Assembly: GCA_001438205.1 (NCBI GenBank)
Contig: LICG01000009.1
Coordinates: 1 to 56,045, forward strand
From: Cryomorphaceae bacterium BACL7 MAG-120322-bin74
GTDB lineage: Bacteria > Bacteroidota > Bacteroidia > Flavobacteriales > Schleiferiaceae
Length of the DNA stretch: 56,045 nucleotides
Direction of reading: 5' to 3'
Shown: in pieces, positions 1 to 56,045 of the stretch
How the letters are laid out: every line of letters begins with the position of its first letter
Numbering within the stretch: position 1 is the stretch's first letter
Made by a program: the position numbers and the translations under genes
Notes under the pieces: generated by a model
What the model saw: the letters and a program-made list of their open reading frames with translations, nothing else
The model's database searches: none
What the model was told of the DNA's origin: nothing

Positions 1-300
1 ATTCACTGTCCTGCTGCTTCAGCTGCTGCTTGTATGGGCATCGGTATGGATGAGCAAGCCATGGAGCAGATTGTCATGTCTCCAAACCCAGCTTCTGAGT
101 TTGTAAACTTGAACTTTGGCTTGGCAATGGGTGATTACCATGTTGCCATTGTTGACTTCACAGGTAAAGTGATGAAGAATGAAGTGGTACGTGCTGACGC
201 AAACGTATCTATCTTCATCGGTGACCTCACTTCGGGCATGTACATGGTACGTGTTCAGAAAGGGGATGACGTCAAGACGATGAAGTTGTCTGTTCTCTAA
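1..300 (+). CDS. T9SS cargo protein, C-terminal sorting domain only (5' partial)
   Basis: The frame is open from the first base, so only the last 99 residues are visible. About 75 of them form a type A C-terminal sorting domain of the type IX secretion system: it begins with SPNPASEFVNLNF, has the DFTGKVM turn, and ends with the strand pair LTSGMYMVRVQ and MKLSVL. In this family the domain guides a Sec-exported protein across the outer membrane and is then cleaved. What the cargo does cannot be seen here. A strong intrinsic terminator starts 21 bases after the stop, so this is the last gene of its transcript. Confidence 0.85.
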   Translation: MHCPAASAAACMGIGMDEQAMEQIVMSPNPASEFVNLNFGLAMGDYHVAIVDFTGKVMKNEVVRADANVSIFIGDLTSGMYMVRVQKGDDVKTMKLSVL

Positions 301-321
301 GGAGAAAAGAACTGAAAATAG

Positions 322-351
322 AAGCGGCCCGGAAACGGGCCGCTTTTTTTT
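322..351 (+). terminator. intrinsic terminator after the T9SS cargo gene
   Basis: A perfect 10-bp stem (AAGCGGCCCG, 322-331, pairing with 336-345) closes a GAAA loop and runs into a stretch of eight T (344-351). This is a textbook rho-independent terminator for the gene ending at 300. Confidence 0.92.
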
Positions 352-382
352 GTTCAAATCTCCAGGAAAGGAAGAAAGGTTT

Positions 383-410
383 GATGGCCTATCGTTGATG
401 GCCTATCGTT
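383..410. repeat. perfect 14-bp tandem duplication
   Basis: GATGGCCTATCGTT occurs twice head to tail (383-396 and 397-410), followed by GA, the start of a third copy. It lies between the terminator at 322 and the 3' end of nth. It has no evident function and may be a recent slippage duplication. Confidence 0.9.
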
Positions 411-465
411 GAAATCAAGCGTCATGATGGGTGAAGACCTTCCGTGCCGCCTTAAAAAGGGATAC

Positions 466-1107
466 TTAAGTGCCTTTGCGCAGCGCAGCGCGGCCTATAG
501 TGGCGGTGATGAAGTCCTTATCTAAAGACCAACCCCTTGCGGGACTGTATTCACGCCCGTAGAAAATGATTTGAAGGTGCAACTTGTTCCAAGACGCCTC
601 AGGAAATAGCCGTTTTGCATCCCGTTCCGTTTGTTCAACATTCTTTCCATTGGTAAAGCCCCAGCGGAACATAAGCCGGTGAATATGGGTGTCCACAGGA
701 AAAGAAGGAACGCCAAATGCTTGACTCATGACGACTGAAGCGGTTTTGTGGCCTACTGCCGGCATGGCTTCAAGCGCTTCAAAGCTCTGTGGTACTTGTC
801 CGTCATGTAAGTCTAATATCATGTTAGAAAAGGTGTGTATTCCCTTGGATTTCATAGGGGTGAGCCCACAGGGTCGTATTATAGCCGCAATTTCTTCTAC
901 ACGGAGTGCGGCCATGGCGGCAGGCGTGGGCGCTTTTGCAAATAGGGCCGGCGTCACGGTATTGACCCGTGCATCGGTGCATTGCGCAGATAAAACGACG
1001 GCTACCAGTAAGGTATAAGGGTCCTTATGATCTAAAGGGATGGGCGTTTCTGGATAGAGCTGTTCAAGCGTCTCCATCACATAGGCTACCTTATCTTTCT
1101 TTATCAT
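466..1107 (-). CDS. nth: endonuclease III, form lacking the iron-sulfur cysteines
   Basis: A 213-residue DNA glycosylase/AP lyase of base excision repair that removes oxidised pyrimidines. The helix-hairpin-helix and catalytic signature is clear: PAVGHKTA with lysine 121, followed by FPVDTHIHR with aspartate 139. The C-terminus is unusual. Where E. coli Nth has the Cys-x6-Cys-x2-Cys-x5-Cys cluster loop, this protein reads REYSPARGWSLDKDF with no cysteine. I chose the ATG at 1107 because the longer frame, to 1182, would run into the divergent bcp gene, and because the family starts at MIKKDK. TTCCTTTG lies 5 bases before this ATG on the minus strand, close to the promoter pattern seen elsewhere in the window. 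Confidence 0.9.
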   Translation of the reverse strand: MIKKDKVAYVMETLEQLYPETPIPLDHKDPYTLLVAVVLSAQCTDARVNTVTPALFAKAPTPAAMAALRVEEIAAIIRPCGLTPMKSKGIHTFSNMILDLHDGQVPQSFEALEAMPAVGHKTASVVMSQAFGVPSFPVDTHIHRLMFRWGFTNGKNVEQTERDAKRLFPEASWNKLHLQIIFYGREYSPARGWSLDKDFITATIGRAALRKGT

Positions 1108-1112
1108 AAGAA

Positions 1113-1120
1113 CAAAGGAA
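1113..1120 (-). promoter_or_regulatory. possible -7 box of nth (one mismatch)
   Basis: The minus strand reads TTCCTTTG, then five bases, then the nth ATG at 1107. It differs from the Bacteroidota -7 consensus TAnnTTTG at one base. The support is its spacing, which matches the better sites in this window. Confidence 0.3.
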
Positions 1121-1161
1121 GCGGCTAAGTCGTTTAGATTGCAAGAAATTTCACAACTATA

Positions 1162-1169
1162 TAGCTTTT
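1162..1169 (+). promoter_or_regulatory. possible -7 box of bcp (one mismatch)
   Basis: TAGCTTTT, then CAGC, then the bcp ATG at 1174. It has one mismatch to TAnnTTTG and the same 4-base spacing as other candidate leaderless promoters in the window. Confidence 0.3.
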
Positions 1170-1173
1170 CAGC

Positions 1174-1629
1174 ATGACACATTTACAAGTGGGCGATGCC
1201 GCTCCTCATTTTTCGGGTGTAGATCAACAAGATCAACCCATTTCTTTAGATCAATTTGCAGGCAAGAAAGTGGTTCTCTACTTCTATCCAAAAGATGACA
1301 CCCCGGGTTGTACGGCAGAGGCATGTTCCTTCCGTGATGGACATCAAGCGCTTTTAGATGCTGGGTTTGTCGTTGTCGGTGTATCTCCAGACCCTGTAAA
1401 GAAACATGCCAAATTTGCGGACAAGTACAGTTTGCCTTTCCCCCTAATTGCCGATGTTGAACGAAAAGTGATTGATGCCTATGGTGTTTGGGGGCGCAAA
1501 AAATTTATGGGCCGCGAATATGATGGGGTCTACCGCGAAACTTTTGTGATCGGAATGGATGGCAAGATTGAGCGCATCGTAGAAAAAGTAGAGACCAAGG
1601 ATAGCACGGGACAGATCTTGAACGGCTAA
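1174..1629 (+). CDS. bcp: thiol peroxidase of the Bcp/PrxQ family
   Basis: A 151-residue cytoplasmic peroxiredoxin that reduces hydrogen peroxide and organic hydroperoxides using thioredoxin. The full-length AhpC/TSA fold is present. The active site is DDTPGCTAEACSFRD, with peroxidatic cysteine 46 and resolving cysteine 51 five residues later, the spacing that defines the alpha-type Bcp/PrxQ enzymes. Length matches the family. It is divergent from nth, so two oxidative-damage genes share a 66-base promoter region. recA follows on the same strand after 145 bases, which hold a candidate recA promoter, so bcp is probably transcribed on its own or only partly with recA. Confidence 0.95.
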   Translation: MTHLQVGDAAPHFSGVDQQDQPISLDQFAGKKVVLYFYPKDDTPGCTAEACSFRDGHQALLDAGFVVVGVSPDPVKKHAKFADKYSLPFPLIADVERKVIDAYGVWGRKKFMGREYDGVYRETFVIGMDGKIERIVEKVETKDSTGQILNG

Positions 1630-1710
1630 ACTTTTCAACAACCTGATGCCTGGTGAAGCATTTTGCACGTTTGTACCACTTGAATGTCGGGTAGGCTGCC
1701 TCCTGTTCTG

Positions 1711-1718
1711 TACATTTG
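1711..1718 (+). promoter_or_regulatory. candidate -7 box upstream of recA
   Basis: TACATTTG matches TAnnTTTG in the bcp-recA gap, 56 bases before the recA ATG. I see no TTG at the expected -33 distance and no LexA-like palindrome, so this is weak. Confidence 0.3.
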
Positions 1719-1774
1719 ATGTCAAGGTGCCTGCCGCCTATTTCTGATCAATAAAACGCTTTAAATCGATTCCC

Positions 1775-2773
1775 ATGAGCTCGGACAAAGATGCCAAACT
1801 GAAAGCCCTTAAACTCACCATGGACAAGCTAGACAAAACCTACGGAAAAGGGGCTGTTATGCGCATGGGGGATAATGCTGTGGAAGAAGTAGAGGTCATT
1901 CCTACTGGTTCATTGGGATTGGATGTCGCGCTTGGAATTGGCGGATTTCCACGTGGTCGTGTGATCGAAATCTATGGCCCAGAGTCTTCTGGTAAAACAA
2001 CGTTGACCCTTCATGCTATTGCCGAAGCGCAAAAGGCTGGGGGCATTGCAGCATTTATTGATGCAGAACACGCTTTTGATCGTTTTTACGCAGAGAAACT
2101 TGGTGTGCAAACCGAAGATCTCATCATTTCTCAACCCGACAATGGGGAACAGGCATTGGAGATTACAGATAATTTGATCCGCTCGGGCGCGATTGACCTG
2201 ATTGTGATTGACTCGGTGGCTGCCCTTACGCCAAAAGCGGAAATTGAAGGTGATATGGGCGACAGCAAGGTTGGGTTACATGCGCGATTGATGTCACAAG
2301 CTTTGCGCAAATTGACCGGTACTATTTCAAAAACCAATTGTACGGTCATTTTCATCAATCAATTGCGTGAAAAAATCGGCGTCATGTTCGGAAACCCCGA
2401 AACGACGACGGGAGGAAATGCTTTGAAGTTTTACGCTTCTGTCCGTTTGGATATTCGTCGTTCTACCCAGATTAAGGATGGAGATCTTGTCATTGGCAAC
2501 CGGACCAAAGTAAAAGTGGTCAAGAATAAGGTGGCACCGCCTTTCCGTGTAGCTGAGTTTGATATTCTCTATGGAGAGGGTATTTCAAAAATGGGTGAAA
2601 TCATCGATTTGGGAACACAATACGAAGTCATCCAGAAAAGTGGAAGTTGGTTTAGCTATGACGGAACCAAATTGGGCCAAGGACGTGAAGGCGTCAAAAC
2701 TATTTTGCGCGACAACCCTGAATTGGCCGAAGAAATTGAGCAGAAAATCATTGCAAAACTGCAGAATGGCTAA
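1775..2773 (+). CDS. recA: recombinase RecA
   Basis: A 332-residue RecA, which forms the ATP-dependent filament for strand exchange and SOS co-protease activity. The Walker A motif GPESSGKTT is at residues 68-76, the Walker B strand is [10 protein letters not shown], and the conserved [21 protein letters not shown] loop (quoted in part: [17 protein letters not shown]) is intact. The C-terminal tail is shorter than in E. coli (353 residues), as is usual in this phylum. The last codons overlap the next gene by eight bases (ATGGCTAA), so translation of the TPR lipoprotein is probably coupled to recA. Confidence 0.98.
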
Positions 2774-3764
2774 ATACGGAGTTTGGCTTTTTGCCCTACT
2801 TGGATGGGGAGCTTGTACCGCACCAACCTCTACTGAAGGTGTGGTGGCATCCACTACCGTTAACTCGGATAGTTTGAACATCTATTTGGCAGATCACCCC
2901 AATCATACGGCGTCTTTAAATCTTCGTGCCCGTCGTTACATGGAGCAATCTAATTTGCCTTATGCTCTTGCCGATGCACAGGCCGTTTTAGAGTTAGATT
3001 CTACAGACCATGATGCTTGGTTAGTAGTGGGGGAAGTACAGTATTTAACCAACCATTCCCGGGAAGCACGTGATGCATGGGAGCGGTGTTTTGTAGAACA
3101 TCCTACAGAAACGGCCTGTCGGTTAAAATTAGCTGAGTTGTATTCTATGGTCATGGAATACGACAAGAGTCTTGATTTAGTCGATAAGGTCATTGAACTA
3201 GACCCGAAAGATGCGGTGGCCTATTACATCAAAGGGTTAAACCTTCGCGACAGCAAGGGGGATAGTGTCATGGCGCTTTCTTATATCCAGAAAGCGATTG
3301 ACCTTGACCCAAACTACGCCGCTGCCCTGGATATGGCGGGCGTATTGTCGGCCGCGCAAGCCAATCCGTTGGCCTTGAGTTACTATAGTCGTTTATTGGA
3401 ATTAGAGCCCGATAATGCGCGGACGTATTATAAAATGGGTATGTTCCATTTGAGCGTGCGTAACTTAAATGGCGCCATTGAAGCGTTCACGAAGTGCACC
3501 CAATTGGATCCAACAGATGCAGAAGCTTTTTACAACTTGGGCTATATACATCTCGAGTTGAACATACTGTCCGAGGCGCGTAAATACTTCACGTCTTCTA
3601 TTGCCGCCCGTGAAGTCAACTACCGTGCCTTTTATGGCCGAGCGTTTACATGGGAGCGCGGGGGAGATGCGGCAAATGCGGAAAAAGATTACCGTCAAGC
3701 CTTAGCCTTGAATCCTCAACATGGCCCATCTAGAGAAGGCTTGTCTCGCGTGACCAAACGATAG
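2766..3764 (+). CDS. TPR-repeat lipoprotein
   Basis: A 332-residue predicted lipoprotein. A short hydrophobic signal ends in a lipobox-like WGAC, followed by a Thr/Ser-rich linker. From about residue 45 to the end there are roughly eight tetratricopeptide repeats with the usual Ala/Leu/Tyr spacing, for example [11 protein letters not shown] and [13 protein letters not shown]. TPRs are scaffolds for protein contacts, so the protein probably holds an envelope complex together; the partner cannot be inferred. The start at 2766 gives the signal peptide and overlaps the recA stop by eight bases; the upstream in-frame extension inside recA is rejected. The next gene, also a lipoprotein, starts one base after its stop. 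Confidence 0.85.
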
Positions 3765-3765
3765 T

Positions 3766-5862
3766 ATGCGTTCCTTCTCTTTCGCATCTGTCCTTATACT
3801 TTTAGCTGCTTGCAGCACCTCAGAAATTATGACCGAACCCAAAGCAAAGCAGGTTTCTCATGCCATGGAAATGCATGGAGACATACGCCAAGACCCGTAT
3901 TACTGGTTGAATAATCGGGAAGATGCAGAAGTTATTGACTATCTACATGCTGAAAACAGTTTTCGTGAGGCGGGCATGGCGCAGCTGAAACCGCTGGAAG
4001 ATGCCCTTTTTGAAGAAATGACGGGCAGATTGGATCCAGATGATGCGAGTGTTCCTGTTGAAGTAGATGGCTATTGGTACCAAACGCGCTTTGAGAAAGG
4101 CGCGGAATATCCGCGTTATTATCGCAGAAAAGGTAGCATGGATACAGCAGAGAGCTGTATTCTTGATGTCAATATCTTGGCGGAAGGACAAGCCTATTGC
4201 CAGGTCAGTGGGATTCATATGACCAAGGATCATCAGCGTATGGCCTATGGGGTAGACTTTGTGAGTCGTCGTCTATACACGTTGCGCTTTGTGGACTTAG
4301 CCACGCAAACCACATGGGATTTTGAAGTACCTGGAACATCAGGGGGATTTGCTTGGGCGGATGATGGAGAAACATTTTTTTATGCCACAAAGGATCCTGT
4401 TACGCTGCGTGTAGATAAAATTTGGCGCCATATTTTAGGAAGCCAAGACGCGCCAACCCTCGTATATCAAGAAAAGGATGAGCGCTTTTCTTGCGGTGTT
4501 TACCGATCAAAATCAAAGCAATTCATTCACATCGCTACAGGGGCAACGGATGTAGATGAATTGTGGTATGTAGATGCCAAAAGTCCGCTAGAAGTCTTTC
4601 AGGTGATGCGACCACGAGAAATGGGAGTGGAGTATTCAGCGAGCCATTTTGGCGACAAGTGGTTTATCCGAAGCAACATAGAAGGCAGAAAGAATTATGC
4701 CCTGTTTACTGCGCCACTCTACGAGCCTTTGAACTGGTCCGTTCTCATAGAGCACCGTGAAGAGGTTCTTCTGGAAGGGGTTGAGTTGTTTAAGGATTTC
4801 ATGGTATCCGAAGAGCGCGCTAAAGGCCTTGTTTCCCTTTGGATACGCCCCTGGGATGGAGCGCCACCACATGTCATTGCGCAGCCAGAAGAGACCTATA
4901 CCTTGTATATGGGGAGTAATCCCACAGAGGATACAGACTGGCTCAGGTTTGGTTATACCTCCTTGGTCACCCCTTCGACAACCTATTCCTACAATATGCG
5001 GACCCAAGAACGCGTGGTTCTCAAGACACAAAAGGTTATTGGAGGGTACGATACAACCCGTTTTGTAACCAAACGATATTGGGCCACTGCGCCGGATGGC
5101 ACCAAGGTGCCCATCTCGTGGGTTGGTCCAAAAGAAGCATTGAATCAGCCCGTACCCACCCTTTTGTATGGCTATGGTTCCTACGGTATTACCCTTGATC
5201 CAAGTTTTTCTGTCGCACGTCTTAGCCTATTGGAACGCGGTATGGCTTATGCCATTGCACACATTCGAGGAGGCGAATACCTAGGACGTGATTGGTACGA
5301 ACAAGGGAGGATGGAACACAAGATGAACACTTTTACGGACTTTATTGCCTGTGCCGACTTTTTAAAATCGGAACACAAGGCAAGTGCGCTCTATGCGATG
5401 GGGGGCTCTGCTGGTGGACTTTTGATGGGTGCCGTGCTCAATCTTCGCCCCGCATTGTGGTCAGGCGTCATAGCAGCCGTTCCTTTTGTGGATGTGGTGA
5501 CGACCATGATGGATGAAAGTATTCCTTTGACAACAGGCGAATACAGCGAATGGGGCAATCCAAATGAAGCGGAAGCCTATTTTAGAATGAAATCCTATTC
5601 GCCCTATGATAACGTGGCATCCGTGGCCTATCCACCCTTGTTGATTACGACAGGGCTACATGATAGTCAGGTGCAATATTGGGAGCCAGCCAAGTGGATA
5701 GCGCGTCTACGTGAATTGCGCACCAACCAAGCACCGCTCTACTTGTATTGCAACATGGAAACCGGACATGGAGGGGCTTCTGGCCGCTATCAGGCGTATA
5801 GAGAAACGGCTATGGAATATGCGTTCTTCCTAGGATTGAAGGATGCTGTGATTTTGGAGTAG
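3766..5862 (+). CDS. ptrB: oligopeptidase B-like S9A serine peptidase, lipoprotein form
   Basis: A 698-residue prolyl oligopeptidase-family enzyme. An N-terminal seven-bladed propeller region (about residues 40-430) precedes an alpha/beta hydrolase domain. The catalytic triad is Ser548 (GGSAGG), Asp633 (GLHDSQVQYWEP) and His668 (TGHGG). The block DVVTTMMDESIPLTTGEYSE is characteristic of oligopeptidase B, which cuts after Lys or Arg in short peptides. The N-terminus has a lipoprotein signal ending LLAAC, so it is expected on the periplasmic side of a membrane. It follows the TPR lipoprotein by one base, hence the same operon. Its 3' end overlaps the convergent waaA by 33 bases. Confidence 0.9.
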   Translation: MRSFSFASVLILLAACSTSEIMTEPKAKQVSHAMEMHGDIRQDPYYWLNNREDAEVIDYLHAENSFREAGMAQLKPLEDALFEEMTGRLDPDDASVPVEVDGYWYQTRFEKGAEYPRYYRRKGSMDTAESCILDVNILAEGQAYCQVSGIHMTKDHQRMAYGVDFVSRRLYTLRFVDLATQTTWDFEVPGTSGGFAWADDGETFFYATKDPVTLRVDKIWRHILGSQDAPTLVYQEKDERFSCGVYRSKSKQFIHIATGATDVDELWYVDAKSPLEVFQVMRPREMGVEYSASHFGDKWFIRSNIEGRKNYALFTAPLYEPLNWSVLIEHREEVLLEGVELFKDFMVSEERAKGLVSLWIRPWDGAPPHVIAQPEETYTLYMGSNPTEDTDWLRFGYTSLVTPSTTYSYNMRTQERVVLKTQKVIGGYDTTRFVTKRYWATAPDGTKVPISWVGPKEALNQPVPTLLYGYGSYGITLDPSFSVARLSLLERGMAYAIAHIRGGEYLGRDWYEQGRMEHKMNTFTDFIACADFLKSEHKASALYAMGGSAGGLLMGAVLNLRPALWSGVIAAVPFVDVVTTMMDESIPLTTGEYSEWGNPNEAEAYFRMKSYSPYDNVASVAYPPLLITTGLHDSQVQYWEPAKWIARLRELRTNQAPLYLYCNMETGHGGASGRYQAYRETAMEYAFFLGLKDAVILE

Positions 5863-7035
5863 GCCGACCCAAACACGCTCGCTCGCTCCTTGGTTTCTTT
5901 GGATAAAGGCACGCGCTTTTTGGGTATCCTGCTTAAGTGTGCTAGGCTGATCGAGATATCCTTGAATCCATTGGGCAACATCGGAAGCCTGTGCTGTGAG
6001 GGGGAGTAAGGTCACCGAATTGTTTTCTTCGCTTGCCTCCCAATGCCCTTTAATTTGGGGCCCACAAAGTACAGGCAAACCTTGGGCAAGCGGTTCAAGA
6101 ATATTGTGCAAGCCCGCCCCAAATCCACCCCCCACGAAGGCTAGGCTGCCGGCCGCATAGAGGTTGGGAAGATCCCCTATCGTATCGACAAGTAAGACGC
6201 GCGCATCTGTTTTCTCTTGGAGTGTATACTGATGATACCTAGACCAGCGTAGGGAAGGAAGTGGAAGGCGTCGCGCTAGCGTCTCTATGCGTTGCAGGTC
6301 ATGGGGCGCAAGGATATACTTCAGCCTAGGAAAGCGGAGGAGATTAGGCAGTAAGAGCGCTTCTTCCGCCGCCCATATACTGCCTGCGACGAGCAAGGGG
6401 TGCCCATCAGTAAAATCATGGAGTGATGCTGTTGGACTGGCGTTGGTTACGCGGTCAAACCGCCCATCACCACTCCATAGACCATTGCGATAGCCGGCAT
6501 CCGTCCACCGCGATAGACTGCCTTCTGTTTGGTGCCAAACCGTCTGGGCGGCTGCCCAGGTCAATCGTTCTATCCGATTCCATGGGTGCAAGCGAAGGTG
6601 GCCAGCGCGAACCTCCGCGTAGGCCACATGGTAGGGGATATGGCGTTTTTGTAACGCGCGTGCCATGCACGGCCAAAGGTCATACTTGGCAAAGAGCACC
6701 TGCTTAGGTTCTGCCGTAGATAAAAAAGCTGCCACAGCGTCTGGACGGTCCCATGGGGCCATCGCAAAATAGGCCTCTTGTTTGGCGGCAAGCTCGACGC
6801 CACTCGAAGAAAAAAACGTCACCAACACCTTCCAACCTTCGGATTTTGCGCGGTCAATGATCGGAAGGACCATGTAATATTCCCCCAAAGAGGCGGCATG
6901 TACCCAGAGGTCAAAGGGTCCCTTCGGGATCTGATAGCGTTGGTGGAAGGCCACTAGGGCCTTGGCTTTTCTGTGCCCAAAAGCACTGGCAAGCAGGACC
7001 GCCCATCGCATCAACCAACCGGGAAGCCTGTGCAT
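5830..7035 (-). CDS. waaA: 3-deoxy-D-manno-octulosonate (Kdo) transferase
   Basis: A 401-residue GT30 glycosyltransferase that adds Kdo from CMP-Kdo to lipid IVA, on the inner face of the cytoplasmic membrane. The N-terminus has a membrane-anchoring helix, then WVHAASLGEYYMVLPII with the family's essential glutamate at residue 52. The C-terminal half has the GT-B donor-site features FVGGGFGAGLHNILEPLAQG and PVLCGPQIKGH. The start at 7035 overlaps the stop of the upstream gene as TAATG, and longer starts inside that gene are rejected. CMP-Kdo would be made by kdsB at 15.6 kb. The 3' end overlaps ptrB by 33 bases in the opposite direction. Confidence 0.93.
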   Translation of the reverse strand: MHRLPGWLMRWAVLLASAFGHRKAKALVAFHQRYQIPKGPFDLWVHAASLGEYYMVLPIIDRAKSEGWKVLVTFFSSSGVELAAKQEAYFAMAPWDRPDAVAAFLSTAEPKQVLFAKYDLWPCMARALQKRHIPYHVAYAEVRAGHLRLHPWNRIERLTWAAAQTVWHQTEGSLSRWTDAGYRNGLWSGDGRFDRVTNASPTASLHDFTDGHPLLVAGSIWAAEEALLLPNLLRFPRLKYILAPHDLQRIETLARRLPLPSLRWSRYHQYTLQEKTDARVLLVDTIGDLPNLYAAGSLAFVGGGFGAGLHNILEPLAQGLPVLCGPQIKGHWEASEENNSVTLLPLTAQASDVAQWIQGYLDQPSTLKQDTQKARAFIQRNQGASERVWVGLLQNHSILQS

Positions 7036-7826
7036 TAGTAATAAAAACGGATCGCTGATTTTTCTTGTAACATAGGCAATATCCACGTCGCACGGATTCC
7101 CCATCCTGCATCCCATTGGGCGGCCGTCGTGGGACCCTGTAGGGTGAAGGAATACCCTCTAATGGGGAGCATATAGCCTTGAAAAGCAACCAAGCTCAGG
7201 GCAAAATGCGGAGCGATACGACCCAAATGCAAAAAACCCAGTTCTTCCGAAACAAAGGGTCCGCGGCGGAGTTCATCCATCCCATAGGTGTAGGGGGCTG
7301 CCAACATAGGCACCCCCCCCGAGGACATGAAGGCAATCTTATGTTGCATGACACCCCCTTTTACCTTCCAGTACCAGGTGCTCTTGGCTGATCCCAATGG
7401 ATTTAGGGGATACCGTTGACCGATATGCCCCCCCATTTGCCACCCACGCATTTCGATGCGCAGACTACCGTAGCTTCCATCATTACTCAAGATCTCGCCT
7501 TCAGGGGTGAGCAAGAAATTCAGCACATCCGACATGTTTTTGACCTGGCTGCTGTATAAACTGCCAAGATCTAGGCCTATGAGCGTAGCGCCATTCAGCA
7601 GGCTGTAACTAGCTTGTACATCCAGCATACTCCCAAAGCGATGGGTCCATGCGCCACTCGGCTGATAGCCGCCCAGGCCCACTTGGATGAGGCCACCACG
7701 TTGCCCCTCCACCTTTTCTGGGATAGGGGTGCTGCGGCGAGGACGGGCTATGGCGCCACTTTGCGCTAAAAGCAGGTGTGGAGCGATAACAAGGGCCAAG
7801 ACCCATATAAGGGATAAATTGCGCAT
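7035..7826 (-). CDS. predicted outer-membrane beta-barrel protein, function unknown
   Basis: 263 residues. A clear Sec signal (MRNLSLIWVLALVIAP, cut after LLLAQ) is followed by alternating amphipathic strands such as GLIQVGLGGYQPSG, MLDVQASYSLLNGATLIGLD and HFALSLVAFQGYML. The last residues, SAIRFYY, end in an aromatic residue as in BAM-inserted barrels. I recognise no family. The start at 7826 is chosen because it begins the signal peptide and because TACCTTCG lies exactly four bases upstream; the frame could extend to 7853. It is cotranscribed with waaA (TAATG overlap), so a role in the lipopolysaccharide-containing outer membrane is possible but only inferred. Confidence 0.7.
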   Translation of the reverse strand: MRNLSLIWVLALVIAPHLLLAQSGAIARPRRSTPIPEKVEGQRGGLIQVGLGGYQPSGAWTHRFGSMLDVQASYSLLNGATLIGLDLGSLYSSQVKNMSDVLNFLLTPEGEILSNDGSYGSLRIEMRGWQMGGHIGQRYPLNPLGSAKSTWYWKVKGGVMQHKIAFMSSGGVPMLAAPYTYGMDELRRGPFVSEELGFLHLGRIAPHFALSLVAFQGYMLPIRGYSFTLQGPTTAAQWDAGWGIRATWILPMLQEKSAIRFYY

Positions 7827-7830
7827 GATG

Positions 7831-7838
7831 CGAAGGTA
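7831..7838 (-). promoter_or_regulatory. -7 box (TACCTTCG) 4 bases before the barrel-protein ATG
   Basis: The minus strand reads TACCTTCG-CATC-ATG. The spacing predicts an mRNA starting at or next to the start codon of the gene at 7826. Confidence 0.5.
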
Positions 7839-7877
7839 GAACGCAGAATCCAACCGTTAAGTGCGCGTGAAAAGGGG

Positions 7878-7885
7878 TATTTTTG
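7878..7885 (+). promoter_or_regulatory. -7 box (TATTTTTG) of the surface-sugar operon
   Basis: TATTTTTG is a full match to TAnnTTTG, 26 bases before the ATG at 7912. It would give a leader of about 20 bases. It also argues against the upstream GTG at 7861 as start. Confidence 0.5.
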
Positions 7886-7911
7886 TGTCAAAGCAATTTT
7901 TGTCCCTTGGT

Positions 7912-9063
7912 ATGACCCCCGTGAATAAGCCCACCTCACCCATTCCCATGGTGGATTTGGCAACGCAATATTCCGCCATTCAGCCCGAAGTAGATGCTGC
8001 TTTATTGGCCGCCGTGCGCGCAGGCGCCTATATTCAAGGACCTGATGTCAAGGCTTTTGCAGCCGAATTGGCCACTTATTTGGATGTGGAGCATGTAATT
8101 CCCTGTGCTAATGGCACCGATGCGCTCCAATTGGCCTTGATGGCCTTAGGTCTGAAGCCCGGAGATGAAGTCATTACGGCCACGTTTACCTATGTAGCTA
8201 CCGCGGAAGTGATCGCCTTACTAGGGTTACAGCCCGTGCTAGTCGATGTACACCCGGATACCTTTGCCTTGGACCTAGATCAAGTAGAAAAGGCCATTAC
8301 GGCCAAAACAAAAGCGATCGTGCCCGTGCATTTATATGGCCAAGGAGCGGACATGGAATCTCTTTTGGCCTTGGCCGCCCAGCGCGGCATTCCCCTCATA
8401 GAGGATTGTGCCCAGGCCCTAGGGGCAAGCTATACCTTGTCAAACGGCCAAACTGCACGCCTAGGAACCATGGGTGCGATGGGATGTACCAGTTTCTTCC
8501 CTTCCAAGAATTTGGGATGTATGGGGGATGGAGGTGCCTTGTTTACACGCGACGCTGCGTTGGCTGATCGATTGCGCATGATGGCCAACCATGGTCAAAA
8601 AGTAAAGTACCGTCACGATGTTGTGGGCTGTAATAGCCGTTTAGATACGCTTCAGGCTGCCATCCTTCGGGTCAAGTTGCGCCATTTGGATCAATACACT
8701 GCCAACCGTCAAACGGCTGCACGCTATTATGACGAGGGGATACAAGGCCTTCAGGGCATCAGTATTCCCATGCGCGATCCGGCTAGCACCCATGTTTTTC
8801 ACCAATACACCCTCAAGGTACACGGCGGCAAGCGCGATGCATTAAAAGCACACCTAGAAGCGGCAGGCATTCCTAGCATGGTCTATTATCCTTTGCCTTT
8901 GCATGCCCAGCCTGCTTATTCCTCAGCACGTTACCCTTTGGGACATTTCCCAGTAGCGGAAGCCCTTTGTGATCAGGTATTAAGCCTGCCGATGCACAGC
9001 GAATTGACCCCTGAAGTTCAAACCTATATAATCCAAACCCTTCATTCTTTCTTTACTCCATGA
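7912..9063 (+). CDS. DegT/DnrJ/EryC1/StrS-family sugar aminotransferase
   Basis: A 383-residue PLP enzyme that transfers an amino group to a keto sugar linked to a nucleotide. The PLP lysine is K199 in SFFPSKNLG, and the family landmarks PCANGTDALQLAL, EDCAQALGASY and GDGGALFT are all present. The opening PMVDLATQYSAIQPEVD resembles the WbpE/WlbC group, which acts on UDP-3-keto-GlcNAcA, but the exact substrate cannot be read from sequence. It is the first gene of a tightly overlapping operon (its TGA overlaps the ATG of ugd), so the amino sugar probably goes into O-antigen or capsule. The start at 7912 was chosen from the promoter at 7878 and the usual N-terminus. Confidence 0.88.
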   Translation: MTPVNKPTSPIPMVDLATQYSAIQPEVDAALLAAVRAGAYIQGPDVKAFAAELATYLDVEHVIPCANGTDALQLALMALGLKPGDEVITATFTYVATAEVIALLGLQPVLVDVHPDTFALDLDQVEKAITAKTKAIVPVHLYGQGADMESLLALAAQRGIPLIEDCAQALGASYTLSNGQTARLGTMGAMGCTSFFPSKNLGCMGDGGALFTRDAALADRLRMMANHGQKVKYRHDVVGCNSRLDTLQAAILRVKLRHLDQYTANRQTAARYYDEGIQGLQGISIPMRDPASTHVFHQYTLKVHGGKRDALKAHLEAAGIPSMVYYPLPLHAQPAYSSARYPLGHFPVAEALCDQVLSLPMHSELTPEVQTYIIQTLHSFFTP

Positions 9064-10376
9064 AAATAACCGTAGTAGGAACAGGCTATGTAGGCCTTGT
9101 CACAGGTGCCTGTTTGAGTGACGTGGGTATGCAGGTTACCTGTGTGGACGTTGACGTGCAAAAGATTAAAAATTTGCAAAAAGGCATCTTACCGATTTAT
9201 GAGCCAGGATTAGAAGAAATTGTGAGACGCAATGCAGCCTCGGGGCGCTTGCTGTTCAGTACTAGCCTGCAAACGGCCATCCAAGGAACAGAAGCGGTCT
9301 TTATTGCGGTGGGTACGCCCCCGGGGGAGGATGGTTCGGCAGATCTGCAATACGTGTTGGCGGTAGCCCAAGAGATTGGCACCCATATAACGCAATATAC
9401 CGTGGTGATCACCAAGTCTACGGTGCCCGTAGGGACGGCAGAAAAGGTACGGGGCGCCTTGCGTCATGCCCTCGATGCGCGTGGCAGTGACGCATCTTTC
9501 GACGTAGTCTCCAATCCTGAATTTTTAAAAGAAGGGGCCGCGATCGATGATTTTATGCGTCCTGACCGCATTGTATGTGGGGTAGAAACGGATAAGGCCA
9601 AAGATGTCCTGACACAGCTTTACAAGCCTTTCACGCTGAACGGCCACCCGGTACTCTTCATGGATATTCCCTCTGCCGAGATGACCAAATACGCTGCCAA
9701 TGCGATGTTGGCGACCAAGATTTCCTTTATGAATGATATCGCCAACCTGTGCGAAATCATGGGGGCAGATGTCAACCAAGTCCGGAGGGGCATTGGCAGC
9801 GATCCCCGCATCGGGACCAAGTTTATTTACCCCGGCATCGGCTATGGCGGATCCTGCTTTCCGAAGGATGTAAAGGCGCTCTTGCGCACCGGCCGCGAAA
9901 AGGGCTATGAACTGCGCCTCCTGCAAGCGGTAGAAGACGTAAATGAAGACCAAAAGAGGGTCATGGTGCGCAAGGTGAAGGCCCATTTTGGTCAAGACCT
10001 TCGGGGCAAACATTTTGCTTTTTGGGGCTTGAGTTTTAAGCCTGAAACAGACGACATGCGCGAAGCCCCTTCGGTCGTGATCGCAGAAGCGTTGCTTGCG
10101 GCAGGGGCGACGGTTACTGCGTATGATCCTGCTGCTATGGCTGAAGCAAAGCATCAATTGGGGGACCGCATTCACTATGCCACAGATGCCTACAAGGCCC
10201 TAACGGGTGCGGATGCCTTGCTTTTAATCACGGAATGGCGCGAATTCCGCCTTCCGGACTGGGCACGCGTCAAAGAAGCATTACATCAACCCGTTCTTTT
10301 TGACGGGCGCAATATATACAGTGGACCAGAGATGCGTTCTGCTGGCTTTACGTACAATGGAATAGGACTTCAATAA
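9060..10376 (+). CDS. ugd: UDP-glucose 6-dehydrogenase
   Basis: A 438-residue enzyme that oxidises UDP-glucose twice with NAD+ to UDP-glucuronate. The Rossmann motif GTGYVG is at residues 7-12, the catalytic cysteine is C266 in [14 protein letters not shown], and the middle-domain signature PEFLKEGAA is present. Length is typical. It overlaps the upstream gene as ATGA and the downstream decarboxylase as TAATG. The order ugd-uxs makes the pathway UDP-glucose to UDP-glucuronate to UDP-xylose the obvious reading. Confidence 0.97.
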
Positions 10377-11359
10377 TGCCACGTATTCTCATTACCGGTG
10401 CAGCCGGCTTCCTCGGGTCACACCTTTGTGACCGCTTCTTACATGAAGGGTATGAGGTAGTCGCTATGGACAATTTGATCACGGGGGACCTGCGCAACCT
10501 AGCGCATCTTCATGCATTGCCTGGGTTCACCTTTGTACACCATGATGTCAGCAGTCACATTCACCTGAATGGCCCATTGGATTACCTATTGCATTTTGCC
10601 TCGCCGGCCTCGCCCATTGATTATCTAAAAATCCCTATCCAGACCCTCAAAGTAGGGTCGTTGGGCACCCATAACTGTCTTGGGCTTGCTATGGCCAAGG
10701 GTGCACGCATGCTGATTGCTTCCACCTCTGAAGTCTATGGTGACCCACAAGTGCATCCACAAACTGAGGAGTACTGGGGACACGTAAACCCTGTTGGGCC
10801 GCGTGGGGTGTACGATGAGGCGAAAAGGTTCCAGGAAGCTATGACGATGGCCTACCATCGTTATCATGGGTTAGAAACACGTATTGTCCGCATATTCAAT
10901 ACTTATGGGCCTCGAATGCGCCTCAATGACGGACGCGTATTGCCTGCTTTCATAGGTCAAGCTTTGCGGGGCGAAGACCTCACCCTTTTTGGTGACGGCA
11001 GTCAAACACGCAGCTTTTGCTATGTGGATGATTTGGTCGAAGGCATTTATCGACTGCTTTTGAGCGATTACGCCGAACCTGTGAACATGGGCAATCCGGA
11101 TGAGATCACCATCAAAGCCTTTGCGGAAGAGATCATCAAACTCACGGGGACAGACCAGAAAATTGTATATCAGCCCTTACCCAAGGATGACCCCACCCAG
11201 CGTCAACCCGATATTCGTAAAGCGCGTGAAATTTTGGGTTGGGAACCAAAGGTTGGCCGCGCTGAAGGGTTGGCCCGGACGTATGCTGCATTTCGCGCAC
11301 TGCCCGATGAGGTCCTTTACAAGCAGGAGCACCGAGACTTTAAAGACTTTAAAAGATGA
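10376..11359 (+). CDS. uxs: UDP-glucuronate decarboxylase (UDP-xylose synthase)
   Basis: A 327-residue extended short-chain dehydrogenase that converts UDP-glucuronate to UDP-xylose. The NAD-binding GAAGFLG is at residues 8-14. The catalytic YxxxK is Y146-DEA-K150 inside [14 protein letters not shown], a block typical of UXS rather than of GalE or RmlB, and [10 protein letters not shown] supplies the active-site Ser/Glu. The placement directly after ugd, its substrate supplier, supports the call. It overlaps galE by four bases (ATGA). Confidence 0.93.
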
Positions 11360-12390
11360 GCAAGGGGCGAATTTTAGTGACGGGGGGACTGGGCTACATT
11401 GGCGCTCATACGGCCGTGGAGCTATTAGCCAAGGGCTATGATGTCGTATTGGCGGACAACCTATCCAACACGCGCAAGGAAGTGCTGGAGGGCATTGAGG
11501 CCGTTTCGGGGCAGCGTCCAACCTGGTGGAACGTGGATATAGCCGATCCTTCCGCAACCCGCGCTGCATTATCAGAGCAACATTTTGATGGCATTATTCA
11601 TTTTGCTGCCTACAAGGCCGTTGGCGAATCTGTGGCAGAACCCCTGAAATACTATCAAAACAATCTGACCAGCCTGGTAAACCTATTGGCGTATGTACAA
11701 TCACACCCCAGCTGTGGCTTTATATTTAGCTCTTCCTGCACAGTATATGGGCAAGCAGACGACCTTCCTATCACGGAGGCCGCTCCCATAAAGCCAGCGG
11801 AATCCCCCTATGGCAATACCAAGCAAATCGGCGAAGAGGTCATCAAAGAAACAGCACAAGCTAAGGGATTGAAAACGATCGCCCTGCGCTATTTCAACCC
11901 GATTGGGGCGCATCATTCTGCCTCCATCGGTGAATTGCCTCTGGGTGTTCCTCAGAATCTAGTCCCCTTCATCACCCAAAGTGCCGCGGGACTCCGCGGA
12001 CCCCTCCAAATCTTTGGGCAGGATTATCCCACCGCCGATGGGACGGCCGTGCGTGACTACATCCATGTCGTGGACCTCGCCTTAGCGCATATCGTCGCCT
12101 TAGAACGCCTGATGGACAATGCCCAAGAGGCCCCGATGGAGGTCTTCAACCTTGGCACAGGGAAGGGGTCCACGGTGTTAGAAGTGATTCAAGCCTTTGA
12201 GCGGGCCACAGGGCAAAAGTTGGCTTGGAGCTATGCCCCAAGACGTGCAGGCGATGTGGTGGCAGCATATGCAGACACCACGCGTGCGACCCAAGTGTTG
12301 GGATGGACCGCCCAAAAGTCATTAGACGAGGCCATGCGTGACGCATGGGCATGGCAATTAGCCATTGGCGCGCCAGAAAAAGAAGCATGA
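11356..12390 (+). CDS. galE: UDP-glucose 4-epimerase
   Basis: A 344-residue short-chain dehydrogenase-fold enzyme that interconverts UDP-glucose and UDP-galactose using bound NAD. Motifs: GGLGYIGAH at the N-terminus, FSSSCTVYG, and the catalytic pair Y152/K156 in SPYGNTK. The family sequence [11 protein letters not shown] and the C-terminal [11 protein letters not shown] also match. The start is the ATGA overlap with the upstream gene. It supplies galactose residues for the surface polysaccharide this operon appears to build. Confidence 0.96.
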
Positions 12391-12392
12391 TG

Positions 12393-12400
12393 TACCTTAG
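12393..12400 (+). promoter_or_regulatory. possible internal -7 box (TACCTTAG) before the T9SS cargo gene
   Basis: TACCTTAG lies in the 13-base gap after galE, three bases before the first ATG (12404) and six before the second (12407). It has one mismatch to TAnnTTTG. If active, the cargo gene could be transcribed apart from the sugar operon. Confidence 0.3.
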
Positions 12401-12403
12401 GCC

Positions 12404-14524
12404 ATGATGAAAAAAGGTGTGCTTCTATTGGGTCTATGGTGGATGTCCCTTCCTACGTGGGCGCAGCCCATATCTTTTTCGCTCCCTTTAACCAAAACCT
12501 TTGTATTGGCAGCAGGCGAAACGGATTTTGACATGCAAATTCAGCATTTGGAAGCACCCGATGCATTTTCAAAACAAGCGGCACTTCGGGCCATCAAGGC
12601 AGAAGCAGATGCGCGGTTTGGTACCGCAGATTATACGGCTATTCCCCCGTCACGAAGACTGAAGACCACAGTACAGGATCCTCTATTGCTCGATGCCTTT
12701 GGCATGAAGCTGGTCTATCCCATCAATGGGGTGCAATATGCCCTGGCGGGGGGCACGCCGAATGACAATACGGTGGCCTTTTCAAAGGACAGCATCCTAC
12801 TGGCTGCAGTGAATACGCGTATCTGGGCATGGGACCTCAAATCGGACACCTTTCACTTCCCTCAACAGTTCTTGTCATTAATCCAAGCCTCCGGTCTTCA
12901 AACCTCGGCAAACGCCAGTGACCCGCGCTTACTCTATGATCCTGTAGCGGACCGATGGGTGCTGCTCTTCTTTGTGGGCAATACGCCTGCGGCCAGCCAG
13001 ATTGTGGTGTGCTTCAGCCAAACAAACGACCCTGCAGCTGGCTGGAATCTGTACACCCTCCCCGGGAATCCACTGAACAATAACCGCTGGAGTGATTTTC
13101 CCAGCATGGCCTTTACCGATGACAAATTGGTTATGTCCATCAACCTCATCATCCCAGGCGTAAGCTGGCAGGTAGGATTTGATGGAACGGTGATTTGGGA
13201 AATGGACAAGGCCGCCGGCTACGCCGGTGACACGGCCCTGCCTGCGGAATTGCATCACGGCATTCAATATAACGGAAACTGGATTCGCAACCTAGTCGCA
13301 GTCAATGGCTGGGATGGCTATGTCAGCAAGCCAATGTGGGCATCTAACCGAAATTTCTCTGCACAAAATGATACCATGTTCTTTTTGCGCAGAGCAGATT
13401 CGGCCATCGGCGGAACCCATTCCTATCATATCTATCAGGTGCCGACCACCCTTCCCTATGGGGTACCACCCGATGCGCGTCAACCTTCTAGCGATCCAAA
13501 TAATGCCAACTATCACCTCTCTACCAATGACGGTCGTTGGTTGGGGGCACTCGAGTTAAGTGATGGATCGGTGCATGTTGTCAGTACCACCCGGGATTTT
13601 ACGACCAACCGCTGTGCGATTTACTATGGCCAATTGGACAATCCTTATCAGCCGGATAGCCTATATGGACATATCATTGCCCACCCGACACGTGATTTAG
13701 GCTACCCCAACCTGGTCGCTATGGGCAATGAAGTATGTGACCAAGAGTTGCTTATTGGCTTCAATCATTCTTCGATCACAGAAAAAGCGGGCGTGAGTGC
13801 TATATACAAGGGCAATGATGGCAGTTTCTCTGACTTTGTCACCATCAAAGAAGGGGAGGGTATCGTGAACAAATTGAGCGGGCCCGAACGCTGGGGTGAC
13901 TACTTTGGGCTTCAGACCGTTTACCACGATCCGCAAAAAGTGTGGGCCGCAGGTTTTTATGCCTTGTTCAATGGCGGAAATTCAACCTGGTTTGGTTTGC
14001 TGCAAAGCCCTGATTCCACTGCGTTACATGTCGAGGTGTCTGCTTCGGGCGTTGGCTGTGATCAAACTTTGACGGCCTCCGTCATGGGGGGCGTTCCCCC
14101 CTATACCTACCGTTGGACTGGAGGGTCCACGACCCCCACTGCGCCCGCTATTTGCTCTGGTGATTCTGTGACGCTCAATGTCACGGATGCCCGAGGATGC
14201 GCCCATGTGGCTCAGCTATACGTACCCTACAGCGATGTAGATGCACCGGTCGTCTTCCCAAATCCCACTCCAGGAGAGGCGCTTTTAGCTTTTGATGCCC
14301 CATTTGATGGTACGGTCGAGGTTCGGGTCCTGGATGCCGCGGGCCGAATGTTATATCAGCAAGATCGTGCTGTAAAAGAAGGCCGAAATGAAGTCCAGTT
14401 ATGGATGGGTCATTTGCCCCAGGGGCAATATATCGTGCATGTATTATTTGTCGCCCATCTTGCAGACCTTTCCGCACCCATGGAATTGGTCGCACAGAAA
14501 GTGGTGGTGCTACCAGGAAACTAA
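12404..14524 (+). CDS. secreted T9SS cargo protein with SprB-like repeat and type A sorting domain
   Basis: 706 residues. A signal peptide ([14 protein letters not shown], cut after TWAQ) is followed by a large region of about 500 residues that I cannot assign. It contains propeller-like stretches with Asp and Trp ([36 protein letters not shown]). Around residues 545-605 a short SprB-type repeat is recognisable ([20 protein letters not shown]). The end, from [11 protein letters not shown], is a type A T9SS sorting domain. The protein should be exported to the cell surface or medium. Its position between galE and rfbB is odd, since neighbouring genes make nucleotide sugars. Enzymatic activity is not evident. 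Confidence 0.85.
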
Positions 14525-14529
14525 AGAAT

Positions 14530-15576
14530 ATGAAAACCATCCTCATCACCGGCGGCGCCGGATTTATTGGATCCCATGTTGTTCGTCGTTTTGTCCAACA
14601 ACATCCGACCTCCATGATTATCAACTTGGACGCGTTGACCTATGCGGGCAATTTGGAAAACCTCAAGGATGTTGAGAAAGCGCACAATTACGCGTTTGAA
14701 AAAGTAGATATCCGTGATGCTGCCGCCGTTAAATCCTGCTTTGACAAGCATCAACCGGATGCAGTGATTCATTTAGCAGCAGAAAGCCATGTAGATCGCT
14801 CGATCGCCGACCCCTTGGCCTTTGTAGAAACCAATGTGATCGGTACGGCAAACCTACTCAACGCAGCAAAAGAGCTGTGGCAAGGTGCCTTTGAGGGCAA
14901 GCGTTTCTACCACATAAGTACGGATGAAGTGTTTGGCGCCCTGGGGGCGGAAGGGTTTTTTACGGAAGAAACCCCCTACAGCCCCAATAGCCCTTATTCG
15001 GCGTCTAAAGCAGCCAGCGACCATTTTGTACGCGCGTATCACGAAACCTATGGTCTGCCGGTGGTGCTATCGAATTGTTCCAACAATTACGGTCCCAACC
15101 ATTTTCCTGAGAAACTTATTCCCTTGATGATTCATAACATCTTACAGGGCAAACCATTGCCTGTCTATGGGGATGGAAAGTATACCCGAGATTGGCTGTA
15201 TGTGGAAGATCATGCGGCGGCAATTGAAACGGTCTTTTTACATGGACAAAATGGCCAAACCTATTGCATTGGGGGTTGGAATGAATGGAAAAACATTGAC
15301 CTGGTGCATGTCTTGTGCGATCTAATGGATAAGAACTTGGGTCATCCACAAGGCCAAAGCAGAGGGCTGATTACGTTTGTCAAGGACCGACCTGGGCATG
15401 ACCTTCGTTATGCCATTGACGCAAGTAAAATTTACCGGGAACTGGGATGGAAGCCACAAGAAACCTTTGAGACGGGGCTGGCAAAAACCATTGAATGGTA
15501 TCTCCAAAATGAGGCTTGGCTGGACAATGTAACGAGCGGAGCCTATCAAACCTATTACGTAAAGCAATATGCCTAA
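14530..15576 (+). CDS. rfbB: dTDP-glucose 4,6-dehydratase
   Basis: A 348-residue enzyme that makes dTDP-4-keto-6-deoxyglucose, the precursor of rhamnose and many other deoxy and amino sugars. Motifs: [10 protein letters not shown] at the N-terminus, the catalytic Thr131-Asp132-Glu133 in STDEVFG, and Y156/K160 in [23 protein letters not shown] and [15 protein letters not shown] are typical of the family. The start at 14530 is the ATG of MKTILITGG; the in-frame extension back into the T9SS gene is rejected. The rfbA, rfbC and rfbD partners are not in this window. The stop overlaps kdsB by eight bases (ATGCCTAA). Confidence 0.96.
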
Positions 15577-16294
15577 GGCCAACGCTTGGGCTGTCATTCC
15601 TGCGCGCTATGGTAGCACGCGTTTGCCGGGCAAACCCTTGGCAGATATTGCAGGAAAACCCATGATTGTATGGGTATGGGAGAAGGTTTCTCAGATCTTA
15701 CCTACCTATGTTGCCACGGACGATGCCCGCATAGCACAGGTCATCAAAGCCGCTGGCGGAAGGGTGGTCATGACCTCGCCTACATGTGAAAATGGAACGC
15801 AGCGCGTCGCTGAGGCCATCACCCTTCTTGCACAGCAAGGTCAGCCTCTACCCGAGGTCGTTCTCAATATTCAGGGAGATGAACCCTTGGTTTTACCCCA
15901 AGATATAGCGACATTGTTACAATTAATGCAAAGGGAAGAGGTGCAAATCGGGACCTTGGTTACACCTGCTCAACCGGGAGACATAGAAAGTGGTCACAAT
16001 GCCTTTGCAGACAAAGGGCCCGATGGTCGCTGTCTCTCCTTTCAACGACAGCCAAATACCTGCTCTGTGCAGGCATGGCGACACGTGGGTATGTACGGGT
16101 TTAAAACAGCTTTACTTCCGACGCTTGTGGCGCTCCCTGCAACCGTCAATGAGCAACGTGAACGCTTGGAGCAGGTACGCTGGCTAGACCATGGCTATGC
16201 CGTTTATGCCGCAGAAATAGCTGCAGCAGGCATTGGGGTGGACAGTCCTGAAGACCTTGCGGTAGTGCGCCAACACATCGCACAAAACGCCTAA
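15569..16294 (+). CDS. kdsB: CMP-Kdo synthetase (3-deoxy-manno-octulosonate cytidylyltransferase)
   Basis: A 241-residue nucleotidyltransferase that activates Kdo with CTP to CMP-Kdo, the donor used by WaaA. It opens with [15 protein letters not shown], the nucleotide-binding loop, followed by [10 protein letters not shown] and NIQGDEPLV, which carry the metal-binding aspartates, and HVGMYGFK later. It is the last gene of the operon and its stop faces the O-methyltransferase stop with a single base between them; no terminator hairpin is visible there. Confidence 0.96.
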
Positions 16295-16295
16295 A

Positions 16296-16937
16296 TCAAG
16301 CCAATTTTCGGGCAACCATTAAGCCATCCCGGAAGGGGAGGAGTTGATGCGCTACGCGCGGGTCGGCTGCAATCTTCTCATTGTAGGCGCGCAAACCAGC
16401 GGTTTCATGGTCTTGGTGTTTGGGGTCGACTACCTTGCCGCTCCAAAGCACATTGTCGGCGATGATGAGGCCGCCTGGTCGGACGGTGTCAACCACGAGA
16501 TCAAAGTAGGTGCAATAATTTTCTTTGTCGGCATCAATAAAAACCAAATCCCACGGCGCTTGCAGTGTCGGGATGATATCTAGGGCGTCGCCAATATGAA
16601 GCGTGATGCGGTCCTTCATGCCGGCCTTTTGCATAAAGCGTTCAATCCGAGGCTTTAGCTCGGCGTTGATATCCAGGGTGTGAATATGGCCTTCAGGCGC
16701 AAGTCCCTCGGCCATACAAAGCGCGGAATAGCCGGTATAGGTGCCAATTTCGAGGACATAAGAAGGACGTAAAAGATGTGAAATCAGACTCAAGAAGCGC
16801 CCTTGTTGGTGGCCGCTGAGCATACGTGGCATTAGGACTTCTTGCCACGTTTCGCGCTCTAAAGCGGCAAGCGTGTGACTAGGTGCTTCAGTATGCACTC
16901 CAGCATATTGGTCTATAGCAGGCGGAAGAAATTCCAT
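16296..16937 (-). CDS. O-methyltransferase, SAM-dependent, COMT-like family
   Basis: A 213-residue class I methyltransferase of the small-molecule O-methyltransferase family (COG4122, methyltransf_3). The SAM loop is YVLEIGTYTGYSALCMAEGL. The acidic residues that bind a divalent metal in this family lie in VFIDADKENY and IIADNVLWSGKV. The substrate is unknown; homologues act on catechol-like hydroxyls. It is the last gene of a minus-strand operon that begins with serS, nine bases after the M16 peptidase. Confidence 0.9.
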   Translation of the reverse strand: MEFLPPAIDQYAGVHTEAPSHTLAALERETWQEVLMPRMLSGHQQGRFLSLISHLLRPSYVLEIGTYTGYSALCMAEGLAPEGHIHTLDINAELKPRIERFMQKAGMKDRITLHIGDALDIIPTLQAPWDLVFIDADKENYCTYFDLVVDTVRPGGLIIADNVLWSGKVVDPKHQDHETAGLRAYNEKIAADPRVAHQLLPFRDGLMVARKLA

Positions 16938-16946
16938 AGGGATATA

Positions 16947-18197
16947 TTAAGCGGTAGGGAGATAGCGCAATTCACAGAGTTGTGCGGGATCATACAGGCG
17001 GTTGGCCACTTCGAGCATTTGACTCGGGGTCACGGCTTCTACTTTGGCCGCCATCTCTTCAAAGGTGTCTACCCGGTTAAAGGTTAATAGGCTTTTCCCC
17101 AGTGCGGCCATCAAGCTACCGTTGCTTTCTTGCGCAAGCGCCATTTGGCCGAGGAGCTGTGTCTTGGCTTTGCTATACTGTAAGGTGCCCAAACGCTTTT
17201 CGCGCAGATCTTTTAATTCTCGAAGGACTAGGCGATGGCAGCGTTCCATCGTCTCTTTGTCGGTCCCAGCATAAATGCCCCACAAACCCGTGTCGCTATA
17301 GGGATTGAGGAAGCTTTCAATTTGGTAGGCGATGCCGTGGCGTTCGCGGATATTCAGGTTTAGGCGCGAATTCATGGAGGGCCCTCCTAGAACATTGTTC
17401 ATCAAGACCAAAGCGCTTAAATCGTCATCATGGACATGTAATGCGGGGCCACCCATGACCATATGGCATTGATGAATATCCATGTGGCGGTGTTCTATCT
17501 TGGGCGATATGGTGGGCGCAGCGAGGCGCTCGGTGGGTTGACCTTTGGCTTCCCAAGGGGCCGCATAGCGCAGGGCCATCCGTTCAAAAGCTTTTGCTGA
17601 GATGCCCCCAACTGAAGTAAGGACTGCATTCTCGGGGCGGTAGTTGCGCTCCACAAAGCGCAGGACTTGCGCTCGGGTAAAGGTGGGCACACTCTCTTCT
17701 GTGCCCAGAATATTGCGCCCTAGCGGGTGATCGCCGTAGACCAAAGCATCAAATTCGTCAAAGATCAATTCAGACGGGCTATCTCGGTAGGAATCAATTT
17801 CATCCAAGATCACATCCTTCTCCTTTGGGATTTCCTTCTCAGGAAAACGTGCATTTTGAATGATATCAAAGAGCAGTTCCATGGAACGCCCATAGTGGGA
17901 CACCAAAAAGCTGGCGTACAAGGTGGTATCTTCTTTGCCTGTGTAGGCGTTAAGTTCACCGCCCACATCTTCAATGCGCGAAAGAATATGATAGGCCTTT
18001 CGGCGCGTAGTTCCCTTAAAAAGTAGGTGCTCAATAAAGTGGGCAAGCCCCTCTTCATCGGGTCCTTCATCCCTGGAACCCGCTTGTAAGATGAGACCTA
18101 CATGACCCGCGGGGGAAGCCACCTGTTGATGGATCCAACGCAGACCATTAGGAAGGGTACCGACAACAAAGTCAGGCCGAGAGAGTGGATCCACCAC
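16947..18197 (-). CDS. M16-family zinc peptidase (processing-peptidase type), cytoplasmic
   Basis: 416 residues. The inverted zinc motif HFIEH (H53, E56, H57) and the downstream ligand region EKDVILDEIDSY mark an active M16B peptidase related to YmxG and mitochondrial processing peptidase. There is no signal peptide, so it should act in the cytoplasm. The C-terminal half is the second M16 domain, with the R/Y-type substrate region (SRLNLNIRERHGIAYQIESF). The start codon is GTG at 18197, three bases after the S9 peptidase stop; a second GTG follows directly. It probably degrades small peptides, and it sits next to another peptidase gene. Confidence 0.92.
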   Translation of the reverse strand: MVDPLSRPDFVVGTLPNGLRWIHQQVASPAGHVGLILQAGSRDEGPDEEGLAHFIEHLLFKGTTRRKAYHILSRIEDVGGELNAYTGKEDTTLYASFLVSHYGRSMELLFDIIQNARFPEKEIPKEKDVILDEIDSYRDSPSELIFDEFDALVYGDHPLGRNILGTEESVPTFTRAQVLRFVERNYRPENAVLTSVGGISAKAFERMALRYAAPWEAKGQPTERLAAPTISPKIEHRHMDIHQCHMVMGGPALHVHDDDLSALVLMNNVLGGPSMNSRLNLNIRERHGIAYQIESFLNPYSDTGLWGIYAGTDKETMERCHRLVLRELKDLREKRLGTLQYSKAKTQLLGQMALAQESNGSLMAALGKSLLTFNRVDTFEEMAAKVEAVTPSQMLEVANRLYDPAQLCELRYLPTA

Positions 18198-18200
18198 TGG

Positions 18201-20300
18201 TTATTTCAGCCATTTGTCCAGCCATGCAAAGAACTCTGCATGCCAAACTAATCCGTTCTGAGGGTTCAATACCCAATGCCCTTCTTCAGGAAAGTACAAA
18301 AAGCGCGAAGGGATGCCACGCAACTGGGCTGCCTGGTAGGCTTCCATGCCTTGATTGACAGGCACACGGAAGTCATTTCCACCATGGATGACCAATAATG
18401 GGGCAGTCCAGTTTTGAACGTAGTTCATGGGGTTGTACTCCGTGTATGCTTTGGGCACGTCGGCTGTCCAGTAGGGCCCCCCTACGTCCTTGTTGGCAAA
18501 GAATAGTTCCTCCGTTGTGAGGTACCAGCTCTTCATATCAAACAGACCACAATGGCTGATCAAAGCCTTGAAGCGATTTTCATGAATTCCGGCCAGCATA
18601 TAGACCGAATACCCCCCATAGGAAGCCCCTACCGCCCCAAGTTTGTTGGCGTCTACATACGATTCCTTGGCAACCGTGTCTATGGCCGCGAGGTAGTCGC
18701 GCATCGCTTGACCACCCCAATCACCAGAAATCTGCTCGTTCCATTCTTTTCCAAATCCAGGAACCCCATGACGGTTCGGGGCCACGATGATATAGCCTTT
18801 CGCAGCCATCAGTTGGAAGTTCCAACGGAAGCTATAGAAGGCGCTCACAGCACTCTGGGGGCCGCCTTGACAGTATAAAAGCGTAGGGTATTTTTTTTCT
18901 GGATCAAAGTTGGGAGGGAAGAAGACCCAGGTCAGCATTTTGCCTCCGTCGCTGGTGGGAATCCAACGCTTTTCAATCTTACCCATAGCCAAGTCCTCGT
19001 ACAAGGAGTGGTTTTCTCTCGTGAAAGATTCGAGCGCGACTTCCTCCTTTTTTGCATTCAAGAGGAAGAGTTCGGTGGCGTGATTTTGGTCCTGACGTTC
19101 CGCAATGAGGGTATTTCCCGACACGCCAAAACCTCCGTAGTTGTAATCTCCCGAAGTCAAGGAGGTGACCTTTTTCGCAGCCAAGCCGTTCTTGCCGGTC
19201 ATCAAATCCAAGCGTCGCAGCTGTTGGGTCGCTTCGGTAGTTTCATTGAAGATGATACCCGTATTCGAGATCCACTTAAAGTCGTTGATGTATTCTGCTG
19301 GAATGACGGGGGTTAAAGCTTGTTTTTCTCCCGCTGAAGCCACGTCTACGATATAGAGTTGGTTGACATCGCTTTCATAGCCATCTTCTGGCATGGCAAC
19401 AAAGGCAAGCCATTTTGCATCGGGTGAAAAACATGGGTGATTGTCATAGCCTTTGAGTCCGTTCAACGTACTGGTTCGGCCCGTTTCGCGGTCATAGAGG
19501 TATAATTTGCTGTCTGTGTGCAGGGCAAAATCAAGACCGCTGCTCGCCTTCTTGCTTGCATATACGATGAAACGGCCGTCAGGGCTGACGTCAAAACTTT
19601 CTGCGCCACCAAAGGGAGGCATAGGGCTGTGAACTTTTTCGCCTGCTAGGATGTCGGTAAAGCGGCCTGTAGCTGTTTCCTTGGTAGGGTCTACCACCAT
19701 ATAGGCAATGTGGTTATAGCTATAATCGGTCCAGCTGTCCCAATGGCGGTACATGAGGTCATCGTATACGGCGTAGTGGGCTTGCGGCATTTCTGGATGG
19801 CGTTCTGCTGGAGTCTGATCCATTTGAACGCGCGTAACAAAGGCGATGATAAGACGGCCATCTTGCAGTTCAACTACTTTGGCATCGCCTAACCCCCCTT
19901 CTACATTGGTAAGGCAAACAGGGAGCGTATTTGGGCTATTGATTTTGTCTACCCAAAGCTGTCCGCCCATGAAGTAGCCATAACGTTCGCCTCCTCGTAA
20001 GAAGAAGGCACCGTATTCGCTTGATTTTGATTCGCGTAAGGCAGAAATCTCACCAGAGTTCAATTCCCCAAGGAAGAGATCTCGGTTCCCTTTATTCGCA
20101 TCCGTGTCGTAATGGGTTACACCAAAGATGACCAGGCCATTCTCACTGACGGCATCCAAACTTACCCGGCCAAGTTCCCATAGTTTTTCGGGGGTCATGA
20201 CAGAACTTTCGGTGGCTAGGGTTGCAGCCGTTTCTGTGGTTTGTGCAAAGAAGGATAGGGGCAGGGCAAGCATGCCCCAGAGCAAAATGGACTTTTTCAT
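18201..20300 (-). CDS. exported S9-family prolyl oligopeptidase / dipeptidyl aminopeptidase
   Basis: 699 residues. A signal peptide (MKKSILLWGMLALPLSFFAQ) is followed by a beta-propeller region to about residue 440 with WD-like strands (GRFIVYASKKAS, AKWLAFVAMPEDG), then the catalytic hydrolase domain. The triad is Ser560 (GASYGGYS), Asp643 (HGGNDFRVP) and His675 (EEGHWVL). It resembles DPP-IV and acylaminoacyl peptidases (S9C-like) and is expected in the periplasm or outside the cell, releasing dipeptides or N-blocked residues. The start at 20300 is the ATG that opens the signal peptide, 11 bases after the DUF4286 gene. Confidence 0.92.
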   Translation of the reverse strand: MKKSILLWGMLALPLSFFAQTTETAATLATESSVMTPEKLWELGRVSLDAVSENGLVIFGVTHYDTDANKGNRDLFLGELNSGEISALRESKSSEYGAFFLRGGERYGYFMGGQLWVDKINSPNTLPVCLTNVEGGLGDAKVVELQDGRLIIAFVTRVQMDQTPAERHPEMPQAHYAVYDDLMYRHWDSWTDYSYNHIAYMVVDPTKETATGRFTDILAGEKVHSPMPPFGGAESFDVSPDGRFIVYASKKASSGLDFALHTDSKLYLYDRETGRTSTLNGLKGYDNHPCFSPDAKWLAFVAMPEDGYESDVNQLYIVDVASAGEKQALTPVIPAEYINDFKWISNTGIIFNETTEATQQLRRLDLMTGKNGLAAKKVTSLTSGDYNYGGFGVSGNTLIAERQDQNHATELFLLNAKKEEVALESFTRENHSLYEDLAMGKIEKRWIPTSDGGKMLTWVFFPPNFDPEKKYPTLLYCQGGPQSAVSAFYSFRWNFQLMAAKGYIIVAPNRHGVPGFGKEWNEQISGDWGGQAMRDYLAAIDTVAKESYVDANKLGAVGASYGGYSVYMLAGIHENRFKALISHCGLFDMKSWYLTTEELFFANKDVGGPYWTADVPKAYTEYNPMNYVQNWTAPLLVIHGGNDFRVPVNQGMEAYQAAQLRGIPSRFLYFPEEGHWVLNPQNGLVWHAEFFAWLDKWLK

Positions 20301-20311
20301 AGGGTAGGGAT

Positions 20312-20626
20312 TCAAAAGGTCTGTTCGTCAATCAATTCAAGGAGAGTGCGAAAAGCAACAAACTTGCCGTCATAGCGCTCCTGGGTTTTTGCCTGTAGGG
20401 CAGGCGCATACATCTGTTGGTAGAGTTGATAGTTCGTCATGTCTTTAAAAAGGTACTGCACGGAATAGGTGGTGCCTTCCTCTTCTTCAACCATCACACG
20501 CGTAAAACGGCATTCCTGAAATAAGCCTGTGGCCAGCACTTCGGGAATATGGATACGCACCATCCAGCCTTTCCAGTCGTCGTGGCAACTGTTGTCTATG
20601 TTGATGGTCACATTGTAGATATACAT
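20312..20626 (-). CDS. DUF4286-family protein
   Basis: A 104-residue small cytoplasmic protein recognised as the Bacteroidota DUF4286 family from its opening MYIYNVTINIDNS and the TYSVQYLFKD core. The fold is likely a ferredoxin-like (dimeric alpha/beta barrel) domain, but no function is known. The start at 20626 is two bases after the stop of the upstream lipoprotein; longer starts run into that gene. It lies fully inside the serS operon. Confidence 0.85.
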   Translation of the reverse strand: MYIYNVTINIDNSCHDDWKGWMVRIHIPEVLATGLFQECRFTRVMVEEEEGTTYSVQYLFKDMTNYQLYQQMYAPALQAKTQERYDGKFVAFRTLLELIDEQTF

Positions 20627-20628
20627 GC

Positions 20629-21171
20629 TTACAAGGTCGGTATTTCCCATTGATCCCACATGGTTTGCCAATGGTTGTCTAGACTGTCATGTTGGGTCAT
20701 GAGCTCGCGCATCGCAGCTGTGCTATTCGTCACTTCCGCCAGAAGCGGGAGCAAGACATTTTTTTCTGATTCTAAAGCTTGGCGCACGGCTTCTTTTGCC
20801 ATCAAACCCTTCTCTGCATCATGGAACAAGGCTTCCAGTTGTGTGCGTCCATAGGTTAGCTGCGCTTCCCATTCTGCGTGAGTCTGGAGCTCAAACCAAC
20901 GAGAAGTTTGGCGGTAGTGGTACTTCAGGACCTCAAACTCGTTGCGAAACTGCTTTTCATGGGCCGTATCAAAGGGCTTGGTCCGTGCAATGGCAGCATG
21001 CCGCTCCAAATCTTGATAATCGGCTTCAATGCCCTCTGTGTAGAGCGAAGCCAATTGGTCCAAAGCGGCCTGCGTGTCATTGCGCAGGATTTCAATGTCT
21101 GCGACATAAGACTTTTGGCATGCGGCAAGAGAAAGTAGCGCCATCAGGGCAAAAGAAACGGGGCACTTCAT
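20629..21171 (-). CDS. small lipoprotein, helical, function unknown
   Basis: 180 residues. The lipoprotein signal MKCPVSFALMALLSLAAC ends in a good lipobox (LAAC). The rest is almost entirely predicted helix with heptad-like spacing and many charged residues (AALDQLASLYTEGIEADYQD, EAVRQALESEKNVLL), so a coiled coil or helical bundle is likely. I recognise no family. It starts four bases inside the end of serS (ATGA), so it is translationally coupled to a tRNA synthetase, an association with no obvious reason. Confidence 0.75.
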   Translation of the reverse strand: MKCPVSFALMALLSLAACQKSYVADIEILRNDTQAALDQLASLYTEGIEADYQDLERHAAIARTKPFDTAHEKQFRNEFEVLKYHYRQTSRWFELQTHAEWEAQLTYGRTQLEALFHDAEKGLMAKEAVRQALESEKNVLLPLLAEVTNSTAAMRELMTQHDSLDNHWQTMWDQWEIPTL

Positions 21172-22448
21172 GATCCTGTGATACGCGCAAAACCGGTGTA
21201 AGGAACCAATACTTCTGGAAGGCGAATTCCCTCTGGGCCTTGATTGTTTTCTAACAAGGCGGCGACAATGCGCGGCAATGCCAAGGCAGAGCCGTTGAGG
21301 GTATGGGCTAAGTAGGGTTTGTGGTCCTCCTCACTTCGGTAGCGCAACTTGAGGCGGTTGGCCTGGAAGGTTTCAAAGTTGGATACAGAACTGACTTCAA
21401 GCCAGCGCGCTTGGGCTGCGGACCAGACTTCAAAATCATAGGTCAAGGCGGACGTAAAGCCCATATCTCCGCCACAAAGGCGCAATATGCGGTAATGGAG
21501 CCCCAAGTCCTCTAGGAGGCTGGCCACATGCGCAACCATCTCCTCTAGGCGTGTATAGGAATGATCAGGATGCTCCACACAGACAATTTCTACTTTGTCA
21601 AACTGATGCAGGCGGTTGAGCCCGCGGACATCCTTTCCATACGAGCCCGCTTCACGACGGAAGCAGGGGCTGTAGGCTGTCATTTTAATAGGAAGCTCGG
21701 ATTGCGCCACAATCTCATCGCGCAACAAATTGGTGATGGGGACTTCGGCAGTAGGAATCGCAAAGAGGTTGTCTTCGGTGATGTGGTACATCTGTCCTTC
21801 CTTATCGGGCAATTGACCGGTGCCAAAACCGGATGCTTCATTGATAAAGAGGGGCGGCTGTATTTCCAAATAACCGGCTGCGGTATTGCGGTCTAAGAAA
21901 AATTGAATCAGGGCGCGCTGCAAACGTGCACCTTGACCCGTATACACCGGAAAGCCGGCACCTGTAATCTTGACCCCGCGTTCAAAGTCAATGAGTTTGT
22001 ACCGTTCCGCCAATTCCCAATGTGGCACATGGCCTTCAGAAAGTTGTGGTAGTTCGCCCCAGGTGCGCACCACTTCATTGTCATCGGCGTGCTTTCCTGC
22101 AGGTACAGCCGCGTGCGGCATATTGGGCAAGGCAATCAATTGCGCACGCTCCTTCTCTTCCAGGGCATGGAGTGAGGTGGCGAGTTCGCCCAAGCGCTCC
22201 TTGATGGCAGCGCTTTCCGCTTTCATGGATTCCGCCTCGGCCGCCTTCCCTTCTCGGAAGAGCTGACCAATGGACTTGGCCAGCGCATTGGCCTGCGCTT
22301 GTTGACTTTCTGTTTCCGATTGAAGGTGTCGGCGTTGCTCGTTTAAAGCCAAAAGGGCTTCGACTGCAGGGCGCGCATCTATATGACGCTTGGCGAGGGC
22401 AGCGATGACGCCTTCAGCGTCTTGACGAATCGTGTTGAGTTGTAACAT
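21168..22448 (-). CDS. serS: seryl-tRNA synthetase
   Basis: A 426-residue class II synthetase that charges tRNA-Ser. The N-terminal coiled-coil tRNA-binding arm (about residues 25-105) contains long EAES/AALE-type heptads. Motif 2 (SPCFRREAGSYGKDVRGL, with RLHQFDKVE after it) and motif 3 (GSALALPRIVAALLENNQ) are intact. It is the first gene of a six-gene minus-strand operon. It starts 12 bases after the U-tract of the rpmA terminator, and a TAGTTTTA just upstream may be its own -7 box. Confidence 0.97.
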   Translation of the reverse strand: MLQLNTIRQDAEGVIAALAKRHIDARPAVEALLALNEQRRHLQSETESQQAQANALAKSIGQLFREGKAAEAESMKAESAAIKERLGELATSLHALEEKERAQLIALPNMPHAAVPAGKHADDNEVVRTWGELPQLSEGHVPHWELAERYKLIDFERGVKITGAGFPVYTGQGARLQRALIQFFLDRNTAAGYLEIQPPLFINEASGFGTGQLPDKEGQMYHITEDNLFAIPTAEVPITNLLRDEIVAQSELPIKMTAYSPCFRREAGSYGKDVRGLNRLHQFDKVEIVCVEHPDHSYTRLEEMVAHVASLLEDLGLHYRILRLCGGDMGFTSALTYDFEVWSAAQARWLEVSSVSNFETFQANRLKLRYRSEEDHKPYLAHTLNGSALALPRIVAALLENNQGPEGIRLPEVLVPYTGFARITGS

Positions 22449-22452
22449 AATG

Positions 22453-22460
22453 TAAAACTA
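22453..22460 (-). promoter_or_regulatory. possible -7 box of serS (TAGTTTTA)
   Basis: The minus strand reads TAGTTTTA-CATT-ATG. It has one mismatch to TAnnTTTG and the recurring 4-base spacing. It is joined to the U-tract of the rpmA terminator. Confidence 0.3.
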
Positions 22461-22495
22461 AAAAACCCCCTGCAGCTTTTCGAGCGACAGGGGGT
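22460..22495 (-). terminator. intrinsic terminator after rplU-rpmA
   Basis: On the minus strand ACCCCCTG pairs with CAGGGGGT around a 15-base loop that can pair further (CG/GC steps), followed by TTTTTTAG. It lies 23 bases after the rpmA stop and directly before serS. Confidence 0.8.
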
Positions 22496-22518
22496 GAATG
22501 TTTTGTGTGCGTGGTGAA

Positions 22519-22791
22519 TTAAGCCTCGCCCCCTTCGGAGAAGGGAACAACCGAGACAAAGCTTTTGTTACCGGCTTTCTTTTTGAATTCTACCATACCC
22601 GTCTCAAGGGCATACAATGTATGGTCCTTGCCTATGCCGACATTTTTGCCGGGATGGTGAGACGTACCGCGCTGACGCACGATAATATTTCCTGCTAATG
22701 CGGGTTGGCCGCCGTAGATTTTGACACCGAGTCGTTTGCTTTCTGATTCGCGTCCGTTCTTGGAACTACCTACACCTTTCTTGTGTGCCAT
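22519..22791 (-). CDS. rpmA: 50S ribosomal protein L27
   Basis: A 90-residue bL27, full length, opening [20 protein letters not shown] and containing [20 protein letters not shown]. Its N-terminal tail reaches the peptidyl-transferase centre. No extra N-terminal cleavage peptide (as in Firmicutes) is present. It follows rplU after 12 bases, the standard bL21-bL27 pair. Confidence 0.98.
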
Positions 22792-22803
22792 GGTTTATCA
22801 GAT

Positions 22804-23178
22804 TTAAGCTTCAGCAGCAACTTCTTCGGTTGCCTCCGCTTTTTTGGTTGCTTTTTTCTTAGGAGCAGACAAACGAATGTCTGTAATCAAGATCTGGGTC
22901 ATCGGCTGGCGATGGCCTGTCTTCTTTTCGTAGCCCTTGCGGCGCTTCTTCTTGAAGATGATCACTTTGTCGGCCTTTACTTGGGCCAAGATGCTTGCCT
23001 TTACGGTTGCACCTTCGATAACGGGGGCGCCCACGGTGACTTCGTCCTTTTCTTCCGCCAATAAAACGCGATCAAACGTGAGTTTGTCACCTTCATTGCC
23101 TTCCAAACGGTGAACGTACACGCGTTGGTCTTTTTGCACTTTGTATTGCAGCCCTGCTATTTCTACGATGGCGTACAT
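22804..23178 (-). CDS. rplU: 50S ribosomal protein L21
   Basis: 124 residues. The bL21 core (MYAIVEIAGLQYKVQKDQRV to KRRKGYEKKTGHRQ) is followed by an Ala/Lys/Glu-rich tail of about 25 residues (APKKKATKKAEATEEV), longer than in E. coli (103 residues), as is common in Bacteroidota. It binds 23S rRNA. It is first in the rplU-rpmA operon, with a clear -7 box 26 bases upstream. Confidence 0.97.
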   Translation of the reverse strand: MYAIVEIAGLQYKVQKDQRVYVHRLEGNEGDKLTFDRVLLAEEKDEVTVGAPVIEGATVKASILAQVKADKVIIFKKKRRKGYEKKTGHRQPMTQILITDIRLSAPKKKATKKAEATEEVAAEA

Positions 23179-23203
23179 ATGTACTTTATTTAGTTAGGGG
23201 GTG

Positions 23204-23211
23204 CAAAGATA
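23204..23211 (-). promoter_or_regulatory. -7 box (TATCTTTG) of rplU-rpmA
   Basis: TATCTTTG on the minus strand fully matches TAnnTTTG. A TTTT stretch lies about 18 bases further upstream, where the -33 element is expected. It predicts a leader of about 20 bases. Confidence 0.6.
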
Positions 23212-23291
23212 CGCCGAATTCCTGATTTTAAAAGTATCTCAGGAGAAAAGATCTACGCAAATCTCACTAGCGGAACTTCCTTTCGGCGCAT

Positions 23292-23336
23292 AGGCTTTGT
23301 ACCTTCAGCCCCTCAAGTGAAGGTAAGCCTCTTTTT
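23292..23336 (+). promoter_or_regulatory. terminator-like hairpin in the leader of the M16 pair (possible attenuator)
   Basis: AGGCTT (23292-23297), a 3-base bulge, ACCTTCA (23301-23307), a 10-base loop, TGAAGGT (23318-23324) and AAGCCT (23325-23330), then CTTTTT. That is 13 paired bases ending in a U-tract. No plus-strand gene lies upstream for it to terminate, so it sits in the 5' region of the peptidase gene at 23406. A second hairpin, GCCGG-GAAT-CCGGC, follows at 23374-23387. Confidence 0.5.
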
Positions 23337-23405
23337 GGTGTGGTTCTTGCAGTCCTTGGCAACTTAATTAAATGCCGGGAATCCGGCCCATTGTAAATCA
23401 ACGCT

Positions 23406-24734
23406 ATGAAGCATTCTGCACGCTTATTTGTGGCCGGACTGACTTGTTTGGCGTATTCCGCCCAGGCGCAAATTGCCTTTGAAGAATACGACTTGGACAA
23501 TGGTCTCCATGTCATCCTTCACCAGGACAAAGGCACCCCCATTGTGGCGGTGAGTGTCCTGTACCATGTGGGATCCAAAAATGAAGAAACAAACCGAACA
23601 GGATTTGCCCACTTTTTTGAGCACCTTCTGTTTGAAGGATCTGAAAATATTGGCCGCGGCGAATACATGAAACTCATTCAAGCCAATGGTGGCACGTTAA
23701 ACGCGAACACCATGCAGGACCGGACATTTTATTATGAAATTTTACCTTCCAATAACTTGGAGCTAGGCCTTTGGATGGAATCCGAGCGAATGCTGCATGC
23801 CAAAGTGGACCAAACAGGGGTAGAAACACAGCGCGAAGTGGTGAAAGAGGAGAAGCGCATGCGTGTGGACAACCAGCCCTATGGTTCTTGGAGTTCGGAG
23901 ATGTTCAAGCGCGCATTCCCTGACCACCCCTATAATTGGGCGGTTATTGGGTCTATGGATGATTTAAATGCAGCGCAAACGGAAGATTACGTCAATTTCT
24001 ATGACAAATTCTATGTCCCCAACAACGCCACGTTGAGCATTGCGGGCGACCTTGACCCCGAGGAGGCAAAAAAATGGATTTCAAAGTACTTTGGCGATAT
24101 CCCCGCGGGTGAAGTCGTCGAACAGCCAAACAAAAATGCTACGGCTTTGACATCGGAAATACAGGATACGATCTATGATAACATCCAAATTCCGGCCATT
24201 TTTACCGGGTACCGTATGCCTGGCCAATCTGACGTAGACGCGTATGCGTTGCAGATGTTGACAACAGCCTTGAGCGATGGTCCCTCTTCACGATTTTCTA
24301 AGCGCATGGTAGATCAGGATCAATCTGCCCTGCAAGTTGCAGCATTTCCATACGCACTGGAGGATCATGGCATTTTCATCACCTTGGCCCTCACCAATGG
24401 TGACCATACAACTTCAGAAGTTTTAGGTACAATGGACGAAGAAATTGCCCGTATCCAAAACGAATTAATGCGTCCAACAGAATTTGAGAAAGTCTTGAAC
24501 AAAGTAGAAGCGGACTTTATCACCCAAAACGGATCTGTTTCGGGGATTGCAGAGTCCTTGGCCAACTACTATGTCTACTTTGGGGACGCCAATTTGATCA
24601 ATACTGAAATTGAGCGTTACCGCGCTGTAACGCGCGAAGACATTCAGCGTGTCGCGCAAACCTATTTGAAGCCTTCTAACCGTGTGGTCTTGACTTATTT
24701 GCCCAAGCCTAGCGCTAATCCCTCTGTTGAATAA
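23406..24734 (+). CDS. exported M16-family zinc peptidase, catalytic subunit
   Basis: 442 residues. The signal peptide MKHSARLFVAGLTCLAYSAQ is followed by two M16 domains. The zinc motif is HFFEH (H69, E72, H73) and the third-ligand region is QREVVKEEKRMRVDNQPYGS, so the enzyme should be active. It resembles the PqqL/insulinase-type periplasmic peptidases that degrade unfolded peptides. The next gene (TAATG overlap) encodes an M16 homologue without the zinc motif; in M16B enzymes such pairs form a heterodimer with one catalytic and one substrate-binding subunit. The 227-base gap upstream is the longest in the window and holds two hairpins. Confidence 0.93.
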   Translation: MKHSARLFVAGLTCLAYSAQAQIAFEEYDLDNGLHVILHQDKGTPIVAVSVLYHVGSKNEETNRTGFAHFFEHLLFEGSENIGRGEYMKLIQANGGTLNANTMQDRTFYYEILPSNNLELGLWMESERMLHAKVDQTGVETQREVVKEEKRMRVDNQPYGSWSSEMFKRAFPDHPYNWAVIGSMDDLNAAQTEDYVNFYDKFYVPNNATLSIAGDLDPEEAKKWISKYFGDIPAGEVVEQPNKNATALTSEIQDTIYDNIQIPAIFTGYRMPGQSDVDAYALQMLTTALSDGPSSRFSKRMVDQDQSALQVAAFPYALEDHGIFITLALTNGDHTTSEVLGTMDEEIARIQNELMRPTEFEKVLNKVEADFITQNGSVSGIAESLANYYVYFGDANLINTEIERYRAVTREDIQRVAQTYLKPSNRVVLTYLPKPSANPSVE

Positions 24735-26794
24735 TGAAACGTATTCTCTTTGCTCTCATTGCCATCGCCTCCATAACGGCGCAGGCGCAATTGGACCGCA
24801 GTATTCGCCCCACGCCGGCCGAACCACGTGTCCCTACCATTGCCCCCTACACGCAATTCACCCTTAAAAATGGCATGACCGTTTTAGTGGTGGAAGACCA
24901 CAAACTTCCTCGTATTTCGGTGGGCCTTTCATTGGACCCAGGTCAAATCTTTGAAGGGGATAAAGCAGGCGTTTCGCGCTTAACGGGTGACCTCCTTTCG
25001 GAAGGAACGAAACTGCGTGATAAAGCTACCTTGGACCAAGATGTCGACTATATAGGTGCACGCCTTGGGACTGGGCCCACGGGTGTCAATACCAGCGGTC
25101 TTAGCAAGTATGCAGATCAGTTGTTTGATATCGCCGCAGAAGTGGCCATGGAGCCAGCCTTTCCTTCTTCGTCTTTTGATAAATTGAAAAACCAATTTGC
25201 CACCAGCCTGAAGAATGAGCGTGACAACCCAGGAACTATTCGTTCCAATGTTTCGCGCGCCTTACTCTACGGAGTAGATCACCCCTCAGGAGAATTGGTG
25301 AACGAGACGACGGTCAATGCCGTGAGTCTCAAGGATTGCGAGACTTTTTACAAAACCTACTGGAAGCCTAATATTGCCACCCTGGTCATCGTCGGTGACA
25401 TTCAGGTAGATCAAGCGCGCAATTTAGCAGAAGCTTATTTTGGGGGATGGAAGGGTAAGTTTAAAAAGCCGGTCACTTTTGATGCACCAGCAAAGCAGAA
25501 CAATACCCGTATCGCATTGGTTAACCGCGATGCTTCAGTGCAATCTAGCATCATTGTAACCAACACCCTGTATCTACCTGTTGGCCACCCTGATGCGGAA
25601 GCTATGAGTGTGATGAACCAAATTTTGGGTGCAGGATCCGCAGGGCGGTTATTCCAAAACCTACGCGAAGACAAAGCCTACACCTATGGGGCGTACTCAA
25701 ATTACGGTAGTAGCCAGTACGTGTCTTCCTTTGACGCAAGTGCAGAGGTGCGCAATGCAGTAACCGATTCCGCGGTAGCTGAATTCTTGTATGAAATCAA
25801 CCGCATCCAAACAGAGACGGTTAGCGCGGAGGATTTGCGTGCAGCCAAAAACAATCTATCCGGAAGCTTTGGTCGTTCTTTAGAAAGCCCCCGCACAGTG
25901 GCGCGTTTTGCCTCCAACATTTTGGAATATGGACTTCCAAGCGATTATTACAACACGTACCTCAAGCGACTAGAGGCGGTATCTGTTGAAGATGTGCAGC
26001 GCGTAGCCAATACGTATATCGAAGAGGGGCATTTCCTGATCCTGATTGTAGGCAAGGCGTTAGACATTGCGCCTGGACTTGAGCGTCTTGGCTTCCCTAT
26101 TGAATATTATACCTTGGATGCAGAGGCAACCACTGCCCCAGTGGCAACGGTTCCTGCAGGCCTAACCGCCCAGGGCGTCTTAGATGCTGCGATGGAAGCC
26201 ATGGGAGGACGTCAGGCTATAGATAGGGTGGAAACCATAGACATCAAGCAAGAGGCAAGCTTGATGGGGATGACCTTGAGTTTTCATTCTGTCTATGCAA
26301 AGCCACATTTTATTTTCTCTGAGCAAAAGACGCCCATGGGCGGCAGTTTGAAAAAGTACAACGGGGATAAGGTTGTGGTACAAGCCAATGGTCAAGATAT
26401 CCCAGTAGACGACGCCATGGCACAAGATGTTATCCATGATTCTTGGTGTACCGAACTCTTGTTAGATGGCGCAGAAGGCGGCAATGCGGCATTATCTCAG
26501 GCTCCAGCTACGGTCAATGGCGCGACGTGCTATGAATTGGTCATAACCTTGGGTAGCAATGAGGTCAAGCGTTACTACGATGCTAAAACGGGAGTATGTG
26601 TCCGTCAAAGCCAAGTAGCAGAAACACCGCAGGGAGAACAAGTCATCAATGTGGATTTCAGTGATTATCGGACCGTGGATGGGGTGATGTTGCCGCATGT
26701 CATGATCGTCCCGCTTCAGCCCGGCATGAACCTTGAAGTCAAAACCACGCTTGTAGTCGTCAATGGTGAAGTGGATATGAACATCTTCAACTAA
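24734..26794 (+). CDS. exported M16-like non-catalytic subunit with extra C-terminal domain
   Basis: 686 residues. The signal peptide MKRILFALIAIASITAQAQ is followed by an M16 fold where the HxxEH helix is replaced by SRLTGDLLSEGT, so zinc binding and catalysis are lost. The Arg/Tyr pair typical of the non-catalytic partner is present (LREDKAYTYGAYS). After about residue 475 there is an extra domain of roughly 210 residues with repeated beta-strands (QEASLMGMTLSFHSVYAKPH, VINVDFSDYRTVDGVMLPH). It looks like a LolA/LppX-type lipid-binding sheet, but that is only a resemblance. It should form a dimer with the upstream enzyme. A strong bidirectional terminator follows. Confidence 0.88.
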   Translation: MKRILFALIAIASITAQAQLDRSIRPTPAEPRVPTIAPYTQFTLKNGMTVLVVEDHKLPRISVGLSLDPGQIFEGDKAGVSRLTGDLLSEGTKLRDKATLDQDVDYIGARLGTGPTGVNTSGLSKYADQLFDIAAEVAMEPAFPSSSFDKLKNQFATSLKNERDNPGTIRSNVSRALLYGVDHPSGELVNETTVNAVSLKDCETFYKTYWKPNIATLVIVGDIQVDQARNLAEAYFGGWKGKFKKPVTFDAPAKQNNTRIALVNRDASVQSSIIVTNTLYLPVGHPDAEAMSVMNQILGAGSAGRLFQNLREDKAYTYGAYSNYGSSQYVSSFDASAEVRNAVTDSAVAEFLYEINRIQTETVSAEDLRAAKNNLSGSFGRSLESPRTVARFASNILEYGLPSDYYNTYLKRLEAVSVEDVQRVANTYIEEGHFLILIVGKALDIAPGLERLGFPIEYYTLDAEATTAPVATVPAGLTAQGVLDAAMEAMGGRQAIDRVETIDIKQEASLMGMTLSFHSVYAKPHFIFSEQKTPMGGSLKKYNGDKVVVQANGQDIPVDDAMAQDVIHDSWCTELLLDGAEGGNAALSQAPATVNGATCYELVITLGSNEVKRYYDAKTGVCVRQSQVAETPQGEQVINVDFSDYRTVDGVMLPHVMIVPLQPGMNLEVKTTLVVVNGEVDMNIFN

Positions 26795-26815
26795 GTAGAT
26801 CTTCGCTGAAAAGCA

Positions 26816-26853
26816 AAAAGCCCCCCAAGGCCATTCCTTGGGGGGCTTTTTTT
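26816..26853. terminator. bidirectional intrinsic terminator
   Basis: A perfect 15-bp stem (AAAAGCCCCCCAAGG, 26816-26830, with 26836-26850) around a CCATT loop. It has a T run on the plus strand (26847-26853) and a shorter one on the minus strand. It lies between the convergent M16 operon and the EamA gene and can serve both. Confidence 0.93.
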
Positions 26854-26870
26854 ATCTTTCTTTTTCCGGA

Positions 26871-27746
26871 TTAGGTCTTCTTATTTACCATCCAAACGCC
26901 CACAAGAATCGTCACCATTCCCAGGTAATGGTTGATCAAAAGATCTTCGCCAAAGATCAGTCCCCAGCCCAAGGCAACAATGGGAATCACATACGTAGTG
27001 GAGGCGGCAAAAAGCGGCGTCGTCATCGCAATAAGCCGGTTAAAAACCACCATAGCCAAACTGGTGCCTACCATCCCTAAGAATGCAATGGCGGCCAAGC
27101 TTGACCACATTTCTGGTGAGCCTGTGAGTTGATCCGTCACATGCGACCCCGCAAGAATGCCCATCGAGGGAACGGAAGCGCCCAGCATCGCAAAAAGGGT
27201 AATGGCTCTGGGGGATAGGTGTTTTAGTCGATCTCCAATGGTGTTTATACTGACACCATAACAGGCTGCAGCCAACACGGCCAAGAGCAAGTAGGGCCAA
27301 TTTTGTCCAACGCTTGAATGATCATCGAATGGATTGATCAGGATAACAGCCCCTATAAAACCAACTGCCACCCCAAAAGCGCGCAAGCGCTTTAATGGGC
27401 GCCCAAAGGCAATTAACCCAACCAATAAAGTAAATAGGGGCGTCATAGAATTGGTAATCCCTACCACACCTGATGGAACGTGTGCCACGGCAATAGGGAA
27501 GAGCACATAGGGAATAGAGTTGCCCAGGATAGCCACCAATAATAAGGGCGCAAGATCTGCCTTGCGGAATTCTTTGAGTTGCGGAAAGGCAAAGCTCAAG
27601 GTAAATACTGTAGCAAAAAGAATACGCGCAGCCCCAATTTGTATAGCGGTAAAACCGATCAAGGCATGTTTCATCAAAATGAAAGAGGATCCCCACACCA
27701 ATACGAGTGCGACAAAAATGATCCAGGTTAGAAGAGGGCGGTTCAT
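26871..27746 (-). CDS. EamA/DMT-superfamily transporter
   Basis: 291 residues with ten predicted membrane helices in two EamA repeats. Examples are LLTWIIFVALVLVWGSSFIL at the start, containing the family's WGSSF, and LAMVVFNRLIAM and LGWGLIFGED in the second half. Family members export metabolites such as amino acids or purines; the substrate here is unknown. The start at 27746 (MNRPLLTW) is chosen because the longer frame enters the divergent ctaA gene and because a -7 box lies seven bases upstream. It is divergent from ctaA with only 31 bases between start codons. Confidence 0.88.
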   Translation of the reverse strand: MNRPLLTWIIFVALVLVWGSSFILMKHALIGFTAIQIGAARILFATVFTLSFAFPQLKEFRKADLAPLLLVAILGNSIPYVLFPIAVAHVPSGVVGITNSMTPLFTLLVGLIAFGRPLKRLRAFGVAVGFIGAVILINPFDDHSSVGQNWPYLLLAVLAAACYGVSINTIGDRLKHLSPRAITLFAMLGASVPSMGILAGSHVTDQLTGSPEMWSSLAAIAFLGMVGTSLAMVVFNRLIAMTTPLFAASTTYVIPIVALGWGLIFGEDLLINHYLGMVTILVGVWMVNKKT

Positions 27747-27753
27747 AGGGCGC

Positions 27754-27761
27754 CAAAGGTA
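27754..27761 (-). promoter_or_regulatory. -7 box (TACCTTTG) of the EamA gene
   Basis: A full match to TAnnTTTG on the minus strand, seven bases before the ATG at 27746. It is one arm of the palindrome CAAAGGTAGATTACCTTTG; the other arm is the ctaA box. Confidence 0.6.
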
Positions 27762-27764
27762 GAT

Positions 27765-27772
27765 TACCTTTG
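27765..27772 (+). promoter_or_regulatory. -7 box (TACCTTTG) of ctaA
   Basis: A full match to TAnnTTTG, five bases before the ATG at 27778, back to back with the EamA box three bases away. It predicts a leaderless ctaA mRNA. Confidence 0.62.
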
Positions 27773-27777
27773 CATCC

Positions 27778-28866
27778 ATGCCACACAGCCCCACCACAAA
27801 ATGGACCTTTGTCCTACGTAGGCTTCTCCAGGCCTCGATTGCATTGACCATTTTAGTCATACTGGCGGGTTCCATTGTCCGAATGACGGGTAGCGGTATG
27901 GGCTGTCCTGATTGGCCTAGATGCTTTGGATTGACGGTCCCTCCGACCCAAGAGGCACAGGTTATTTGGGCGCCGGAAACTTTCTATGCTGAAGGTCGGA
28001 TGATTTTGCACCATGACACTTTGTGGGTAGCGGAGGCTTCCTTTACCAGCGGCCTTGTCATGCAAAAGGATCATTGGAGCCCCTATGACCGCCATGATTA
28101 TGCGGTTTTTAATCCCGTACATACGTGGATCGAATACATCAACCGGCTCCTAGGTGCGCTGTTGGGCATTCCTGTGTTTTTGGCCACACTTTGGACCTTT
28201 TGGCGGTTCAAAGCACATCCTAAATGGTCCTTCACCATTTTAGCGGCATTGTTTCTTTTGGGATTTGAAGCATGGTTGGGTAAGGTTGTGGTGGAGGGCA
28301 ATCTTGTGCCGAATCATATCACCTACCATATGGCCGGGGCGTTCTTGCTCCTTGGTTTATTGGCGGCTGTTTACCGCAGTGTTTCGACTGAATGGGAGAT
28401 TCATGCCCTGCGCGCAGAGCATGAGATAGAAAAGGTCAATGCAGACCGCAAAGGTGTTTATCGGCTGTTCCTTTGGCTTATTGCGTTGCTCAGTGTGCAA
28501 ATATTGATGGGGACACAGGTAAGAGAAGAGGTGGATGTGCTGATCAAAACCTTTGGGCTGACGTCAGACCGGAGTGCATGGGTTACCCAGCTTCCCTTTG
28601 CCCTCTACGTGCATAGAAGTTTTAGCATCGTACTCCTTGCACTGTCTTATTATCTCTACCGAAAATCTTTTGGATTGGCCGGATTAAAAGTCCGGTCGGC
28701 ACTTGTATTATATGCCTTATTGGCAGAAATAGCCATCGGCGCGTCCATGTATTATTTGTCTATTCCACGATGGATGCAGCCGTTGCATTTACTCTTGAGC
28801 GCAATCTCTTGGTATCTATTGGTAGATGGGGCCTTTAAGGCGTGGCTCATACTGCGTAAAAAGTAG
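27778..28866 (+). CDS. ctaA: heme A synthase (COX15/CtaA family)
   Basis: A 362-residue, eight-helix membrane protein that oxidises the C8 methyl of heme O to the formyl of heme A, the cofactor of aa3-type cytochrome oxidases. The opening helix and loop LAGSIVRMTGSGMGCPDWPR is the signature of the COX15 type. Histidines for the two hemes lie in VHTWIEYINRLLG, NHITYHMAG, YVHRSFSI and LQPLHLL-like positions (here MQPLHLLLS). Between helices 1 and 2 there is an insert of about 40 residues. A respiring, aerobic organism is implied. The cytochrome oxidase genes are not in this window. Confidence 0.93.
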   Translation: MPHSPTTKWTFVLRRLLQASIALTILVILAGSIVRMTGSGMGCPDWPRCFGLTVPPTQEAQVIWAPETFYAEGRMILHHDTLWVAEASFTSGLVMQKDHWSPYDRHDYAVFNPVHTWIEYINRLLGALLGIPVFLATLWTFWRFKAHPKWSFTILAALFLLGFEAWLGKVVVEGNLVPNHITYHMAGAFLLLGLLAAVYRSVSTEWEIHALRAEHEIEKVNADRKGVYRLFLWLIALLSVQILMGTQVREEVDVLIKTFGLTSDRSAWVTQLPFALYVHRSFSIVLLALSYYLYRKSFGLAGLKVRSALVLYALLAEIAIGASMYYLSIPRWMQPLHLLLSAISWYLLVDGAFKAWLILRKK

Positions 28867-28953
28867 GTTTCCCCCATCCCTTTCATCGCTTTTCATGGCC
28901 GATTCAATTGACGGATCTGCCTCTAATGTCTTACGCGCTTTATTCGCACACTT

Positions 28954-29562
28954 TTAGATATTCTCCCACGTTAACGTCTCCAAGTAGCGGATGACCTCTT
29001 TTTCAAAGAATGCCGTCACGGGTGCCAAAGAATCCGCATTGGGTTCTGCAAAAACATAGGCGGCTCCTCGCACAAAGTGTGCTGTGCTGTCGGTCGCAAA
29101 AAACTGAATTGTCGAGGCCGCATTTCCTTCAACATGAAAAAGAATGCCATACACCTTGCGTTCGGGATTTACGTAGAGCTTTTGGGAAATACCATCCGCA
29201 ACCACTGAATGTTTGAAGGCAAGTTTATGTGCATCGTCAATCAACGTGGCCAAATTCTGTTTTACAGGTTTATAGGTGAGTTGCATGCGGCCTTGACACC
29301 ATGGATACACGATATCGCCCCAACCTAATTCGGACTGACCTTCCCACTGGGCAGATCCATGCACTAGCATGGAGTAAGGAAAGGATGCTTCCGTAAATTC
29401 AGAAAGAGAATGTGCCGTAGAGTCTACTATGGGTGGCGCAATACGGATAAAGCCGTTGGGTTTTGGTAGGGTGTTGGATGGTGGCCAAGCCATCAGGGCG
29501 ACAATACCCAAGAGAAGTACAGATCCCAGCGCTAGAAGCACATTGCGTTTAGTCTTCATCAC
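28954..29562 (-). CDS. gldD: gliding-motility / T9SS protein GldD, without the lipidation cysteine
   Basis: 202 residues, recognised from LPKPNGFIRI near the N-terminus, the FPYSMLV block, WGDIVYPWCQGRMQLTYKPV, and its position directly after gldE. GldD is needed for gliding and type IX secretion in flavobacteria. It is normally a lipoprotein. Here the signal segment LLALGSVLLLGIVALMAW has Trp26 where a lipobox cysteine would be, so the protein looks anchored by an N-terminal helix. It overlaps gldE by 14 bases. The 87 bases to ctaA hold no clear terminator. Confidence 0.88.
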   Translation of the reverse strand: MMKTKRNVLLALGSVLLLGIVALMAWPPSNTLPKPNGFIRIAPPIVDSTAHSLSEFTEASFPYSMLVHGSAQWEGQSELGWGDIVYPWCQGRMQLTYKPVKQNLATLIDDAHKLAFKHSVVADGISQKLYVNPERKVYGILFHVEGNAASTIQFFATDSTAHFVRGAAYVFAEPNADSLAPVTAFFEKEVIRYLETLTWENI

Positions 29563-30859
29563 GTTCTACTTTGACTTTCACCCGAACAATGCGTCGACGG
29601 TCCGCAGCTTCCACCGTCCATTGTACGGGCCCAGTTTGCAGGGTCTCCCCCTTCAGCGGCATACGGCCCAGCTGCTCCAAGATTAATCCAGCCACGGTAT
29701 CGGCTTCACCTCGATAGCTGTCTAGGGTATCAGGATCCATGTCCACGGCACGGAATAAATCCGACAATTGCGCTCGTGCTTCAAAGACAAACGTATCTTC
29801 ATCTAATTGAGAGAAGAGTTGCTCTTCGGTGTCAAATTCATCACGAATTTCACCCACAATCTCTTCCATCACATCTTCCAGGGTAACAAGTCCAGAAATG
29901 CCGCCAAATTCGTCCACTACCAGGGCCATATGCATCTTTTTTTCACGAAAGTCCCCCAAGAGGTCATCAATTTTCATGCTCTCTGTAACAAAAAATGCGG
30001 GACGCACCAAGGCAGACCAAGCATAATTTGCTTCCTCATCTAGATGCTTCAATAAGTCTTTTGCATGCAGAATTCCGGAAATTCGATCCATGTTTTCTTG
30101 GTAAATCGGAATACGTGAAAATCCATTTTCTGAGACGACTTCTAGCACATCGGCGAGGGCCTTTTCGTCTTCTAGAGCAAAAATCTCCTGCCGCGGTGTC
30201 ATGATTTGTTTGACACTAGTGGAGCCAAACCGAACAATTTCGCGCAGTAAGCGCTGTTGATCTGGGGTTGTGGCATCGTCAGATGTCAGGTCTAATGCAT
30301 CCTCCAATTCTTCTACGGTCAAGGATTTGTTTTTGCTTGATCGCTCAATAAAGCGACTGGAACCCACCAATGCCATGCTTAAAGGTTGTAAAACACGCAT
30401 GCTGCCCTGAATGAAGACCCCCACGTTTTTTGCCCAAATAACCCCGTGGCTTGCAGCATAAGTTTTTGGAATAACCTCGCCAAAAATGAGCAGTACGGCT
30501 GTTACCAATACCGTCTGAAAGCCAATAGCTAACCAAGGATGCGCATCTAAGTTGAAGATGAGCCCAATGACGTATGTGCTGATCAAAATCAAAGCAAGGT
30601 TGAACAAGTTGTTTAAGACGAGTAAGGTGGCTAAAAGTTTTTCCGGGTGTTTGAGCACCTCTAAGACGCGTTCAGATCCCGTGTTTTTTTCTTCATGAAG
30701 TTTGGCCTTGTCCTTTGGAGTCAGGGAAAAGAAAGCCACTTCTGACGCAGAGGCTACGGCAGAACCAACCAACAATAGCGCCATAGCACCCAGGGGTATA
30801 ATGGCTTCTGAAGGGAAAGGTTGAAAAAAATCGTGGAGAAGGGTCGGGTCAGGGTCCAA
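29549..30859 (-). CDS. gldE: GldE, CNNM/HlyC-CorC family membrane protein
   Basis: 436 residues: an N-terminal DUF21 (CNNM) membrane domain of about four helices (MALLLVGSAVASASEVAFFS), a CBS-domain pair around residues 215-335 (IMTPRQEIFALEDEKALADV, DEFGGISGLVTLEDVMEEIV), and a C-terminal CorC/HlyC domain (EARAQLSDLFRAV, DTVAGLILEQLGRMP). In Bacteroidota this protein next to GldD is GldE, which can partly compensate for loss of GldB. Biochemically the family is linked to divalent metal transport. The only upstream start codon in frame is TTG at 30859, so the exact start is uncertain. Confidence 0.9.
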   Translation of the reverse strand: MDPDPTLLHDFFQPFPSEAIIPLGAMALLLVGSAVASASEVAFFSLTPKDKAKLHEEKNTGSERVLEVLKHPEKLLATLLVLNNLFNLALILISTYVIGLIFNLDAHPWLAIGFQTVLVTAVLLIFGEVIPKTYAASHGVIWAKNVGVFIQGSMRVLQPLSMALVGSSRFIERSSKNKSLTVEELEDALDLTSDDATTPDQQRLLREIVRFGSTSVKQIMTPRQEIFALEDEKALADVLEVVSENGFSRIPIYQENMDRISGILHAKDLLKHLDEEANYAWSALVRPAFFVTESMKIDDLLGDFREKKMHMALVVDEFGGISGLVTLEDVMEEIVGEIRDEFDTEEQLFSQLDEDTFVFEARAQLSDLFRAVDMDPDTLDSYRGEADTVAGLILEQLGRMPLKGETLQTGPVQWTVEAADRRRIVRVKVKVERDED

Positions 30860-30894
30860 GGAGGAGGTATTGATTCATACAGGGAGCAAGCGCA

Positions 30895-31356
30895 TCAGAA
30901 GGGGAAGTCGTCGTCTTCTTCCTGTTGGGGAGAATCATCCGCATTGTATTGTTGATCCTCATCTACATTTCGGTATGCGTTTCGTGGCGTTTCCGAGGCT
31001 TCCTCTCTAGACCGCATAGGGTTGGGTCCGAGCATGGTCATGGAGTCCGCTGCAATTTCAATATTATAACGTGTTTGATTATGGTCATCTGTCCATTGAC
31101 GCGACCGGATCTTACCTTCAATGAAGACTTTGTCTCCTTTTTTGAGGTAGCGTTCGCATACCTCGCCTAAACGTGGAGAACGCACCACCACCGTGTGCCA
31201 CTCGGTGTTTTCCTTGCGATTTCCCTCACGGTCCGTATAGTTTTCCGTGGTAGCCATGGGGAAGCGGACGAGTTTTCCGCCATTGTCAAAGTTGCGAACT
31301 TCGGGATCTTTACCCAAGTTTCCGATCAACATGACCTTATTTAAAGTACCTGCCAT
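30895..31356 (-). CDS. ssb: single-stranded DNA-binding protein
   Basis: 153 residues. The OB-fold (about residues 1-108) has the typical opening NKVMLIGNLGKDPEVR, then WHTVVVRSPRLGEVCERYLK and KGDKVFIEGKIRSRQW. A flexible acidic linker leads to the DDDFPF tip that binds partner proteins in replication and repair. It is cotranscribed with mutY upstream and gldE/gldD downstream, a gene order conserved in Bacteroidota. Confidence 0.97.
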   Translation of the reverse strand: MAGTLNKVMLIGNLGKDPEVRNFDNGGKLVRFPMATTENYTDREGNRKENTEWHTVVVRSPRLGEVCERYLKKGDKVFIEGKIRSRQWTDDHNQTRYNIEIAADSMTMLGPNPMRSREEASETPRNAYRNVDEDQQYNADDSPQQEEDDDFPF

Positions 31357-31374
31357 TTGTATGCTTTGTATAGG

Positions 31375-32376
31375 TCAAATGTAGTTTTTTTCCTCTAACC
31401 ACCACCTTATAGGCACAGGTATCGCTCGGTGCTGCAGGACGTTAGGATCAACCCATTCCCATTGCGGCTCAATCCAAAGGGAGGGGGCATGAGATTCCGG
31501 AAAATGGACGTCCAGATCTAGATGTGTCAATAAATGCCTTTTGCGGAGCCCCTCGATGACAGGAATCGTTTCGGGAAGCTCCTCTGGAAAGCACCATAAA
31601 TCTCCCCAAATACCCTTAGAGGGTCTTTTGATCACCGCGATTTTGTCTTTTCGCATGATGACATGAAGCGTCATACTGACTTGCTTTGCCACTTTTTTGG
31701 ATTTCTTCATTGGAAAATCCGTTTGGGTGCCCCTCCGAAAGGCTTCGCAGGCAAAGGCAAGTGGGCAGTCAATACATTTTGGTTGTGTCGGGGTGCAAAT
31801 CTGCGCACCTAAGTCCATAATGGCTTGATTACTGTCCCCAGGCCTGAGGGGATCAAGTAGCGGGAGAGATTTATGGGCTATGATTTTTTGCGTACTTGGA
31901 AGGTCAATGCAGTCAGCTAAAGCAAAGAGTCTTGTATAGACCCGAAAGGCATTGCCATCTAGTGCGGGGATAACTTGCTTAAACGCAATAGAGGCTATGG
32001 CTGCTGCGGTATAGGGGCCAATCCCGGGCAAACTTTGTAAATCTTTCGCATTGTTTGGGAAATCACCCAATTCCGCTATGATTTTAGCCGTTGCATGAAG
32101 GTTGCGTGCGCGGCTGTAATAACCCAACCCCGCCCAAAGTCCCATGACTTTTTCTGACGGCGCCTCTGCTAGAGATTGAAGGGTAGGGAATTCAGTCATA
32201 AACTTTTCCCAATAGGCACGTCCTTGCGCCACCCTAGTTTGTTGAAGAATCACCTCACTCAACCATATGGCATATGGATTGCTATAACTACGCCAAGGCA
32301 AGGTCCGTGCACTGCGATCAAACCACTCGATTAGAGCAGTTTGTATGTCAATATTCCATGTTGTTGTTTCGTTCAC
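31375..32376 (-). CDS. mutY: A/G-specific adenine glycosylase
   Basis: A 333-residue MutY that removes adenine mispaired with 8-oxoguanine. It has the N-terminal HhH-GPD domain with SEVILQQTRV and LPGIGPYTAAAIASIAF plus the following aspartate (ALDGNAFRVYTR). The iron-sulfur cluster loop is complete: C-TPTQPK-C-ID-C-PLAFA-C. A C-terminal NUDIX-like domain follows from about residue 225. The start codon is GTG at 32376; upstream in frame there is an early stop. It retains the cluster that the window's endonuclease III lacks. Confidence 0.95.
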   Translation of the reverse strand: MNETTTWNIDIQTALIEWFDRSARTLPWRSYSNPYAIWLSEVILQQTRVAQGRAYWEKFMTEFPTLQSLAEAPSEKVMGLWAGLGYYSRARNLHATAKIIAELGDFPNNAKDLQSLPGIGPYTAAAIASIAFKQVIPALDGNAFRVYTRLFALADCIDLPSTQKIIAHKSLPLLDPLRPGDSNQAIMDLGAQICTPTQPKCIDCPLAFACEAFRRGTQTDFPMKKSKKVAKQVSMTLHVIMRKDKIAVIKRPSKGIWGDLWCFPEELPETIPVIEGLRKRHLLTHLDLDVHFPESHAPSLWIEPQWEWVDPNVLQHRAIPVPIRWWLEEKNYI

Positions 32377-32383
32377 TATTCCT

Positions 32384-32391
32384 TAACTTTG
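32384..32391 (+). promoter_or_regulatory. -7 box (TAACTTTG) and -33 TTG of the hup operon
   Basis: TAACTTTG fully matches TAnnTTTG, with TTG at 32361-32363 exactly 20 bases upstream: both elements of the Bacteroidota promoter. The leader would be about 65 bases. The -33 part lies inside the first codons of the divergent mutY. Confidence 0.65.
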
Positions 32392-32461
32392 CGGCCGCTA
32401 AAATAACCCCAATCTTCCCGGGGGCATAGACTCAGGGAAACACGTTTTAAAAGAAATTACC

Positions 32462-32755
32462 ATGACAAAAGCGGACATCGTCACGCGTATCTCTGACCGC
32501 ACGGGTCTTGAAAAATCCGATGTATTAGCCGTCGTAGAGGGCTTCATGCGCGAAGTAAAATCGAGTATGGAATCCGGCGAGAATGTTTATCTGCGCGGTT
32601 TCGGAAGCTTTGTGCTGAAGAAGCGTGCGGAAAAAACCGGTCGCAATATTTCCAAGAACACCACACTTATCATCCCTGCTCATTATATCCCTTCATTTAA
32701 GCCTGCAAAGACTTTTGCAGAGGAGGTAAAGAGCAACGTTGAGGTAAACGACTAA
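32462..32755 (+). CDS. hup: HU-family DNA-binding protein
   Basis: 97 residues. Small histone-like protein that bends DNA as a dimer. It has the HU/IHF pattern: MTKADIVTRISDRTGL, an arm region starting VYLRGFGSFVLKKRAEKTGR, and IIPAHYIPSFKPAKTF near the end. The arm ends in RNISKNTT, near the family's RNP position. It is first in an operon with a TPR protein, a 29-residue basic protein and RNase G. Confidence 0.95.
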   Translation: MTKADIVTRISDRTGLEKSDVLAVVEGFMREVKSSMESGENVYLRGFGSFVLKKRAEKTGRNISKNTTLIIPAHYIPSFKPAKTFAEEVKSNVEVND

Positions 32756-32771
32756 AAAAAGAAGAATAGGT

Positions 32772-33281
32772 ATGAAGCGCGCATGGGTTTACGCTATTTC
32801 TGCTGTGGTTGTGGTGACCGCAGGAGTTTGGCTATTGCCGCATGCGCCTAGAGCAGAAAAGGAACAAGAAACAGAAGCAACCCTAAGCCCCTTGGATCAG
32901 AAAGTTCAAGAGGCTGTGGCCATTATCCAGTCGCAAGAAGGCAATCCTATGGAGGCCATCTTTAAACTGCGTGAAGTGGTCCAGGAAGATCCCAATCACC
33001 GTGACGCCCAGTTCTACCTTGGGCAATTCTCCATGATGTCCGGGCAATGGGAGAAAGCCGTAGAACGCTTCCAAATTGTACTTACAATCCGCCCCGACGA
33101 TGAAGTCGCTGCGGAAAGCCTAGCCCAGTCCCTCGCTAACGCGGGACGTGTAGAAGGGGCCATTCAGCACCTAGAATCTTTTTTAACCCAATACCCCAAC
33201 ACCCCCCGCGCCTCCGAATTGAAGGCAGCATTAGAAGCACTTCAGTCGGGACTTGCAACGGAGGCCAAAAAAATTCAATGA
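32772..33281 (+). CDS. membrane-anchored TPR protein
   Basis: 169 residues. One N-terminal membrane segment (WVYAISAVVVVTAGVWLL) is followed by a charged linker and about three tetratricopeptide repeats (AIFKLREVVQEDPNHRDAQF, KAVERFQIVLTIRPDDEVAA, GAIQHLESFLTQYPNTPRAS). The TPR part should face the periplasm, though topology is inferred. Its role is unknown; in this phylum a small TPR protein commonly lies between hup and rng. It starts 16 bases after hup. Confidence 0.85.
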   Translation: MKRAWVYAISAVVVVTAGVWLLPHAPRAEKEQETEATLSPLDQKVQEAVAIIQSQEGNPMEAIFKLREVVQEDPNHRDAQFYLGQFSMMSGQWEKAVERFQIVLTIRPDDEVAAESLAQSLANAGRVEGAIQHLESFLTQYPNTPRASELKAALEALQSGLATEAKKIQ

Positions 33282-33306
33282 TTGTTTCATTTTAATCGAC
33301 AGCATT

Positions 33307-33396
33307 ATGCCAAGCGGTAAGAAAAGAAAACGCCATAAGATGGCTACACACAAGCGGAAGAAGCGTCTACGCAAAAACCGTCACAAAAAGAAATAA
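33307..33396 (+). CDS. 29-residue very basic protein (AURKAIP1/COX24-type, mS38-like)
   Basis: Of 29 residues, 18 are Lys, Arg or His: it starts MPSGKKRKRHKMATHKRKKR and ends NRHKKK. This matches the short Bacteroidota proteins annotated with the AURKAIP1/COX24 domain, whose mitochondrial relative mS38 sits in the small ribosomal subunit. A role on the ribosome is an inference. It lies 25 bases after the TPR gene and 13 before rng, in the same operon, a placement that supports it being real despite its size. Confidence 0.8.
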   Translation: MPSGKKRKRHKMATHKRKKRLRKNRHKKK

Positions 33397-33409
33397 GTAG
33401 AGGCAAATT

Positions 33410-34960
33410 ATGCGTACTGAACTTATCATTCAAGCGAGTGAGTCGGACGCAGTCATTGCCCTTCTTAAGGATGGCCGTTTAACAGAGCTGATTCAGGAAG
33501 ATGCAAAACAGCAATTTTCTGTAGGCGATGTTTATTTGGGACAAGTGCGCAAATTGGCACCCAGTCTCAACGCGGCATTTGTGGATGTAGGATACGAGAA
33601 AGATGCGTTTCTACACTACCATGATTTAGGTCCTCAAATTTCATCGTGGCAGTCTTTTAACAAGAAAGTTCACCTCGGGAAGCAACCAGCAAACATTGCT
33701 GATTTCAACCTAGAACCCCTGATCGAAAAAGATGGGGCTATGGAGAGCGTTCTGAAACCGGGTGACCAAATATTGGTCCAGGTTGTGAAAGAGCCTATTT
33801 CGACGAAAGGCCCTCGGGTTACATCTGAAATATCTATCGCGGGACGGTTCATCGTTTTGGTGCCGTTTACCACCCGCGTTTCAGTATCTCAGAAGATTCG
33901 AGAGCGTAAAGAGAAGGAACGACTGCGCAAGCTCGTTCAATCGATTCGCCCTGATGGCTTTGGTGTGATTGTTCGCACCGTTGCCCAAGGGGTCTCCACG
34001 GAAGAATTGACCGCCGACTTGGCGGACTTGATGTCCAAGTGGAAAATATTGCACCGCACTTTGCGGAACGCAAAGCCACGCAAATGTGTTTTAAGAGAGA
34101 TGGACCGCGCAAGCGCCTATCTGCGTGATGTCTTCAATGACAGCTTTGACCAAATTGTCGTGGACGATGAGTCCCTGCACCAAGAGATCAAAGAATATGT
34201 AGAGTCCATCGCACCGGAACGCGCCAGCATTGTCAAGATGCATAATTCGGCCGTCCCTGTCTTTCAGCACTATGGCGTAGACCGCCAGTTGAAGTCTGCT
34301 TTTGGGCGGACAGTGAACATGGGCAAGGGTACCTACCTTATCATTGAACACACTGAAGCGATGCACGTCATTGATGTGAATAGCGGAAACCGTTCTAGCA
34401 AAGGAGAAAGTCAAGAAGACAATGCTTTGGCCGTGAATCTCATGGCAGCGGAGGAAATTGGCCGGCAACTTCGTTTGCGCGATATGGGTGGGATCATTTG
34501 TATTGACTTTATTGATTTGCACAAAGGGGAGCACCGAAAGGAACTCTTTGAAAAGATGAAGGAAGTCATGGAGAATGACCGAGCACGCCACAAGATTCTT
34601 CCCCCGTCCAAGTTTGGCTTGGTGGAAATCACAAGGCAACGTGTTCGTCCTGCCCGACGTCTAGAAACAAAGGAAGAAAATCCTGATAACCTGGTTGAAG
34701 CACCGATCACCATGATTGATGCTTTAGAACAAAAGTTTGACCAGATTGTCGCCAAGATGCGCGAGAAAAAAGACAAGGGAACCGTGTTTTTACATGTGCA
34801 TCCTTTCATTCATGCGTATCTCACGAAGGGATTCCTTTGGAAGTCAAAGGGCCGTCAATGGTCAAAGCTCTATGGGCACCCATTGAAAGTAGTGGAACGT
34901 GACGCCTTCAAGATGTTGGAGTACCGTTTTGCGGATGATCAAAACAAGAAACTGGGTTAA
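33410..34960 (+). CDS. rng: ribonuclease E/G family protein (RNase G type), no zinc-link motif
   Basis: A 516-residue endoribonuclease for rRNA maturation and mRNA decay. The S1-like RNA-binding region is at about residues 35-130 (GDVYLGQVRKLAPSLNAAFV), then the 5'-sensor and DNase I-like catalytic regions. Metal-binding aspartates lie in HVIDVNSGNRS and ICIDFIDLHKGEH. EITRQRVRPARRLETKEENP follows; the CPxCxG zinc-link that joins subunits in E. coli RNase E and G is missing here, with no cysteine in the region. There is no RNase E-type scaffold tail. It is last in the hup operon and has a strong terminator. Confidence 0.93.
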   Translation: MRTELIIQASESDAVIALLKDGRLTELIQEDAKQQFSVGDVYLGQVRKLAPSLNAAFVDVGYEKDAFLHYHDLGPQISSWQSFNKKVHLGKQPANIADFNLEPLIEKDGAMESVLKPGDQILVQVVKEPISTKGPRVTSEISIAGRFIVLVPFTTRVSVSQKIRERKEKERLRKLVQSIRPDGFGVIVRTVAQGVSTEELTADLADLMSKWKILHRTLRNAKPRKCVLREMDRASAYLRDVFNDSFDQIVVDDESLHQEIKEYVESIAPERASIVKMHNSAVPVFQHYGVDRQLKSAFGRTVNMGKGTYLIIEHTEAMHVIDVNSGNRSSKGESQEDNALAVNLMAAEEIGRQLRLRDMGGIICIDFIDLHKGEHRKELFEKMKEVMENDRARHKILPPSKFGLVEITRQRVRPARRLETKEENPDNLVEAPITMIDALEQKFDQIVAKMREKKDKGTVFLHVHPFIHAYLTKGFLWKSKGRQWSKLYGHPLKVVERDAFKMLEYRFADDQNKKLG

Positions 34961-34983
34961 GATCCATTTCTACCATTTTTTAT

Positions 34984-35015
34984 GCAGGCGGCCATTGGCC
35001 GCCTGCACTATTTTT
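34984..35015 (+). terminator. intrinsic terminator after rng, its U-tract overlapping the recX promoter
   Basis: A 10-bp perfect stem (GCAGGCGGCC, 34984-34993, with 34997-35006) and a tight loop, followed by ACTATTTTT. The last T run is also part of the TATTTTTG box of recX. Confidence 0.85.
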
Positions 35016-35016
35016 G
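35009..35016 (+). promoter_or_regulatory. -7 box (TATTTTTG) of recX
   Basis: A full match to TAnnTTTG, four bases before the recX ATG at 35021. It predicts a leaderless mRNA. It begins three bases after the terminator stem of rng. Confidence 0.58.
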
Positions 35017-35020
35017 GACT

Positions 35021-35497
35021 ATGCCCCCATTTAAACGCGAAAAAGTCCACGACCTAGAAGTTGCTCGGGTTCAGATACAGAAATACTGTGCCTATCAAGA
35101 ACGCTGTCAGTTTGAAGTGGAGACCCGATTACGTGCCATGGGGATTGCCTACCAGGCGCAAGAAGATTTGATGGCAGAATTGATCTCGGATGGTTTTCTA
35201 TCTGAAGCGCGTTTTGCGGAAACCTTTGTGCGAGGCAAGCACAACACCAAGGGCTGGGGACGTGTCAAGTTAACATATGCACTCAAGGCCAAGCGGGTGC
35301 CAGGGGGTTTAATTTCTCAAGCCCTAGACGAAATCAGTAACGAGACCTATCAAGCAACGCTTAAGAATCTACTGAACAAGTCCATGCCTTGGGCTAACTG
35401 GGAAGAAGAACAACGTGCATATCAACGTATGCAACGGAAGGGTTACACATGGGATGAGATCCAAAATGCACGCCTCGCACTAACAACGGAAGGGTAA
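35021..35497 (+). CDS. recX: regulatory protein RecX
   Basis: 158 residues made of three RecX-type three-helix repeats. Typical features are YCAYQERCQFEVETRLRAMG, LISDGFLSEARFAETFVRGK and GWGRVKLTYALKAKRV. RecX binds RecA filaments and limits recombination. The start at 35021 is four bases after a -7 box, and the upstream part of the frame would read through the rng terminator hairpin. recX is over 32 kb from recA here. It converges with ltaE. Confidence 0.92.
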   Translation: MPPFKREKVHDLEVARVQIQKYCAYQERCQFEVETRLRAMGIAYQAQEDLMAELISDGFLSEARFAETFVRGKHNTKGWGRVKLTYALKAKRVPGGLISQALDEISNETYQATLKNLLNKSMPWANWEEEQRAYQRMQRKGYTWDEIQNARLALTTEG

Positions 35498-35509
35498 TGT
35501 GTGCCCTTT

Positions 35510-36541
35510 TTAGGGCTTAAAGGATGTGAGCCCTTTGTTCAATTGTTGCAAATGAACTTCCTGAATGTCTAGGTGGGTCACAATACGCAACCACTCTGTA
35601 TCCATGGCCATAATACGCACCCCTTTTTGCGCAAGATGCGCTTGTAAAGCCGAGGCACCGCCTACTGCGTCAATACGAAATAGGACCATGTTGGTCTGAC
35701 AAGGCTTGCGCTCAACCACATAGGGGAGGGCTGCCAGCCATTGATCAATCATTGCAGCCTTTTCATGGTCTTCTGCCAGGCGGTCAATATGGTGGTCAAG
35801 GGCATAGATGCCGGCAGCAGCCAAATAGCCTGCTTGGCGCATTCCTCCGCCAAAGCGTTTTCGGATGCGCTTGCCTTGCGCAATAAATTCTTTGCTGCCA
35901 AGTAGTACCGAACCCACGGGCGCGCCGAGGCCTTTACTTAAACAGATGGAGATAGAGTCAAAGAGGGCATAGTCCTCGGTAGATTCGCCTTCCCGTACAA
36001 TGGCATTGAACACCCTGGCCCCATCTAGATGATACGCCAGATGATGTTGCCGAGCCGCGCTTTCAAGGTTTTTTAACAGGGGGATCCCCATACTGGTTCC
36101 ACCGCCTTTGTTGGCTGTGTTTTCTACCACAAGCAGTCTGGAGGGCGCAGCATGCACATCCATCTCTGGTTGCACGAGTCGGTGCACGTCTTCAGGTAAG
36201 ATTCGGCCATAGGCATCTCCGCCCGTGCGCACCTGCACGCCAGAATTGAAGGCTACACCACCGCCTTCATAATTGTAGATATGGGCTAAAGGAGAACAGA
36301 TGAGTTCATCTCCAGGTCGGGTATGGACGTTGATGGCAATCTGGTTGGTCATCGTTCCTGAAGGGCAGAATAGACCCGCCTCCATGCCAAATCGCTCAGC
36401 GGCAAGGGATTCCAGTTTTTTTACGGTGGGGTCGTCCCCCAAAACGTCGTCCCCAACGGGTGCAGTTTGCATTGCGTCAAGCATCGCGGCAGTGGGACGC
36501 GTGACGGTATCAGATCTAAAATCGGCCTCTTCTAAAAACAT
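35510..36541 (-). CDS. ltaE: low-specificity L-threonine aldolase
   Basis: A 343-residue PLP enzyme that splits L-threonine or L-allo-threonine into glycine and acetaldehyde. It opens with DFRSDTVTRPTAAM, the family hallmark. The PLP lysine is K203 in CLSKGLGAPVGS, and H87 (LAHIYNYEGGG) is at the cofactor-stacking position. HLDGARVFNA carries the PLP-nitrogen aspartate. It is divergent from prfB with 35 bases between start codons; TACCTTG sits five bases before its ATG, one base short of the -7 consensus. Confidence 0.95.
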   Translation of the reverse strand: MFLEEADFRSDTVTRPTAAMLDAMQTAPVGDDVLGDDPTVKKLESLAAERFGMEAGLFCPSGTMTNQIAINVHTRPGDELICSPLAHIYNYEGGGVAFNSGVQVRTGGDAYGRILPEDVHRLVQPEMDVHAAPSRLLVVENTANKGGGTSMGIPLLKNLESAARQHHLAYHLDGARVFNAIVREGESTEDYALFDSISICLSKGLGAPVGSVLLGSKEFIAQGKRIRKRFGGGMRQAGYLAAAGIYALDHHIDRLAEDHEKAAMIDQWLAALPYVVERKPCQTNMVLFRIDAVGGASALQAHLAQKGVRIMAMDTEWLRIVTHLDIQEVHLQQLNKGLTSFKP

Positions 36542-36563
36542 GGTAACAAGGTACTCACCGCCG

Positions 36564-36571
36564 TACTTTTG
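36564..36571 (+). promoter_or_regulatory. -7 box (TACTTTTG) of prfB
   Basis: A full match to TAnnTTTG, five bases before the prfB ATG at 36577, implying a leaderless or nearly leaderless mRNA. Confidence 0.6.
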
Positions 36572-36576
36572 TCCCT

Positions 36577-37689
36577 ATGGTTTCAAGCGAACAAATCAAG
36601 GATTTTCACGCGCGCCTAAAAGCCTTGCGTAGCTACCTGCGTCTGAGTGAAAAACGCATTCAATTAGCCAACGAAGAAGAGCGAACTGTGGATCCCACTT
36701 TTTGGGAAGATTCCAAAAAGGCGGAACAGGTCATGAAGAAAATCCGCGAGATGAAATACTGGATTCAGGGCTATGAGTCCATGGAAGCCATGCTCGGTGA
36801 AGTGGAGTTATCGGTCGAGTTTTATCGCGAAGGCGAGTTGACCGAAGCGGAGGTAAATGAATCAGCTAAAAAGCTTGAAGAAGCCTTGAGTACGCTGGAG
36901 TTCCGAAACATGCTTTCTGGCGAAGAAGATAAAATGTCTGCAGTGCTGCAAGTCACGGCAGGAGCAGGTGGTACAGAATCTTGCGACTGGGCAGGAATCT
37001 TGATGCGCATGTATCTCAGATGGGCAGAACGCAATGGCCACAAGGTAAAGGAACTCAATTTTCAAGAAGGCGATGTAGCGGGAGTAAAGACCGTAACGTT
37101 AGAAATTGAGGGAGACTATGTCTTTGGTTACCTCAAAGGGGAGAATGGTGTGCATCGTTTGGTGCGTATCAGCCCATTTGACAGCAATGCACGTCGCCAC
37201 ACCTCTTTTGTGAGTGTCTATGTCTATCCTTTGGTGGATGACACCATTGACATTCAAGTGAATCTGGCCGAAATTGATTGGGACACTTTCCGTTCAAGTG
37301 GCGCAGGTGGACAGAACGTAAACAAAGTAGAGACGGGTGTTCGTCTAAAGCACCGTCCTACAGGGATTGTTATTGAGAACACAGAAACCCGTTCTCAGCT
37401 TCAAAACAAAGAGAAGGCCATTCAATTGCTCAAATCGCGTTTGTATGAAATGGTCATAGAGGAGCGCAATGCCAAGCGTTCTGAGATTGAAGCCGGGAAA
37501 AAGAAGATTGAGTGGGGTTCTCAAATACGCAACTATGTGTTGCACCCCTATAAGTTGGTCAAAGATGTTCGTACTGGGGTAGAAACTACAGATCCGGACA
37601 GCGTATTAGATGGCGAATTGGATGCGTTCCTCAAAGCCTATTTAATGGCCGACGGTTCTGCTGCTGTAGAAGACGACGGCCTAGATTGA
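36577..37689 (+). CDS. prfB: peptide chain release factor 2, single reading frame
   Basis: A 370-residue RF2 that ends translation at UAA and UGA. The stop-reading tripeptide SPF is at residues 199-201 ([15 protein letters not shown]) and the hydrolysis motif GGQ at 244-246 ([10 protein letters not shown]). In many bacteria prfB holds an in-frame UGA near codon 26 that needs a +1 frameshift. Here the equivalent region (residues 16-24, ALRSYLRLS) is continuous, with no stop and no CTTTGA slip site. The C-terminus has a short acidic extension (AVEDDGLD). Confidence 0.96.
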
Positions 37690-37722
37690 GGCAAAGGGCG
37701 CATGACCCCTTGACAGAGTGCG

Positions 37723-37730
37723 TATCTTCG
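37723..37730 (+). promoter_or_regulatory. -7 box (TATCTTCG) of the large T9SS gene
   Basis: TATCTTCG-GGATC-ATG: the TTCG variant of the -7 box with the recurring 5-base spacing before the start at 37736. Confidence 0.48.
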
Positions 37731-37735
37731 GGATC

Positions 37736-40700
37736 ATGCGATCCCGATGGCTCCTTTTTCTTTTCTTGTGCGCACGCATTGCGGTTGCGCAGCCTTTGGT
37801 GATAGATCGCCCTGCACAGGGTTTTATTCCCAATCAGGGCCAGTGGCCCAAAGAGGTATTGGCGCAGTTGCCCACCGAAACGGCACGCATCTGGATCATG
37901 GAAAAGGGCTTCCGCTTTACGCTAAGAGGCCCAGAAGAAGTGGACAGTGCAGATCTCTTTGTCTTTAGCGAAACATTTGAAGGAGCAGCGAGGGGCCAAT
38001 TTGTCGGAAGCCTCCCCCTGGCAGGTTCGCTTACTTTTTATAGCCCACTTGGCTATGCCGCAGCAGTGCCGCAATTTGCCGAAGGCGCTGTCCATGGCTT
38101 GTATCCAGGTGTCACGTTAGAACTCTCGCTCAGCCCTGATGGTTTTTTAAAAACCAATTGGGTGGGCGAACGCGCCCAGGATTTGGCCAGGGTGGCATCA
38201 ACCTTTGAAGGGCTTCCTTCGGGTACACCCTCCGGAGGCAATCATATCACGTTTGACCTTCCTGTAGGCAACTTGACGATTTCATTGCCTCAAGCTGGGA
38301 ATGTAAGGAAGGCATTGCATGCGCATTGGGAAGAGGAACAGGGGCAATGGCATCCTAAAGCCAAGGGGGCTACTTGGATTGACCCAGTCTACCGCTTTTC
38401 TACTTTCTCGGGATCTATTTCAGACAATTTTGGGTATACGGCCACCTATGATGGTTTGGGGCGCACGTGGATAGGGGGTATTGCGTTTGGTACGCAATTC
38501 CCGGTGGCTAACGGAATCCAGTCCAGTTATGCAGGCGGGGGCACAGATGTGGTCCTGATGTTGTTCAGCCCTGATGGAACTGGATTGCGCTGCGGGACCT
38601 ATTTCGGTGGAAGCAACCGCGAACAACCGCATTCCATGATGGCCGCGCCCAATGGGGATCTGGTGGTCATGGGTACCACAGGTTCGGCAGATTTACCACA
38701 TACCTCCAACGGGTATGACACCACCTTCGGCGGCGGTACCTCCATCAATGGCGGAGGTCAGTCTTTGAATTCGGGTTCAGACATCTTTCTCCTTCGACTC
38801 GATTCAACGGGTGGAAGCCTGCTCGGTATGACCTATCTAGGGGGCACCGGAAATGATGGGATCAATGCAAATCTAGCCTTGAACTATGGTGATCAAGCCA
38901 GGGGAGAGGTGCTGGCGACAAGCAATGCGGTATTCATTGCTACTTCTACGCTTTCGAGCGATTTTCCAACAAGCGCAGGGGGTCAAGCATCCCACGGCAT
39001 GCAAGAGGGTGTTTTGGCACGGCTCACACCTGGTTTGGATATCTTGTCTTGGTCCACGTATATAGGAGGGGACCAAGCAGATGGCATTTTTGGAGCTTCT
39101 CTGGTCCAGATGCAAGGACAAGAAAAGCTATTCGCTGTAGGTGCGAGCTATTCGGATAGTTTGGGCCACGCAACGGCCTATCAAGCACAACGATCAGGCT
39201 TGCAAGATGCATGGGTTGTACGGGTGGATGCCGGAACGGGTGCAGTAGAAAAAAGCACGTATGTCGGTACGACGGGTCCAGATGTAGGGTTCATGGTTGC
39301 GCACCAGCCGGAAGGCGCCTACAAAGCGGTAGGTGATTCCACGGCTATCGCCATTGTGGGCAATACACGGGGGATCATGTCGAGTACGACGGGTATCTGG
39401 AATCAGAATATGTCGTCTCAATACATGGCATGGTTGGATGCAAACCTCGATACGCTCTATCGAATACAGACGTTTGGTTCGGGAACAATCTCCTCGAGCA
39501 ACTGCTCACCTACCGCCTTTATGATGGATGCCTGTGGATCATTGTATTTTTCGGGCTGGGGTGGTTTGGCCAACAATGGAGGCAATACGCAGAATCTATT
39601 TACGACGGCAGATGCGTATCAGAGCACGACGGATGGAAGCGATTTTTATTTTCTTGTGCTCAACCGAAAAGGTAGTCCCTTGTATGCCTCCTACTTTGGG
39701 GGGAGTCCGTCCTACGAGCATGTGGACGGGGGCACTTCCCGATTCGATCCCGCTGGCGTCATTCACCAGGCTATTTGTGCAGGCTGTGGAGGCAATTCTA
39801 ATCTACCTATTTTTCCGCACAATGCCTACTCGCTCACCAATAATGCCGGGAACTGCAATATGGCTGCAGTGCAAATCGCTTTTGCCTTGCAGGCCGCATC
39901 GGTGCAGGTGGATTTGGTATCGGATACCCTTTGCGCCGGAAATCAGGCCTTAATCAAAGGAAGCCTTGGCCTATGTGACTCTGTTTTCGTAGACTGGGGG
40001 GATGGCGCTTTTAGCGCAGGCGGGCTGCAGCCTCCCTTTAGTCATGCCTATGGGCAGTCAGGTCCGTACCTCGTGACCGTCTCTGCATTTGATACGGTCT
40101 GTGCAACCCAGTCCTCCCAGCAACTATCTGTCTTTGTGTCCAATCCCGATCCGCCACGTGCCTCCATGAATTTGGTGTATTCCCCCTGTGACACAGCGCT
40201 GCATGTAGAACTTCACCCTACCGATTCTTTGGTCAGCAATGCACTGCAAGTATTCTGGGGTGACGGGAGTAGCCATTATGAGCGCATGCAATGCCCGTTG
40301 ATTCACAACTACCGCGGGATATATGGCCCAACAACGATCACGCTGATTGCATTGGACACCTTATGTGGAGGGGCTGATACGGTAACCTATGTGGTTCAAT
40401 TTAGGCCTCCGTTGGGTACGATTTTAGGCGAGATTGTGGTCAATCCATGTGGGGATGTACCCATCATTACGGGTGCCGCAGAGGCCAATTTTGCCACCCA
40501 TATTTTTTGGTATCCCAACGGATTTGGGAGTGCTCCAATGCAAGGAAGGGAGCGGTTATGGCAAGGGACTCCTGGCGCCTATACCGTTCCAGTCATTGTT
40601 TGGGACAGCGTTTGTGACAGAAGGGATACCCTTATGTTGTCCTATGATGTCGTCGGGCCAGATGACCCGGATGGAATGCGATTTCCCAATATGTTTACGC

Positions 40701-40960
40701 CCAATGGGGATGGCATGAATGACGCCTTTTGTCTGAGTCAGTCTGCGGCAAGTTCACTTCAGTCATTAGATCTTATTATTTATGACCGCTGGGGCCAAAA
40801 GGTCTTTTCATCACATGAGCCAAATTTTGCTTGGGATGGTCAATTTCGGTCACGTGCCTTATTAGACGGGGTGTACTTTTACGTCGCGCAATGGACCACG
40901 ACGTGTGGAACTTCCGCCACGGCGCATGGCGCTATTACCTTGAATAAAACGGTACAATGA
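37736..40960 (+). CDS. large secreted protein with PKD-type domains and type B (CHU_C) T9SS sorting domain
   Basis: 1074 residues. The signal peptide MRSRWLLFLFLCARIAVAQ precedes an N-terminal domain with FIPNQGQWPKEV, seen in Bacteroidota surface proteins (DUF7948-like). From about residue 245 to 680 there are repeats of the SBBP kind (GMTYLGGTGNDGINA, LSWSTYIGGDQADGIFG, SYFGGSPSYEHVDGG). Two or three PKD-like domains follow (VDWGDGAFSAGG, VFWGDGSSHYERM). The end, FPNMFTPNGDGMNDAF to the last residue, is the gliding-associated type B sorting domain. It is probably an adhesin-like surface protein. The start at 37736 opens the signal peptide; the six-codon longer frame is rejected. Confidence 0.9.
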   Translation: MRSRWLLFLFLCARIAVAQPLVIDRPAQGFIPNQGQWPKEVLAQLPTETARIWIMEKGFRFTLRGPEEVDSADLFVFSETFEGAARGQFVGSLPLAGSLTFYSPLGYAAAVPQFAEGAVHGLYPGVTLELSLSPDGFLKTNWVGERAQDLARVASTFEGLPSGTPSGGNHITFDLPVGNLTISLPQAGNVRKALHAHWEEEQGQWHPKAKGATWIDPVYRFSTFSGSISDNFGYTATYDGLGRTWIGGIAFGTQFPVANGIQSSYAGGGTDVVLMLFSPDGTGLRCGTYFGGSNREQPHSMMAAPNGDLVVMGTTGSADLPHTSNGYDTTFGGGTSINGGGQSLNSGSDIFLLRLDSTGGSLLGMTYLGGTGNDGINANLALNYGDQARGEVLATSNAVFIATSTLSSDFPTSAGGQASHGMQEGVLARLTPGLDILSWSTYIGGDQADGIFGASLVQMQGQEKLFAVGASYSDSLGHATAYQAQRSGLQDAWVVRVDAGTGAVEKSTYVGTTGPDVGFMVAHQPEGAYKAVGDSTAIAIVGNTRGIMSSTTGIWNQNMSSQYMAWLDANLDTLYRIQTFGSGTISSSNCSPTAFMMDACGSLYFSGWGGLANNGGNTQNLFTTADAYQSTTDGSDFYFLVLNRKGSPLYASYFGGSPSYEHVDGGTSRFDPAGVIHQAICAGCGGNSNLPIFPHNAYSLTNNAGNCNMAAVQIAFALQAASVQVDLVSDTLCAGNQALIKGSLGLCDSVFVDWGDGAFSAGGLQPPFSHAYGQSGPYLVTVSAFDTVCATQSSQQLSVFVSNPDPPRASMNLVYSPCDTALHVELHPTDSLVSNALQVFWGDGSSHYERMQCPLIHNYRGIYGPTTITLIALDTLCGGADTVTYVVQFRPPLGTILGEIVVNPCGDVPIITGAAEANFATHIFWYPNGFGSAPMQGRERLWQGTPGAYTVPVIVWDSVCDRRDTLMLSYDVVGPDDPDGMRFPNMFTPNGDGMNDAFCLSQSAASSLQSLDLIIYDRWGQKVFSSHEPNFAWDGQFRSRALLDGVYFYVAQWTTTCGTSATAHGAITLNKTVQ

Positions 40961-41301
40961 CCGCAAAGATTTACCATAATGCCCGCTGTGGAAAAAGCCG
41001 CGAAGCGGTTACCTATCTTTCAGAAAAAGGAATCCCTGCTGAGATCATAGAATACATGAAGGATCCTTTAACGTATGATGCGTTAGATCAACTTCTACAG
41101 CTGCTCGAGATGTCACCGATCGATGTAATTCGTACGCAAGAGCCCGAATGGAAAGAGCACTTTGCCGCCCATGAGTTGGAAGACGAAGAATTGATCTATG
41201 CCATGATTGAATACCCAAAACTTATGCAACGACCCATCGTGGTGATAGGCGGTAAGGGTTTGATAGCCCGTCCAGTAGAGGTAATTGCCACCTTGTTGTA
41301 G
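40957..41301 (+). CDS. arsC: ArsC/glutaredoxin-fold arsenate reductase family protein
   Basis: 114 residues, thioredoxin-like ArsC family. The catalytic cysteine is C11 in NARCGKSR, and arginines 59, 92 and 105 match the three arginines that bind arsenate in plasmid R773 ArsC (R60, R94, R107). No ars operon genes (arsB, arsR, acr3) are nearby, so the natural role may be a different redox reaction, as with YffB and Spx relatives. It overlaps the T9SS gene as ATGA and converges with fumC. Confidence 0.88.
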   Translation: MTAKIYHNARCGKSREAVTYLSEKGIPAEIIEYMKDPLTYDALDQLLQLLEMSPIDVIRTQEPEWKEHFAAHELEDEELIYAMIEYPKLMQRPIVVIGGKGLIARPVEVIATLL

Positions 41302-41316
41302 GAAAAAAGGCGAGCC

Positions 41317-42702
41317 TTAGCACATATCCTCGGGACGTACCCAAGCATCAAATTCTTCAGGTGTAACAAACCCCAGTTTTACGGCAGCTTCTCGCAAGGT
41401 GGAGCCTTCGGCATGCGCCGTTTTGGCAATCTTGGCCGCTTTATCATACCCAATGTGCGGATTAAGGGCCGTAACCAGCATCAGGGAATTTTCTAGATGT
41501 AGCTGAAGCACGGGAAGGTTGGGCTGAATCCCCCCCGCGCATTTGTCCGCAAAACTGCGGCATGCATCGCCAATCAATCGCGCACTCTGCAGTACGTTAG
41601 CCGCTATGACAGGCTTGAAGACGTTGAGTTCAAAATGCCCTGTAGCGCCACCGATGCTCACTGCGACATCATTGCCCATGACTTGGGCAGCGACCATGGT
41701 TAAAGCTTCGGGCTGTGTAGGATTTACTTTTCCTGGCATGATAGAAGAGCCAGGCTCATTGTCGGGAATCATGAGTTCGCCAATGCCTGATCTGGGTCCG
41801 CTGCTCAACATGCGGATATCGTTCCCAATTTTCATCAGAGAAACGGCGACACGCTTTAAGGCGCCGGAGAGTTCAACCATAGCATCATGGGCAGCAAGGG
41901 CTTCAAACTTATTGGGTGCACTGACAAAAGGTTGGCCGGTAAGTTTTGCAATCTGGGCGGCGACCTTTTCTGCATAGCCTTCAGGGGTGTTGAGTCCTGT
42001 ACCTACGGCAGTACCCCCGAGAGCAAGTTCTGCCACCATTTCTAAAGCAAGGCGAAGTGCACGCATGCCGTTGTCCAATTGCTGCACATAGCCGCTAAAC
42101 TCTTGGCCTAGCGTTAGCGGGGTTGCATCCATAAAGTGGGTGCGACCTGTCTTCACAATCGAAGCAAAGTCAGCCGATTTTGCCGCCAATACATCGCGCA
42201 AGTGCTGAATGCCGGGCAAAGTAGACTTGGCTACTTGCATATAGGAGGCAATATGCATGGCGGTAGGGAAGGTGTCGTTGGAAGACTGCGACTTATTGAC
42301 GTCATCGTTGGGGTGCAACACTTTTGTTTTATCGGTCAATTGTCCGCCTTGCAACACGTGTCCGCGATAGGCAATGACCTCATTGCAGTTCATGTTGCTT
42401 TGCGTTCCGGACCCCGTTTGCCAAATCACCAAGGGGAATTGATCATCTAATTGGCCCGAAACGATCTCATCGCATACTTGGGCAATAAGTTGCGCTTTTT
42501 CTATCTGGAGCACACCTAATTCTGCATTCGTAAGGGCAGCTGCTTTTTTCAAATAACCAAAAGCGTGAATGATCTCTTTGGGCATGCTGCCTTCTGGACC
42601 GATCTTAAAATTATTGCGGGAGCGTTCCGTTTGGGCGCCCCAGTAGACGTTAGAGGGTACATGGACTTCGCCCATGGTATCCCGTTCAATTCGTGTGCTC
42701 AT
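41317..42702 (-). CDS. fumC: class II fumarate hydratase
   Basis: A 461-residue fumarase C of the TCA cycle, hydrating fumarate to L-malate without iron. The family signature [11 protein letters not shown] is intact, with the loop containing the catalytic serine, and [20 protein letters not shown] supplies the other conserved region (active-site histidine in GRTHFMDA). The start at 42702 ([13 protein letters not shown]) lies five bases after a perfect -7 box; the frame could extend seven codons further but would then include the promoter. It converges with arsC, with 15 bases between stops. Confidence 0.97.
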
Positions 42703-42707
42703 AAATA

Positions 42708-42715
42708 CAAAGGTA
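42708..42715 (-). promoter_or_regulatory. -7 box (TACCTTTG) of fumC
   Basis: A full match to TAnnTTTG on the minus strand, five bases before the fumC ATG. A TTG lies about 22 bases upstream. It predicts a leaderless fumC mRNA. Confidence 0.62.
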
Positions 42716-42742
42716 GGGTTCAACCCAAGCCCATTTCCAATG

Positions 42743-42750
42743 TATATTTG
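42743..42750 (+). promoter_or_regulatory. -7 box (TATATTTG) of the 54-residue membrane protein gene
   Basis: A full match to TAnnTTTG, 23 bases before the ATG at 42774. It gives the small gene its own promoter. Confidence 0.5.
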
Positions 42751-42773
42751 TCATACAATTCAACCGCATCACC

Positions 42774-42938
42774 ATGAAATTCATCGGCTTTCTTATCGCT
42801 TTGTTGATCATTCTTACCGGCTTCAGCATGTTGTTGTTTTTAGGCCTATTTGTGGGATACTGGTTGACCTTAGTAGGACTTGAGCGCATTGCGCCAAAGT
42901 TGGTCTACAAATGGATTGGACATACGGAAGAAGCGTAA
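42774..42938 (+). CDS. 54-residue membrane protein, function unknown
   Basis: A small ORF that I translate as MKFIGFLIALLIILTGFSML, then a second hydrophobic stretch (LFLGLFVGYWLTLVGL) and a polar tail ending IGHTEEA. It has one long or two short membrane helices, with the basic end expected in the cytoplasm. It has its own -7 box upstream and a strong terminator 26 bases downstream, so it forms a monocistronic unit between the divergent fumC and the facing manC. Those two signals are the main reason to believe it is a gene. I recognise no family. Confidence 0.6.
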   Translation: MKFIGFLIALLIILTGFSMLLFLGLFVGYWLTLVGLERIAPKLVYKWIGHTEEA

Positions 42939-42957
42939 AGCCGCTTCTTTTGAGCAT

Positions 42958-42989
42958 AAAAAAACCGCATCCTTGGATGCGGTTTTTTT
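42958..42989. terminator. bidirectional intrinsic terminator
   Basis: AAAAAAACCGCATC (42958-42971) and GATGCGGTTTTTTT (42976-42989) form a perfect 14-bp stem on a CTTG loop, with T runs on both strands. It serves the small membrane-protein gene (plus) and manC (minus). Confidence 0.92.
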
Positions 42990-43010
42990 ATGCTTGCTTG
43001 TAAAAGGGCG

Positions 43011-44096
43011 TTAGGCATGTTTGTCGCCAAGGCGCACCTTGACATCATTCACATATTGCTTTATTTCTTGCTCTTTGCTTTTTGGACAAATCAGTAGTCG
43101 ATCCTCTGATTGAATCACAATAAAATCCTCTAATCCATCCAACACGGTCACAATGTGATTCGGAATGGACAAAATGTTGTTTTTACTGTTGTAGGCCAAA
43201 ATATTTGCCGTCACCCCGGTGTTGCCATGTTCATCGGGCGTTCGCTGATCATGCACAGCACCCCAAGAACCCAAGTCGCTCCAGCCAAATTCAGCGGGCA
43301 AAACATAGACTTGCGCTGTTTTTTCAAGGATGCCATAATCGATGGATTCGTTGGGACATTGTGGATACATCCCCGCGATAAAGGAAGGTTCGCCTTCCGA
43401 ATCCAAATGGTCCCATCCCGCCTCAAATGCACTGTATAGTTCGGGCATGTGCCGTTCAAATGCGCTCAGAATGGCGTTGGCATTCCAAATAAAAATACCC
43501 GCATTCCACAGGAATTCTCCAGTGGAGAGAAAGGACTCGGCCAAGGCGAGGTTGGGTTTTTCTGTAAAGGTCTTGACGGGTTTGATGCCCTCCCCTAAGT
43601 CCGTGGACTCATTCTTAAACTGAATATAGCCGTAGCCCGTTTCAGGCCTGTGCGGGGTGATACCGAGGGTGAGGAGAATGTTTTTCTTTTGTGTCGCCTT
43701 TAAGCCATGCTTAATCATGCGTTCAAATTCCTCTTCGCGTGTGACTAAATGGTCCGCAGGGGTTAGCACGATGTTCGCAAGAGGGTCTCTTTTTTTCAAT
43801 TTAAAGGCGGCATATGCAACGCAGGGGGCGGTGTTTCTCCGCGCTGGCTCCGCAAGTATCTGCGTCATTTTCAGCTTCGGCAGCTGCGATAGGCATTGGT
43901 CTACATAATCCGTATGGGTCACAATGTAAATATGGTCTGCAGGGACAATGCGCTCCATTCTTCGGAAGGTCTGCTGAAGCAAACTTTCTCCTGTCCCTAA
44001 AATGTCCAAAAACTGTTTAGGGCGTTGTGAGGTACTTGTAGGCCAGAAGCGGCTTCCAACACCCCCTGCCATGATGACGGCGTAGGTGTGTTCCAT
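43011..44096 (-). CDS. manC: mannose-1-phosphate guanylyltransferase
   Basis: A 361-residue nucleotidyltransferase that makes GDP-mannose from mannose-1-phosphate and GTP. It opens with AVIMAGGVGSRFWPTSTSQRPKQFL, quoted here in part as MAGGVGSRFWP plus RPKQFL, the nucleotide loop and its lysine. VLTPADHLV holds the metal aspartate, then FTEKPNLALAESFL and FLWNAGIFIWNA. It lacks the C-terminal isomerase domain of the bifunctional enzymes. GDP-mannose feeds mannose, fucose or rhamnose derivatives in surface glycans, together with the 8-16 kb operon. Confidence 0.95.
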   Translation of the reverse strand: MEHTYAVIMAGGVGSRFWPTSTSQRPKQFLDILGTGESLLQQTFRRMERIVPADHIYIVTHTDYVDQCLSQLPKLKMTQILAEPARRNTAPCVAYAAFKLKKRDPLANIVLTPADHLVTREEEFERMIKHGLKATQKKNILLTLGITPHRPETGYGYIQFKNESTDLGEGIKPVKTFTEKPNLALAESFLSTGEFLWNAGIFIWNANAILSAFERHMPELYSAFEAGWDHLDSEGEPSFIAGMYPQCPNESIDYGILEKTAQVYVLPAEFGWSDLGSWGAVHDQRTPDEHGNTGVTANILAYNSKNNILSIPNHIVTVLDGLEDFIVIQSEDRLLICPKSKEQEIKQYVNDVKVRLGDKHA

Positions 44097-44118
44097 GATA
44101 AGAATGGCGTTTAGGATT

Positions 44119-44126
44119 CAAAGATA
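44119..44126 (-). promoter_or_regulatory. -7 box (TATCTTTG) of manC
   Basis: A full match to TAnnTTTG on the minus strand, 22 bases before the manC ATG at 44096. Confidence 0.55.
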
Positions 44127-44143
44127 AAAAATGCAAGAGGGTC

Positions 44144-44151
44144 GTACCTTC
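44144..44151 (+). promoter_or_regulatory. -7 box (TACCTTCG) of adk-obgE
   Basis: The TTCG variant of the -7 box, 17 bases before the adk ATG, divergent from the manC box 17 bases away. Confidence 0.45.
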
Positions 44152-44168
44152 GCGCTTTGGAATTTTCT

Positions 44169-44741
44169 ATGAAAAATATTGTTTTATTCGGGCCTCCAGG
44201 TGCCGGTAAGGGAACGCAGAGCGCATTTCTTGTCAAAAAATTTGGCTTTGTGCACTTAAGCACGGGCGACATTTTTCGTTCAAACATCAAACAGTCAACC
44301 GAGTTAGGTTCCCTCGCGAAGTCCTACATGGACCAAGGCAAACTAGTGCCAGATAGTGTGACCATAGATCTTCTTAAGTCTGAATGGAGTAAATATCCTG
44401 AGGCAATAGGCTTTTTGTTTGACGGATTCCCAAGGACGCATGCGCAGGCCGAAGCATTGGACCATATTTTGGCCGAAGCGGGTCAATCGATAGCGGCCAT
44501 GATTGGGTTGGAGGTGCCAGAAGCAGAACTGCAAACGCGGTTGTTGGAACGAGGCAAGACATCTGGGCGACCTGATGACGCAAATCCTGCGGTGATCGCA
44601 CAACGCATCGCCGTGTATCATAACGAAACCGCCCCTGTTCAGCGCTATTATGAAGCGCAAGGAAAATACCAAGCCATTTCAGGTGTAGGTAGCATTGAAT
44701 CCATTGCAGCCGCTTTGGAAAACGTTCTCCAATCCATCTAA
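44169..44741 (+). CDS. adk: adenylate kinase
   Basis: 190 residues. It interconverts ATP + AMP and 2 ADP. P-loop [10 protein letters not shown] at residues 7-16, AMP-binding [11 protein letters not shown], and [16 protein letters not shown] are intact. It has the short LID ([16 protein letters not shown]), without the zinc-binding cysteines of the long form. I chose the ATG at 44169; a TTG four codons upstream is less likely. obgE follows after one base. Confidence 0.97.
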
Positions 44742-44742
44742 A

Positions 44743-45735
44743 ATGTCAGACAATAACTTCATTGATTACGTCAAGATCTTCTGTGCTTCAGGCAAAGGAG
44801 GGGCAGGCAGCGCCCATTTTTACCGTGCACGAGGCATTCCCAAAGGAGGGCCAGACGGAGGAGATGGAGGACGCGGTGGGCACATCATCCTAGAAGGCAA
44901 TGACCAGATGTGGACCTTACTTCACCTGAAGTATAAAAAGCATATCAAAGCTTCGATTGGAGGTGGCGGGAGCCGGAATGACCGACATGGGGCAGATGGG
45001 GAGGATGTAGTGATCCAAGTCCCTTTGGGAACCTTGGCCAAGAGTGATGAAACGGGTGAATTTGCCTGTGAAATCACCGAACATGGTCAGCGCGTCATCC
45101 TTTTGCCCGGCGGACGAGGCGGTCTAGGGAATACCCATTTCAAAAGTGCAACCAACCAATCCCCCCACTTTGGACAACCCGGCGAGCTTGGTCAAGAAGA
45201 TTGGTTCATCTTGGAGTTAAAAGTGCTGGCAGACGTGGGGCTCGTTGGATTCCCCAATGCGGGTAAATCCACTTTGTTGTCTGTGATTTCAGCGGCAAAA
45301 CCAGAAATTGCGGATTACCCATTTACCACCTTGGTTCCTAACCTTGGCGTTGTTCAGCACCGAGGATACAATTCCTTTATCGTAGCCGATATTCCAGGTA
45401 TTATTGAAGGGGCAAGTGAAGGCAAAGGCTTGGGTCACCGATTCTTGCGCCATATTGAGCGCAATTCTATGTTGCTTTTCTTAGTTCCGGCCGATGCTGC
45501 AGACCATTCAAAAGAATATGATATTCTGATGAGCGAATTGGCTAAATACAATCCAGATCTTATCGGAAAGAAACGCCTGTTGACGATCTCTAAGTCCGAT
45601 ATTTTGGATGATGAACTCAAAGCAGCGATTGCCGAAACATTGCCGAAGGATGTACCTCATCTATTTTTCAGTTCTGTTTCGGGTGAGAATTTGCAAGAAC
45701 TAAAAGATCGACTTTGGGCTTCCTTGAACGATTAG
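44743..45735 (+). CDS. obgE: GTPase ObgE/CgtA
   Basis: 330 residues. The glycine-rich Obg fold (about residues 1-155, e.g. [19 protein letters not shown]) precedes the G domain, which has G1 [10 protein letters not shown]3 DIPGIIEGA and G4-like SKSD. It acts in 50S subunit assembly and the stringent response. There is no C-terminal OCT domain. The start at 44743 ([13 protein letters not shown]) was chosen because the longer frame lies inside adk. The next gene begins inside its last codons. Confidence 0.97.
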
Positions 45736-46280
45736 ACACGGTCGATGCGCAGGCATTTATAGTAGGAACCCATTGGGGTCCCGCATGGGTAGATCAGGTT
45801 TTTCTCTTTTGCAGCGCATCATGGCCTAGCTACCTACTGCTTTTCGGTTTTATCGTGTGGGCTTTTGTTAAGTTGTCCATGGTCGATGGCCTTCGCATAG
45901 GGGCATTGTTGATAGCTTCCGTCGCTTTGGCTGACCTGGCAAGCGTGTACTTGTTTAAAGAGGTTTTTCAACGCTTGCGTCCCTGTTATGATCCGTTGTT
46001 AATGGATCGATTCATTCTCGTGGCAAAACATTGTGGTGGGTCATTTGGTTTTGTCTCCTCCCACGCTGCAACCATTTGGGCGGGGTGGGCCGTCATAAGG
46101 GCCAGCAAAGCACCTACAGGGTTTTTAGGTGTATTCACTGCCTGGGCTGTCTTGGTGAGTTACAGTCGTGTTTATGTTGGGGTTCATTACCCAGGTGATG
46201 TGATCGGTGGGGCCCTGCTGGGATACTTGATTTCATGGAGCCTCCTGCGTTGGCGACCAAGTCCTACCTTCGAAGGATGA
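45714..46280 (+). CDS. PAP2-family membrane phosphatase
   Basis: 188 residues with about five membrane helices. The three phosphatase motifs are KEVFQRLRP (82-90), SSHAA (115-119, His117) and [12 protein letters not shown] (151-162, Arg152, His158, Asp162). Relatives dephosphorylate lipids such as undecaprenyl or phosphatidylglycerol phosphates; which one is unknown. The only start codon near the natural N-terminus is TTG at 45714, 22 bases inside obgE. It overlaps crcB as ATGA. Confidence 0.88.
46265..46272 (+). promoter_or_regulatory. possible internal -7 box (TACCTTCG) of crcB
   Basis: TACCTTCG-AAGG-ATG at the very end of the PAP2 coding sequence, with the recurring 4-base spacing. As it is inside a gene its sequence is partly set by codons (PTFEG). 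Confidence 0.4.
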
Positions 46281-46633
46281 TCACAACAGCCATTGCCGTA
46301 TTCATTGGTGGAGGACTAGGGTCTTTGGCAAGATGGGGCGTAGGTCGCAGTATGTCCGATTGGGCGCATCCCCATGCGGCATTAGTCGCTACATTGGCAG
46401 CCAATGCATTGGCTTGCTTGGTGCTCGGGTTCTTTTTAAGCAAAGCACCTAACGCTCGTCAGGTGGCCTGGATAGCGATAGGTTTTTGTGGTGGTTTTTC
46501 GACCTTTTCTACCTTCAGCCAGGAAGTCCTAACCTTGTTTAAAACTGGACAGTGGGTCACAGCGCTTTGCTATGCGGTAGCTTCAATGGCCATTGGATTA
46601 GCTGCTTTGTATATGGGCAGCCGCTTGACTTAA
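46277..46633 (+). CDS. crcB: fluoride channel CrcB/Fluc
   Basis: A 118-residue, four-helix membrane protein that exports fluoride as a dual-topology dimer. It shows [14 protein letters not shown], then [16 protein letters not shown], the TFS region whose phenylalanines line the pore. I see no fluoride riboswitch upstream. The start at 46277 ([13 protein letters not shown]) overlaps the PAP2 stop; the longer in-frame start adds an unlikely polar extension. It converges with the T9SS gene at 46641, with seven bases between stops. Confidence 0.93.
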
Positions 46634-46640
46634 ATCCTAT

Positions 46641-48842
46641 CTATCGATACAAGATGACGGTGCCATTATATTCCACGGGGGAGTCTCCAAAGTCTATAAT
46701 AAAAAGTCGCCAAGAATAGACATCCTGTGGGCACTCCGTGCTACGGTTATGCAGCTGGCCATTCCACTCTTCGCGCGCATCTTGAGATCGAAAAACCTCT
46801 TGTCCCCATCGATTCACAATGGATAAAGCATATTGATTGAAACCGGTCACAAAGGGGCGGAAGTTGTCATTTGTCCCATCTCCATTGGGCGTAAAGGCTG
46901 TCGGGGCCCAAAGATTGAGTACGGGATTTATGCGGACCCAAAGTCCTAGTGTATCCCAACATCCAAATTGGTTAACAGAAATGCGAAGCACTTCAAAATT
47001 CCCAGTGTCGGCGTATTGATGGGCAAAAAAGTCTGTTTGCGTATACAACGTACTATCGCCCATAGTAAAGAAGTACTGCTCTTGAAAACTGAAATTCTGC
47101 GCGGACACCGTCACCAAGGGCGTGTAGATACTCGTGACCGTGGGGGAGATCGAAAAAGTACTTGCTGGCCGTGGGTTGACCAATACTGCTTGCGGGTATT
47201 GCAGCATGAGGGTGTCAATACAGCCATCCACGGTCCACATCCAAAGCGTCACATCAAAGAGACCCGGTTGAGTATAACGGTGTGTCGGCATAGCGGCATG
47301 TGAGGTATCCCCATCGCCAAAATCCCAGAGATAATAGAGCTCAGTAGAGGCAGAACTTAATGGGTCAAACGTATACATGAAGGGCTGGCAACCCACTATG
47401 CCGTCAAAATTCGCATCAATTCTAGGGCGTTGATACACGCGCAATGTATCCACAATGGTTTCTTCACATGCTTTGCTCTTGATGTACAACGTAATCGGGT
47501 AGGCACCAGGTTGGTTAAATGTGACGGGCGGTGGAAATTCTCCTGAAAACGAAGCAATATTGGCATCTCCAGGCTGCCCAAAGGTCCATTCGATCGTCTT
47601 GTCAGCATACCAAGTGCCGGCGGCGGTGAATACAAATCCTTGCTCATCATCACAGATGCCACCTGTCCATTGCATACTCGCATTGATGGGTGGATAGATG
47701 TGAAAAGCTACTTGGTCGGTATCTGCACAGGGCCAACCTGGATTGGCAATTAAGGTGACAATATAGATCCCCGTATCACTGAAAGTATAGACTGGATTGG
47801 GCAGGTTAGAAGTGTCTGTAGTCGAATTTGGATCGCCAAAATCCCAGTGAAAGAAGGTGGCATTGTAACTGTCTTCTTGGAAGGGAACCGTTATACCTAT
47901 GCAGAGTTGGGTCGGGTCATCTACTTCGGATATAATATTTGCCCATATGGCTGCCTGACAGGAAGTCACATTGAATTGATAGTCCCGTCGTATGGTGTTC
48001 AGTAAAACTCCGTTGCGCCACTCTTCTACACAGATGGCCATGACATACTGGCCCAGGACGGTGATTTTGCCTTGGAGTGCCCCGAGTTGGGGGTGCATAG
48101 AAAGTGGAGGAGCGCCTGGAATAGGATTGGCCACTGTATTCGGCGCTTTGTAAGGGATAGTGACATATGGGGGCGCTGCAGGGGGACTAGGCTGTGGGCT
48201 CGTAAATCCACCGCCATTCCCTTTACCTCCACCATGATAAAGGCCACATAACGAATAATACAAGGAATCCCCGTCTGGGTCTGTGCATGTGACGGGTATA
48301 TTCAGATTCTCTTGACTACATAGGACAATAGGGGGAAAGGAATCCCATTGTGGGCTGCTATTGCAGCTATCATTAGGGGGTATTTGGGTGGTTAAGGTCA
48401 TGCCCCAATCATCTGGATTGTTGATGTTGGTGATCGTCGCATTTCGGCAACAACGTTGGTACGAAATAATGTATCCAGAGGCGCGAGGCGGAAGATTTTG
48501 AATGGTCATATAATGGCCATATTCCGTACAGACATTGGGCGGTGCTTGAAGACAAGGATTGCCCGTGTTGGCCGGAAGGGGCAGGGTGGCGCCTTTATTG
48601 ACTTGAAGATTGTAAAGCAATTGGCCACTAAGCGCGTCAAAAATACCAATAGAGGCCGTCTGATCTAATTGGGCGCCGGTCGAATTGCAATCGCGATAGA
48701 CCACCAATTTGATTTGATAACTATTGCTTCCGGTACAGGTATAGGTGAGTTCACCCCCCACCAGGTGAGCAGCAAAACTCTGCGTACCCAGCAGCATAAG
48801 TACAAGGGTCCAGAGCAGTGAAAGTCTTTTCCGATCAGCCAT
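46641..48842 (-). CDS. secreted PKD-domain protein with type B (CHU_C) T9SS sorting domain
   Basis: 733 residues. A signal peptide (MADRKRLSLLWTLVLMLLG, cut after SFAA) precedes an N-terminal domain that starts HLVGGELTYTCTGSNSYQIK, a common head of Bacteroidota gliding-associated proteins. Three or so PKD-like domains follow (FFHWDFGDPNSTTD, YYLWDFGDGDTSHAAMPTH). The C-terminal APTAFTPNGDGTNDNFRPFV domain, with WNGQLHNRS, is a type B T9SS sorting domain. It is expected on the cell surface. The start at 48842 overlaps the GHMP kinase stop by eight bases, an unexpected coupling of a mevalonate gene with a surface protein. Confidence 0.9.
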   Translation of the reverse strand: MADRKRLSLLWTLVLMLLGTQSFAAHLVGGELTYTCTGSNSYQIKLVVYRDCNSTGAQLDQTASIGIFDALSGQLLYNLQVNKGATLPLPANTGNPCLQAPPNVCTEYGHYMTIQNLPPRASGYIISYQRCCRNATITNINNPDDWGMTLTTQIPPNDSCNSSPQWDSFPPIVLCSQENLNIPVTCTDPDGDSLYYSLCGLYHGGGKGNGGGFTSPQPSPPAAPPYVTIPYKAPNTVANPIPGAPPLSMHPQLGALQGKITVLGQYVMAICVEEWRNGVLLNTIRRDYQFNVTSCQAAIWANIISEVDDPTQLCIGITVPFQEDSYNATFFHWDFGDPNSTTDTSNLPNPVYTFSDTGIYIVTLIANPGWPCADTDQVAFHIYPPINASMQWTGGICDDEQGFVFTAAGTWYADKTIEWTFGQPGDANIASFSGEFPPPVTFNQPGAYPITLYIKSKACEETIVDTLRVYQRPRIDANFDGIVGCQPFMYTFDPLSSASTELYYLWDFGDGDTSHAAMPTHRYTQPGLFDVTLWMWTVDGCIDTLMLQYPQAVLVNPRPASTFSISPTVTSIYTPLVTVSAQNFSFQEQYFFTMGDSTLYTQTDFFAHQYADTGNFEVLRISVNQFGCWDTLGLWVRINPVLNLWAPTAFTPNGDGTNDNFRPFVTGFNQYALSIVNRWGQEVFRSQDAREEWNGQLHNRSTECPQDVYSWRLFIIDFGDSPVEYNGTVILYR

Positions 48843-49713
48843 GTCGAACGACTTCTTTCCATGCAAAAATGGGTCCATAGCCATCTTGCTGAAGGTAGGC
48901 TAGGTCTTTGGCTTCTTGAATGCAAAATAGGCCAAAGTCCCCTCCCCAAGCGCCTAAGCTCTTTCCGCATGATGGAGCGGTTTGTCCTGACAAAGGTGAT
49001 TTCATCCCAAGGTGCCTTCCCATAAAGGCTTCATGGCCAATGATTAGGTCGCGCAATGGGCCTGCTTCGTTGGCTTCAAGAATCTTTTGGGTCCAATCCG
49101 TACTTTCGGCGATGACCCCCAGGGCGAGCGTTTCTTGTAAATAGCCCTCCACCGCTGTTTGGCTGTCTTGTTTTTGCCCGCTATACCCAAAGAATAAATG
49201 TTCAGTGGGCCAGTGGTTTAAAGAAACAGGCTGAATAGAGCAGCCGTTTTCATCCTTTCGGAATAACATGGGTCCTGTTGCCGTGGCGCAAGCCACGTCG
49301 TAGCCTGAGCCTTTGGATACTTTCGCATGTAAGGCCATGGCGTCTACCTCGAGCCATTGCGCAATCAGCGAAATGCAGGTGGAGGAGGTTCCCCAACCCC
49401 AGGATCGTTCAAACTCGAGTCGTGTCTTGACGCGTCCCCTCAATTTTCCAAATTGGCCTTTAAGCTCCATGGCACCTTGAATGCATGAGTGCACAAAGGC
49501 GAGGCTGGGTTCACGCATCACATATCCTTTTAACCAGGTCATCCCATGTACGTCTTCAGCTTCCCAATAGAGAGGTTCGGGTCCAGGCGTAAATGCGAGA
49601 TATTGACCCTTGACGGTAGGTACAGCAAGCGCTAAGGCGCCATGTAAAACCGTATACTCCGCCGTAATGAGCAACTTGCCTTGGGCAAAATAAACGGTTT
49701 GTTCAGGTTGCAT
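48835..49713 (-). CDS. GHMP-family kinase, mevalonate-pathway type
   Basis: 292 residues of the GHMP superfamily. The N-terminus AQGKLLITAEYTVLHGALAL matches mevalonate and phosphomevalonate kinases, and the ATP loop is WGWGTSSTCISL. The C-terminal region PLSGQTAPSCGKSLGAWGGD is degenerate compared with the canonical glycine-rich motif 3. It starts three bases after HMG-CoA reductase, its likely pathway partner, so it probably phosphorylates mevalonate or mevalonate-5-phosphate. Which step it performs cannot be decided from sequence alone. Confidence 0.85.
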   Translation of the reverse strand: MQPEQTVYFAQGKLLITAEYTVLHGALALAVPTVKGQYLAFTPGPEPLYWEAEDVHGMTWLKGYVMREPSLAFVHSCIQGAMELKGQFGKLRGRVKTRLEFERSWGWGTSSTCISLIAQWLEVDAMALHAKVSKGSGYDVACATATGPMLFRKDENGCSIQPVSLNHWPTEHLFFGYSGQKQDSQTAVEGYLQETLALGVIAESTDWTQKILEANEAGPLRDLIIGHEAFMGRHLGMKSPLSGQTAPSCGKSLGAWGGDFGLFCIQEAKDLAYLQQDGYGPIFAWKEVVRHG

Positions 49714-49716
49714 ACT

Positions 49717-51051
49717 TTAGTGTGTCGCGCTTGGGTTAGGGATACCCCGCAAATCATAAAAAGCGTTCACTACTTCAGCGTGGTGGGGTACTTTTTTGGC
49801 AAATTGTGCGGTAATAATTTCTTTTTCTGTTTCGGTAGCTTCGAGCTGATTGAGAATGTTGAGCAAGTGCATTTTCATATGCCCTTTCTGAATGCCCGTG
49901 GTGGTCAAAGCCCGTAAGGCTGCAAAATTCTGTGCCAAGCCAGAAGCCGCGACAATCATCATAAGCGCATGGGCATTGGGTTTTCCAAGAACCTCCAAGG
50001 CTAATTTGACCATAGGGTGCAATTGGGTTAAGCCGCCCACAGTTCCGAGGGAAAGGGGGATTTCAATCCAAAACCGAAAGGTGCCATTCTCTGTACTGCA
50101 ATGCGTAAGACTTCGGTATTGTCCATCCCGTGCGGCATAGGCATGGCAAGCGGCTTCTACGGCCCGAAAATCATTCCCTGTAGCCAAAATCACTGCGTCA
50201 ATCCCATTCATGATCCCTTTGTTGTGGGTGACGGCACGATAGGGTTCAACTTCTGCAATATTGACGGCGCGTTTAAACTTTTGAGCAAATTCCGTGGCAC
50301 TCATATCCGTCCCCTCGACCATGTCTTCAAGCGGGCAGGAAACTTCACAACAAACCAGACATTCAGGGGTGTAGTTGGATAGAATACACATGACAATCTC
50401 CAAAGTACTTTGGGCAGTTGCTGCATCAGAAGCGGCCTCCGACCTAAGTACATGGGCCATCTCTTCCAGGCAGGAATTGATAAAATTGGCGCCCATGGAG
50501 TCACGTGTCTCAAAGCGTACCTCAATTTGATAATACTCTTTTAATGCCTCCGTTTTGTCTTTGAGTTGAATGTCTAGGATCCCACCTCCCCGCTTTTCCA
50601 TATTGGCGGTAATAGGCGCAGTGGCTTCTTTTAATTTGGGTACAATCTTGGCAAAAAGGGAGGCGATTTGTGCAGAATCCCCCGCATACATAAAGTGGAT
50701 ATGTCCAATTTTGGTAGTGCTGACAATGGTGGATTTGAATCCTCCGCGCGCCATCCAAAACTGCGCACTTTTTGCAGCGGCTGCCACGACAGAACTTTCC
50801 TCAATGGCCATGGGGACAGTGTACACCTTGTCGTTGATGAGAAAGTTAGGCGCAACGCCAAAAGGAAGATAATAATTCCCCACGGTGTTCTCAATAAACT
50901 CGTCATGCCGCTTCTGCACTTTTGGATCTTGGTGCATGTAGCTCTCCAGCAGTGCGAGTCCACTTTCAGGCGAAGCAAGATGTGCTTTTGCAAGCCATTC
51001 CATTTTGGCCTGCTTAGAAAGTTTGGAGAATCCTTTAATGCGTTTTTCCAT
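49717..51051 (-). CDS. mvaA: hydroxymethylglutaryl-CoA reductase, class II
   Basis: A 444-residue enzyme that reduces HMG-CoA to mevalonate. ENTVGNYYLPFGVAPNF holds the catalytic glutamate, NKGIMNGIDAVILATGNDFR the lysine and aspartate, and GHMKMH the histidine, the standard four. It belongs to the class II ('degradative') sequence group, but next to a GHMP kinase the direction is biosynthetic, for isoprenoids and quinones. A hairpin and a near-consensus -7 box (TACCTTTA) sit 18 to 70 bases upstream. Confidence 0.95.
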   Translation of the reverse strand: MEKRIKGFSKLSKQAKMEWLAKAHLASPESGLALLESYMHQDPKVQKRHDEFIENTVGNYYLPFGVAPNFLINDKVYTVPMAIEESSVVAAAAKSAQFWMARGGFKSTIVSTTKIGHIHFMYAGDSAQIASLFAKIVPKLKEATAPITANMEKRGGGILDIQLKDKTEALKEYYQIEVRFETRDSMGANFINSCLEEMAHVLRSEAASDAATAQSTLEIVMCILSNYTPECLVCCEVSCPLEDMVEGTDMSATEFAQKFKRAVNIAEVEPYRAVTHNKGIMNGIDAVILATGNDFRAVEAACHAYAARDGQYRSLTHCSTENGTFRFWIEIPLSLGTVGGLTQLHPMVKLALEVLGKPNAHALMMIVAASGLAQNFAALRALTTTGIQKGHMKMHLLNILNQLEATETEKEIITAQFAKKVPHHAEVVNAFYDLRGIPNPSATH

Positions 51052-51069
51052 GGGAAATCAATCTGTGTA

Positions 51070-51077
51070 TAAAGGTA
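51070..51077 (-). promoter_or_regulatory. possible -7 box (TACCTTTA) of mvaA
   Basis: On the minus strand, directly after the hairpin at 51078-51121 and 18 bases before the mvaA ATG. It has one mismatch to TAnnTTTG. Confidence 0.35.
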
Positions 51078-51121
51078 ACGCGCGCCTCAAGCCTATGGTT
51101 TAAAAAGGTTGAGGCGCGCGT
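51078..51121 (-). terminator. 13-bp inverted repeat between the symporter gene and mvaA
   Basis: ACGCGCGCCTCAA (51078-51090) and TTGAGGCGCGCGT (51109-51121) pair perfectly around an 18-base loop that can add three more pairs. Read on the minus strand it lies 23 bases after the symporter stop and is followed by TACCTTTATAC, a weak U-tract. It is a terminator for the symporter gene, or an mvaA regulatory site. Confidence 0.6.
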
Positions 51122-51144
51122 GAAATAATCGTGTCCACTCGTAC

Positions 51145-52797
51145 TTAGCTCCAGAAGAATGCGTACAGGGCAGTCAGGATGAGCATGATGGCAAATGCGC
51201 TAATATTGTAAATACCATCTGTTTTAAAGGTCTCTTTCGTGATGGCGATACTTTTTTCGTCATCTGCGCCCTTGTTTTGGCGGTAAGAAATCACGACCAT
51301 CACGACCATTGTGAGCAATGCAGTATAGCCCATTTGATCCAGGAAGGGGATGTCAACAAAGAAGGCAGCATCTGACCATCCTTTTGGCGCTACTTTGAAG
51401 TACATCGCGATAGGAATGGAGGTCAATGCACCCACGATGGCGGCCTTATTGGTGGTTTTGCGCCAGAATAATCCCAAAATAAAGACGGCCAAAATACCAG
51501 GACTCACGACCCCTGTATATTCTTGAATGAACTGAAAGGCCTGATCAATACCGCCTAATAGAGGGGCCATGATGGAGGCGACGATGAGGGCGACGACCGC
51601 TGAAATACGCCCCATAGATACGGTTTGACGGTCCGTGGCATTTGGCTTGATGTAGGGCTTGTAAATGTCCATGGTAAAGATCGTGGCCGTAGAATTCAAC
51701 ATCGAAGCGAGAGAGGATACGATCGCAGCGGTAAGGGCGGCAAATGCGAGACCTTTTAGTCCGGTAGGTAAAAACTGCAAGAGCCATGGATAGGCCTTAT
51801 CTGCTTGGTCCATACTGGGCATGTTGGACTGCGCCACTTCACCCAAGCCACTTAAGATGGCAGGGTCATGGATCATGACATACGCTGCTATTCCAGGAAT
51901 GACCACAATAATGGGGAGAATCAGTTTGATTCCGGCAGCCAATAGGATGCCTTTTTGAGACTCGCGTAAGGATTTGGCCGCAAGGGTTCTTTGGATGATA
52001 TATTGGTTGAAGCCCCAGTAGTAAAGATTGGCAACCCACATGCCGCCCACTAGGACACCAATTCCTGGTAAGCTGATATATTCAGGATTGGACTTGTCCA
52101 AAATCATGGCAAACTTTTCGGGGGCCGCATCCATGATGGTGATCATGCCTGCCCAAAAACCCTCTCCACCCGAAACTGCATCCAGCGCTAGATAGGTGGT
52201 AACCAAACCTCCAATCGTCAAGAAGATGACCTGTATGACGTCCGTCCAGGATACCGCTGACAGGCCCCCGTACAGTGAATAGGCAGCAGCAAATGCGGCA
52301 AGACCCATCACCCCATACATCATAGGGATGCCCATGATCGTTTCTAATGCGAGCGAACCCAAATACAAAACAGAGGCGAGGTTGACAAATACGTAAAGGG
52401 CAATCCAAAAGACCGCTAAGATGGTTTTTAGGTTGGTAGAAAAACGCTGTTCTACAAACTCGGGAATGGTGTAGAGGCCCTTTTCGATAAAAATGGGGAG
52501 AAAGTATTTGCCTACAATGATGAGCGTCAGTGCGGCCATCCATTCATAGGAGGCAATTGCTAGACCTAGCTTAAATCCGGACCCTGACATGCCAATAAAC
52601 TGCTCCGCAGAAATATTGGCTGCAATCAAGGAGGTGCCAACAGCCCACCAAGGCAAAGATTTACTTGCCAAAAAGTAATCTTCTGCATTCTTTTCATGTC
52701 CTTTCTTATCGCGAGAAACCCATAGACCTACGCCAAGAATCAAAATAGCATAGCCCATGAAAATGGCGTAATCCAGAAATTCAAATGTGCCGTTCAT
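51145..52797 (-). CDS. sodium/solute symporter (SSS family, SGLT-like)
   Basis: 550 residues with about 14 membrane helices. The LeuT-like SSS fold is shown by SLIAANISAEQFIGMSGSGF near helix 1, YSLYGGLSAVSWTDVIQVIF and AALTAAIVSSLASMLNSTAT, which carries the serines around the sodium site. It is closest in appearance to the vSGLT-type sugar branch; sugar is therefore likely but not certain. The regulator gene next to it ends only 45 bases upstream on the same strand, so the two are probably one operon. Confidence 0.9.
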   Translation of the reverse strand: MNGTFEFLDYAIFMGYAILILGVGLWVSRDKKGHEKNAEDYFLASKSLPWWAVGTSLIAANISAEQFIGMSGSGFKLGLAIASYEWMAALTLIIVGKYFLPIFIEKGLYTIPEFVEQRFSTNLKTILAVFWIALYVFVNLASVLYLGSLALETIMGIPMMYGVMGLAAFAAAYSLYGGLSAVSWTDVIQVIFLTIGGLVTTYLALDAVSGGEGFWAGMITIMDAAPEKFAMILDKSNPEYISLPGIGVLVGGMWVANLYYWGFNQYIIQRTLAAKSLRESQKGILLAAGIKLILPIIVVIPGIAAYVMIHDPAILSGLGEVAQSNMPSMDQADKAYPWLLQFLPTGLKGLAFAALTAAIVSSLASMLNSTATIFTMDIYKPYIKPNATDRQTVSMGRISAVVALIVASIMAPLLGGIDQAFQFIQEYTGVVSPGILAVFILGLFWRKTTNKAAIVGALTSIPIAMYFKVAPKGWSDAAFFVDIPFLDQMGYTALLTMVVMVVISYRQNKGADDEKSIAITKETFKTDGIYNISAFAIMLILTALYAFFWS

Positions 52798-52842
52798 CGT
52801 TGCAGAAAAAGTTTAGGTTAAGCATGAAAGGGGGAAGGGATG

Positions 52843-53574
52843 TTACAGTTCAAAGTGAAAGCCTCTTTTGGAGAGGACTTCATATCTTTTTTGATCAAAT
52901 TGATATAGGCGTGCAGGTCGGTGCCGAACAGCCTTTTGCATTTTTTCTAACGGGATCAAGAGATCCATAAATAAAATCTTCTTCCGGAAATTGGCCTTGT
53001 CAAATTGTGTGTTCAGCAACGTTTCATATAAGCGCTGTAGATCTGCTAGGGTGAATTCCTCGGGCAAGAGTTCAAATCCAATGGGCTTATGTCGTACTCG
53101 CGCTTGCAGCCGCTCTAATGCGGCATCAAAAATTTCACGGTGGTCAAAAGCCATATCACTAAGATCCTGAATGGGGGTCCACTGGGCATTGGTCGCCCAT
53201 GAAGAAGGCTTAGGATTATAGTCTCCAATTTTCAGAAGCGAAAAATAGGCGATGGTCGCAACACGACCCAATGGGTGTCGATCTACCCCTGCAAAAGTTT
53301 GCAGTTGTTCTAGGTAGATGTTCTCTAAGCCAGTCAAGTCTTTTAGCACGCGTTGTGTAGCGGTCATGGGATCTTCCGTCGGGTGAACAAGATCGCCTGG
53401 AATCGCCTGATAGCCCCAATAGGGCTCGGTGCCTCGCTCAATCAATAAAACTTTGACATCAATTCCGTCATAACCAAAGACGACGCAATCGACCGAGATG
53501 CCAAATGAAAAATAGGCAGAGAGATCTGCTGGTTGCGTTTGATCTAAAACGGGTTTATTGGGAACGGAAGGCAT
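52843..53574 (-). CDS. NUDIX-winged-helix transcriptional regulator (NrtR-like)
   Basis: 243 residues: an N-terminal NUDIX domain (about 20-145) and a C-terminal winged helix (about 155-240, with FTLADLQRLYETLLN as the recognition-helix area). The NUDIX box, residues 60-82, is degenerate: the catalytic REUxEE reads RVLKDL, so hydrolysis is probably lost and the domain acts as a ligand sensor. Bacteroidota members of this family control sugar utilisation genes, binding for example arabinose. Beside an SGLT-like symporter, regulation of sugar uptake is the natural inference. The ligand is unknown. Confidence 0.87.
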   Translation of the reverse strand: MPSVPNKPVLDQTQPADLSAYFSFGISVDCVVFGYDGIDVKVLLIERGTEPYWGYQAIPGDLVHPTEDPMTATQRVLKDLTGLENIYLEQLQTFAGVDRHPLGRVATIAYFSLLKIGDYNPKPSSWATNAQWTPIQDLSDMAFDHREIFDAALERLQARVRHKPIGFELLPEEFTLADLQRLYETLLNTQFDKANFRKKILFMDLLIPLEKMQKAVRHRPARLYQFDQKRYEVLSKRGFHFEL

Positions 53575-53641
53575 GATGATATGGGGCTGTTAAAGGGCTT
53601 GTAATGGTCTAAAGTACTAAAACTTATGCGACATAGCAATG

Positions 53642-53713
53642 AAAGATTGTCCTGTGAACACAAATAAAGGAAGCTGCGATATGGGATATTTATATGTCTA
53701 TGGGACAATCTTT
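53642..53713. repeat. 11-bp inverted repeat with 50-base spacer
   Basis: AAAGATTGTCC (53642-53652) and GGACAATCTTT (53703-53713) are perfect inverted copies. They span the gap between the NUDIX regulator and the membrane-protein gene, and the right arm lies inside the last codons of the latter. It could be a long hairpin or paired operator half-sites. Confidence 0.6.
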
Positions 53714-54063
53714 TTGGTCAAAGCTCTTCTTTGAATTTTGCTCCAACCATAGAAAAGCAGCGCACCGAAACCATAGGCGAGTACATCGTATAGGTCGGAT
53801 GTGAATCGATCATCAAATGCGGGAATCCACGCTTCAAAAGCAATGGAACCAGCTGCCCAAGCCAAGAATATAAATGGGCCATTCCATTGAAAAGCAGGGG
53901 CCATGATGCGCACAGCCCATCCGGCCAGACCTAGGGCAATGGGTAGAAAAAGTAGAGGGTCCAGGTAGCTATCTATCCACGTAAAGTACATCTGCGTATG
54001 CAGTGCCCACTGGTGAATGCCAAATAGACTAATGCACGTAAGTAAGGGTATTTCGCGTTTCAA
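53698..54063 (-). CDS. small membrane protein, function unknown
   Basis: 121 residues with four predicted membrane helices (PLLTCISLFGIHQWALH, YLDPLLFLPIALGLAGWAV, GPFIFLAWAAGSIAFEAW, LYDVLAYGFGALLFYGW) and a basic tail. The DRFTSDLYDVLAYGFGAL pattern is loosely like VanZ-type proteins, but I do not assign a family. The start is taken as TTG at 54063, which overlaps the TGA of the zinc-ribbon gene as TTGA, the same coupling as ATGA elsewhere. The alternative ATG at 54120 would overlap that gene by 61 bases. Confidence 0.65.
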   Translation of the reverse strand: MKREIPLLTCISLFGIHQWALHTQMYFTWIDSYLDPLLFLPIALGLAGWAVRIMAPAFQWNGPFIFLAWAAGSIAFEAWIPAFDDRFTSDLYDVLAYGFGALLFYGWSKIQRRALTKKIVP

Positions 54064-54347
54064 ACGGCAACCCAATAGGCCATCCAGGCAATGGAGCCAG
54101 CAAAAAACATGGCCACCCATTGAAGAGCAACGCCCGTATTTTTAATAAATCTAAGGGGTGCTGAAATAGTAGAGTCTTTTATCCAAGTGGGTAGTGGCAT
54201 TTCGAAAGGGTTAGGCGTGCGGTGGTCTTCGGGCTGCTTAGCGCAGTTATGTAATGCATCGGCATCCTTGTTTAAGCAATTTGGACAATGCCCATGCTGC
54301 CCTTCGTGCCAGGTTTGACATGTAGTACAAAGAAAAATCCGTTTCAT
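54060..54347 (-). CDS. zinc-ribbon protein with one C-terminal membrane helix, function unknown
   Basis: 95 residues. The N-terminus has two CxxC knuckles, FLCTTCQTW and GHCPNCLNK, 14 residues apart, a treble-clef or rubredoxin-like zinc ribbon. A polar stretch follows, then one hydrophobic helix (NTGVALQWVAMFFAGSIAWM). It should sit in the cytoplasmic membrane with the ribbon in the cytoplasm. The gene forms a two-gene unit with the small membrane protein downstream. I recognise no named family. Confidence 0.72.
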   Translation of the reverse strand: MKRIFLCTTCQTWHEGQHGHCPNCLNKDADALHNCAKQPEDHRTPNPFEMPLPTWIKDSTISAPLRFIKNTGVALQWVAMFFAGSIAWMAYWVAV

Positions 54348-54351
54348 ACCG

Positions 54352-54359
54352 CAAATTTA
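54352..54359 (-). promoter_or_regulatory. -7 box (TAAATTTG) of the zinc-ribbon gene, containing the phosphatase stop codon
   Basis: The minus strand reads TAAATTTG-CGGT-ATG. The box fully matches TAnnTTTG, sits four bases before the ATG at 54347, and its first three bases are the TAA stop of the upstream phosphatase gene. Confidence 0.52.
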
Positions 54360-55877
54360 CAATGGACCCAGCGCAAAGGGGGCACGTCGTAAGGCGTTTT
54401 TTGTCCAAGGGACAAACCGTCTTTTTCGCTTATGTTGAATTTGCCCTCCAGCCTTTTGTTTGATTTCATCCATAAAAACCCAAGTAGATTCAACGTATGC
54501 TTGGCCAAATTCCACCAGCATAAATCCATGGTCACGGGTGTTGACAAACTCCAAGTTGTGATTTCCCCACTTCAATAGAAAACCCGCCAAACGCGCAATA
54601 AGCGGCTGTGCAAATTCATTGAAATTGGGTGATGTAATACTCTGTACGCAAAGCTCAACATAGCCTTTATTTTGAAATGCCCATGCGCAATGGGAGTCCC
54701 CAGTGAGAATGACTACGGGCGCAGACGTGGCAAAATAGGATGACAAAAGATCCCGCTCTTTCGCATAACCATCCCACGCATCCAGATTATACGATGCAAC
54801 CTTTTTGGATGGAAGAACACCCAAATTCAGTGGGGAGAAAATAACCTGGTTGCATATTACGCGATAGGCAGCTTGGCTTTGCTCAAGGCTGCCTAAAAGC
54901 CAATCCCTTTGATGTGGGCTCATCATATGGTGAACTTCCTCAGGCTGAAAACGGTCTTCGTTCTTTTTAGGTTGCGCCGTTCTTCCGTCTAAACGCGTCT
55001 CAAGAAGAATGAGGTCAACCATCTGTCCAAAACGTAGCACTCGATAACCTTGCGGTTGGTCTTCTCGGATGGGCATCCATTCTCTGTATGCTTGCATGGC
55101 TGCTTTTGCGCGATCCAAGTATGCACCTTCTTCTGCTTGGTGATTCTGAGCGCCAGATTGATAGCTATTATTGGCAATTTCATGGTCATCCCAGATGGCA
55201 ATGATCGGATGTGCTGCATGCAAAGCTTGAAGGTCGGGATCCTGGTGGTATTGCGCATAACGTAGTCGGTAGTCTTCTATGGAGAGGAGTTCATGGTTGG
55301 GAATATGTTTTCGTTCGGCCAAAGTCCATTTTGCCTTTATAGGGGCATATTCATATAAGTAATCGCCTAGATGTACCACGGCATCTAAGCCTTCTTGAGC
55401 CGCAAGAGCCTTATAGGCATGAAAAAAACCAGCTTCATAATTTGCGCATGAAACAACCCCTAGTTTGATGGGTTCCATAGCGTTTGGCGGAGGTGCAGTC
55501 TTTGTCCGGCCAACGGGAGACGTAGACTCATTCCACCAAAATCGATAATAATAGTGGGTCGACGCCTGAAGCCCTCGGGCAATGACTTTCACGGTTCCTC
55601 CGCTGTTCGCAGTGGTCATAGCAATCCCGCTGATATCAATGTGATGGAACGTAGAATCGGAGGTACATTCCCAAACCAGGGTTTCTACTGATTGGGTTGG
55701 ATGGATGGCGGTCCACAATACGACAGATTCAGAATAGGGATCTCCTGATGCCACGCCATAAGGAAACGCGCTAAAGTTCTGTCCCCAGCCTTGTGTGATC
55801 AAAGAGAGGGTTAGCAGCCCGAAGAGGACAGGTTTGTTTGAAATGAATAACGATGCTAATAGGAAGAATTTGCGCAT
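54357..55877 (-). CDS. phoD: PhoD-like alkaline phosphatase/phosphodiesterase, exported
   Basis: 506 residues. A hydrophobic leader (MRKFFLLASLFISN then PVLFGLLTLSLITQ, cleavage likely after GWGQ) precedes the N-terminal PhoD domain, FPYGVASGDPYSESVVLWT. The metallophosphatase domain follows, with GVVSCANYEAGFFHAY, AVVHLGDYLYEY, WDDHEIANN and LTGDSHCAW as metal-binding motifs. It should release phosphate from organic phosphates in the periplasm or outside. The leader is unusually long and has no twin arginine, unlike classic Tat-exported PhoD. The start at 55877 avoids a polar N-terminal extension. Confidence 0.9.
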   Translation of the reverse strand: MRKFFLLASLFISNKPVLFGLLTLSLITQGWGQNFSAFPYGVASGDPYSESVVLWTAIHPTQSVETLVWECTSDSTFHHIDISGIAMTTANSGGTVKVIARGLQASTHYYYRFWWNESTSPVGRTKTAPPPNAMEPIKLGVVSCANYEAGFFHAYKALAAQEGLDAVVHLGDYLYEYAPIKAKWTLAERKHIPNHELLSIEDYRLRYAQYHQDPDLQALHAAHPIIAIWDDHEIANNSYQSGAQNHQAEEGAYLDRAKAAMQAYREWMPIREDQPQGYRVLRFGQMVDLILLETRLDGRTAQPKKNEDRFQPEEVHHMMSPHQRDWLLGSLEQSQAAYRVICNQVIFSPLNLGVLPSKKVASYNLDAWDGYAKERDLLSSYFATSAPVVILTGDSHCAWAFQNKGYVELCVQSITSPNFNEFAQPLIARLAGFLLKWGNHNLEFVNTRDHGFMLVEFGQAYVESTWVFMDEIKQKAGGQIQHKRKRRFVPWTKNALRRAPFALGPL

Positions 55878-55968
55878 GGATTTTTTTTCAGTGCTGCAAG
55901 AAACAAATTCAAAACGAAACGCGCACAAAGGATTCTGTGTTGTCCCTTAGAGGGGAATTATGAGGAAC

Positions 55969-55998
55969 AAAAAAGCCCCACTCACAAAGAGCAGGGCT
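55969..55998 (-). terminator. intrinsic terminator after the tRNA gene
   Basis: Minus-strand stem between 55989-55998 and 55974-55983 with a 5-base loop, followed by a T run (55974-55969). Two positions are G-U wobbles on the minus strand but would be C-A mismatches on the plus strand, so it works in the minus direction, 12 bases after the tRNA end. Confidence 0.78.
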
Positions 55999-56010
55999 TT
56001 CATTTTGCTG

Positions 56011-56045
56011 TGGTTCGGGGCGGTTTCGAACCGCCGACACATGGA
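56011..56045 (-). tRNA. tRNA gene, 3' part only
   Basis: Read on the minus strand: anticodon-stem 3' arm TCCAT, variable loop GTGTC, T stem GGCGG/CCGCC with loop TTCGAAA, acceptor 3' strand CCGAACC and discriminator A. No CCA is encoded. The anticodon lies just beyond the window. The GTGTC variable loop resembles tRNA-Phe, but the isotype is not proven. Confidence 0.82.

Follow-up and report, generated by a model that had tools for sequence, protein, structure and literature searches.

Opposed -7 boxes in a 19-base palindrome as a putative bidirectional promoter of ctaA and an EamA-family gene

The ctaA/EamA locus and its near-start boxes

The window analysed here is a stretch of 56,045 nucleotides from genome G000, a 1.74-Mb assembly in 77 contigs. 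Its genus is referred to as g1 and the sister genus as g12. Within the window, an EamA-family transporter gene and ctaA diverge from an intergenic region of 31 bp, which extends from the EamA ATG (27746-27744, minus strand) to the ctaA ATG (27778-27780, plus strand). From left to right this region is composed of 7 nt, CAAAGGTA, GAT, TACCTTTG and 5 nt. The preliminary description of this DNA had reported a palindrome with perfect 8-bp arms at 27754-27772, each arm a TAnnTTTG box, with ATGs 7 nt to the left and 5 nt to the right, and this was confirmed: the 19 bases are CAAAGGTA + GAT + TACCTTTG. The features of the locus are as follows.

26871..27746, minus strand: EamA-family transporter gene, 291 aa, stop codon included (Pfam)
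27747..27753, minus strand: gap to the EamA start codon, 7 nt; predicted transcription start 27748-27749, which would give a leader of about 2-3 nt
27754..27761, minus strand: left arm, putative -7 box of EamA (TACCTTTG on the minus strand); found in 19/19 aligned g1/g12 genomes
27762..27764, no strand: 3-bp spacer, GAT; in relatives AAC, CGC, CTC or 4 bp, letters not conserved
27765..27772, plus strand: right arm, putative -7 box of ctaA, TACCTTTG; first 7 letters in 19/19 genomes, last letter A in 6/19
27773..27777, plus strand: gap to the ctaA start codon, 5 nt; predicted transcription start 27777-27778, which would give a leader of 0-1 nt
27778..28866, plus strand: ctaA, heme A synthase (COX15/CtaA), 362 aa, stop codon included (Pfam)

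The ctaA product matched Pfam COX15-CtaA (E=2.3e-40) and the product of the divergent gene matched Pfam EamA (E=1.1e-30). ATG 27778 is the earliest possible start codon in the ctaA frame. The EamA frame is open further upstream, to 27875; protein homology in relatives begins at Met 27746, and 16 of the 18 g1/g12 loci with an EamA match align from residue 1, the remaining two (L011 and L014) from residue 8. A 19-mer of this kind, with up to three mismatches, is expected by chance 0.02 times per window. The CAAAGGTAN{2,5}TACCTTTG-type pattern, with the last G optional, gave one site in G000 and none in the reversed control.

The Bacteroidota housekeeping sigma factor recognises TAnnTTTG as its -7 element, according to the accessible parts of three reports (PMC6847099, PMC9723704, PMC7366714). 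As described in the portions available, the box of F. johnsoniae occupies -12 to -5, avoids G at the two free positions and precedes the transcription start by 4-5 nt, and its -33 partner is weak and hard to find (PMC6847099, PMC7366714). Both strands of the window locus carry TAnnTTTG with no G at the free positions, and the distances to the start codons (5 nt for ctaA, 7 nt for EamA) are consistent with a box placed 4-5 nt before a transcription start.

As counted with a crude ORF caller, which in the g12 genome G032 overlooked several double sites found by pattern, TAnnTTTG peaked 4-5 nt before in-frame starts, 29 times in G000 (456 kb, 386 ORFs), as against 2 for the control motif GTTTnnAT and 0 for TTnnGTAT; in G032 (254 kb, 217 ORFs) the near-start counts were 16 versus 0 and 2. 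The two free positions were most often filled by CC (12/37 in G000, 15/26 in G032), so that a perfect palindrome easily arises from two boxes. The palindrome here is perfect because TACCTTTG, this commonest box, forms both arms, with 3 bp between them. With the same ORF caller, a near-start box was found in G000 in 16/108 ORFs whose upstream neighbour is divergent and in 20/294 whose neighbour is codirectional, and in 13/80 and 13/147 in G032; these counts yield no inference, because operon-internal genes sit in the codirectional group.

The preliminary description had also placed each promoter's -33 region inside the opposite gene. They do coincide with the start of the opposite gene, yet contain no conserved -33 motif: a TTG 17-23 bp upstream occurred in 0/19 genomes on the ctaA side and in 5/19 on the EamA side. 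Provision of the -33 element by the opposite gene's start codon was rejected, since no TTG was consistent. The near-start promoters of G000 (36) and G032 (26) showed no -33 motif either. The missing element was not treated as decisive, because in F. johnsoniae, too, it proved difficult to find. A G directly precedes the near-start box (position -13) in a fraction of 0.47 of the 36 promoters of G000 and 0.65 of the 26 of G032, and may form an extended -7 element replacing the absent -33.

Conservation and presumed origin of the layout

Among 60 relatives, ctaA was present in 46. In genus g1 it was found in 20 of 22 genomes; in two of these the contig starts within the gene, so the upstream region is readable in 18. 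CAAAGGTA-N3-TACCTTT lies directly before ctaA in all 18 readable g1 genomes (N4 in G018) and in G032. In two further g12 genomes, G062 and G063, a pattern match outside the alignment gave a string identical to that of G032. Because the pattern used to select the 19 aligned rows already demanded 15 of the 16 arm letters, the invariance of these letters is not an independent count. What the selection left free is the outcome that none of the readable g1 genomes failed the palindrome pattern.

Both boxes are complete in 13 of the 19 genomes. In the other six, A replaces the last G in the ctaA arm only; in these six g1 genomes the ctaA-side box is TACCTTTA and the left arm is unchanged. In the 18 rows whose spacer measures 3 bp, the invariant columns numbered 8 in the left arm, 7 in the right arm and none in the spacer; in the flanks they numbered 4/45 on the left and 2/45 on the right. 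Spacer length was 3 in 18/19 genomes and 4 in G018. The gap between the ctaA start and its box was 5 nt in 17/19 genomes, 6 nt in G018 and 4 nt in G032, which has a GTG start, while the EamA gap was 7 nt in 16/19 and 8 nt in 3/19. An in-frame GTG or TTG lies still closer to the ctaA box in G009 and G018. The gap letters and the CtaA N-termini vary among the relatives despite these near-fixed distances. A fixed distance with free gap letters is expected if the transcription start is fixed at the start codon. The alignment of relatives proposed in the preliminary description thus retained the palindrome, with near-fixed start distances, in g1 and G032.

The same description had taken relatives with this gene pair but no conserved palindrome as evidence against its reading. 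No such locus was found among the 18 readable g1 genomes or in G032. Outside these genera, EamA is divergent from ctaA without the palindrome at 5 of the 10 other ctaA loci (L020, L022, L023, L024 and L026), and there the aligned starts are 109-757 bp apart. At L022 an HMA-domain gene lies between EamA and ctaA. A near-start box of EamA is already present 5 nt before the ATG in L022 and 4 nt before it in L026, and the ctaA gene of L023 has TACTTTTG 4 nt before its ATG. The pair without the palindrome at these older loci suggests two separate promoters that were later joined, and does not refute the two boxes. The simplest history, and probably the correct one, is that two separate near-start promoters were joined through loss of the intervening DNA: a divergent pair already equipped with such promoters would have lost the DNA between them, in this presumed order.

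Two observations were made on the intervening DNA. The order EamA, HMA-domain (metal-binding) gene, ctaA, as in L022 1071-1500, occurs in some other genera, and the HMA gene is missing between EamA and ctaA in g1 and g12. By eye, the intervening stretches of L024 and L026 are similar.

A class of back-to-back boxes

Genomes were searched with the pattern CAAADDTAN{0,24}TAHHTTTGN{3,8}ATG, in which an ATG lies 3-8 nt from one box, and with the reversed pattern as control. The search accepts exact boxes and ATG only and misses degenerate boxes and GTG or TTG starts; two hits are scored where both sides have an ATG. G000 gave 15 hits and its reversed control none. The 22 g1 genomes, G000 included, gave 366 hits against 5 (10.4 per Mb), and the three g12 genomes gave 117 against 0 (22.9 per Mb). 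In the 25 genomes of genus g6 there were 161 hits against 4 (3.5 per Mb), and in 23 other genomes of the same family of at least 3 Mb there were 72 against 43 (0.9 per Mb). This family tally (22 g1, 3 g12, 25 g6 and 23 large genomes) was drawn from 88 genomes.

Elsewhere in the order, hits per Mb were 10.8 versus 0.97 for the control in family f11 (30 genomes), 9.5 versus 0.7 in f8 (5 genomes), 4.0 versus 0.8 in f7 (8 genomes), 3.5 versus 0.6 in f16 (34 of its genomes, 0.3-0.6 Mb), 3.2 versus 0.8 in f6 (58 genomes, mostly large), 3.1 versus 0.3 in f15 (5 genomes), 2.8 versus 0.9 in f9 (4 genomes) and 2.2 versus 1.1-1.2 in f3 (59 genomes). The layout exceeds its control nearly everywhere in the order. 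The window locus is a member of a class of putative compact bidirectional promoters that is dense in its genus, in the sister genus and in two small-genome families, f8 and f11.

Families f8 and f11, with genomes of 1.3-2.0 Mb, are about as rich in sites as the window's genus, and the other small-genome families are not. Small genome size was rejected as the sole cause, because f7, f9, f15, f16 and g6 are small yet much poorer in sites; genome size alone is therefore no predictor. When the boxes were separated by 25-54 bp, 41 hits were found, compared with 107 at 0-24 bp in the same five genomes, with one control hit each. Overlap of the two boxes through a shared TA was not enriched (34 versus 29 in the control, 23 genomes, pattern without ATG) and was ruled out as the main form.

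For analysis at the level of sites, 111 sites from eight genomes were grouped by encoded protein. This set leaves out G005:C15, G013:C23 (a duplicate of C17), G032:C5, C8 and C9:28376, and all of G007. A separate class-site comparison, of which only the G000 and G032 results were used, omitted G013:C14:35961, G013:C17 and G005:C15. The spacers of the 111 sites are 2-24 bp long and follow no strict step, for which reason a fixed helical phase between the boxes was rejected; spacers of 0 or 1 bp are absent, which was not counted as significant. The arms are unequal in 75 of the 111 sites and identical in 36. Both starts lie 3-8 nt from their own boxes in 50/111 sites (4/13 in G000, 15/24 in G032), a distance that the class search imposed on one side only.

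In at least two of the eight genomes, 21 divergent pairs recur, and 15 of these 21 orthologous pairs have a spacer whose length is not the same in every genome. The divergent pairs def/ruvX, folE with a ketoacyl-synthase III-like partner, and pyrD/smpB are supported by Pfam, as is tgt with a glycosyltransferase-like partner whose match is just below the cut-off. Pfam support was obtained on one side only for sites at panB, ddl, lnt, a TauE-family gene, a thioesterase gene, an RNA methyltransferase gene and ftsK. The def/ruvX layout, with both boxes kept, occurs in all 21 g1/g12 genomes that have ruvX. Its spacer is 11 in 12 g1 genomes, 5 in 8 g1 genomes and 3 in G032; its box letters are constant in 20 g1 genomes, TATC for def and TACC for ruvX, and are swapped in G032. 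In the g1 genomes looked at, the distance between box and start is 14-29 nt for one of the two genes. The spacer at the ddl site is 23, 15, 12 or 2 bp among genomes. In general, then, constraint falls on the boxes and not on spacer or symmetry. The small two-sided share in G000 (4/13) and the def/ruvX distances indicate that many members of the class would be leaderless on one side only.

A probable bidirectional promoter and its alternatives

We consider it very probable that the palindrome is formed by two abutting, opposed -7 boxes, which act as near-minimal promoters for (nearly) leaderless ctaA and EamA. The two opposed TACCTTTG boxes, 3 bp apart, would be recognised by the Bacteroidota housekeeping sigma factor. 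Each would serve as a near-minimal promoter without a recognisable -33, and transcription would start at most about 3 nt from the start codon. Polymerase binding in one direction would produce a (nearly) leaderless ctaA mRNA, and binding in the other a (nearly) leaderless EamA mRNA. The proposal of two back-to-back -7 boxes serving two (nearly) leaderless genes, already made in the preliminary description, gains support at the level of sequence from the conserved palindrome and its spacing. Several observations count against this explanation: the EamA gap of 7-8 nt exceeds the 4-5 nt peak; TACCTTTA, on the ctaA side in six genomes, is a weaker match to the box; many class members would be leaderless on one side only; and compaction does not follow genome size alone. 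The scarcity of leaderless mRNAs in the Bacteroidota studied so far may be held against it as well. In the available parts of the reports, leaderless mRNAs are 5.5% in F. psychrophilum, and about 3.7% of leaders are shorter than 10 nt in B. thetaiotaomicron (PMC9723704, PMC7366714); leaderless genes were reported in 1 of 37 Bacteroidetes/Chlorobi genomes by a method tuned to Pribnow-type boxes (PMC3160421).

Some 28-30 bp separate the predicted starts, and a polymerase seated one way would cover the opposite box, so that occupancy by two polymerases would be mutually exclusive by geometry; on these grounds steric exclusion is likely. Its importance would depend on how strong the promoters are. 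The preliminary description went further and saw a built-in exclusive switch, that is, polymerase competition at a shared site selected to pit EamA against ctaA. We regard a selected switch as quite improbable. The close predicted starts and the 3-bp spacer retained in 18/19 genomes speak for it, but unrelated housekeeping pairs have the same layout with varying spacers, and we know of no functional opposition of ctaA and EamA. Recurrence between many ordinary pairs makes the layout look like tight packing and not like a special switch. Of the earlier claim, exclusion of polymerases by geometry stands, and the switch itself is unsupported. The accessible text on E. coli bidirectional promoters bears on both sides: strong activation one way represses the partner, but at basal activity all five promoters tested are too weak for competition (PMC12825309).

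Even less probable, in our judgement, is an operator at which a dimeric regulator would control both genes, with the palindrome serving this function alone or in addition to the promoters. The preliminary description had raised an operator for a dimeric protein on account of the symmetry. The perfect 8-bp arms fit an operator. The CC/GG inside the boxes is invariant in the 19 genomes, which lends weak support; in a comparison of G000 with G032, by contrast, just one of the 10 boxes at five further pairs retains its free letters. However, the free letters of def/ruvX are equally fixed in g1 (20/20) without symmetry. No matching changes in both arms, as expected of an operator, were seen; instead, six of the 19 genomes change the ctaA arm alone. 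Two copies of the commonest box account for both the letters and the symmetry, and the class has unequal arms in 75/111 sites with spacers of 2-24 bp. The operator was disfavoured on these grounds. Short inverted repeats are common, but a functionless chance repeat is hardly credible here, given an expectation of 0.02 per window, retention in 19 genomes amid diverged flanks, and enrichment of the class over its controls.

The two-box promoter may be compared with known systems. With the Bacteroidota sigma promoter it shares the box letters, the avoidance of G at the free positions (TAHHTTTG) and a weak or absent -33, as far as the consulted parts of the reports describe them (PMC6847099, PMC9723704, PMC7366714), together with a distance of 4-5 nt from box to start, which is a predicted one here (PMC6847099). 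It differs in having two opposed, abutting boxes with start codons at or next to the predicted starts. E. coli bidirectional promoters, in the part of the paper available, typically have starts 18, 10 or 23 bp apart and a shared -10 element (PMC12825309). Common to both are one short sequence, divergent mRNAs and one polymerase at a time, the last presumed here (PMC12825309). In contrast, the boxes of the window locus do not overlap and are 3 bp apart, with predicted starts 28-30 bp apart, outside the 10-23 bp of the E. coli type. As in leaderless genes described in the accessible part of PMC3160421, the box-to-start spacing is such that neither a 5' leader nor a ribosome-binding site would fit; here, unlike there, the near-start peak is plain with TAnnTTTG, and the window locus is two-sided. 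A literature search with subscription papers outside its scope returned no description of the abutting-box layout. A bidirectional promoter built from two boxes that abut but do not overlap, with a (nearly) leaderless gene on either side, would thus provisionally be a new form of such promoters.

A broader reading, which we hold to be rather doubtful, is that several Flavobacteriales lineages use minimal bidirectional promoters genome-wide, at which the orientation of polymerase couples the output of many neighbouring gene pairs. Such promoters would consist of two abutting, non-overlapping -7 boxes within about 18-40 bp, often with both genes leaderless and with a -33 on neither side; a class so constituted is put forward with the same reserve. 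If it were true, neighbours at the shortest spacers would show anti-correlated expression, and the geometry would be distinct from that of E. coli, where the -10 elements overlap.

The class sites are countable natural test sites, with the same kind of box and spacers of 2-24 bp that change at orthologous pairs. They bear on how tightly promoters pack and on whether polymerase competition limits packing. Bacteroidota have no Shine-Dalgarno sites, and the class also bears on leaderless translation initiation in this phylum. For the window, a general layout replaces a special switch, and the likely start codons of EamA and ctaA are fixed.

Some similar sequences were seen elsewhere. Among the matches listed (80 of 103 stretches), of which many outside Bacteroidota are probably due to chance, the exact CAAAGGTA/TACCTTTG repeat with ATGs on both sides was found in a Phormidium sp. 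(L192 428-469) and in a member of Selenomonadaceae (L220 1332-1369); these copies of the inverted repeat are possibly due to chance or to an unrelated operator. In the window itself (42700-42750), a TACCTTTG box lies 5 nt before ATG 42702 on the minus strand, inside an ORF listed from TTG 42723 that is presumably class II fumarase-like. From the position of this box, the gene is probably leaderless, with its true start at ATG 42702.
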